Assembly: GCF_019802345.1 (NCBI RefSeq)
Contig: NZ_JAINDZ010000042.1
Span: 1-38,174, forward strand
Source: Methylosinus sp. Sm6
Lineage (GTDB): Bacteria; Pseudomonadota; Alphaproteobacteria; Rhizobiales; Beijerinckiaceae
Direction: 5' to 3'
Length of the DNA stretch: 38,174 nt
Shown: one piece after another, positions 1-38,174 of the stretch
Numbering within the stretch: the stretch's first letter is position 1
How the letters are laid out: every line of letters starts with the position of its first letter
Made by a program: the position numbers and the translations under genes
Notes under the pieces: generated by a model
What the model saw: the letters and a program-made list of their open reading frames with translations, nothing else
The model's database searches: none
Told to the model about the DNA's origin: nothing

Positions 1-348
1 GCCAAACTCAGGACCGGATTAGAATCAATGTCATGCGCTTGTACAACCAATTTTTGTGCCGGACAGCCGTGGGCTCGCCCTGGCCATCCACGCCGTAACG
101 CCGTGGTTTCTCGCAAATTTAGGCGCGGCGTCGACGTTGCGGCGACAAGTTCCGCGACTTGCCGCAAAATGCGAAATCCGCAGATCGCGGCCGTTTTCCC
201 AGCATGTTTCCGCGGCTTGGCGTGGATGGCCGGAACAAGCCCGGCCATAACGGCGCTGCGCGCATTTTCAAGATGTGCGCATGCGGTAGCTTGGCTTTTC
301 CGAGGGCGCCGTATTGCCGCAGGCGCGCGATGGGCATAGGCTCGAGAC
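1..348. other. Upstream region without a gene
   Basis: This stretch precedes the aminopeptidase gene. The short open frames in it overlap one another in several frames and look like chance reading of GC-rich DNA, and no family was recognised in their translations. It holds one palindromic intergenic repeat (226-248). No clear -35/-10 promoter was identified, although the promoter of the downstream gene presumably lies here. Confidence 0.5.
226..248. repeat. REP-like palindrome
   Basis: ATGGCCGG and CCGGCCAT form an 8-bp perfect inverted repeat around a 7-base loop. The surrounding wording (TGGATGGCCGG...CCGGCCAT) is typical of short palindromic intergenic repeats common in Rhizobiales genomes. 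It is a likely REP-type element; no function can be assigned from sequence. Confidence 0.55.
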
Positions 349-2163
349 ATGTTCGAGAGCAAATTCCAAAGTTTCGCCGATGACGCCGCCTCCGAGGACG
401 GCGCCCTGCGGCTCGCCCGGCTGCGCGCCGAATTGTCGCGGCGCGGCGTCGATGGGCTGATCGTCCCGCGCGCGGACGAGCATCAGAACGAATATGTGCC
501 GAAGTCCGCCGAGCGCCTCGCCTGGCTCACCGGCTTCACCGGCTCGGCCGGGGTCGCCGTCGTCTTGCCGGAGCAGGCGGCGCTGTTTGTCGACGGCCGC
601 TACACGCTGCAGGCGCCCGAGCAGGTCGACGCGAAATGTTTCACGGTGATCGACATCGGCCAGACGACGCCCGCGCGCTGGCTCGCCGATCATGCGCCGA
701 GCGGCGCGCGCATCGGCTTCGATCCGTGGGTGCATACGCCCGCGCAGATCGAGCGCACCGCCAAGGCGCTGGACGGCAGGCAGGTCGAGCTGGTCGCGCT
801 CGACGGCAATCCGATCGACGCCGTGTGGAGCGATCGGCCGCCGCCGCCTCGCGGCGCCGTCGCGCTCTATCCGCCGCGCCTCGCCGGCCTCTCCGCCGCC
901 GCCAAAATCGCGCGCGTGCGCAAGGAGATGGCGGACTCCGACGCGCTGCTCGTCTCCGATCCGCATGCGCTGTGCTGGGCCTTCAATCTGCGCGGCGCCG
1001 ACGTCGCGTATACGCCGATCGCGCTCGGCTTCGCGCTGCTGCCGAAGCAAGGCCGGCCGCGCCTTTATTTCGATATGGCGAAACTGTCGCCGAAGACGCG
1101 CGCCGCGCTCGCGCGCCTCGCCGATGTCGAGCCGGCCGAGCGGCTCGGCGAGGATTTGGCGCAGGCGGGCGGGCGCCGCGAGACGATGATGTTCGATTCC
1201 GCCACCGCGCCGGCGCGGCTCGTGGATCTGTTCAAGGCGGCGGGCGGGCGCCCGCGCCTCGGCGACGATCCGATCGCGCTGCTGAAGGCGGTCAAGAATG
1301 CGACCGAGCTCGAGGGCGCGCGCGCGGCGCATCTGCGCGACGGCGTGGCGCTGACGCGCTTCCTCGCCTGGTTCGCCGGCGCGGCGCCCAAGGGCAAGCT
1401 CACCGAGATTTCGGCGGCGCAGGCGCTGGAGACGTTTCGGAGCGAGACCGGCGAGCTGCGCGATCTCTCCTTCCCGACCATCTCCGCCTTCGGCCCGCAT
1501 GCCGCCATCCCGCATTATCGCGTCACCCAGGCGAGCGATCTGAAGATCGGACGCGGCGTCTATCTCGTCGATTCCGGCGCGCAATATCTCGACGGCACCA
1601 CCGATGTGACGCGCACGATCGTCGTCGGCCGGCCGTCGAAGCAATTTCGCGATCATTTCACCCGGGTGCTCAAGGGCCATATCGCCGTGGCGAGCGCGGT
1701 GTTTCCCGCCGGCGTCTGCGGCGCGCAGCTCGACGGCTTCGCGCGGCGGAGCCTGTGGGAAGCGGGCCTCGACTTCGACCATGGCGTCGGCCATGGCGTC
1801 GGCGCCTATCTCTCCGTGCACGAGGGGCCGCAGCGCATCTCCAAGCTCGGGACCACGGTGCTGCGGCCGGGCATGATCCTCTCGGACGAGCCGGGCTATT
1901 ATCGCGCCGGCGAATATGGGATTCGCCTCGAGAATCTCATCGTGGTCGAGAAGCGGCCTATTCCCGGGGCGGAGCGCGAGACGCTCGGCTTCGAGACCTT
2001 GACGCTCGCGCCCTTCGATCTCGAGGCGGTCGATCCCTCCTTGCTGACGCCGGAGGAAACGCGCTGGCTGAACGCCTATCACGCGCGCGTGCGCAAGGAG
2101 CTCGCGCCGCATCTCGACGCGCCGACGCGCAAATGGCTCGCGGGAGCGACGCGCCGCCTATGA
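349..2163 (+). CDS. pepP: Xaa-Pro aminopeptidase (M24 family, long three-domain form)
   Basis: A cytosolic metallopeptidase that removes an N-terminal residue preceding proline. The 604-residue length matches the long, eukaryote-like aminopeptidase P class with two creatinase-like N domains before the pita-bread catalytic domain. The metal ligands are all visible: D408 in LVDSGAQ, D419 in GTTDVTRT, H482 in GVGHGVG, E514 in LSDEPGYY and E528 in RLENLIVVE. The start at 349 gives a full N-terminus, although the ribosome-binding site before it (GGCTCGAG) is weak. The stop overlaps the start of the next small gene, so the two are probably co-transcribed. The gene is GC-rich like its neighbours and seems intact. 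Confidence in family is high; the gene symbol is by analogy. Confidence 0.93.
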   Translation: MFESKFQSFADDAASEDGALRLARLRAELSRRGVDGLIVPRADEHQNEYVPKSAERLAWLTGFTGSAGVAVVLPEQAALFVDGRYTLQAPEQVDAKCFTVIDIGQTTPARWLADHAPSGARIGFDPWVHTPAQIERTAKALDGRQVELVALDGNPIDAVWSDRPPPPRGAVALYPPRLAGLSAAAKIARVRKEMADSDALLVSDPHALCWAFNLRGADVAYTPIALGFALLPKQGRPRLYFDMAKLSPKTRAALARLADVEPAERLGEDLAQAGGRRETMMFDSATAPARLVDLFKAAGGRPRLGDDPIALLKAVKNATELEGARAAHLRDGVALTRFLAWFAGAAPKGKLTEISAAQALETFRSETGELRDLSFPTISAFGPHAAIPHYRVTQASDLKIGRGVYLVDSGAQYLDGTTDVTRTIVVGRPSKQFRDHFTRVLKGHIAVASAVFPAGVCGAQLDGFARRSLWEAGLDFDHGVGHGVGAYLSVHEGPQRISKLGTTVLRPGMILSDEPGYYRAGEYGIRLENLIVVEKRPIPGAERETLGFETLTLAPFDLEAVDPSLLTPEETRWLNAYHARVRKELAPHLDAPTRKWLAGATRRL

Positions 2164-2552
2164 CGATCTCACCGACGTTGAAATTCGCCGCCGGCGCTCT
2201 GCTGCTGCTCGTGTTCCTGTTCAGCTTCGGCCTGCGGCTCTGGTGGATGCGCTCCGCGCCTTCCATGCCCGAGCTGCTGCAGGGGCTCGGCGATTCGCAG
2301 GCGCAGGGCGCGCAGGAGGCGTTCCAGAGCCGGCTGCGCGAACGCTTTCCGCCGGGCTCGCCGGAGACGGCGATGGTCCATGCGCTGCAGGAGCAGGGCT
2401 TTCGCGTCGACCATGGCCGCAAGGAGGCCGGCTTCGACCGCGCCGCCGATCTCGAGGACCATTGCCGGCGCGGCGGCGCGGCGCGCTGGTCGGCGGACGC
2501 CGAAGGCCGCATCGCGGAGATTTCGGGCGGCTATTACATCCGTTGCCCGTGA
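2160..2552 (+). CDS. Small membrane-anchored hypothetical protein
   Basis: A 130-residue protein whose ATG overlaps the stop of the aminopeptidase gene (ATGA), which indicates translational coupling. Residues about 6-27 (LKFAAGALLLLVFLFSFGLR) form one hydrophobic segment, likely a signal anchor, followed by a soluble tail with a late CRRGGAARW patch and an ending of YYIRCP. I do not recognise the family. The palindromic repeat at 2554-2611 begins right after the stop codon. The tail probably faces the periplasm, which is inference from the hydrophobic start. Coupling to the upstream gene and an intact frame support a real gene. Confidence 0.7.
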   Translation: MTISPTLKFAAGALLLLVFLFSFGLRLWWMRSAPSMPELLQGLGDSQAQGAQEAFQSRLRERFPPGSPETAMVHALQEQGFRVDHGRKEAGFDRAADLEDHCRRGGAARWSADAEGRIAEISGGYYIRCP

Positions 2553-2553
2553 G

Positions 2554-2611
2554 GCGAGCCTGAAGGCTCGCGGTTCAGGGGGTGGCTCGGACTGCGAGCC
2601 TTCAGGCTCGC
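2554..2611. repeat. 58-bp double-palindrome element, copy A
   Basis: Two 18-base palindromes (GCGAGCCTGAAGGCTCGC and GCGAGCCTTCAGGCTCGC) flank a GG(T/A)-type spacer, and the whole unit is itself an imperfect inverted repeat. It starts two bases after the stop of the 130-residue protein. A second copy lies at 15675-15734, where it is inside a reading frame. It is a REP/BIME-like intergenic element and could form a strong cruciform or RNA hairpin, perhaps acting as a terminator or mRNA stabiliser here. Confidence 0.8.
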
Positions 2612-2817
2612 TCTATGTCGCTCCCCCAAAAAAGGCGTAATCGCGCGTCACAGCGCGCGCTGGCCGTCTCTGCGGGCTTGAACCTCGGCCGCTTTTCTGT
2701 GATTCCTCTCGAAGATAACGGATCGCGCTCGCCGATGAGACCTTCCTTCCGCATCGACGCGCCTCGCCGCGCTTCGGAGCGGCCCCCGGTCGGCGCGGAC
2801 GGAGGCCCTCTCTCTTC

Positions 2818-3807
2818 ATGACGTCTCAGGCGGATTCGGTCGAGCCCCCCGCGCCCGCGCCCGACGCGATCGTCACGGCGCCAGAGCGGCGCCGGCACGC
2901 GCCCCTCATCGTCTCGGCCATCGTGCATCTCGTGCTGCTGGCGATCGTGCTCTACGAGCAGGCGAGCACTTTCGACGCGCCCGAGCAGGAGGTTCCGGTC
3001 GAGGTGATCGTCGAGCCGCCGCCGCAGCAACCGCCGCCGGAGCCCGAGCCGCCGCCGGAGCCCGAGCCGGAGCCTGAAAAGGAGAAGCCGAAGCCCAAGG
3101 AAAAGCCGCCGCAGCAGAAGCTCGTTCTCGACGAGAAGCCGGCTTATGACGCGCCGCGCGCCGCCAATCAGGAGCCGCTCGAGCGCGAGGCGCCCGACCA
3201 GGAGACCAAGGCGCAGCATCAGGCGCCGGCCAACGCCGCGCGCGCCGCCAAGCCCTCACCCGAGGCCGCAGCCGATCCGCAGCGGCAGAAGGAGGCGACG
3301 GCGGAGCTCGCGCCCGAGCGACCCAAGGCGGAGGAGGACAAGAAGGACGCGGAAGTGCTGGAGGAGGCGAAGCTCGAGCCGCAGGCGCAGCCCGAGGAGA
3401 CGCAAGGGCAGGTGGAGATCAAGGCCTCGCCAGAGCCCAAGCCGAAGTCGATCGCCGAGCAGCTCGCTTCATTGGAGCCCTTGCCCGAATTCAAATTCGG
3501 CGGCAAATCCAAGCCGTCGCCGGTAAGCGGCGGCACGGCGGACACAAGCTATTTTTCGATCCTGCACGGATTGATCGTGCCGCATATTCCGCTGTATCTG
3601 CGCCGCATGCGCACGCCCAATGTCGGCCAGATTCATTTCTTTGTGGACGGCGAAGGGCACCTCACCCATCAGGCGGTATATCGTTCGAGCGGCGTGCCCG
3701 CGCTCGACGCCGCCGCGCTCGCGGCCGTTCGCCGGGGGGCCCCTTCGTTTCCCGCGCCGCCGGGTGGGCACGCGGTGGCTATCACATTCGAATTCGCCTG
3801 GCATTGA
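2818..3807 (+). CDS. tonB: TonB-type energy transducer
   Basis: An inner-membrane protein that would couple proton-motive force through ExbB/ExbD to outer-membrane TonB-dependent receptors. The 329 residues show a short cytoplasmic start, one membrane segment (about 30-46, LIVSAIVHLVLLAIVLY), a Pro/Glu/Lys-rich periplasmic linker (about 60-220) and a C-terminal TonB domain (about 240-329) with VGQIHFFVDGEGHL and the VPALDAAALAAVRR helix. A GGAGG lies about 10 bases before the ATG. No exbB/exbD sits beside it, so these must be elsewhere. The receptor at 19556 in this window is a possible partner. The gene converges on the giant repeat protein with only 9 bases between the stop codons. Confidence 0.85.
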   Translation: MTSQADSVEPPAPAPDAIVTAPERRRHAPLIVSAIVHLVLLAIVLYEQASTFDAPEQEVPVEVIVEPPPQQPPPEPEPPPEPEPEPEKEKPKPKEKPPQQKLVLDEKPAYDAPRAANQEPLEREAPDQETKAQHQAPANAARAAKPSPEAAADPQRQKEATAELAPERPKAEEDKKDAEVLEEAKLEPQAQPEETQGQVEIKASPEPKPKSIAEQLASLEPLPEFKFGGKSKPSPVSGGTADTSYFSILHGLIVPHIPLYLRRMRTPNVGQIHFFVDGEGHLTHQAVYRSSGVPALDAAALAAVRRGAPSFPAPPGGHAVAITFEFAWH

Positions 3808-3816
3808 TCGCTCGCC

Positions 3817-6800
3817 TCACGACACCGCCCGCGCCAGCGCGTCGATCTGCGCTGTGGTCATGCCCGCGAGCTGCGTCGTCGTGAACGCCGCCACCTGATT
3901 GCCGTTCAGCGCCTCGAGCTCGGTGGTGGTCAGCGCCGCGATCGCCGTCGTCGAGAAGGCCGCGACCTGCGTCGTCGTCAGCCCCGAGAGCTGCCGGCCG
4001 GAGAAGGATGCGAGCGTCGTGCTCGCGAGATTATTGAGCTGCTGCGTCGTCAGCGCGCCGACCTGAGTCGAGGTCAGCGCGGAAAATTGCGCGTCGGTGA
4101 GAGCGGAGAGCGACGTCGTCGTCAGATCGACGATCTGTGTCGTCGCGAGCGCGGCCACTTGCGTCGTGTCGAGCGCGCCGAGCTGCGTCGTCGTCAGCGC
4201 GCGCAGCTGCTCACGGATCAGGCCGGAGAGCTGGGTCTCCGTCAATGCGTCGATCTCGGTGGCAGTGAGCGCCTGCGCCTGCGTCGCCGTCAACGCGCCG
4301 AGCTGCGTCGCCTGAAGTCCGGAAAACTGCGTCTCGGTCAGCGTCTCGATCTGCGTCGTCGTCAACCCCGCGATTCCATCGCTCGAAAAGGCGCCGATCT
4401 GCGTCGCCGACAGAGCGGAAAACTGCGTCGACGACAGCGCCGCCGCCTGAGTCGGCGTGAAGCCGCTCATCTCCGTGGTCGAGAGCAGCGCGATCTGCGT
4501 CGTGGCGAGGCTCGCCAATTGCGCCATGGTCAGCGCCCCGAAGGCGGTGGCCGAAATGCTGGAGAATTGCGTCGTCGTCAGCGCGGCGAGCTCTGACGGA
4601 TCGAGGCCGGCGATCGCCGTCGGCGAGAGCGCGGCGATCTGCGTTGCGGTCAAGGCGGCGGACTGAGAGGCGGAGAGCGCGGCGATCTGCGTTACGACCA
4701 AGCCGGAGACTCCGGTCGAGGAGAGCGCGGCGATCTGCGCGGCGGAGAGCGCTTGCAGATCAGTGGCGTCGAGCGTGGCGACCTGTGTCGAGGTCAATCC
4801 GCCGAGCTCGGTCGCGGTGAGCTGCTTGAGCTGCGTCGTCGTCAGCGCGTCGAATTGCGTCGTGTCGAAGGCGCCGATCGCGGTCGAGGAGAAGGCGGCG
4901 AGCTGCGTGCTGGTGAGCGCGGCGAGGCGCGTGGTCGTGAGGCCGGCGACGCCGGTGGAGGCGAAGCCGGCGATCTGCGCGGCGGAGAGCGCGGAGAATT
5001 GCGTCGTGGCGAGGGCGGCGACTTCGGTCTGCGTCAGGCCGCTGACCGCGGCGCTCGACAGCGCGCCGATCTGCGTCGTCGTGAACAGGGCGAGCTGCGT
5101 CGTCGTCAGGGCGCCGGCGTGCGTCGCCGTCAGACCTGTGAGCTGCGTCGTCGTCAGCTCGCCGATCTGCGTCGATGTGAGCGCCGCGACCTGCGTCGTC
5201 GTCAGCGCCGCTATGCCGGTCGAGGCGAGGCTGCGGAACTGCGTCGTCGTCAGCGCGCCGATCTCCTGCGGCGTCAGCCCGGAGACGGCGGTCGTCGACA
5301 GCGCCGCGATCTGGGTCGAGGTGACGGTCGCGAGCTGAGTGGTCGCGAAGAGTCCGATCTGCGAGGCGGTAAGGCCGGCGATCGCGGCCGTCGTGAGCGC
5401 GCGGATCGCGGTGGTCGTCAGCGCGGCGAGCTGCGTCGCATCGAGTTCCGCGATCTGCGTCGAGACGAGTCCGCGCGCCTGCGTCGCGGTGAGAGACGCG
5501 ACCTCCGTCGTGGTCAGCGCGTCGATCTGACTCGTGGCGAGCGCGCCGATCTGGGTCGCGGCGAGCGCGGCGATCTGCGTGTCGACGAGCTCGGCGAGCC
5601 GCGTCGCGGTGAGGCCGGAGATCGCCGTGGTCGAAAGCGCGGCGATCTGCGTCGTCGCGAGGGCGTCGAACTGTGTCTCGGCCAGGCTCGCCATTTGCGT
5701 CTGCGTGAGGCCGGCGAGCTCGGTCGTCGTCAGCGCCGTGATGTCGGCGGTCGTGAGGGCGGAGAGCCCGGTCGTCGTCACGGCGCCGAGCTGAACGGCG
5801 CTCAGCGCACGCAGCTGCGTCGTCGCCAGCGCGTCGAGCGCGCTGGTCGTCAAGGCGGCGACGGCGGTGGTCGATAGGCCGGCAATCTGCGCGCTCGTCA
5901 GAGCCGCGATCTGATCGAGGCCGAGCGCGGCGATCTGCGTCGCGCCGAGCGCGTTCATTTGAGTGGACGTCAGCGCGCGCAGCTGCGTCGTCGAAAGGCC
6001 GGCGATCACGGTCGCGTTCAGCGCGCCGACGGCACTATAGGAGAGAGCCGCGATCTGCGTCGTCGACAGCGCGCCGACCTCGGTCGTCGTCAGCGCCGCC
6101 GCCTGTGTGGAGGTCAGTCCGCCGATCTCGGTGGTCGTCAGCGCGGCGAGCTGCGTCGTCGACAGCGCGTCGATCTGTGATGTCGTCAGCGCGCCGATCT
6201 GCGTGGCGGCGAGGCCGCGCAATTGCGTCGTCGTCAGCGTCGTCAGCGCGCTCGTCGACAGGCTCGACAAGGCGTCCGAGGAGAGGCCTGAGAGCTGGCG
6301 CGAGGACAAAGCGGCGAGCTGCGTCGACGTGAGCGCGGCGATCTGCGTGTCGACGAGCGCCGCCATCTGCGTCGTCGCCAGAGCGCCGATCTGCGTGACG
6401 CTCAGCGCGGCGATGTCCGTGCTCGACAATCCGCCGAGGCCGGCCGTCGAAAGCGCCGCCATCTGCGTTGTCGTGAAGGCCGCGAGCTGCGCTTCGTCGA
6501 GCGCGGCGATCTGCGTGTCCGCGAGGGCGCGCAGCTGTGTCGCCGTCACGGCGCCGATCTGCGTCGTCGACAGCGTCGCGACGTCGGTGGTCGACATGGC
6601 GCTGAACGCGGCTGCTCCGATGGCGGCGACCTGCGTGGTCGTGAGCGCGCCGATCTGCGTCGTCGTCAGCGCGCGGATTTGCGTCGCGCCGATGCCGACC
6701 AGCGCCGTCGACGCCAGCGCGCCCACCTGTGTCGTCGAGAGCGCTGCGATCTGCGTCTCCGCCATCGCCGCAAGCTGCGCCGAGGTCAGCGAGCGAATTT

Positions 6801-9099
6801 GCTGCGTCGTCAGCCCGGCCGCCTCGGTCGTCGAGAGTCCGGCGACGGCGGTGGCCGAGAACGCCGAGATTTGCGTCGTCTGCAACACTGCGAGCTGCGA
6901 TGCGGTCAAGGCCCCGAGCTGATCGGCGGAGAGGCTCTTGAGCTGAGTCGTCTTCATCGCCGCGATCTGCGTCGTGGAGACGCCGGCGATCTGCTGCGTC
7001 GAGAGGCCGGCGAGCGCGGCGGAGGCGAGCGCCGCGAATTGCGCCGTCGTCAGCGCGTCGAGCTGCGTCGCCGAGAAATCATCGAGCTGCGACGAAACGA
7101 AGGCGGCAAGATCGGTCGTCGTGAGCGCTGCGAGCTGATCCGCGCCAAAGGCGGCGATCTGCGTCTCGTTCAGCGCGCGCAGCTGCGCGGCGGTCAGCGC
7201 ATCGAGCTGGGTGGAGGCGAGGCCGGCGATCTGCCCGCTGGTGAGGCCGCCGACGCCGGTGGTCGACAGGCCGGCGATTTGTGTGGTCGAGAGCGCCGCC
7301 AGCTGCGTCTGCGTCAACAATTCCACCTGCGTGTCGGCCAGCCCCGAGAGCGCGCGCGAGGTCAGCGCGGCGAGCTGTGTCGTGGACAGCGCGTCGATCT
7401 GCGCCGCGTCGAGCGAAGCGAGCGCGAGCGAGCCCAGTCCTGCGACTTGCGTCGTGGTGAGAGCGGCGATGCGCGTCGTCGTGAACGAGTCGAGCTGCGT
7501 CGTCGTCAGCGCCGCGATCTCGGTCGAGGTCAGCGTGGCGAATTGTGTGGACGAGAGGCGCGCGAGCGTCGCCGCGCTCGCGGCGGCTATTTGCGCCGCG
7601 GACAGGCGCTCGACCAGCAGCACCTGCAGCTCCGTCGTCGTCAGCGCGTCGAGCTGCGTCGAGGTGAGGGCGCGCGCCTGCGTCGTCGTGAGCGCGGCGA
7701 GCTGCGTCGTCGTCAGCCGGTGGAGCGCGTCCGCTCCCAAGCCGCCGATCTGCGCCGCCGTCAGAGCGGCGGCCTGCGTCGTCGTGAAGGCCTGGATTTC
7801 GGTCGACGAGAGCGCGTTGAGGAATGTGGTCGCGAGAGCGGCGACCTGCGTCGTGAGCAGTTCGGCGAGCTGCGTCGACGAGAGATCGCCGCGCCCGCTC
7901 GCCGTGAGCGCGGAAATTTGCGCCGCCGAGAGCCGCGCCGCCGGCAGCGCTCTGATCTCCGTCGTGGACATGGCGCCGATCTGGGTCGTGGTGAGGGCGC
8001 GCGCCTGCGTCGTCGTGAGGGCGCCGATCTGCGTCGTCGTGAGATTGTCGATCTGCGTCGAGGCGAGCCCGGCGATCTGCGCCGCGGTGAGCGCCGCGGC
8101 CTGGGTCGTCGTCAAGGATCGCAGCTCTGTCGCATCGAGGCTGTTGATCGAGGTCGTCGAAAGCGCGGCGATCTGCGTCGCCGTGAAGGCGGCGATTTGA
8201 GTCGAGGAGAGATTGCCGAAGGCGGTGGTCGACAGACTGGCGATCTGCGCATAGGACAAGCCGGCGACCGGCAGCGCCTCGATCTGCGTCGCCGTCAGGC
8301 CGGTGAGCTGCGTTTGGGTCAGGCTGCGGACCTGCGTCGTCGTCAGCGCGGAGAGCTGCGTCGTCGTGAGATTGTCGATCGTCGTCTTGGTGAGCGCGGC
8401 GATCTGCGTCGCCGCGAGGCCCGCCGCCTGCGTCGGCGTCAGCGATTGCAGATCCTCGGCGGAAAGGCTGTTGATCGCGGTCGTCGAAAACGCGCCGATC
8501 TGCGTCGCGCTCAGGGAATCGATCTGCGTCGTCGTCAGATTGTCGACTTCGGTCACGTTGAGCTTGGCGATCTGCCCGGCCGAGAGATTGCCGACGGTCA
8601 AGGCGATGATCTGATCGAGCGACATCGCATTGAGCTGCGTCGCGGTGAGGCTGCGCACCTGGGTGGTGGTCAGTCCGCCGAGCTGCGTCGTCGTGAGATT
8701 GGCGAGCTGCGTCGTCGTCAAAGTGGCGATCTGCGAGGCGGCGAGCGCATGGAGCTGCGTCTCGCTCAGCGAGCGAACCTCCGTCGAGGTGAGGTCATTG
8801 ACTTCCGAGGAGGTCAGCGCGGCGATCTGCGTCGTCGTGAACGCGGCGAGATCCTCCTGCGCCAGCAGCTCGAATTGCGTCAGATCGAGCCCCATCAGCG
8901 CGGCCCGCGACAGAGCGGCCACCTGTGTCGAGACCAGAGCCTCGAGATTTGTCGTCGAGAGGCTGTTGAGCTGCGTCGCGGTGAGCGCGGCGACCTGCGA
9001 CGTGGAGAAGGCTTCTATATCTTCCGTGTCGAGCTGGCGCATGATGGTCGTCGTGAGATGGGCGACCTGCCAGGTGGTGAGGGAGGAAATGATCGACAT
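3817..9099 (-). CDS. Giant octapeptide-repeat protein (LTTTQ repeats)
   Basis: A 1760-residue protein built almost entirely of about 220 octads with consensus L-[TS]-T-T-Q-[ILV]-x-[AGS]. Leu and the branched residue are strictly spaced 5 then 3. It is rich in Thr, Ala, Leu and Gln, has very few charged residues, no Cys that I saw, and one Trp near the N-terminus (TTWQ). There is no cleavable signal peptide at MSIISSLTTWQV. An octad with a T-x-x-Q capping pattern could give short helices in a solenoid or a beta-solenoid; sequence alone does not decide. An N-terminal 109-residue super-repeat is described separately. A GCGAGG motif precedes the ATG. Large surface adhesins and Type I-secreted proteins can look like this, but no anchoring or secretion domain is visible and no transporter gene is adjacent. 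Function unknown. Confidence 0.85.
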   Translation of the reverse strand: MSIISSLTTWQVAHLTTTIMRQLDTEDIEAFSTSQVAALTATQLNSLSTTNLEALVSTQVAALSRAALMGLDLTQFELLAQEDLAAFTTTQIAALTSSEVNDLTSTEVRSLSETQLHALAASQIATLTTTQLANLTTTQLGGLTTTQVRSLTATQLNAMSLDQIIALTVGNLSAGQIAKLNVTEVDNLTTTQIDSLSATQIGAFSTTAINSLSAEDLQSLTPTQAAGLAATQIAALTKTTIDNLTTTQLSALTTTQVRSLTQTQLTGLTATQIEALPVAGLSYAQIASLSTTAFGNLSSTQIAAFTATQIAALSTTSINSLDATELRSLTTTQAAALTAAQIAGLASTQIDNLTTTQIGALTTTQARALTTTQIGAMSTTEIRALPAARLSAAQISALTASGRGDLSSTQLAELLTTQVAALATTFLNALSSTEIQAFTTTQAAALTAAQIGGLGADALHRLTTTQLAALTTTQARALTSTQLDALTTTELQVLLVERLSAAQIAAASAATLARLSSTQFATLTSTEIAALTTTQLDSFTTTRIAALTTTQVAGLGSLALASLDAAQIDALSTTQLAALTSRALSGLADTQVELLTQTQLAALSTTQIAGLSTTGVGGLTSGQIAGLASTQLDALTAAQLRALNETQIAAFGADQLAALTTTDLAAFVSSQLDDFSATQLDALTTAQFAALASAALAGLSTQQIAGVSTTQIAAMKTTQLKSLSADQLGALTASQLAVLQTTQISAFSATAVAGLSTTEAAGLTTQQIRSLTSAQLAAMAETQIAALSTTQVGALASTALVGIGATQIRALTTTQIGALTTTQVAAIGAAAFSAMSTTDVATLSTTQIGAVTATQLRALADTQIAALDEAQLAAFTTTQMAALSTAGLGGLSSTDIAALSVTQIGALATTQMAALVDTQIAALTSTQLAALSSRQLSGLSSDALSSLSTSALTTLTTTQLRGLAATQIGALTTSQIDALSTTQLAALTTTEIGGLTSTQAAALTTTEVGALSTTQIAALSYSAVGALNATVIAGLSTTQLRALTSTQMNALGATQIAALGLDQIAALTSAQIAGLSTTAVAALTTSALDALATTQLRALSAVQLGAVTTTGLSALTTADITALTTTELAGLTQTQMASLAETQFDALATTQIAALSTTAISGLTATRLAELVDTQIAALAATQIGALATSQIDALTTTEVASLTATQARGLVSTQIAELDATQLAALTTTAIRALTTAAIAGLTASQIGLFATTQLATVTSTQIAALSTTAVSGLTPQEIGALTTTQFRSLASTGIAALTTTQVAALTSTQIGELTTTQLTGLTATHAGALTTTQLALFTTTQIGALSSAAVSGLTQTEVAALATTQFSALSAAQIAGFASTGVAGLTTTRLAALTSTQLAAFSSTAIGAFDTTQFDALTTTQLKQLTATELGGLTSTQVATLDATDLQALSAAQIAALSSTGVSGLVVTQIAALSASQSAALTATQIAALSPTAIAGLDPSELAALTTTQFSSISATAFGALTMAQLASLATTQIALLSTTEMSGFTPTQAAALSSTQFSALSATQIGAFSSDGIAGLTTTQIETLTETQFSGLQATQLGALTATQAQALTATEIDALTETQLSGLIREQLRALTTTQLGALDTTQVAALATTQIVDLTTTSLSALTDAQFSALTSTQVGALTTQQLNNLASTTLASFSGRQLSGLTTTQVAAFSTTAIAALTTTELEALNGNQVAAFTTTQLAGMTTAQIDALARAVS
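7480..8815 (-). repeat. 327-bp (109-residue) super-repeat within the octad protein
   Basis: Four copies of a shortened 13-residue unit (8+5 instead of 8+8) occur at residues 164, 273, 382 and 491: IIALTVGNLSAGQ, IEALPVAGLSYAQ, IRALPAARLSAAQ and LQVLLVERLSAAQ. Their codons begin at 8610, 8283, 7956 and 7629, exactly 327 bases apart. The octads between them also match position by position (for example INSL / INSL / LNAL and TTTQVRSL / TTTQARAL / TTTQARAL). This shows that the N-terminal third grew by duplication of 13.6-octad blocks. The outer limits given are approximate. Confidence 0.85.
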
Positions 9100-9254
9100 G
9101 GAAACCTCGCGCGTCGGGCGTCTGCGCGCGCGACGGACGGCGGGCCGGAAACGCTCGGTTCCGCGCGCCGAAACGGCGCCGTGGACGGCCGCAGCTTAGG
9201 GGCGGAACCCTTGCGCGAGGCTGAACGGTCGAGCGATTTCCGTTCGAGCGCACA
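9100..9254. other. Upstream region of the octad-repeat gene
   Basis: A 155-base GC-rich spacer between the end of the purD fusion gene and the start of the octad gene, both leftward. No clear terminator hairpin with a T-run and no convincing -35/-10 pair was found. The octad gene could therefore be read from an unrecognised promoter here or from read-through of the upstream gene. Confidence 0.3.
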
Positions 9255-11354
9255 CTATCGGGGGAAGATCACGCGCGTAATCGCCGGGACGCGCTCTCGC
9301 GTCCACGGCAAGCGCATGAGATAGTCGAAAATCAATGCGCGCCATCCGCGGAAGAGGCGATAATCGAGGGTTTCGACCTGCTCGATGCCAGCCCATTCGC
9401 GCAAGGTCGGCGCGATCTCGCTGCGATCAATGCCCCATGGCATGGGCGGGATGGTCAAGCTCCTGCTCGGCCGATAGCCCTTCATCATCCGCTGCGACAT
9501 CCAGCGCGGAATATGGTCGAAGCAAAAGCGCGCCTTTGGAAACCGACGCGCCATATCGGCGATGAGCGCGGCGACATCCGCGGGCTCGAGATACATCAGC
9601 AGGCCCTCGGCGGTGATATAGACCGGGCGTCCCGGCGGAATCTCGTCGAACCAGCGGCGGTCGAGCGCGCTCATCGCGACATGGCGATGATGATCGTCGG
9701 GCGCGATGAAGCGCTCGCGGATCGCGATCGATTCGGGCAGATCGACGGTGATCCACAGCGCCTCGTCGCCGCCGACCCGGTAACGATGCGTCTCCAGGCC
9801 TTCGCCGAGATTGACGATCACGCCATCGGGATGCGCGGCGAGAAAGGCGCGCAGCTCATTATCGAAGACGAGCGCACGATAGGCGTGCGAGGGCCCCGAC
9901 GGTCCGAAGGCGGCGTCGTAGTCATAATCGAGCGCGCGATAGATTTCGAGCGTCTTCGGATCCCTCAGCACCCCATCGGAGCGCATCGCCTCGCCGGCGC
10001 GATTATGCAGCGTCCACAGCATGGTTTCCGGAACGCCGGTGAGATTGGGAGCGACCTTGCCGGCGTCCGCGCGAGCTTGCCCCGCCTCGCGCGCTACCGC
10101 GCGCCAGCCGATGTCGCGCCGGCAGAAACCCTCCGGCCAGTCGATCGCGTCGACGCCGTCATAGGCGATGCGCTGCGCCTCGCTCGCCGTGTCGGCGATC
10201 CCGGTCACATTCAGCACGCGGCCGCCGGCGGCGACGAGGCGCGCGCCGTCGCGGCGCGTGCCGGCATGGGTGACGACGACGCCGGCGATGGCGCGCGCAT
10301 GCTCGAGGCCGCGAATTTCCGTCCCGGCGAGCGGCTGTCCGGGATAGCCTTTCGCCGCCAGCACCACGGTGAGGGCGAAGCGCGGCGAAAAGCGCAGCCG
10401 ACGCTCCGGCAGCGCGCCCTTCGCGGCGGCGAGCATCAACTCCAGCAGATCGTCCTCGAGGCGCGGCAGCATCGCCTGCGTCTCCGGATCGCCGAAGCGC
10501 ACATTGAACTCGATGAGCTCGGGCCCGTGCGCCGTCAGCATCAGTCCCGCGAACAGCGCGCCGGAGAAGGGCGCGTCCATCTCGCGCATCGCGGCGAGGG
10601 TCGGCTCGACGATGCGGGCCATGATCTGCGCTTCGATCTCGTCCGTCACCGCGGGCGCCGGCGAACAGGCGCCCATGCCGCCCGTGTTGGGGCCGGCGTC
10701 GCCTTCGCCGACGCGCTTGTGATCCTGCGCGGAGGCGAAGGGGAGGGCGCGCGTTCCGTCGCAGAGCGCGAAGAAGGAGACCTCCTCGCCCTCGAGCTTC
10801 TCTTCGATCACGACCTCGCCGCCCGATGCGCCAAAGGCGCCGGAGAACATGGTCGCGATGGCGCGCTCGGCCTCGTCGAGCGTTTCGGCGACGACGACGC
10901 CCTTGCCCGCGGCGAGCCCGTCCGCCTTGACCACGATCGGCGCGCCGACGGCGCGGACATGGGCGAGCGCCGCGTCCCTGTCGGAGAAGCGCGCATAAGC
11001 GGCGGTCGGAATGGCGTGGGCGCGGCAGAGATCCTTGACGAAGCCCTTCGAGCCTTCGAGCCGCGCCGCCGCCCGGGAGGGGCCGAACACGAGAACGCCC
11101 GCGGCGCGCAGCATGTCCGCGAGGCCCTCGACCAGCGGCTGCTCGGGCCCGACGACGACGAGGCCGATCTCCTTCTCCGCGCAGAAGCCAGCGACCGCCG
11201 CGTGATCCGCCGGGTCCAGCGCGACGATCTCGCCGAGCTCCGCCAGTCCCGGATTGCCCGGCGCGATGAAGAGGCGCGCGAGCAGGGGGCTGCGCGCGAG
11301 CGCAATCGCGATCGCATGCTCGCGCCCGCCGGAGCCGATGAGGAGAACATTCAT
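9255..11354 (-). CDS. purD: PurD fused to an LCM-family SAM methyltransferase
   Basis: Residues 1-422 are phosphoribosylamine-glycine ligase, the ATP-grasp enzyme of step two of purine synthesis: GSGGREHAI at the start, the [12 protein letters not shown] motif, the [13 protein letters not shown] nucleotide loop and a normal C-terminus ending [17 protein letters not shown]. The frame continues without a stop into about 277 residues of a leucine-carboxyl-methyltransferase-like (PPM1/Tcmp-type) domain: [15 protein letters not shown], the SAM-binding loop [14 protein letters not shown], the DLPE motif and [11 protein letters not shown]. The junction (near 10088) has no in-frame ATG, GTG or TTG start ahead of VPETM that I could find, so a separate methyltransferase start is unlikely. 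The PurD half looks complete and probably supplies the cell's GARS activity. The substrate of the methyltransferase half is unknown. Confidence 0.88.
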
Positions 11355-11471
11355 GAGCAGCGTCCCGGAAAGAGAGTGGGAGCCGCTGAATAGGCCTTCG
11401 CGCGCCGTCGCGAAAGGGCGCTCCCCTTCTCCCGCAGCGCGAGTCGGAGAACCGCAGGGACCCTCATCCGA

Positions 11472-11516
11472 CCCTCGCTAAAGCGAGGGCCACCTTCTCC
11501 CACAAGTGGGAGAAGG
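11472..11516. repeat. Pair of palindromic intergenic repeats
   Basis: Two hairpins side by side: CCCTCGCT-AA-AGCGAGGG (11472-11489) and CCTTCTCCCA-CAAG-TGGGAGAAGG (11493-11516). This wording, preceded by CCCTCATCCGA, is a familiar REP-type pair between genes in Rhizobiales. It lies upstream of purD and downstream of the CYTH/CHAD gene and may act as a terminator for the latter, though no T-run follows. Confidence 0.75.
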
Positions 11517-11561
11517 GACGCGCGTCGAGAGTCGGCCAATCGGCCGATGTCCGCTTCGCCA

Positions 11562-13160
11562 TCACCGCCAGAACGGCTCGAGCTTCTTCAGCGATTTCTC
11601 GATTTTGCGCCAGTCGGCCGCGCCGGCCTCCTGCGCATGCGCGCACCAGCCGATGGCGAAGGCGCTCGCCGGACCGGCGGCCCGCCGCTCCTCGCCGATG
11701 TCACGCAGCAGATCGGCGGCGACCGCCATGTCATTGGCGGCGCCGAGCGCGTCCTGCAGCGCCGACGCCCGCCGCAGATATTTGCGCGCGCGGGACGGAG
11801 TGTCGAACAGAGATTCGAAGAATTCGGCTCCGTAGCGGGCCTTCTTGAAGGCGATGCGCGCCTCGTGCCGCTGCGCGGGCGTCAGCTCGGCGAGGCCGCG
11901 GGCCTTCTTCGTCGCCTTGCGATGCAGGCGGTCGAGCGAACGGATGGCGAAGGCGCGCGCCGAGCCCGGCGCGCTCGTGTCGATCGGCGCCTCGCCATTC
12001 TCTTTCGCCACGGCGCGCCAGTCGCGCGCGGCGAGCGTCGCGCGCAGATCGAGGACGAATTGGGTCGTCTCGGGCGCGGCGATCAGCGCCTGCGCGGCCG
12101 CGTGACGCTCCGCCCGGCGGCATTCGACGGCGTCGAGCAGCGCATAATAGCTCGGCTCGCCATTGGCCTGCGCGAGCGGGCCGTCGGCGAGCATGGTCTT
12201 CAGCACGTCGAGATTGCGCGTTTCGCCCAAGCTCGCCGCGATTTCCTTGGCGCGCGCGCCGGCGCGCTCCAGCCCCTCGCTTTCGACCCCGCGGCGCAGC
12301 AGGCCGACGCCGGCGCGCAGGCGCCGCAGCGCGACGCGCAGCTGATGAATGGCTTCCTCCGGCGCCGGCGAATGGGCGAGCGCGGGCCAATTGGCGAGGA
12401 AATGATCGAGGCACGAGCCGGCCATCGCGACAATCGCCTCATCGAGCGAGGCCCGCGGATCGAGCCTCACTCGCCTCGCCTTGATCGCGCGGATCTCCTG
12501 TCCCGCCGTCTCGCGCAGCGCCTGCTCGGCGGCGCTCAGCGGCAAGCAGCGCAGCGGCGCCTGGCGCGACAGCTCGGCGGCGAGCCGCCACAAACGCGGC
12601 TCCTCGCCCGCGACGAGCCATAGCTCGATTTCGAGGAGCGGCGCGCGCCGGCCGCGATATTCGAGGAAGCCGTCGTCGAAGCGGACGGCGATGCGCGCAT
12701 CCGAAAGCTCGATCATCCGTTCCCGGCGATCGACCTCGGCGACGCAGCGCGCCTCGAGCGGCCGGTCGGCGATCTGCTGCCGCAATTCCTCCGAGCAGCC
12801 GAGCATCTTGCCGATATCGAGCGAGGGCACGCGCAATTCGATCGCGCTGCGCGCTGCGCCGGAGTCGGCGGCGGCCGGGCGGCTCCAGCTCAGCTCGACG
12901 AAGGAGGCACCGTGCATTTCATAGCCGCGCAGCAGAATGTTCTGCTTGCCGAGATCATTGGCGGCGGTGTCGAAGATGATGGAGCGCAGGCGCCGCGTCG
13001 GCCGCGCGGCCGCGCCATTCGACAGGCAGTCGCTGCGCATCGCCGCATTCATGGCGGCGCGGTCGACGCCGAAGCGGATGTGCGGTCCGCCTGGACGCCG
13101 TGCGCGTGAGCCGCGCATGCCGTCCGGCGGGGGCGCGGTCGAGGCGGTCGAGCGATCCAT
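11562..13160 (-). CDS. CYTH/CHAD domain protein with a degenerate CYTH start
   Basis: A 532-residue protein with an N-terminal CYTH (triphosphate tunnel) domain and a C-terminal helical CHAD domain. CYTH is recognised from RRLRSIIFDTAANDLGKQ, the ELRV strand, CVAEVDRRERMIEL and the late LEIELWLV strand. CHAD (about 240-525) is recognised from EEAIHQLRVALRRLRAGVG and the repeated basic helices. CHAD domains bind inorganic polyphosphate, and CYTH-CHAD proteins are usually linked to polyphosphate or triphosphate turnover. The ExExK motif expected at the very start of CYTH is replaced here by PHIRFGVD, so tripolyphosphatase activity is doubtful. Starts at M14 or M37 are also possible. A cytosolic location is likely. 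Confidence 0.82.
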   Translation of the reverse strand: MDRSTASTAPPPDGMRGSRARRPGGPHIRFGVDRAAMNAAMRSDCLSNGAAARPTRRLRSIIFDTAANDLGKQNILLRGYEMHGASFVELSWSRPAAADSGAARSAIELRVPSLDIGKMLGCSEELRQQIADRPLEARCVAEVDRRERMIELSDARIAVRFDDGFLEYRGRRAPLLEIELWLVAGEEPRLWRLAAELSRQAPLRCLPLSAAEQALRETAGQEIRAIKARRVRLDPRASLDEAIVAMAGSCLDHFLANWPALAHSPAPEEAIHQLRVALRRLRAGVGLLRRGVESEGLERAGARAKEIAASLGETRNLDVLKTMLADGPLAQANGEPSYYALLDAVECRRAERHAAAQALIAAPETTQFVLDLRATLAARDWRAVAKENGEAPIDTSAPGSARAFAIRSLDRLHRKATKKARGLAELTPAQRHEARIAFKKARYGAEFFESLFDTPSRARKYLRRASALQDALGAANDMAVAADLLRDIGEERRAAGPASAFAIGWCAHAQEAGAADWRKIEKSLKKLEPFWR

Positions 13161-13589
13161 GACGAAACCGTGAGGCCCTCGCGTGAGACGGACGAGTTGT
13201 CGGCCGCCATCGCGCTCTGGTCAAGAGACGTCGCGGGAGCAAACTAGCACACAGGCCGGGAAATGACCATTTATCATTAAGTTCGATTTCCTGGGGCGGC
13301 GCCGCGGGCAGGGCGATCGGGTGAACGCAGGAAGGGGCGTATCACCCTCCCCTTCAAGGGGAGGGTCGGCCGGCGAAGCCGGACGGGGTGGGGTTTTCCC
13401 CGCAAAGACTCGGGGGCGCGCCCCCTCCCGAGCGCCTTCGGCGCAGGGCCTCCCCCTCGAGGGGGAGGTGGAAACGCCTCTTCCGGCGACAATTCTCGTT
13501 CACCCGATCGCCTGGCGCCGCGGCAAGGAGCCCTTACGCGGGCGCGCGAAAGCCGGTATATGCGCGGGCGCGGAGATTTTGGCGGGTGA
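13161..13589. other. Divergent intergenic region with repeats
   Basis: This 430-base spacer separates the leftward CYTH/CHAD gene from the rightward rcnA-like gene, so promoters for both should lie here. The stretch 13262-13290 is AT-rich (ATGACCATTTATCATTAAG), unlike its surroundings, and is the likeliest promoter area. The right half is filled by palindromic repeats (13344-13468). No gene is supported in it. Confidence 0.5.
13344..13468. repeat. REP-like palindrome cluster
   Basis: It begins with a perfect 11-bp hairpin, ACCCTCCCCTT-C-AAGGGGAGGGT (13344-13366), and ends with a perfect self-complementary CCTCCCCCTCGAGGGGGAGG (13449-13468). Between them are smaller GGCCGGCGAAGCCGG and GCGCCTTCGGCGC hairpins. 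It is a compound intergenic repeat of a kind seen in many Rhizobiales genomes. Confidence 0.75.
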
Positions 13590-14435
13590 ATGGCGAACAT
13601 AGCGGATCTCTTTCGTGACGGCGCGGCCAATGCGTGGCTGTTCGCGCCGACGGCGGTGGCGCTCGGCGCTCTGCACGGACTGGAGCCCGGCCATTCGAAG
13701 ACGATGATGGCCGCCTTCATCGTCGCCGTGCGCGGCACGGTGGCGCAGGCCGTGCTTCTCGGCCTCGCCGCGACGGTCTCGCATACGGCGATCGTGTGGA
13801 TCGTCGCGCTCACAGGGCTCTATTTCGGCTCGCGCTGGAACACGGAAGCGAACGAGCCTTATCTGCAGATCGTTTCCGGCCTTCTCATTCTCGCGGTCGC
13901 GGCGTGGATGGCGTGGCGGACATGGGCGGATCGGCGCGAGACGGCGGCGCATTCGCATCTCGGGCGTGGACGGCATCATCATTGTCACCATCACGATCAC
14001 GATGAGGACCATGACGGCGGCCATTCGCATGACGCTCTGCTCGCGCTCGACGAGGAGCCGCTCGGCGCCCATGAGCGCGCCCATGCCGAGGAGATCGAGC
14101 GGCGCTTCTCCAATCGCCATGTGACGACCGGACAGATCCTGCTGTTCGGCCTCACCGGCGGACTCATTCCCTGTCCGGCTTCGATCACCGTGCTGCTGCT
14201 GTGCCTGCAGCTCGACCGCATGGCGCTCGGCGTCGCGCTGGTGCTGTGCTTCAGCATCGGCCTCGCGCTGACCATGATCGCGGTCGGCGTCGCGGCCGCG
14301 GTCGGCGTGCGCCATGCGTCGGCGCGCTTCACCGGATTGCAGGAGATCGCCGCGAAGGCGCCGTATTTCTCCGGCGCCCTGGTCTCGCTCGTCGGTCTCT
14401 ACACGATCTATTCGGGCTTCGCCGCGTTCGGCTGA
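13590..14435 (+). CDS. rcnA: RcnA-like nickel/cobalt efflux protein (NicO family)
   Basis: A 281-residue inner-membrane exporter. The family signature is the metal-binding LHGLEPGHSKTMMAAF in the first membrane segment (about 25-40). Further segments include VLLGLAATVSHTAIVWIVAL, the LQIVSGLLILAVAAWMAW stretch, LLFGLTGGLIPCPASITVLL and FSIGLALTMIAVGVAAAVGV. Between the third and fourth segments lies the diagnostic His/Asp-rich cytoplasmic loop (HHHCHHHDHDEDHDGGHSHD, about 130-149). No RcnR-like regulator is adjacent. Its last 28 bases overlap the end of the convergent SDR gene. The start at 13590 (ATGGCGAACATAGCG) gives the full first segment. Nickel or cobalt as substrate is inference from the family. 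Confidence 0.88.
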   Translation: MANIADLFRDGAANAWLFAPTAVALGALHGLEPGHSKTMMAAFIVAVRGTVAQAVLLGLAATVSHTAIVWIVALTGLYFGSRWNTEANEPYLQIVSGLLILAVAAWMAWRTWADRRETAAHSHLGRGRHHHCHHHDHDEDHDGGHSHDALLALDEEPLGAHERAHAEEIERRFSNRHVTTGQILLFGLTGGLIPCPASITVLLLCLQLDRMALGVALVLCFSIGLALTMIAVGVAAAVGVRHASARFTGLQEIAAKAPYFSGALVSLVGLYTIYSGFAAFG

Positions 14436-15304
14436 CCGGGCGCGAAGGAGAGCGCCCGCACGCCCGGCGTGATCGGCGCGTCGAGGAAGAAGTCCAAAAT
14501 GGCGTCGACCGTCGGGTCGACCGCATATTTGGTGAAATCCGTTTCGCCCTCCTCCTTCAGCACATTCACATCGACGAAGAAATTGCCGGTGCAGGCGCGC
14601 GCCTGCCGCGTCACGATCGCATGCGCGGCCTCGGCCACGATCTCGGGCTTGCGCGCGCGGCGCAGCGCCTCTTCTCCGCCGAGCAGATTGCCGACGGCGG
14701 CGGTGGCGATCGCCGTCTCCGGCCAGAGCGAATTCACCGCTATTCCCTTGCGCGCGAGATCGCGGGCGAGGCCGAGCGTGACGAGGCTCATGCCGTATTT
14801 CGCCATGGTGTAGCCGAGATTGGGCGAGAACCAGCGCGGATCGAGATCGAGCGGCGGCGACAGAGTGAGAATATGCGGGTTCTCGGCCTTCTCGAGATGC
14901 GGCAGGGCGAGCTTGCCGCACAGGAAGGTTCCGCGCGCATTGATCTGATGCATCAGATCGAAGCGCTTCATATCGAGCGTCTCGACGCCGCGCAGATCGA
15001 TGGCGCTCGCATTGTTGACGAGAATGTCGAGGCCGCCGAACACGCCGACCGTCTTCTCGATCGCATCCTCGACCTGCGCATCGAAGCGAATGTCGCAGGG
15101 CAGGGCCAGCGCGCGGCCGCCCGCCGCCTCGATCTTTGCGGCGGCCGTGAACACCGTGCCGGGGATCTTCGGATGCTCGGCGACGCTCTTGGCCGCGACG
15201 GCCACATTGGCGCCGTCGCGCGCCGCGCGCAGAGCGATGGCGAGACCGATGCCGCGGCTGGCGCCGGTGATGAACAGGGTCTTGCCGGCCAGCGATCCCG
15301 CCAT
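14408..15304 (-). CDS. SDR-family oxidoreductase (HSDL2-like)
   Basis: A 298-residue short-chain dehydrogenase. The Rossmann motif TGASRGIG is at about 13-20, the NNASA motif at about 91-95, and the catalytic YTMAK motif at about 164-168. The unusually long tail after the core (ACTGNFFVDVNVLKEEG and on to ILDFFLD) and the SPPLDLDPRWF insertion resemble the hydroxysteroid-dehydrogenase-like 2 group. The substrate cannot be read from sequence. The SD-like AAGGAGG before the ATG (revcomp of CGTCCTCCTT) is strong and fixes the start. The 3' end overlaps rcnA tail-to-tail by 28 bases, so the two transcripts are complementary there. Confidence 0.88.
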   Translation of the reverse strand: MAGSLAGKTLFITGASRGIGLAIALRAARDGANVAVAAKSVAEHPKIPGTVFTAAAKIEAAGGRALALPCDIRFDAQVEDAIEKTVGVFGGLDILVNNASAIDLRGVETLDMKRFDLMHQINARGTFLCGKLALPHLEKAENPHILTLSPPLDLDPRWFSPNLGYTMAKYGMSLVTLGLARDLARKGIAVNSLWPETAIATAAVGNLLGGEEALRRARKPEIVAEAAHAIVTRQARACTGNFFVDVNVLKEEGETDFTKYAVDPTVDAILDFFLDAPITPGVRALSFAPGQPNAAKPE

Positions 15305-15349
15305 TGTCGTCGTCCTCCTTAATCGTCTGCGCTGCGTGAAAATTAAGAT

Positions 15350-15405
15350 CCCCTCACCCTCGTCCTTCGAGACGCCCGCTTCGCGGGCTCCTCAGGGCGA
15401 GGGTG
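15350..15405. repeat. REP-like palindrome (TCCTTCGAGACGCCCGC family)
   Basis: The core hairpin GCCCGC-TTC-GCGGGC (15374-15388) is nested inside a longer, imperfect stem between CCCTCGTCCTTCGAG and CTCCTCAGGGCGAGGG. The same family recurs at 18872-18930 and 18957-19002. It sits between the copZ end and the SDR start, both leftward. Confidence 0.7.
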
Positions 15406-15441
15406 TCGGGTTCATCCGATCGCCTTGCGCCAGCGGAGAGG

Positions 15442-15648
15442 CTAAGCCGCGACGCGCGCGGGATAGCCGGCTTCGGTGATGGCCTTGGCGAGCGCTTCCG
15501 GATCCTTGGGCGAAGGGGAGACCTGCACCTTGCCGGTGGCGAGATCGACGGCGACCTGCGCCTGTGGCTCGACCGACTGCACCGCTTGCGTCACATGCTT
15601 CACGCATTTGCCGCAGGACATTTCCTGAACCTCGAAAATCGTCGTCAT
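15442..15648 (-). CDS. copZ: CopZ-like copper chaperone (possible independent product)
   Basis: The last 68 residues of the copA frame form a complete HMA-type metallochaperone starting [15 protein letters not shown], with the Cu(I)-binding CxxC and the usual beta-alpha-beta-beta-alpha-beta length. The internal ATG at 15648 is preceded by GAGGAGG seven bases upstream, as good a ribosome-binding site as any in the window. The cell could therefore make both a fused ATPase and a free chaperone. In related organisms copZ is usually a separate gene after copA, so the fusion here is probably secondary. Whether the free form is made is inference. Confidence 0.65.
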
Positions 15649-18216
15649 ACGAGCCTCCTCTACGTCGTCGATAGGCGAGCCTGAAGGCTCGCGGTCCATG
15701 GGGCGCGGCTCGGACCGCGAGCCTTCAGGCTCGCTTCTCGCGGCCTCGACCGGCGGACGGAAGCGGCGCAGCCGCAGCGCATTGGCCAGCACGAACACGC
15801 TCGACAGCGACATGGCGCCGGCGCCGAGCATGGGCGAGAGCAGCATGCCGTTGATCGGGTAGAGCGCGCCGGCGGCGACCGGAATCAGCACGATGTTATA
15901 GGCGAAGGCCCAGAACAGGTTTTGCGCGATATTGCGCAAGGTGGCGCGTGACAGCGCCAGCGCCGCCGGCACCTTGGACACATGGCCGGACATCAGCACG
16001 ACGTCCGCCGCTTCGATCGCTATATCGGTCCCGACGCCGACGGCGATGCCGACATCGGCGGCGGCGAGCGCCGGCGCGTCATTGACGCCGTCGCCGACGA
16101 AGGCGATTTTGCGCGCGCCGCGCAGGCGCTGCAGCGCCTCGACCTTGCCGGCCGGCATCACGCCGGCGATCACCTCGTCGATGCCGAGCTTGCGGGCGAT
16201 TGCGTGCGCCGTGCGCTCGTCGTCGCCGGTGATCATCGCCGTGGCGACGCCCTGCGCATGCAGAGCGGCGATGGCGGAAATGCTCGTCTCCTCCAGCGGA
16301 TCGGCGACCGACAGAATGGCGGCGAGCTGGTCGTCGATGGAGATATAGAGCGGCGTCTTGCCCTCGTCCGAGAGCCGCGCCGCCGTCGCGTCGAACCGGC
16401 GCGCGTCATGTCCGAGCGCTGTCATGAAGCGGAGAGCGCCGACGGCGATTTGCCGCCCGTCGACGCGCGCCGTGACGCCCATGCCGGGCGTCGCGACAAA
16501 GTTTTCCGCCGAGCCGAGCGCAAGCCCGCGCGCCTTGGCCGCGGCGATGACGGCGCCGGCGATCGGATGCTCGGACAGCGCCTCGACGCTCGCCGCGAGC
16601 CGCAAGGCTTCGCTCGCATCGACGCCCGGCGCGGCCTCGAGATCGGTGAGCGCCGGCTTGCCGCGGGTCAGCGTGCCGGTCTTGTCGAAGGCGATCAATG
16701 TCACGTCGCGCAGGCTCTGCAGCGCCTCGCCCTTGCGGAACAAAATGCCGAGCTCGGCCGCGCGGCCCGTGCCGGTCATGATGGCGGCGGGCGTCGCGAG
16801 GCCCATGGCGCAAGGGCAGGCGATGATCAGCACCGCCACCGCGGCGACGAGCGCATAGGACACGTCGCGCTGCGGGCCGAAGGCGAGCCAGACGATGCAG
16901 GTCAGCGCGGCGATCCCCAGCACCGCCGGCACGAAGACGGCGGTGACGCGATCGGCCAGCGCCTGGATGGGGAGCTTCGCGCCTTGCGCCTGCTCCACCA
17001 TGCGGATGATGCCGGCGAGCGCGGTGTCGGCGCCGACGCGCGTCGCGCGGAAGATGAAGGCGCCGGTGGCGTTGACCGTGCCGCCGGTGACCTCGTCGCC
17101 GGCGCGCTTGGCCACGGGCAGGGGCTCGCCGCTGATCATGGCTTCGTCGACATGCGACGCGCCTTCGACGACGAGTCCATCCGCGGCGATGCGCTCGCCC
17201 GGGCGGACGACGACGAGGTCGCCGACGACGACCGCCTCGATCGGCGTCTCGATCTCGGCGCCGTCGCGCTTCACCCGCGCGGTCTTGGGCTGCAGCCCGG
17301 CGAGCGCGCGGATCGCCTCCGAGGCGCGGCCCTTGGCGCGCGCCTCCAGCGTGCGGCCGAACAGGATCAGCGTGACGATGACGCAGGCGGATTCATAATA
17401 GACATTGGCGGCGCCGCTCGGCAGCAACGCCGGCGTGAATGTGGCGACGACCGAATAGAGATAGGCCGCCGATGTGCCGAGCGCGACCAGCGCGTTCATG
17501 TCCGGCCGGCCGCGCCACAGCGAGGGAAATCCCTTCGCATAGAAAGGCCGGCCGGGCCCCGCCAGCACCAGAGTGGTGAGCAGGAAGGCGATGTAGCGGG
17601 GCGGCTCGTGGCCGAGCGTGGCCATGATCCACTCGTGAAACGCCGGGATCATGTGCGCGCCCATCTCGAGGATCAGCACGGGCGCGGTCAGAGCGGCGGC
17701 GAAAGCCAAGCGCCGACGCAATTCTCTCGCTTCGGCGTCGCGGGTCTCTTTCTGCCGCTCGGCCGAGGCGCCGGCGATGTCGCGCGGCTCATAGCCGGCG
17801 TCGAGCACTGCGCGCTTCAGCGCCGGGGCGATGTCGCCGAGCGCGCGCACGCGGGCGCGCTCGGTCGCGAGATTGACCTCGGCGGAAATAACGCCGGGCA
17901 TGGCGCGCAGCGCATTCTCGACATGGGCGACGCAGGAGGCGCAGGTCATGCCGCCGACGCCGATCTCGATGGTCTCGACGGCCGGCTCATAGCCGGCGTC
18001 GCTGACCGCTGTCGCCAGGGCGGCGAGATCGGCGCCGGGCGCGAGCGTGACGTCGGCGCGCTCGGTCGCGAGGTTCACCGAGGCGTCGACGACGCCGGGC
18101 GCGGCGCGCAGCGCCTTTTCGACATGGGCGACGCAGGAGGCGCAGGTCATGCCGCCGACCCCGAAAGAGAGGCGGCAGGCGGCGCCTTCATCGGCAGCGG
18201 CGCGCGCATCGGACAT
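15442..18216 (-). CDS. copA: Copper-transporting P-type ATPase with C-terminal CopZ-like domain
   Basis: A 924-residue P1B-type ATPase that exports Cu(I) across the inner membrane. Two N-terminal heavy-metal domains each carry GGMTCASC (first Cys pair C25/C28). The core has the CPC membrane motif ([10 protein letters not shown]), the phosphorylated Asp in [17 protein letters not shown] for nucleotide binding and [16 protein letters not shown]. After the last membrane segment the frame continues through a linker, [20 protein letters not shown], that is the translation of the palindromic element 15675-15734, into a third CxxC domain (EMSCGKC) like a free CopZ chaperone. The start at MSDAR (18216) is chosen because AGGAGT lies 9 bases before it; a longer frame to 18279 lacks this. 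No CueR-type regulator is adjacent. Confidence 0.9.
15675..15734. repeat. 60-bp double-palindrome element, copy B (inside copA-copZ)
   Basis: A second copy of the element at 2554-2611: GCGAGCCTGAAGGCTCGC, a spacer with GGTCC / GGACC arms, then GCGAGCCTTCAGGCTCGC. At 60 bases it is a multiple of three and has no stop codon in the copA frame, so it is read as a linker between the ATPase and the chaperone domain. Confidence 0.85.
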
Positions 18217-18241
18217 GGGGCTCACTCCTGGAGATGACGCT

Positions 18242-18718
18242 TTATAGCCAACGGCGCGTGCGCGCGACATAGGCGTCATAGTCGCGGTCGAAGCGGCGCG
18301 CGAGATGACGCTCTTCCGGCTCTATGGCGAGCTTGGCGAGAGCGATCGCCATCACCGGCGCGAGCAGCAGCAGCGTCGGCGCGGCGCAGGCGAGGCCGAG
18401 GCCGGCGACCAGCGCGACATTGCCGACATAGATGGGGTTGCGCGAGAAGCGGAACGGGCCGTCGGTGACGAGGCTGGAGACGGCGCGATCCGGCCGCACA
18501 GTGGTGCCGCGCCCCCACATCAGCCGCACGCACCAGACGTCGACGGAAAAGGCGAGGACGATCAGCAGCACGCCGATCGTCCGCGCCCAATCGGGCCAGG
18601 ACGCCGGCCCGGGCAACAGCGATTCGACGAGCGCGCCGCCGCCGATGGCGCCGACCAGCAGCAGCGGCGGCCAGGGAATGCGGGAGGGCGGGGCGGTCCC
18701 GGTGTCGTCTGCGGTCAT
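18242..18718 (-). CDS. Isoprenylcysteine methyltransferase-like membrane protein
   Basis: A 158-residue inner-membrane protein of the ICMT/phospholipid-methyltransferase-like group. The signature is [24 protein letters not shown] (about 89-112) and the C-terminal [27 protein letters not shown], with SAM-binding residues expected around RNPxYxG and the EExxL region. Three or four membrane segments are visible ([38 protein letters not shown] and the LALLLAPV stretch). The start at 18718 is fixed by GAAAGGAG eight to twelve bases upstream; an open extension further upstream reads through repeats and is not credible. It lies just before the copper ATPase on the same strand (26 bases), so the two may be co-transcribed. 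Substrate unknown. Confidence 0.82.
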
Positions 18719-19088
18719 GGCGCGCCTCCTTTCGCAGTGGAGATTGCGATGGAGCCGGAAAATTGCAAGCGGCGGCTGAGGCGGGTCCGACCTCGGCGGA
18801 GGTGAGGATGGCGGCTGTCGGAATAGAAAAGCCGAGTCGCGCCAGGGGAAATCGGATCGAGGACTATATCCCCATCCCCTCGTCCTGAGGAGACCCGCGA
18901 AGCGGGCGTCTCGAAGGACGGCAATGGGGATAAGCCTTTGATTGCGCCCAACAGCCGTCCTTCGAGACCCCGCCTCCGGCGGCTCCTTGCTCAGGACGAG
19001 GATCGGGATTTTATCCTTCGCTCGATCGCTCTGCGAATCGCATTGCTCCGCCTTGACGGTGGCGTCGCGCCGTACTACAGGTTTTGTG
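18719..19088. other. Divergent intergenic region
   Basis: The 370 bases hold the inverted repeat pair and little else. Short frames crossing it in three phases show repeat-derived wording and are not supported as genes. Promoters for the leftward membrane methyltransferase and the rightward uptake module should lie here; GATTTTATCC at 19010-19019 is one of the few AT-rich spots. A Fur-box or similar operator was not recognised. Confidence 0.4.
18872..19002. repeat. Inverted pair of REP-like elements
   Basis: 18872-18930 (CCCCTCGTCCTGAGGAGACCCGC...CGTCTCGAAGGACG) and 18957-19002 (CGTCCTTCGAGACCCCGC...CTCAGGACGAGG) are copies of one element in opposite orientation, also seen at 15350-15405. 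Such head-to-head pairs resemble BIMEs. The pair separates the leftward methyltransferase gene from the rightward metal-uptake genes. Confidence 0.75.
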
Positions 19089-19478
19089 ATGCGGGGCGTC
19101 AAACGAAAAATGCGGCTTTTCTCGCGTGTTATCGCGTCGCTCGTCGTATTTTTTGTGGCGTTTCAGGGGCACGCCCTCTCCATCGGTCCCCACTTCGGCG
19201 AGCCCTCGCCCGCCGATTCGACGTGGGACGTCGTCATCGGCAGGATCTGCGCGGCGCAGCGAGACGACGCGCCTGCGCCGCTTCGCTCGCACGATCATCA
19301 GAAATGCGTATTCTGCTCCTTCCACAGCAAATGCGCGTCGACGATCCTCGATGCGGACACGCTGTCATGGGACCCGGCGACGACCGAACCGCGTCCCCGG
19401 GAACCGGAAAATCCGGACCGGCAGCCGATCGGCTGGGCCAGTTCCTGGTCCTCGCGCTCGCCTCCCTGTTTCTCCTGA
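19089..19478 (+). CDS. Small secreted His/Cys protein before TonB receptor (DUF2946-like)
   Basis: A 129-residue protein with a likely signal peptide (MRLFSRVIASLVVFFVAFQG, starting at the internal ATG 19110) and a metal-ligand-rich centre, SHDHQKCVFCSFHSKC, followed by a Pro-rich tail. Short exported proteins with a His/CxxC cluster ahead of TonB-dependent receptors are often annotated as DUF2946; the match is by pattern only. The gene ends 77 bases before the receptor and is in the same direction. Binding of a metal such as copper or iron in the periplasm is inference. The choice between ATG 19089 and ATG 19110 is open; the shorter form has the cleaner signal peptide. Confidence 0.55.
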   Translation: MRGVKRKMRLFSRVIASLVVFFVAFQGHALSIGPHFGEPSPADSTWDVVIGRICAAQRDDAPAPLRSHDHQKCVFCSFHSKCASTILDADTLSWDPATTEPRPREPENPDRQPIGWASSWSSRSPPCFS

Positions 19479-19555
19479 TCGAGCCGCGGCTTCACGCCGT
19501 CACATCGTTCTTCACTCGGCCAGCGCGCGCATAGCGTCGCGCCAGGAGAAATCTC

Positions 19556-21826
19556 ATGTGCTCGTATGCCTTCACGCGCGGCGTCTCCGCCGGCGCGCTC
19601 ACTCTCGTCGTGTTTTCCTCGGCGGCGGCGCAGGAAGCGCTGCCCACGATCGACGTCGCGGCGCAGGAGCGGCGGCCCACGCAGGGAACCGGAAAACCGG
19701 GCCTGCAGCCGCCGAACGGAAAGCTCCAGCTCGACATTCCGTCGACCGCCGGCAGCCGCCTCGGCCTGACGGCGCGCCAAACCCCGTCCTCGGTCGCCAT
19801 CGTCGATCGCGCCACGATCGAATCGCGCGGGGCGCAGACGACGCAGGAAGCGCTTCAGCGCATGCCGGGCGTGATCGCCTCGGACCCGCCGGGGGCCGCC
19901 GGATCGATCAGCCTGCGCGGCTTCAGCGGGACATCCGTCACTCAGATGTTCAACGGGATCTCGCTCCAATATGACGTCATCGCCGCGCGTCCGGTCGACA
20001 GCTGGCTCTACGACCGCGTGGAGCTGCTCGGCGGCGCCTCCTCTTATCTCTACGGCCAGGGCGCGGTCGGCGGCGCGGTCAATTACGTCAGCAAGATCGC
20101 CACGCGCGGGCAGGAGCGCAACGAGGCGATGCTGATGGGCGGCATGTGGTTCAACCGCCGCGCGTCCTACGGAATCAACAAGCAGATCGATCCGAGCAAT
20201 TGGGTGCAGCTCGATGTGAGCTACAAGGGCTCGGACGGCTATATGGAGAACTCGCATCACAATTCCGGCGCCGGCTCCGTGTCCTGGCTGACCGACATCG
20301 CGCCGGGCCTCTCCAACGCCATCGCCGTCGAGTTTCAGAGCGAGCAGCGCAATTCCTATTGGGGCACGCCGGTTCCTCGCCCCTCGGCTGGGAATGGCAC
20401 GGTCGCCTGGGGAACCTACGGCCTGCCGGTGCTCGATCTGATTTCCGATCCGGCGATCAGGTACAAGAACTACAACGCCCGCTCGCCGGTGTTCGACCAG
20501 CAGGTGCTATGGGTGCGCGACATCGCCGAATACGAGCTCGACGCCGAGACGCGCTTCAAGAACACCTTCTATCTCTACCGCGCCGACCGCCAGTATCAGA
20601 ATGTCGAGACCTACCGCTATGATGCGACGAACACGCTGCTCGAGCGCAGCGGCTCGTTTGCGACGCGGCATATTCAGAGCCTCGTCGGCGACCGCCTCGA
20701 GGCGGTGAACGAGACGAGGCTGTTCGGCCTCGAGTCGAAGTCGGTGGTCGGCATCGACTATTCGCTCAATCAGCAGACGCGCAATTCGAGCACCGAATCG
20801 GGGACCGTCGACACGGTCGATCCGTACAGCTATGTCCCGATCAAGAGTTACGAGGACAATCCCGCCGCGACGGGCTATATCGGCGGCGCGCGCAGCAAGC
20901 TCTACACGCTGGCGCTCTTTGCCGAGAATCGTTTGTCGCTCACGGAGCAGCTCCATCTCGTCACCGGGCTGCGCTGGGAGAAGATCAGCCTGGAGCGCTT
21001 CAACTTCCGCACGCCCACGGCCCCCTCCGCCGCCAATCCGTTCGGCGATCCGGCCTATTTCGGGCGGGGCTACGAGCCGTTCACCTGGCGCGCCGCGCTG
21101 ATGTACGACCTGACGAAAGAGACGAATGTCTATGTCTCCTACAGCACCGCCGCCGATCCGCCATCCGGCATTTTGCTCACCAACAACGCGGGCGGCGTGC
21201 GCAATTTCGATCTGACCACCGGCTGGCAGGTCGAGGCGGGCCTGAAGACGGATTTCTGGGACGGCAAGGGCTCGGCGACGATCGCCGGCTATTTCATCGA
21301 GCGCAACAACATCACAACTCCCGACCCCGCCAATACCAGCGCCGTCATCAATGTCGGCAAGCAGTCGTCGAACGGCATAGAGGTCAATGTCGGCGTCCAG
21401 CCGCTCGAGACTCTGAGCCTGCAGGCCAACGCCGCCTGGATCGATCCGCAATTCGAGAGGTTCGACGAGGTGGTGTCGATCGGCGGCGTCTCGACGCGCG
21501 TCTCGCGCGCGGGCAATCGGCCGACGAACATGGCCCGCTGGATCGCCAATGGCTGGATCAATTGGGACTTCCTGCCCGATTGGCAATGGACCTTCGCCGC
21601 GCGCTTCGTCGGCGACCGCTTCGCCGACAACGCCAACACGATGCGCATGCCGGCTTACACGACCTTCGACACCGGCGTCTCCTGGCAGATTCTGCCGCAG
21701 GCGCGGCTGATGGCGATGGTGAAGAACTTCACCGACGCGACCTATGCCGAATGGGGCGGCTCGGCGCCGCTGCTGCGATTGGCGCAGCCGCGCACGTTCG
21801 AGATGTCCTTGAAGCTGACGTTCTGA
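19556..21826 (+). CDS. TonB-dependent siderophore-type outer-membrane receptor
   Basis: A 756-residue outer-membrane transporter. The signal peptide ends at about AAAQ (residue 26), followed by a TonB-box-like LPTIDVAAQ, a plug domain (about 70-190: TPSSVAIVDRATIESRGAQ, SISLRGFSGTSVTQMFNGI, YDRVELLGGASSYLYGQGAVGG, AVNYVSK) and a beta-barrel ending in the typical terminal Phe (MSLKLTF). The plug wording is that of ferric-siderophore receptors (FhuE/FpvA type). There is no N-terminal signalling domain, so regulation through an anti-sigma factor is not expected. AGGAGAA lies 7 bases before the ATG. The next gene is a PepSY membrane protein, a frequent partner. The ligand (siderophore, copper chelate or other) cannot be decided. 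Confidence 0.92.
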   Translation: MCSYAFTRGVSAGALTLVVFSSAAAQEALPTIDVAAQERRPTQGTGKPGLQPPNGKLQLDIPSTAGSRLGLTARQTPSSVAIVDRATIESRGAQTTQEALQRMPGVIASDPPGAAGSISLRGFSGTSVTQMFNGISLQYDVIAARPVDSWLYDRVELLGGASSYLYGQGAVGGAVNYVSKIATRGQERNEAMLMGGMWFNRRASYGINKQIDPSNWVQLDVSYKGSDGYMENSHHNSGAGSVSWLTDIAPGLSNAIAVEFQSEQRNSYWGTPVPRPSAGNGTVAWGTYGLPVLDLISDPAIRYKNYNARSPVFDQQVLWVRDIAEYELDAETRFKNTFYLYRADRQYQNVETYRYDATNTLLERSGSFATRHIQSLVGDRLEAVNETRLFGLESKSVVGIDYSLNQQTRNSSTESGTVDTVDPYSYVPIKSYEDNPAATGYIGGARSKLYTLALFAENRLSLTEQLHLVTGLRWEKISLERFNFRTPTAPSAANPFGDPAYFGRGYEPFTWRAALMYDLTKETNVYVSYSTAADPPSGILLTNNAGGVRNFDLTTGWQVEAGLKTDFWDGKGSATIAGYFIERNNITTPDPANTSAVINVGKQSSNGIEVNVGVQPLETLSLQANAAWIDPQFERFDEVVSIGGVSTRVSRAGNRPTNMARWIANGWINWDFLPDWQWTFAARFVGDRFADNANTMRMPAYTTFDTGVSWQILPQARLMAMVKNFTDATYAEWGGSAPLLRLAQPRTFEMSLKLTF

Positions 21827-21842
21827 TCGAGGGGAAGCGGAC

Positions 21843-23387
21843 ATGAAGAGATATCTCTATCTCGTCCATCGCTGGCTCGGCGTCGCCTTGTGCCTGTTCA
21901 TGGCGATGTGGTTCTTCTCGGGCGTCGTCATGATGTATGTCGGCTATCCGAAGCTCACCCCGTCGGAGCGCCTGTCGGCATTGCCGTCGCTCGACCCGGC
22001 GCGCTGCTGCGTCGATCTCGCGACGGCGCTCGCCGCGGCCGGGGAGCGCGAGAGCCCGCAATCGGTCCGCCTCACCACTATCGGCGACGAGCCCGTCTTT
22101 GTGTTCGGATGGGGCGCGCGCGCCGCAAATCCCGCCAGATCGGTCGCCGTGCGCGCCCGCGACGGGCGGCGCGCGACCCATGTCTCGGCCGAGGAGGCGC
22201 TGGCGACGGCGCGCGCTTTCCTCGGCGCCGAGGGCCGCTATGACGGCCTCGTCGACGAGGACCAGTGGACGCATTCGAAGGCGCTCGACGGCTTGCGTCC
22301 GCTGCATCGCGTCTACATGTCCGATCCGGATTCGACGCTTCTCTATGTTTCGGCCGTCACCGGCGAGGTCGCGCGTGACGCGACGCGAGTCGAGCGCATC
22401 TGGAACTGGGTCGGCGCATGGATCCATTGGCTTTATCCGCTGCGCGGCGGCTGGCTCGACGCCTATTGGCGCGACATCGTCGTCTATAGCTCGCTCGTCG
22501 GCACGGCGCTGGCGATCACCGGCCTCGCCGTCGGAGTCATGCGCTGGCGCTTTCGCGCGCCCTATAAGACCGGCGCGCGCACGCCCTATCGCGAGGGCGT
22601 GATGAAGTGGCATCACCTTGCCGGGCTCTTGGGCGGCGCGACGGCGGTCACTTTCGTGTTCAGCGGCCTCATGTCGATGAATCCGTGGAAGATATTCGAT
22701 CTGCCGGGGTCGGCCTTCGATCCGAAGCCCTATTACGGCGGCGCGCTCGCCGCCGAGCGATTTCATCTCGAGCCGGCGCAGGCGCTGGCGCGATTCTCGG
22801 CGGACGGCCTCGCGGCGCGTGAGATCGAGCTGCGCGTCATCGACGGCGAGGGACATTACATCGCGCTCGGCGCCGGAGGCGCGACCCGCATCCTGCGCGC
22901 CGCTCCAGACGCCGCGCCTTCGGCGATGCTGCCCTTCGACGAGTTGAAGCGGCTCGGCGCGCGGCTCGTGCCCGGCGCGACAGTGACGGCCGCGACAATC
23001 ATGGAGTCCTACGACTTCTATTATTTTGCGCGTGCGCCACACACCATGCACGGCAATGTCGACAAGCGCCTCCCCGTGCTGCGGCTCGAGTTCGACGACC
23101 CCGCTTCGACCTGGGCGCATATCGACCCCTATACGGGAGCGGCGCTCGGCCGGCTCGATTCCGGCCGACGCGCGAGCCGTTGGCTGTTCGCCTTCCTTCA
23201 CAGCTGGGACGCTCCGGCGCTTCTGGAGGCGCGCCCGCTCTGGGACATCTTCATGATCACGCTCAATGGCGCGGGTTTCGCGCTCAGCGCGACGGGCGTC
23301 GTCATCGGCTGGCGGCGCCTGTGGCGTAAGGTCGAGCAGCGTCGACTTGTCCCCACGCTGGCGCGGCCTCCCTCGCCGGCCGAGTAG
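21843..23387 (+). CDS. PepSY-associated membrane protein (PiuB-like)
   Basis: A 514-residue inner-membrane protein with four membrane segments: about 12-35 (GVALCLFMAMWFFSGVVMMY), about 215-240 (VVYSSLVGTALAITGLAVGV), about 258-280 (HLAGLLGGATAVTFVFSGLM) and about 470-495 (MITLNGAGFALSATGVVIGW). The HRWLGVALCLFMAMWFFSGVVMM start and the HxxAG/FSGL segment are typical of iron-regulated PepSY-TM proteins, some of which act as reductases of ferric siderophores. AGGGGAAG precedes the ATG and only 16 bases separate it from the receptor stop, so the two form an operon. Its role in releasing the imported metal from its carrier is inference from such pairs. Confidence 0.85.
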   Translation: MKRYLYLVHRWLGVALCLFMAMWFFSGVVMMYVGYPKLTPSERLSALPSLDPARCCVDLATALAAAGERESPQSVRLTTIGDEPVFVFGWGARAANPARSVAVRARDGRRATHVSAEEALATARAFLGAEGRYDGLVDEDQWTHSKALDGLRPLHRVYMSDPDSTLLYVSAVTGEVARDATRVERIWNWVGAWIHWLYPLRGGWLDAYWRDIVVYSSLVGTALAITGLAVGVMRWRFRAPYKTGARTPYREGVMKWHHLAGLLGGATAVTFVFSGLMSMNPWKIFDLPGSAFDPKPYYGGALAAERFHLEPAQALARFSADGLAAREIELRVIDGEGHYIALGAGGATRILRAAPDAAPSAMLPFDELKRLGARLVPGATVTAATIMESYDFYYFARAPHTMHGNVDKRLPVLRLEFDDPASTWAHIDPYTGAALGRLDSGRRASRWLFAFLHSWDAPALLEARPLWDIFMITLNGAGFALSATGVVIGWRRLWRKVEQRRLVPTLARPPSPAE

Positions 23388-23470
23388 GAGGCGCGGCGCA
23401 AGAGCAATGACGGCCGGCGGCCTCTGCCCGGCGGCGATCGTCTCGCGGGCCACGCCGGCGGAGCGGGCGG

Positions 23471-23935
23471 TCAGCCGTTGGTTCTTTCGACGCCCTTTAT
23501 CACGCGCCTCAGAGTTGTCGTGACGGCGATCACTCCGGCCACGACACATGCGACCCCCGCATTCTGTGAATTCAACTTATTTCCAAAGAGAACGAATTCC
23601 GTCATGCCCGTCCCGCCGAGGGCCACGAGTCCAAGGCCGCTCAAAGCGACGACGACGCCAAAAATCATGACGAAGGCCGAGACGAAAAACAGCACGTCAT
23701 TCGCCGTTCTGCTGGTGGTCATGACCGATGCTTTCTCATTTCCGATCAAATTATTTATCGTTATCGTCACGTCGCCGATAGTGTTGATGACGATCGGCGC
23801 CTCCCTGAGGAGCACGCTCCTTTCGCCCGAAACGCTCAATCGGGGCGGCGTTCCCAGTTCTTCGACGATGCGCCGAAGATCGGCCTCCAGCCGCTCTTGC
23901 GCCGGCGATTCGGCGTCGATTTCAATATCGGACAT
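23471..23935 (-). CDS. Two-TM hypothetical protein, last gene of leftward cassette
   Basis: A 154-residue protein with an acidic N-terminal half (MSDIEIDAESPAQERLEADL) containing a strand-rich IVINTIGDVTITINNLIGN segment, followed by two membrane segments (about 83-106, LFFVSAFVMIFGVVVALSGLG, and about 123-142, NAGVACVVAGVIAVTTTLRR). I do not recognise the family. The start is 35 bases after the stop of the ribbon-helix-helix-like gene, and a perfect 11-bp hairpin covers the place where its ribosome-binding site should be. Base composition is less GC-rich than the flanking genes, which hints at horizontal origin. Probably an inner-membrane protein with its N-terminus in the cytoplasm. Confidence 0.65.
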   Translation of the reverse strand: MSDIEIDAESPAQERLEADLRRIVEELGTPPRLSVSGERSVLLREAPIVINTIGDVTITINNLIGNEKASVMTTSRTANDVLFFVSAFVMIFGVVVALSGLGLVALGGTGMTEFVLFGNKLNSQNAGVACVVAGVIAVTTTLRRVIKGVERTNG

Positions 23936-23939
23936 TGAA

Positions 23940-23967
23940 GCTCGCCATTCGAACAGGAATGGCGAGC
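23940..23967 (-). promoter_or_regulatory. Hairpin over the ribosome-binding region of the two-TM gene
   Basis: GCTCGCCATTC and GAATGGCGAGC are perfect 11-base complements around a 6-base loop. On the coding (minus) strand the second arm ends four bases before the ATG at 23935 and contains the only SD-like sequence (GGCGAG). The hairpin also follows the stop codon of the preceding gene by three bases. It could be a translational switch, a processing site or an attenuator; no T-run follows, so a simple terminator is less likely. Confidence 0.6.
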
Positions 23968-23970
23968 ACT

Positions 23971-24312
23971 TTAGCCCAATTGCCGCGCGAGCGCTCGCGT
24001 CTTCGATTTCGCAGGGGCGCTTTCGCTCTCCTTTGGCGCGGCCGAGGGCGCGAGCTTTTCCGTCGCCTTTTTCGCGAGCTCGGTCTTCAGCTTTGCGCCC
24101 AACAGCGCAGGCGTTTGAACTTCCTGATAGACTTTGCGCTCTTCGTCGACCGACGCGATCGAGCGCCCCTTGGTCGCTTCGGCTGCGGCCCATCCGAGCA
24201 GCATCAGCGCATTCTCGATCACATCCTTGGTGGTCTGGAGATCGCAGAGCGTCTTCAGATCGTCTATCAGAGCGTTCTGCGTATCGGACAGAACGAGGTT
24301 GAACCTTGCCAT
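23971..24312 (-). CDS. Ribbon-helix-helix/CopG-like small protein
   Basis: A 113-residue protein. The first 55 residues (MARFNLVLSDTQNALIDDLK ... TKDVIENALMLLGWA) have the strand-helix-helix pattern of ribbon-helix-helix DNA-binding proteins: a short amphipathic strand ARFNLVLSD, then helices with regularly spaced hydrophobics. The rest is a Lys/Ala-rich, low-complexity tail (LKTELAKKATEKLAPSA ... KSKTRALARQLG). The start is set by AGAGGAG nine bases upstream. The stop of the 71-residue gene lies two bases before the ATG, so the pair is tightly coupled. It may autoregulate the cassette or be the DNA-binding half of a two-component addiction-type unit; neither is demonstrated. Confidence 0.65.
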   Translation of the reverse strand: MARFNLVLSDTQNALIDDLKTLCDLQTTKDVIENALMLLGWAAAEATKGRSIASVDEERKVYQEVQTPALLGAKLKTELAKKATEKLAPSAAPKESESAPAKSKTRALARQLG

Positions 24313-24314
24313 GG

Positions 24315-24530
24315 CTATCGCTCCTCTAGCGTGACCTCTAAACAGTCGCCGCTCGGCGCGAGAGCCCTTCCTCCGCCCTTCGGCGGACCGGGGTCGTCGT
24401 CGCCCTCTGCTGGCAGGAGACGATGAAGCCGCTGCAGAGCGCAGCGCACGGACTCGTGAACACTGTCTAAGCTGGGTCGCGCAATCTGTTCGTCTTTTAC
24501 GAAGCCGTCCAATGAATTTTGGGAAGACAT
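24315..24530 (-). CDS. Small hypothetical protein, first gene of leftward cassette
   Basis: A 71-residue protein starting MSSQNSLDGFVKDEQIARPS with a central amphipathic stretch (SVHESVRCALQRLHRLLPAEG) and a Pro/Gly-rich end. A GGAGGA six bases before the ATG at 24530 supports this start over the upstream ATGs at 24599 and 24614, which have no good ribosome-binding site. It ends TAG two bases before the ATG of the ribbon-helix-helix-like gene. No family was recognised. The tight spacing is the main evidence that it is a gene. Confidence 0.5.
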   Translation of the reverse strand: MSSQNSLDGFVKDEQIARPSLDSVHESVRCALQRLHRLLPAEGDDDPGPPKGGGRALAPSGDCLEVTLEER

Positions 24531-24833
24531 CGATTCCTCCGTGAGCGCCGTTCGCGGCGTAGGGTGTTCGTTGGCATGGGGGTCTCCATTGGATGTCATC
24601 TCGAAATTCCGCATCGCCGTCCCTCGGGACGACTCTGCGTGACGATATGTTTAGCGTGCTTTCAGGGTATTTCAAGTGCAAAAAAGGCGCATCAGACGTG
24701 CGGAGGCGCTTTCCCACCCGCGTTCGGAGCCTGTGGCTCGGCGGTTTTGAAGCGCCGCCGGCGATCCCCTTCCGCCCTGTCGATCCCCTTCCGCCCTTGC
24801 CGCGCTCCGCCACGAGGGCTAACATCGGGGCAA

Positions 24834-26818
<1,985 letters not shown>

Positions 26819-27288
26819 CGAGCGCCGCGGGCGCATCGGGAAAGAGACTCCATGATGGCCCCGGTTCCGACACGAAACTGTCGTCCATTATTGACAGCTC
26901 CGTAGAGAACGGCCTATCTGCCCACGGGGCGAGCCGCCCGAGAACAAGAAGAAGGGTCGAAACCCCTGGACTGAAGAGGGAAGGAAGAATTCGCGTCCCG
27001 GCGACGGCGGCCGCGGCCTTCGTGGAAACACGGCTTCGGCTTTCGCACTCGGCGGCGTTCCGACCGTTCGTGCGTCGCGCCCGACGACAGCGAGCGGCCG
27101 CAATGTCCCGCGCGAGGACGATAGAGCCGTCCGTGTGGCAAGGCCCGACGATGTCGGCGCCGCTCCGCCGCGCTTGCCAGAAGCGAAGAATTTCTAGACG
27201 ATCATGACGCCGAGGTCACGCTGACAGGGTGGAACGCCGGCGCCAAGAAGCAAGAATGAAAGTCAAGAGAAGAAGAGGGAAGACAAAG
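26819..27288. other. Intergenic region between thiC and the small secreted protein
   Basis: About 470 bases. Frames in several phases cross it, but their translations are Arg/Ser/Ala-rich and no family was recognised, so no gene is called. The section 26870-26900 (CGTCCATTATTGACAGCTCC) is locally AT-rich and could hold a promoter. An ATG at 27256 is in frame with the next gene but precedes the better-placed ATG 27289. Confidence 0.4.
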
Positions 27289-27546
27289 ATGAAGTTCTAC
27301 GCCCTTATCGCCGCCGCCGCTCTTTTCGTCGGGGCTTCCGGCGCCGCTTTCGCGGAGTGCGACCCCAAGAAGGCCGACGTGGATGTGGACAAGCAGGCGA
27401 AGTGCTCGGAGAAGTGCGAAGACGCCTGGATCGGCGGCAAGCAGCACTATAACTCCAACCTTCCGAAGCTGAAGGCCGAGGTCACCGCCTGCTTCCAGAA
27501 GTGCGACTGCGTCGCTCACGGCGAGAAGATCCTGCAGGTCCAGTAA
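27289..27546 (+). CDS. Small secreted protein with paired CX3C motifs
   Basis: An 85-residue protein with a clear signal peptide (MKFYALIAAAALFVGASGAA, cleavage after AFA at about residue 22) and a mature part of about 63 residues. It has six cysteines, including CSEKC and CFQKC, two CX3C motifs 24 residues apart, plus a Cys just after cleavage and one in the final CDC. Two helices flanking a loop, held by disulfides, are plausible in the periplasm. AGAGGGA nine bases ahead of ATG 27289 fixes the start, and a strong terminator follows. I do not recognise the family. Single-gene transcription unit by layout; function unknown, possibly metal or redox related. Confidence 0.75.
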   Translation: MKFYALIAAAALFVGASGAAFAECDPKKADVDVDKQAKCSEKCEDAWIGGKQHYNSNLPKLKAEVTACFQKCDCVAHGEKILQVQ

Positions 27547-27552
27547 GGATCT

Positions 27553-27616
27553 GTTCCGCGCAGCGGAACGCGAATTGCCGCCGCTGGACGCGAAGGTCCG
27601 GCGGCGGATTTTTTTT
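27553..27616 (+). terminator. Rho-independent terminator
   Basis: After the stop of the small secreted gene there is a short hairpin GTTCCGC-GCA-GCGGAAC (27553-27569), then CCGCCGCTGGAC and GTCCGGCGGCGG arms around a GCGAAG loop, directly followed by A and eight T residues ending at 27616. Only one G-T type mismatch breaks the 12-base stem. It should end the upstream transcript before recF. Confidence 0.88.
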
Positions 27617-27662
27617 GCGCCGGCCGGCGGGCGCGCATCGCCGATATGATATTGCAGACGAG

Positions 27663-28817
27663 ATGACCAGCGCCGATCCGCCCCTCGCCCCTCGCGTGCG
27701 CCGGCTGCGGCTCTCCGAATTCCGATCCTATCCCGCGCTCGACGTCGCGGTCGAGGCGCCGCTCGTCGCGCTCTTCGGCGAGAACGGCGCCGGCAAGACC
27801 AATATTCTCGAAGCGCTGTCGCTCTTTTCGCCCGGCCGCGGCCTGCGCGGCGCGGACATCGCCGAATGCGCGCGGCGCCGAGGCGGGGGCGGCTTCGCCG
27901 TCTCGATCGATCTCGATTCCGACGGCCGCGTCGCGCAGCTCGGCCATGGTCTCGAAGCGGGCGCGCCCGGCGAGGCGGCGGCGCGCCGCTTCCGCATCGA
28001 TCGCGTCCCGGTCGCCTCCGCGCGCGCCTTCGCCGATCATCTGCGCCCTTTGTGGCTGACGCCGGCGATGGATGGGCTGTTCGCCGGCCCGGCCGGCGAT
28101 CGGCGGCGCTTTCTCGATCGGCTGACGCTGAGCGTCGACGCCGAGCACGGCCCGCGCGCGGCCCGGCTGGAGCGCGCCTTGCGCAACCGCAATCGCCTGC
28201 TCGCCGAGGAGTCGGCGGACAGCCGCTGGCTGACGGCGGCCGAGCGCGAAATCGCCGCGCTCGCCGTCGCCGTCGCCGCGGCGCGCCGCGACACGGTGGA
28301 GCGGCTGCGCGCGCTGATCGCGGCCGAGCGCGACGACGCCTCGCCCTTCCCCTTCGCCGATGTGTCCATCGACGGCGAGCTCGAGCGCATGGTCGGCGAG
28401 GAGCCGGCGCTGCGCGTCGAGGATCATTATCGCGGGCTCCTGGCGGCGATGCGTCGCCGCGACGCCGCCGCCGGCCGCACGCTCAGCGGGCCGCAGGCGA
28501 GCGACCTCGCCGTGCGCCACGGCCCCAAGGACGAGGCGGCGCGCGCCTGCTCGACCGGCGAGCAGAAGGCGCTGCTGACCGGCCTCGTGCTCGCCCATGC
28601 GCGCCTCGTCGCGGCGACGACAGGCGTCGCGCCGCTGCTGCTGCTCGACGAGATCGCCGCCCATTTCGATCCGCTGCGGCGCGAGGCGCTGTTCGACGAG
28701 CTGGGAAGAATCGGCGGGCAGGTGTGGATGACCGGCGCCGACCCGCATGTCTTCGATTCGCTCGCCGGCCGCGCCGATCTGCTGCGCGTGACGCCGGGGC
28801 ATGTGGCGCGCGCTTGA
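27663..28817 (+). CDS. recF: DNA replication and repair protein RecF
   Basis: A 384-residue SMC-like ATPase that helps load RecA at gapped DNA with RecO and RecR. The start LRLSEFRSYPALDVAVEAP is followed by the Walker A GENGAGKTNILEALSL (about 37-50), the signature region STGEQKALLTGLVLAHA (about 298-314) and the Walker B LLLLDEIAAHFD (about 328-338). Length and order match the family. The ATG at 27663 is preferred because the longer frame runs back through the terminator. There is no dnaA or dnaN beside it, so this is not the classic origin cluster. Confidence 0.94.
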   Translation: MTSADPPLAPRVRRLRLSEFRSYPALDVAVEAPLVALFGENGAGKTNILEALSLFSPGRGLRGADIAECARRRGGGGFAVSIDLDSDGRVAQLGHGLEAGAPGEAAARRFRIDRVPVASARAFADHLRPLWLTPAMDGLFAGPAGDRRRFLDRLTLSVDAEHGPRAARLERALRNRNRLLAEESADSRWLTAAEREIAALAVAVAAARRDTVERLRALIAAERDDASPFPFADVSIDGELERMVGEEPALRVEDHYRGLLAAMRRRDAAAGRTLSGPQASDLAVRHGPKDEAARACSTGEQKALLTGLVLAHARLVAATTGVAPLLLLDEIAAHFDPLRREALFDELGRIGGQVWMTGADPHVFDSLAGRADLLRVTPGHVARA

Positions 28818-28917
28818 GCAGCGCCGCTTCAATTTCCGATTAAGCTCTCGTCGCTAGCGTCGCCGCGAGGGGGTTCGCCCTGCCCGAGAGAGCGGAGCTT
28901 TCCGGAGGAACCCGGAG

Positions 28918-30120
28918 ATGGAGCCCCGCATGCATCACCATTTCAAGGCGCTGGACGGTCTGCGCGGGGTCGCGGCGATTGCGGTCGTCGTCACGCACGC
29001 CTGGAAATTGTTGGACGTTCAGCCATTGCGGCACGGCTATCTTGCGGTCGATTTCTTTTTTTTGCTCAGTGGGTTCGTTATCGCCGTCGCATATCAGGAC
29101 CGAATATCGGCGGGGTTCGGCTTCGCAGATTTCTGGAAAGCGCGGATCATTCGGCTCTACCCGCTGGTCCTCGTCGGAAGCCTGTCCGGGGCGGCGACGG
29201 CTTACTTCGTCTACGACCCTCCGCTATGGCGTCTGATGCTCGCGACATTCACGCAGGCGCTGTTCTTGCCGGCGCCGTGGGAGAACGGCCTCGGCTTCGG
29301 CCTATGGCCGCTCGATCCTCCGGCTTGGTCGCTGTTCTGGGAACTCGTCGCGAGCGCCGCCTTTGCCCTATGGATGGCGCGGGCGAGGACGACATCATTG
29401 GCTTGCGTCGCCTCGATCAGCGCTTTGGCGCTCTGCGCCATCGCGGCGAAAACCTCGACCCTCGAATTGGGCTTCACGCGCGCGACGTTTTGGGCGGGAG
29501 TATTTCGCGTGTCGTTCGCATTCACCATCGGAGTCTTGCTGTTCCGAGCCTATCGCGCGGACAGGCTTCCGAAGCTCGAGGTCCACGTCTCCATTGTCGC
29601 TTGCGCGCTGCTGGCGTTGTTCGCCTATCCAGAGCAGAGCGGGGGCGTCGAGGCGCTGTCAGCGCTCGTTATTCTCCCCGTTCTTCTTACACTCGCTATT
29701 TCTTCGCGCGGCGAAGGCGCGTTTTGGGAGTGGTCGGGACGGATTTCCTACCCGATCTACTTGTTGCATTATCCTGTGCTCGTCATTGCCGAAACGAGCG
29801 GATTTGCGACCGGAGGCATGGCGAGCCGGATCGGCGTCGCGACGCTCTATGTGTCTGCATGCCTTTGCTTGTCCGCCGTCGTGCTCGTCTTTTATGACGA
29901 GCCCTTCCGGGCTTATCTGCGACGCCGCATCGCGGGCGCGCCTGCGCTGCGGCCGTCCACGCTTCCGAGGCTTCGCCCTGCGGCCGCCGAACAGCAAGCG
30001 TCGTCGACGACCGGCGCGGTCTCGATCCCGATGAGCGCGCTCGCCCGAGCGCTCAGCCGCCGAGCTCGAAAGGCCGTTTCAGCTCCAGCCGGAAGCGATG
30101 CGCCGGATAGACGCCGATGA
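28918..30120 (+). CDS. Acyltransferase 3 family membrane protein
   Basis: A 400-residue inner-membrane protein of the type that O-acetylates or otherwise acylates surface sugars. The family start is KALDGLRGVAAIAVVVTHA, followed by GYLAVDFFFLLSGFVIA and the ARIIRLYPLVL motif. About ten membrane segments follow and the protein ends in a Pro/Arg/Ser-rich tail. A CGGAGGA nine bases before ATG 28918 sets the start. Base composition is visibly lower in GC than recF and pheA (for example TTTCTTTTTTTTGCTCAG), suggesting recent acquisition. The last 68 bases overlap the end of pheA on the other strand. The acceptor glycan is unknown. Confidence 0.85.
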   Translation: MEPRMHHHFKALDGLRGVAAIAVVVTHAWKLLDVQPLRHGYLAVDFFFLLSGFVIAVAYQDRISAGFGFADFWKARIIRLYPLVLVGSLSGAATAYFVYDPPLWRLMLATFTQALFLPAPWENGLGFGLWPLDPPAWSLFWELVASAAFALWMARARTTSLACVASISALALCAIAAKTSTLELGFTRATFWAGVFRVSFAFTIGVLLFRAYRADRLPKLEVHVSIVACALLALFAYPEQSGGVEALSALVILPVLLTLAISSRGEGAFWEWSGRISYPIYLLHYPVLVIAETSGFATGGMASRIGVATLYVSACLCLSAVVLVFYDEPFRAYLRRRIAGAPALRPSTLPRLRPAAAEQQASSTTGAVSIPMSALARALSRRARKAVSAPAGSDAPDRRR

Positions 30121-30922
30121 TCTCGAGCTCCTTGGAGAAGAAGCGCAGCTCCTCGAAGGCGCGGGCGAGCGCCGGCTCCTCGGGATGGCCGTCGACATCG
30201 GCGAGGAAGCGCGTCGCCGCGAACTCGCCGTCGACCATATAGCTCTCGAGCTTGGTCATGTTGACGCCATTGGTGGCGAAGCCGCCCAGCGCCTTGTAGA
30301 GCGCCGCCGGCACATTGCGCACGCGGAACACGAAGCTCGTCATGGTCGGGCCGTTGTTCGGCGCGGCCCACTGCGGCGTCTTCGACAGAATGACGAAGCG
30401 CGTGGTGTTGTGCGCCGCGTCCTCGACATTCTCGGCGATGATGTCGAGGCCGTAGATGTCGGCGGCGAGCCGCGGCGCCAGCGCCGCCTTGCTTTTATCG
30501 CCCCATTCGGCGACCTCGCGCGCGGCGCCGGCGGTGTCGCCGGCGGTGTGGGCGGCGAGGCCGAGCTCGCGAATGGCGCGGCGGCATTGGCCGAGCGCAT
30601 GCACATGGCTGTAGACGTTGCGCAGGCTCTCGCGCGTCGCGCCGCGCGGCGCCATCAGCTGAAAATGGATCGGCAGAAAATATTCGCCGATGATGTGCAG
30701 GCCCGAATTCGGCAGGAAATGATGGATGTCGGCGACGCGGCCGGCGATCGAGTTCTCGATCGGAATCATGCCGAGCGCGGCGACGCCGTCGGTGACGGCG
30801 GCGAAGGCGTCCTCGAAGCTGGCGCAGGGCAGGGGCTCGAGCTGCGGATAGGCGTCGCGGCAGGCGATGTCGGAATTGGCGCCGGGCTCTCCCTGATAGG
30901 CGATTTTCGGCTTCTTTGTCAT
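30053..30922 (-). CDS. pheA: Prephenate dehydratase
   Basis: A 289-residue cytosolic enzyme that turns prephenate into phenylpyruvate for phenylalanine synthesis. The catalytic domain begins KIAYQGEPGANSDIACRDAY, includes GMIPIENSIAGRV and ends with the NTTRFVILSK motif that carries the catalytic Thr-Arg-Phe. A regulatory ACT domain follows (about 200-280: PAALYKALGGFATNGVNMTK and the LESYM motif), implying feedback control by phenylalanine. The start at MTKKPK (30922) has CCGGAGA nine to twelve bases upstream; a longer frame to 30982 begins within a repeat motif. There is no chorismate mutase fusion. Confidence 0.94.
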   Translation of the reverse strand: MTKKPKIAYQGEPGANSDIACRDAYPQLEPLPCASFEDAFAAVTDGVAALGMIPIENSIAGRVADIHHFLPNSGLHIIGEYFLPIHFQLMAPRGATRESLRNVYSHVHALGQCRRAIRELGLAAHTAGDTAGAAREVAEWGDKSKAALAPRLAADIYGLDIIAENVEDAAHNTTRFVILSKTPQWAAPNNGPTMTSFVFRVRNVPAALYKALGGFATNGVNMTKLESYMVDGEFAATRFLADVDGHPEEPALARAFEELRFFSKELEIIGVYPAHRFRLELKRPFELGG

Positions 30923-30976
30923 CCAACGCATCTCCGGATCGCCGCAGCGGCGCGGCTTCGCCGCCTCACTGTTAGG

Positions 30977-31130
30977 GGACACATGAAACTGGAGTAGGCG
31001 GGATTACACAAGGCCACGCGGAATCACCTGGGATTGCTGGCATTAGGTTGAATTCCGGCGGGTGGCGCAAGACGGACGCTCCGGACACATGAAACCGGAG
31101 GGAGGTCCCGGCGGACACATGATCCTAGAG
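30977..31130. repeat. Three direct copies of a GGACACATGA motif
   Basis: GGACACATGAAACTGGAG (30977-30994), GGACACATGAAACCGGAG (31083-31100) and GGACACATGATCCTAGAG (31113-31130). The first two differ at one base; the third is diverged in its second half. Several related short repeats close to one another are a feature of the ends of IS21-type insertion sequences. No transposase gene is beside them, so this would be a remnant. The identification is tentative. Confidence 0.6.
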
Positions 31131-31245
31131 GACCGAGGCGGGCTTTGGAAGGGCTTCGAGTCCGACCCGAAAAGGCTTCGAGGCTAGCAAAACCGGGCCG
31201 ACCGCTGACTGAGCGGCCGTTTGGCGGCGGGTCGGGAGGCATCTA

Positions 31246-31390
31246 TGTTGGCCAGAACTTTCCCGGAAGGGGAAAGTTCTGGCCGAGACACGGAGAAGCG
31301 GCGCAAATATCGATGAAATCAAGATGATAGCTGGCCAGAAGGCTAACCGCCTTCGACGGCTAACTTTCCCCCTTTGGGGGGCAATGGATC
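31246..31390. other. Candidate left attachment end of the Mu-like prophage
   Basis: TGTTGGCCAGAACTTTCCC starts at 31246 with the TG dinucleotide expected at the end of Mu-type elements. The motif GGCCAGAA/AACTTTCCC occurs directly at 31250-31264, inverted at 31270-31284, and in parts at 31333-31340 and 31362-31370. Clustered copies in mixed orientation would fit transposase-binding sites. The call rests on position and pattern only; the right end and target duplication are outside the window. Confidence 0.35.
31250..31284. repeat. Perfect 15-bp inverted repeat
   Basis: GGCCAGAACTTTCCC and GGGAAAGTTCTGGCC are exact complements around the 5-base loop GGAAG. On either strand an RNA hairpin would form, but there is no following T-run. 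It may be a pair of transposase-binding sites at the prophage left end or the remains of another mobile element. Confidence 0.8.
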
Positions 31391-31672
31391 GCCAGACAGC
31401 GCCGCGACGCGCTGCCGACCACGACTGGCACGCTCGCTCCGGCAATCACCCGCGCCAGCATAGCGCCCCAGGCGGAGAGGCAGGGGTATCCGAGCGCCCG
31501 AGCCTCGGCGGCGTTAGCCGGGGCAATGATGGCGATCTCCGCCAGCCCCCTTCGCACCGCGTCCGCCTGCACGTGCGCCGCCTCAGCCTCCTGGGCGCGC
31601 CAAGAGACGCATAACAACGCCCTCCAAAACACCCAGCCGCTCATGCATCACTACGCGATGTTTGCATGGCGA

Positions 31673-32056
31673 TCAGCGAAGGGCTTTGACGCATTTGGAC
31701 TTGTAATCCATATAGTCGGATAGTTCGACGCTCGCACTGCCGCGCCTATGCTGTAAGTCTGATAGATAATTCGCGAGAGATTGAGCAGCCATAGCGCAAT
31801 TGACCTGCGCATGATCGTTCCTCGGTTGCGGAGACCAGTATTTTACCTGAGATATCCGCCTGCTAGCTTGTAAAACGAGCGCGAACTGGCCATCGGTCGA
31901 CAAACGTTGAAAGTAGCGGGCCTGTCTTTCGATGTCTGTTAGGCCTGAAATCCATTCTATAGTAGAAATGACCTCCGCATTGGCTTGAGAACTCAAAGCG
32001 AAAGGCGTCGCTACAATGATCGCCACCGCGACATTCCGAGCGTAAACACGCATCAT
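31673..32056 (-). CDS. Secreted hypothetical protein downstream of the phage repressor
   Basis: A 127-residue protein with a signal peptide (MMRVYARNVAVAIIVATPFA, cleavage near ANA) and a mature part of about 100 residues containing two cysteines (NCAMAAQ and KCVKAL). Its start overlaps the repressor stop (ATGATG), so it is translated with the repressor and would be made in the lysogen. Codon use and base composition are more AT-rich than the surrounding genes. No family was recognised. Genes in this place are often morons expressed in lysogens, for instance for superinfection exclusion or host fitness; that role is inference. Confidence 0.65.
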   Translation of the reverse strand: MMRVYARNVAVAIIVATPFALSSQANAEVISTIEWISGLTDIERQARYFQRLSTDGQFALVLQASRRISQVKYWSPQPRNDHAQVNCAMAAQSLANYLSDLQHRRGSASVELSDYMDYKSKCVKALR

Positions 32057-32778
32057 AAAGCCCTTTCCGTCCAAAAAGCGCGCCCGTGCACTCTCAAATC
32101 CCGCGAGTCGGCCACGCTCAACTCCTCATCGGGAAATAGACGCTTATCTCCATTGTCGGATTTCAGCGTGATCTTGCCGGAAATCGACTTGTGGAGGCGT
32201 TTGATCCGGACCTCGTCGCCGAGCGACACGACATAAATGTCACCGTCGACCACATCACGGCCGAGCCGATCGACCATCACCAGCGCGCGGTCGGCGATGG
32301 TCGGCACCATGCTCACCCCGCAGGATCGTATCAGCTGCGCGGCCTCCGGCGATACTCCGTGATGCCGAAAAAACGCCCGCGAGAACGGCGCTCGCCCCAG
32401 CTCCGCGGCGTCGCCATTGATCGAGCCTGCGCCGGCCGCGGCCCGAATATCCAGAATCGGCACCTGAATCGTATCGTCTGATGCGAGAACGTTTCCCCTG
32501 ATCTGATCGTCCGATAGGACTGCACCTTGGCCATATACGAGCCATCGGAGCGACACTCCGGCGAAGCCCGCAATAGCGCAGAGCTTCGAGATCGACGGCT
32601 CGGAATCCCCGCCGATATAGCGACGCAGCTGCGAATCCGAAATGCCCGTGACTTTCATCGCGACCCGAACTCCACCAGCTGCGTCAATAGCTTGACCGAG
32701 GCGCTCCGCAAAACCGGGCGCCACTGATCCGCCGTCGACGTCGCCAGATAAGCCGACGATTTCACCGCACAAGGGCAT
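32053..32778 (-). CDS. Phage repressor, HTH plus S24 peptidase (CI/LexA-like)
   Basis: A 241-residue repressor. The N-terminal helix-turn-helix (about 26-82) reads FAERLGQAIDAAGGVRVAMK, then TGISDSQLRRYIGG, PSISKLCAIAGFAGVSLRWL. The C-terminal half is a LexA/CI-type S24 domain with the catalytic S156 in GVSMVPT and K193 in DEVRIKRL, and an Ala-Gly pair in AAAGAGS that could be the cleavage site. The residues needed for RecA-stimulated self-cleavage thus seem present, so induction by DNA damage is plausible. It is divergent from the Ner-like gene across an operator-like region, as in Mu-type phages, and is followed by an overlapping secreted accessory gene. Confidence 0.87.
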   Translation of the reverse strand: MPLCGEIVGLSGDVDGGSVAPGFAERLGQAIDAAGGVRVAMKVTGISDSQLRRYIGGDSEPSISKLCAIAGFAGVSLRWLVYGQGAVLSDDQIRGNVLASDDTIQVPILDIRAAAGAGSINGDAAELGRAPFSRAFFRHHGVSPEAAQLIRSCGVSMVPTIADRALVMVDRLGRDVVDGDIYVVSLGDEVRIKRLHKSISGKITLKSDNGDKRLFPDEELSVADSRDLRVHGRAFWTERAL

Positions 32779-32911
32779 TATTCACCATTTCAGCGCGACG
32801 CTTCCACAAATCCGACTTGACCTTTTCACCTTATATGATGAAATGGGGACAAGTTCGATTTGCAAATACGGTTAACACGCCGCCTCCGGCGTGTCACGGC
32901 GCGGGAGCCAC
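32779..32911. promoter_or_regulatory. Operator/promoter region between repressor and Ner-like gene
   Basis: An AT-rich spacer between divergent regulators. CCATTTCA at 32785-32792 recurs inverted as TGAAATGG at 32839-32846, TTCACC occurs twice (32781 and 32825), ATTTGCAAAT is a perfect palindrome (32858-32867), and ACACGCCG-CCTC-CGGCGTGT forms a hairpin (32875-32894) just before the Ner-like ribosome-binding site. TTGACC at 32817 and TATGAT at 32834 look like promoter elements but are too close together to pair. These are candidate operators for both repressors. Confidence 0.6.
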
Positions 32912-33187
32912 ATGGCCAGAGGCTGGAGCCATCAAAGGATATTGTTCGCGGTGCGCGAGCGCGGGACGACGCTCATGGCGCTCGGCCGCGAGGCCGGCTA
33001 CGGCCGCACGACGCTCCACAACGCCCTGTCGAAACGCCATCCGCGCGCCCATGCCGTCATCGCCAAATTCCTCGGCGTGTCGCGCCACGAGCTGTGGCCC
33101 GATTGGTATGGCCAGAATGACGAGCTGCTGCCGCTGAAGGCGACCGCCAAGGCGTCCCGCGCTCGGCGGCGAAAGACGCGACCATGA
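32912..33187 (+). CDS. Ner-like phage regulator
   Basis: A 91-residue DNA-binding protein of the Mu Ner / SfsB (Nlp) type. It starts MARGWSHQRILFAVRERGTT, with the lambda-repressor-like helices LMALGREAGYGRTTLHNALS and AHAVIAKFLGVSRHELWPDW, which is the family signature. The tail is Lys/Arg-rich. In Mu, Ner switches the early promoter and limits repressor and early transcription. GGGAG five to six bases before ATG 32912 supports this start over a GTG at 32891 lying in the hairpin. It overlaps the next gene by ATGA. Confidence 0.88.
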   Translation: MARGWSHQRILFAVRERGTTLMALGREAGYGRTTLHNALSKRHPRAHAVIAKFLGVSRHELWPDWYGQNDELLPLKATAKASRARRRKTRP

Positions 33188-34194
33188 CCCGCGCCATCCC
33201 CTTCATCCGCCATTTCCTCCCGCGATCAGGTCGACAGTCCAGCGCGGAGGAAAGAGGCGCGGCGGCGGCCGCATCCTCCCGGCTCTCCCGGCCGCCGCGC
33301 CTCGCACTTCACATGCGTTCCCTTCAACCGCGTGCCCCTATGAGGTCGCCGTCCGTGGCAGAACCGCTGCGCATTCCCCTTTTCGAAATCGAATCCTCCA
33401 ACCGGCTGCGGCCCGTCGATCCAGACTGGGCGGCGGCCATCGCCGGATCGATCGCCGCCAAGGGCCTCGATCAGCCGATCACCATCCGGCGCAAAGGCAA
33501 CGGATATCAGCTCGTGATCGGCGGGCATCGCCTCCACGCATTCGGGATCCTCGGCCTCGAGGAGCTTATCGAGGGCGTCCATTTCAAGCTGGTCGAGCAG
33601 AGCGACGATCAGGCAGAGCTGTCAGAGATCGACGAGAATTTGATGCGCCGCGAATTGTCGGCCGTCGATCGCGCGATCTTCCTGGCGCGACGCAAGAGCG
33701 TCTGGGATCGCGTCTATCCCGAGACGACGGCGGGCGGCGACCGCAAATCACAGAAAGCGAAAGAGAAAATCAAACGGACAACATGTCCGTTTGTTCCGGA
33801 GACCTTCTCGAAGGACGCCGCCGCTAAAACCGGGCTGTCCGACCGGACCATTCGCCGCTCGATCGCGCTGGCGAATGTGGTTCCGCGCGAGGTGGTGGAG
33901 CTGATCCGCCCCACCAAGCTCGCCGACAATGCCGCGCAGCTCCGCCAGCTCGGACGCGAGACGCCGGAGAACCAGCTGCTCATCGCGCGGGCGATCTGCG
34001 CCGGCGGCGGCAAGTCGATCAGCCATGCCCGGCAGATCCTCGGCCTCGCCAAACCCTCGGAGCACGACCCGCATACGCAGATCGCCAACAAGCTGCTCGC
34101 GTTGTGGAACCGATCGTCGCCGCGGGCGCGCGAGACCTTTCTCGAGGCGATCGGCCTCGGCGAGGCCGAGGCCGAAGAAACAGAAGCGGCGTAA
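33184..34194 (+). CDS. ParB-like protein of Mu-like phage
   Basis: Up to 336 residues, with a ParB N-terminal nuclease/CTPase-like domain (about 62-165: IPLFEIESSNRLRPVDPDWA, QPITIRRKGNGYQLVIGGHR with the GGHRLHA box) and a helix-turn-helix (about 207-233: FSKDAAAKTGLSDRTIRRSI). In the linker between them the DNA contains a perfect 10-bp inverted repeat (33771-33793). The first ~50 residues are Arg/Ser/Pro-rich and poorly convincing, so the true start may be the ATG at 33313 or 33340, though the ATGA overlap with the Ner-like gene favours 33184. Proteins like this lie beside transposases in many alphaproteobacterial Mu-like prophages; their function is not established. Confidence 0.78.
   Translation: MTRAIPFIRHFLPRSGRQSSAEERGAAAAASSRLSRPPRLALHMRSLQPRAPMRSPSVAEPLRIPLFEIESSNRLRPVDPDWAAAIAGSIAAKGLDQPITIRRKGNGYQLVIGGHRLHAFGILGLEELIEGVHFKLVEQSDDQAELSEIDENLMRRELSAVDRAIFLARRKSVWDRVYPETTAGGDRKSQKAKEKIKRTTCPFVPETFSKDAAAKTGLSDRTIRRSIALANVVPREVVELIRPTKLADNAAQLRQLGRETPENQLLIARAICAGGGKSISHARQILGLAKPSEHDPHTQIANKLLALWNRSSPRARETFLEAIGLGEAEAEETEAA
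33771..33793. promoter_or_regulatory. Palindrome in the linker of the ParB-like gene (possible binding site)
   Basis: CAAACGGACA-ACA-TGTCCGTTTG is a perfect 10-bp inverted repeat with a 3-base spacer. It encodes a variable linker (KRTTCPFVP), so the constraint may be on DNA rather than protein. The size and symmetry are those of a ParB or repressor site. No second copy was noticed in the prophage part of the window. Confidence 0.6.
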
Positions 34195-34205
34195 AGGGAA
34201 ACATC

Positions 34206-36122
34206 ATGGCGGGCGACTGGCTGACGACGACCGAGATATTGGCGCTGGGAGCGCCGTCTCTGCCGTCGCACATGTCCAAGCTGGCGGAGCTGATCTCCAG
34301 CCAGGGCTGGCGCAAGAACGCCAGCTTCGCCCGCGTGCGTTTCGGCCGCGGCGGCGGCTATGAATATCACCTCTCGCTGCTGCCGCCGGATGCGCGCGCC
34401 AAGGCGCTCGCGGCCCGCGCGACCGCCGCCGTTGAGAAAGCGAACACCGTTTCGCAGGGACTTTGGGCGGCCTTCGACCGCCTGCCGGAAAAGACCAAGG
34501 AAAAGGCCCGCCGCCGCCTCGTTGCGGTCGAGGCGGTGCAGTCCATGGGCAATGACTGCACGCGAGAGGTCGCGGTCGCCTGGGTCGCCAAAGAGTTCGA
34601 TGTCTGCGCCTCCACCTTGTGGAGCTGGCTGGCGCTGGTCGAGGGCGTCGATCGCGGCGACCGCCTGCCGCATCTCGCGCCGCGTCATGTCGGCCGCACC
34701 GCCACGGCGGAATGCGACCCACGCGCCTGGGATTTTCTCGTCGCCGATTATCTGCGCGCGGAGAGCCCGGCATTCGAGCCCTGCTATCGCCGCTTGACGC
34801 GCGCCGCCGCGGCGGAGAGCTGGTCGCCGATCCCCTCGTCGAAGACGCTGCAGAGGCGGATCGAGAAAGAGATTCCGCGCGCCGCGCGCACTCTGGCCCG
34901 CTCGGGTCGTGAGGCGGCGCAGCGCATCTATCCGCATCAGCGGCGCACCAAGGCGCATTTCCACGCGGTGCAGTCCGTCAACGCGGACGGCCACAAGTTC
35001 GATGTCTTCGTGAAATGGGCGGACGGCTCCATCTCGCGGCCGATGATGGTCGGCTTTCAAGACCTCTATTCGGGCATGGTGCTCGCGCATCGCATCGACA
35101 AGTCCGAGAACAAGGAGATGGTGCGGCTCGCCTTCGCCGATGTCGTCGAGCGCTTCGGAATCCCCGAAAAGTGCTGGCTCGACAACGGCCGCGCCTTCGC
35201 GTCCAAATGGCTCACGGGCCGCCTCGCCAACCGCTATCGGTTCAAGATCAAAGACGAGGACCCGGAAGGCATCCTGCTGTCGATCGGCTGCCGCGACGTG
35301 CATTGGACGACGCCCTATCACGGGCAGGCGAAGCCGATCGAGCGCGCATGGAAGGACATGTGCGCGAACATATCCACGCATCCCGCCTTCGCCGGCGCCT
35401 ACACGGGCAATAAGCCGGACGCCAAGCCCGAGAACTACGGCAAGACCGCCGTGCCGGAGCAGCGGTTCCGCGAGATCGTGGCGAGCGAGATCGCCGCGCA
35501 CAACACGCGCCCCGGCCGGCGCACAGCGACCGCCAAGGGCCGCTCGTTCCAGCAGACGCTGCAGGAATCGCTCGACAATGGCGCGCTGGTGCGGCGCGCG
35601 ACCAAAGAGCAGCGCCGCATGCTGCTGATGGCCGCCGAGGGCGTGAACGTCGACAAGCGCACGGGCGAGATCGCGCTGATGGAGTCGCGCTACTGGGCCG
35701 AGGAGCTGGTCGAGCATATCGGCAAGAAGGTCATCGTGCGCTTCGACCCGCAGAACCTCGGCACCGCGCTCGCCGTCTACACGCTCGACAATCGCTTCAT
35801 CGCCGAGGCGCAGCCGATCGGCGACGTGCGTTTCGACGACGTCGACAAAGCGCGCGAGCACGCGCGCGTGCGCAACGACTATGTGCGCAAGCAGCGCGAT
35901 TTTCTCGAGGCCAATCGTCGCCTCGACATCGATCAGGTCGCGGCGCTGCTGCCGCAACCGGAAGCGACGCCGCCCGAGCCCGCCAAGGTCACGCGCCTCG
36001 TCGCCAACGGCCCCACGCGCGGCTCCGATTGGGACGGCTCGGATGATTTCGCGCGCGGTGTCGCGCTGATGGAAGAGGGCGCGGTGCTGCCCTTCCGCAA
36101 GAGAGACGACGAGGCGGAGTGA
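34206..36122 (+). CDS. Mu-type DDE transposase (MuA-like)
   Basis: A 638-residue transposase that cuts and joins the prophage ends. An N-terminal winged-helix DNA-binding domain (about 1-65, MAGDWLTTTEILALGAPSLP) and helical end-binding domains precede the RNase H-like catalytic core, with D261 in NADGHKFDVF, D326 in WLDNGRAF and E379 in PIERAWKDM as the DDE triad. A beta-barrel (about 490-545) and a C-terminal tail for the activator follow. The start is set by AAAGGGA eight to nine bases upstream. The catalytic residues are intact, so the element may still be active. The next gene is the MuB-like ATPase. Confidence 0.94.
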   Translation: MAGDWLTTTEILALGAPSLPSHMSKLAELISSQGWRKNASFARVRFGRGGGYEYHLSLLPPDARAKALAARATAAVEKANTVSQGLWAAFDRLPEKTKEKARRRLVAVEAVQSMGNDCTREVAVAWVAKEFDVCASTLWSWLALVEGVDRGDRLPHLAPRHVGRTATAECDPRAWDFLVADYLRAESPAFEPCYRRLTRAAAAESWSPIPSSKTLQRRIEKEIPRAARTLARSGREAAQRIYPHQRRTKAHFHAVQSVNADGHKFDVFVKWADGSISRPMMVGFQDLYSGMVLAHRIDKSENKEMVRLAFADVVERFGIPEKCWLDNGRAFASKWLTGRLANRYRFKIKDEDPEGILLSIGCRDVHWTTPYHGQAKPIERAWKDMCANISTHPAFAGAYTGNKPDAKPENYGKTAVPEQRFREIVASEIAAHNTRPGRRTATAKGRSFQQTLQESLDNGALVRRATKEQRRMLLMAAEGVNVDKRTGEIALMESRYWAEELVEHIGKKVIVRFDPQNLGTALAVYTLDNRFIAEAQPIGDVRFDDVDKAREHARVRNDYVRKQRDFLEANRRLDIDQVAALLPQPEATPPEPAKVTRLVANGPTRGSDWDGSDDFARGVALMEEGAVLPFRKRDDEAE

Positions 36123-36190
36123 TCCGCCTCGCCGGCACGGCCAGAGCGGCACAAGCCGCCAATTAAAAGCGCAGTCGAACGAGGATTCCC

Positions 36191-37222
36191 ATGTCAGAGA
36201 TTAGTGAGCCTGCAGAAGCAAGCAATTCGGACAATACCGGATGGGGCGATCCCGCCGGAGAGCCGACGCATCTGGCCGAGAAGCCGCTCAACGAATGGCG
36301 CCGCGCGACGCGCGAGGTGCGCTCGCTCGCCGAGCAGCTCGGAATATCGATGGCGGAAGTCTGCCGCCGGGCAGACGTGCCCCAGGGGACTTTGAGCCCC
36401 TGGTATGCCGGCAATTACAACGGCAATTATCCGAACACCACCGCGCGCGTGCGCAAATGGCTCGATGCCGAGGCCACGCGCCGCGCTGCCTCCATGGCGA
36501 CGCTCGCCGAGCCCGCCTTCGTCGAGACGCCGACCGCGCGCGAAGCGCTCAACGCCCTCATTTATGCGCAGTCGGCGCCGGCCTTCGTGTTGATCACGCT
36601 GGGCGCGGGCATGGGCAAATCCACAGTCTCCCGCCATGTCGTCGCGACGCGGCCGCACGCCTATCGCGTCGTCATGCGCCCTTCGACCGGCTCTGTGCAC
36701 AGCATGCTCAATGTGCTGGCGACCGAGATCGGCGTCGTCGAGAGGGACCCGAAGAAGCTCGCCTACACGATCGGCGCGAAGCTTCGGCGCAATGGCCGCA
36801 ACACGCTGGTGATGGTCGATGAGGCGCAGAACCTCACCGAAGCCGCGGTCAACGAGCTGCGCTACTACATGGACGAGTATGGCTGCGGCATCGCGCTCCT
36901 CGGCAATGAGGAGGTGTCCACGCGCTGGGGCCAGACGACGCCGCGCGAAGGGCAGGCGCAGCTGCATCGCCGCATCGGCATGCGCATCCGCCGGATGACG
37001 CCGCGGCAGGCCGATATCGACGCCTATGTCGACGCCTGGAAGATCGAGGACCCGGAAGTGCGCAAGCTGGCGCGGGCGATCGGCCGCAAGCCGGGCGCGC
37101 TCGGCCAGATCGCCGAGTCGCTGAAGCTGGCTGCGATCATGGCCTCCGGCGCGGGGCGGGACATCACTGCCGATGATTTGCGGCAGGCGTGGGTCAACCG
37201 CGGCGGCGAGGAGATGCGGTGA
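36191..37222 (+). CDS. MuB-like AAA+ transposition activator
   Basis: A 343-residue ATPase that selects target DNA and stimulates the transposase. An N-terminal HTH (about 42-75: LAEQLGISMAEVCRRADVPQ) is followed by the AAA+ core, with Walker A GAGMGKST (about 138-145), Walker B TLVMVDEAQNL (about 205-215) and a sensor-like GIALLGNEEV. A C-terminal helical domain (DITADDLRQAWVNRGGEEM) ends the protein. An acidic N-terminal tail precedes the HTH. It lies 68 bases after the transposase and overlaps the next small gene (TGATG). The nucleotide motifs are intact. Confidence 0.93.
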   Translation: MSEISEPAEASNSDNTGWGDPAGEPTHLAEKPLNEWRRATREVRSLAEQLGISMAEVCRRADVPQGTLSPWYAGNYNGNYPNTTARVRKWLDAEATRRAASMATLAEPAFVETPTAREALNALIYAQSAPAFVLITLGAGMGKSTVSRHVVATRPHAYRVVMRPSTGSVHSMLNVLATEIGVVERDPKKLAYTIGAKLRRNGRNTLVMVDEAQNLTEAAVNELRYYMDEYGCGIALLGNEEVSTRWGQTTPREGQAQLHRRIGMRIRRMTPRQADIDAYVDAWKIEDPEVRKLARAIGRKPGALGQIAESLKLAAIMASGAGRDITADDLRQAWVNRGGEEMR

Positions 37223-37533
37223 TGAATCACTTTCAAGAAATCCGTCTCGATGAGGCTTTGTCGAGCTGCCTTTCCGCTCAACGCGAACTTTTCCACGGAC
37301 TGTTGGATACGGAAGTAGTCGTCGAAGGCAGCAGGGGAGACGATCGAGAGTTGTTTCTCCGAAGAGTGAAATTGCTGAGAGCCCTATTTACGAATTTCCA
37401 TGGATCGCTGCTCGTCCTGATCGAAGAGTTCACTGACATGAGATGCGCCGTGCGTGAGTTTCAATATGACGGCAGTCCCGAGGTCAAAGAGTCGACAGAA
37501 GTTGTCAAAGATAATGGAGGCGCGCATGGCTGA
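37222..37533 (+). CDS. Small phage early protein, unknown
   Basis: A 103-residue protein starting MNHFQEIRLDEALSSCLSAQ, mostly alpha-helical by pattern (ELFLRRVKLLRALFTNFHGS) with an acidic end. Its ATG overlaps the stop of the MuB-like gene, so it belongs to the early operon. It is noticeably less GC-rich than its neighbours. No family was recognised. Small genes of unknown role commonly follow the transposition genes in Mu-like phages. Confidence 0.65.
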   Translation: MNHFQEIRLDEALSSCLSAQRELFHGLLDTEVVVEGSRGDDRELFLRRVKLLRALFTNFHGSLLVLIEEFTDMRCAVREFQYDGSPEVKESTEVVKDNGGAHG

Positions 37534-37855
37534 CGCCTCTCCGTCCGGCCTCGCCTATGACCTGCGCGAGCTGGCGACGCTCATGCGCTGCGTCGAGAAC
37601 GGCGATATGCGGCTCTCGTCGGCGATGGCGGCCGCCGTCGCCGAGCAGCTCTACAGCATCGCCGAGGAGTGCGACGCGCGGCACCAGCAGCTCGCCGCCG
37701 CCCGCCGATGGCTCGGCGCGCAGAGCTTCTCTGATCACTTCGCGCGAGACATCGCCATTCGCGAGGGCGTGCGCGCGGGGCGCATCATCGATCTCGTCGC
37801 CGTGCTCGAGCGCGAGATCGCCCGCAATACGGCGATGCGAGGAGCGGCGTCATGA
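37526..37855 (+). CDS. Small phage early protein, unknown
   Basis: A 109-residue helical protein (MADASPSGLAYDLRELATLM ... ALLEREIARNTAM-like ending). ATGGAGG eight bases before ATG 37526 sets the start, and it overlaps the previous gene by 8 bases and the next by 4. No domain was recognised; heptad-like spacing in ELATLMRCVENGDMRLSSAM suggests a coiled coil. It belongs to the early operon by position. Confidence 0.65.
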   Translation: MADASPSGLAYDLRELATLMRCVENGDMRLSSAMAAAVAEQLYSIAEECDARHQQLAAARRWLGAQSFSDHFARDIAIREGVRAGRIIDLVAVLEREIARNTAMRGAAS

Positions 37856-38106
37856 GAGAGATCGCCATCACAGCGAGGCCGCTCAACTGGCGCAAATGGA
37901 CCACAGCGCGCGCGCGGCGCGCGACTCTCGACCGCCTGGAGAAGATCGCGAACCTCCATGCCGAGATCGCCATGATCTGGGGCGACGTGGACGAGTCGAT
38001 CGTGTCGACGGCGGAGGCGCACATCCAGGACACGAAATATGTCGCGGACGAGCTGCAGATGCATTGGGACGATAGTTTGAAGGACGACGGAGGAGCAGCG
38101 TCATGA
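37852..38106 (+). CDS. Small phage early protein, unknown
   Basis: An 84-residue protein starting MREIAITARPLNWRKWTTAR, basic in its first third and acidic at the end (HWDDSLKDDGGAA). ATG overlaps the previous stop (ATGA) and its own stop overlaps the next start the same way. No family was recognised. Translational coupling is the main evidence that it is real. Confidence 0.6.
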   Translation: MREIAITARPLNWRKWTTARARRATLDRLEKIANLHAEIAMIWGDVDESIVSTAEAHIQDTKYVADELQMHWDDSLKDDGGAAS

Positions 38107-38174
38107 GCGATCCCGTCGTCACCGTCGCCGATGTGCTGCAGGTCGTCGCCGAGCATTACGCCTACAGCATCACG
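38103..38174 (+). CDS. Partial phage gene running off the window
   Basis: Only 24 residues are visible (MSDPVVTVADVLQVVAEHYA and four more). The ATG overlaps the preceding stop. The pattern VLQVVAEHYAYS resembles the first helix of DnaA C-terminal-like HTH domains found in phage regulators, but this is a weak guess from a fragment. The 3' end is missing. Confidence 0.5.
   Translation, partial: MSDPVVTVADVLQVVAEHYAYSIT

Follow-up and report, generated by a model that had tools for sequence, protein, structure and literature searches.

An octapeptide-repeat protein of family PF20080 in Methylosinus sp.: a hidden 3.43-octad period, a predicted alpha-solenoid and a putative OGT-like glycosyltransferase partner

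The window analyzed here, a 38,174-nucleotide stretch of DNA from Methylosinus sp. Sm6, encodes a giant octapeptide-repeat protein of Pfam family PF20080. Beneath the octads runs a hidden period of 3.43 repeats. In many homologues the octad gene lies beside a gene for a GT41 glycosyltransferase, and the two also co-occur across genomes. Structure prediction points to a helical solenoid. With moderate confidence, we propose that proteins of this type are giant alpha-solenoids that are O-glycosylated by a dedicated cytoplasmic TPR-GT41 enzyme and that certain lineages export as a fibre through type I secretion (T1SS).

Results

The original prediction of a 1760-residue frame with 220 octads was borne out, and we add that it lies on the minus strand (Table 1). 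The frame opens with ATG and has no internal stops. We read it as coding because GC content at codon positions 1, 2 and 3 is 0.595, 0.575 and 0.902, respectively, and because dN/dS is ∼0.45 against two same-genus orthologues (L062 and L064). The consensus octad is L-[TS]-[TAS]-T-Q-[ILV]-A-A, with 208 different octads among the 220 recognized by profile fit. Position 1 is Leu in 84% of octads and hydrophobic in practically all, position 6 is Ile, Leu or Val in 84%, position 4 is Thr in 71% and position 5 is Gln in 66%; 217 of the 220 combine L/I/V/M/F at position 1 with L/I/V/M/F/A at position 6. The octad profile, which was trained on the real window protein, scored +1504 on it, whereas 20 shuffled proteins averaged -1073. 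Identity autocorrelation reached 0.36-0.38 at lags 8, 16, 24 and 32 and stayed at 0.06-0.14 at all remaining lags through 33.

The strict 5+3 spacing of hydrophobic positions that had been noted holds nearly throughout, but four internal octads are shortened to five residues. Consecutive shortened octads are spaced exactly 109 residues apart, and the profile fit places a fifth register break in the final residues of the protein. At 27.4 residues per turn (see below), 109 residues correspond almost exactly to four turns. The two orthologues differ from the window protein by exactly 110 gap columns, about the length of one 109-residue super-unit.

Table 1. Features of the octad-repeat gene (positions in the window)
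Feature	Position	Strand	Basis
Octad-repeat protein, 1760 aa, 176 kDa, 220 octads	3817..9099	minus	PF20080
N-terminal segment, residues 1-30, MSIISSLTTWQVAHLTTTIMRQLDTEDIEA	9010..9099	minus	Register matches N-termini of 22 aligned homologues
Shortened octad 1, residues 167-171, LTVGN	8587..8601	minus	Profile fit and sequence
Shortened octad 2, residues 276-280, LPVAG	8260..8274	minus	Profile fit and sequence
Shortened octad 3, residues 385-389, LPAAR	7933..7947	minus	Profile fit and sequence
Shortened octad 4, residues 494-498, LLVER	7606..7620	minus	Profile fit and sequence
24-octad stretch (192 aa) folded by AlphaFold2	5302..5877	minus	Mean pLDDT 95.8, pTM 0.85
C-terminal segment, last 40 residues, ..AAFTTTQLAGMTTAQIDALARAVS	3820..3939	minus	Homologue comparison

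The protein contains a single Trp, as had been noted, and inspection of its N-terminus by eye (MSIISSLTTWQ...) agrees that a signal peptide is absent. The description of the protein as having almost no charge was overstated: D, E, K and R make up 7.5% of residues, with a net charge of -56 and a pI of 4.1. Ser and Thr account for 30% of the sequence (24-38% in GT41-linked members), and only 9 N-x-S/T sequons occur in the 1760 residues. A motif similar to the C-terminal segment, FTTTQ[ILV]..M, is found near the end of many homologues.

The window protein matches PF20080 (ALTTAQ repeat, ALTTAQ_rpt) over 61 stretches with an E value of 1e-214 and 694 bits (cut-off 26.4), and 72 PF20080 matches were found in its own genome, including those in a second octad gene. 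The repeat described by PF20080 is the same as that of the window protein; the Pfam output names the repeat only. The period of 3.43 octads, the partner enzyme of OGT type and the link to export stem from the present analysis. Among the NCBIfam models, none matched the window protein near a curated cut-off. A scan of a genome collection yielded 38 homologous loci, mostly from Alphaproteobacteria and some from Betaproteobacteria, and thereby bears out the statement that similar repeats occur in proteobacteria; others of the 38 lie on MAG contigs labelled Magnetococcales, Nitrospinota and Marinimicrobia. The octad frames of the homologues consist of octads nearly end to end and range from 416 to 5350 residues, leaving out frames cut by a contig end and one broken frame (L040). 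Three betaproteobacterial members (L018, L022 and L027) have an additional domain at the C-terminus, which in two of them weakly matches EF-hands.

Several other family assignments were considered and rejected. Leucine-rich repeats have 20-30 residues per unit and a beta-strand LxxLxL, whereas the period here is 8 and the AlphaFold2 models are helical and devoid of strands. Matches of the window protein to PF23952 (LRR_EndoS; 37.1, cut-off 27.9) and PF15335 (CAAP1; 42.7, cut-off 25) were read as cross-matches beneath the far stronger PF20080. RTX repeats follow the nonapeptide GGxGxDxUx, and the calcium-binding RTX families were absent from the Pfam hits at E values up to 1; flagellin families, the FlmG type of substrate, were likewise absent from the Pfam hits of the window protein.

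Whole-octad similarity peaks, in protein after protein, at lags such as 7, 10, 14, 17, 24, 31, 34, 38, 41, 48, 55 and 58 octads; these lags are near-multiples of 24/7. Periodograms of 30 proteins (the window's, its own-genome paralogue and those of 28 loci, some of them fragments) peaked at 3.39-3.44 octads in 28 cases, i.e. at a period of 3.43 octads or ∼27.4 residues. The exceptions were L002 (4.67), in which 14-octad tandem copies dominate, and L027 (3.53), which has 35 register breaks. In all 30 proteins the power at the period exceeded that of every one of 60 octad permutations, which is an incomplete null insofar that periodic similarity also arises from tandem duplication. The window protein peaked at 3.39 with a power of 0.37, the second lowest among the 30, against a permuted maximum of 0.23. 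The favored lags differ between lineages (14, 17, 24, 31, 48) and yet all close the same turn, which speaks against duplication alone as the cause of the period.

Covariation between octads was evaluated in 7040 octads by comparing lag k with lag k+24 as a phase control. At lags 1-6 the excess was 0.34, 0.18, 0.34, 0.31, 0.19 and 0.11, and at lags 7-11 it ranged from -0.06 to 0.10, the pattern that stacking of octads i+3 and i+4 on octad i would produce. Several features were striped at the period, namely D5 (20 of 22 proteins), non-Q5 (26 of 30), acidic residues or Asn at position 2 (19 of 27) and G8 (17 of 27). Other polar stripes were weak (non-T4 in 9 of 26 proteins; N, S or T at position 8 in 3 of 29), and core residues were striped in few proteins (5 of 28 and 2 of 21). 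For the window protein itself, two of ten face features were significant (G8 and non-Q5).

AlphaFold2, given an alignment of 70 other segments of which five came from the window protein itself, modeled every octad of the 24-octad stretch as one helix of 5-6 residues. A second run on residues 1-533, with 22 other rows, returned a pLDDT of 89.1 and a pTM of 0.70, with a short helix in nearly every octad and a few that were longer or shorter. The prediction of a regular solenoid or fibre is thus supported both by one modeled helix per octad and by the sequence period. Taken together, the period, the i+3/i+4 covariation and the modeled helices make it probable that the window protein folds as an alpha-solenoid in which ∼3.4 helices complete a turn and the surface is striped. 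Helix length per octad was dropped as a probe of the turn, with p = 0.08 in the 24-octad model and p = 0.55, 0.71 and 0.11 in three runs on the longer model, none of them significant. Fold searches revealed no close fold among the PDB matches listed. The best solved relative by sequence is PDB 9zem (HeliScrew4), a protein of 120 residues with octads of the form L[ST]PxQIAA (LTPEQIAA-type), which phmmer matched at 4e-13 with the whole window protein and at 2e-14 with 400 residues of it. Judging from its name and its Pro/Glu-rich octads, HeliScrew4 is apparently an engineered protein; it was absent from the best 50 rows of each fold search.

In 29 of the 38 loci the octad frame has a GT41-related frame no more than 165 nt away, with distances measured on open frames and GT41 frames called by BLAST to seeds. 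Twenty-six of these are downstream on the same strand and three are upstream and divergent (L008, L025, L032). Pfam confirmed PF13844 in all nine linked frames scanned (seven loci), most of which also carry TPRs. Among the nine loci without GT41, both flanks are present in L012, L022 and L033, and one or both are missing in L013, L014, L039, L041, L043 and L044; a weak GT41 profile match upstream in L013 (110 bits) was left out of the count. Taking all octad genes with flanks present, GT41 is not nearby in L012, L022, L033, L093, L099, L102, L103 and the orthologues of the window gene. No GT41 match was found anywhere in the genome of L012, and none within 10 kb of the octad gene in L102 and L103. 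Of the 55 plasmid records with a match, five were inspected: on two named Rhizobium plasmids GT41 is the gene next to the octad gene, at 905 and 251 nt, and a Niveispirillum record, which is the same as G204, has two GT41 genes ∼4 kb upstream of the octad gene. Caulobacter vibrioides also gives matches to both PF20080 and PF13844.

When 68 flanking frames taken from 13 loci (out of 151 candidates, without the GT41 frames and those of the HlyD check) were surveyed with Pfam, no other common neighbor emerged among the best 25 of 113 families; sugar epimerases occurred in 4 of the 68, ABC_tran in 2 and HlyD_3 in 2. All-against-all clustering of neighbors was noisy, as long antisense frames of GC-rich genes group together, and clusters were used only after a Pfam or seed check. 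A conserved frame without family hits follows GT41 in the cassette of the genus. Thr or Ser at octad position 4 was considered as a mark of glycosylated members, with mixed results: its frequency ranges from 14% to 89% among 24 GT41-linked members (14% in the linked L025) and is 60, 15 and 14% in three members with both flanks and no GT41, and it does not track the enzyme. Charge was 0.11-0.13 in the three GT41-less members, only three cases, versus 0.03-0.10 in the 24 linked ones.

The cassette enzyme of the window's own genome matches PF13844 at 6.8e-83, carries TPRs and belongs with the OGT-like GT41 enzymes. Its closest solved relatives by sequence are the OGT 110-kDa subunit (7yea, presumably human; 8e-82) and XcOGT (2jlb; 2e-78), followed by SPINDLY (5e-53), whereas chain 8p0q, which we take to be an NGT, was matched at only 3e-5. 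Residues H273, K442 and H520, presumably the counterparts of the OGT catalytic residues, are invariant across 12 linked enzymes. A GT41 tree of 76 rows (40 adjacent to octad genes, 13 near them and 23, hand-picked from the top family hits, that come from genomes or sites lacking octads; two of 78 matches were dropped as short or weak) was built by a quick method and has some long branches. In this tree one branch of 50 rows (SH-aLRT 99) holds octad-linked enzymes only. The enzymes of L018/L027 and of L071 lie outside it, which suggests that the linkage between octad gene and GT41 arose more than once.

Co-occurrence points in the same direction. A profile of the 12 linked enzymes scored above 900 bits in 11 of 12 octad-positive relatives versus none of 48 octad-negative ones, and in 4 of 6 versus none of 283 genomes in a class sample; the next best scores were 530 and 518. 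Pooled, 14 of 17 octad genomes and 0 of 328 others contain such an enzyme (Fisher 2e-22), a p-value that serves as a guide only since the genomes are related, the window's own genus contributes two of the 12 profile rows and L019 is close to G228; counted by genus, Fisher's test gave 2e-4 and 6e-6. The octad genomes without an enzyme above 900 bits are G013 (a nearby enzyme scores 489), G091 and G179. Plain PF13844 co-occurs more weakly than in the profile test, in 12 of 12 octad versus 10 of 48 other relatives, which include ten genomes of one genus (Fisher 5e-7), and in 5 of 6 versus 101 of 283 in the class sample (Fisher 0.03). A genome of the window's genus, G007, has neither octads nor GT41. 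Together with the 3.43-octad period, this dedicated OGT-like partner makes a glycosylated giant solenoid the best explanation at present.

The genus contains two kinds of octad locus, the orphan locus of the window and an octad-GT41 cassette. The window gene is flanked by genes for an M24 peptidase, a TonB-like protein, PurD, a CHAD protein and NicO, a neighborhood that recurs in G004 and did not turn up in the stretches from G002, G006 and G009. G002, G003 and G006 carry the complete cassette. In the window genome contig C70 breaks off inside a second octad gene, and contig C84 starts with the end of an octad gene followed by GT41; we infer that both pieces belong to one gene. The own-genome search gave no PF13844 match on the contig of the window, and GT41 was absent from the stretches examined around four genus relatives of the window gene (L061, L062, L064, L066). 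By these comparisons the window gene is an orphan paralogue, the product of which may be modified in trans by the cassette enzyme encoded elsewhere in the genome.

A link to export was found in part of the family. Substrates of type I secretion are recognized by cognate ABC and membrane-fusion genes nearby or by a C-terminal signal. Twelve of the 38 loci, L025 included, have an HlyB-like ABC gene at a distance of 1-7 kb from the octad gene, with 60-71% identity to the L025 gene, and in all four loci checked HlyD adjoins the ABC gene. The L025 frame, which is cut by the contig end, matches the HlyB model best (2.5e-142, 476 bits; whole-protein cut-off 726). In L018 and L027 an HlyB-like ABC gene (664 and 672 bits, below the cut-off) is found 10-11 kb from GT41 on the same contig. 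The window genome encodes an HlyB ABC protein of 918 bits, above the curated cut-off, on another contig than the window, and no type I secretion genes were present among the 12 frames scanned around the window gene; the suggested check for such neighbors was positive at some homologous loci and not at the window. ABC proteins above the HlyB or PrtD cut-offs occur in G000, G006, G013 and the genomes of L009, L015, L020 and L022, and are absent from G004 (which holds the syntenic orthologue), G007, G018 and the genomes of L007, L010, L012, L033 and L038. Given this uneven presence, the sequence data support export in some lineages only.

Discussion

According to our model each octad would form one helix of 5-6 residues, probably capped by T-x-x-Q at positions 2-5, a pattern that resembles a helix-capping box, with residues 1 and 6 facing the solenoid core. 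At ∼3.43 octads (27.4 residues) per turn, 220 octads would make ∼64 turns, and a rod of ∼60 nm if each stacked helix contributes ∼1 nm. Thr and Ser at positions 2-4 are the likely acceptors of an OGT-type cytoplasmic TPR-GT41. Its gene, next to the octad gene in most homologues, is the strongest clue and is invisible from the window sequence. In some lineages the glycosylated solenoid would then leave the cell by a type I secretion system and may serve as a surface or matrix fibre with a role in adhesion, spacing or protection, whereas the orphan copy of the window would probably be modified in trans by the cassette enzyme. More tentatively, and falling somewhat short of conviction, these elements can be combined into one reading, the dedicated O-glycosylation of a helically symmetric alpha-solenoid. 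The TPR-GT41, itself a superhelix, would track along hundreds of near-identical Thr-Thr-Thr caps before export and leave sugars in stripes set by the 3.43-octad turn on a rod of at least 60 nm. The pairing would have been assembled separately in an alphaproteobacterial clade and with Gallionella/Nitrosomonadales enzymes, and its repeated assembly would make the solenoid a preferred OGT substrate.

The evidence also bears on other explanations. For the orphan copy of the window, an unmodified solenoid with another role, glycosylation being confined to the cassette paralogue, is possible though on the doubtful side: GT41 is missing beside the window gene and around its four genus relatives, and other octad genes without GT41 exist (L012, L022, L033, L099), but the cassette enzyme is present in the same genome on contig C84 and the window copy retains a Ser and Thr content like that of the linked members. 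The octad proteins could instead be intracellular scaffolds or filaments, glycosylated as in our model, which organize other proteins or store sugar, while the nearby T1SS genes serve other cargo. This we consider unlikely. The N-terminus lacks a signal sequence by eye, and several octad genomes, G004 among them, lack a T1SS ABC protein over the curated cut-offs; type I secretion, however, requires no N-terminal signal, the HlyB-like ABC gene is linked to the octad gene in almost a third of the loci (12/38) and lies on the GT41 contig in L018 and L027, and betaproteobacterial members have the extra C-terminal domain. That the Caulobacter TPR-glycosyltransferase FlmG acts in the cytoplasm (PMC7591256) would fit an intracellular scaffold as well.

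A different proposal casts the octad protein as a platform, for docking or chaperoning, that the TPR domain would use, with a third protein as the target of GT41. TPR domains do bind partners, as FlmG does the flagellins (PMC7591256), and the conserved frame behind GT41 in the genus cassette could be regarded as a candidate. Against it, octad genes are found paired with GT41 in different orders, the scan of flanking frames brought up no other common family, and hydroxyl residues are abundant in the repeat; we consider this explanation quite improbable. The preferred reading, with the octad protein as substrate, has counterparts in known systems. In Caulobacter crescentus, FlmG combines TPR and GT-B domains in a cytoplasmic enzyme that binds and O-glycosylates exported flagellins (PMC7591256), and so shares with our model a cytoplasmic TPR enzyme and an exported filament protein as substrate; it differs in that the substrate is flagellin, and the term GT41 does not occur in the main text of that report. 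HMW1C is a GT41 enzyme encoded with the giant exported adhesin HMW1 and acts in the cytoplasm before export (PMC3983070), which parallels both the pairing of a GT41 gene with the gene of a giant protein and the proposed order of events. The HMW1 system differs in being N-linked, in having an AAD fold rather than TPRs and in using two-partner secretion (PMC3983070). An HMW1C-like N-glycosyltransferase system was rejected for the octad proteins, as OGT is a much nearer relative of the linked enzyme than 8p0q and the sequons are few.

The proposal provides a testable function and a physical model for a repeat family that has a name and no explanation, and would add another arrangement of cytoplasmic glycosyltransferase and exported giant fibre to HMW1C/HMW1 and FlmG/flagellin. 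If true, it would represent an unrecognized bacterial way to build a sugar-decorated fibre, and the 3.43-octad period stands as a structural prediction. Human OGT acts on many intracellular proteins; the octad cassettes would pair a natural OGT-like enzyme with a single defined substrate made up of hundreds of near-identical acceptor sites, a system useful for asking how TPR superhelices choose their substrates. In the open-licence PMC literature (bioRxiv aside), a function of PF20080 or the ALTTAQ repeat was not found, nor, among the matches listed, was the octad-GT41 pairing, and the statement that no function has been assigned therefore stands, now with a solved sequence relative in 9zem. 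Wherever the matches listed name the feature, the octad gene is annotated as "hypothetical protein", and the octapeptide-repeat literature among them consists of prion papers.

Gene neighbourhoods of the linked glycosyltransferase

In three loci the gene that immediately follows the linked OGT-like glycosyltransferase (GT41, PF13844) encodes a methyltransferase of FkbM type or Methyltransf_24, perhaps with a role in glycan tailoring. In the octad-GT41 cassette of the genus, the GT41 is followed by a conserved frame, for which Pfam and NCBIfam gave no matches at the limits applied.

Coordinates of features discussed in this section
Feature	Location	Note
Methyltransferase, FkbM type or Methyltransf_24	L009:19645-21933	immediately after linked GT41
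Methyltransferase, FkbM type or Methyltransf_24	L037:13543-14481	immediately after linked GT41
Methyltransferase, FkbM type or Methyltransf_24	L034:16851-17489	immediately after linked GT41
Conserved frame, genus cassette	L058:2394-4361; L065:12152-13669	3' of GT41
PF20080 matches	G179:C1:188632-189057	2.0 Mb genome
purD fusion	window 9255-11354 (-)	TIGR00877, PF04072

On a plasmid of Rhizobium sp. CCGE532 (L100), the octad-GT41 pair is surrounded by a UDP-galactopyranose mutase gene, further glycosyltransferase genes and a curlin gene.

Occurrence across genomes

The Magnetococcales MAG that carries locus L013 (G348) contained 47 PF13844 matches, whereas ten other genomes searched alongside had 0-8. 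Despite its PF20080 (octad repeat) matches, genome G179 yielded no PF13844 match in the genome search; it is an exception to the co-occurrence of the two families. The single PF13844 gene of the Duganella genome G346 lies on one contig with an HlyB-like ABC transporter gene (642 bits), ∼11 kb away. This genome carries L022, one of three betaproteobacterial loci (with L018, 5350 aa, and L027) whose octad proteins bear an additional C-terminal domain with DxNGDG motifs; EF-hand matches were weak in L018 and L022, and there were none in L027.

Contig L031, labelled Marinimicrobia, holds an octad gene together with a GT41 whose close partner in the GT41 tree is the enzyme of L034, a Rhodospirillaceae MAG; the resemblance would reflect either mis-binning or transfer.

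In the window, Pfam and NCBIfam searches identified a purD gene (TIGR00877) whose product continues at the C-terminal end into a domain resembling SAM-dependent methyltransferases (PF04072); this domain also matched TIGR00027 below that model's cut-off.
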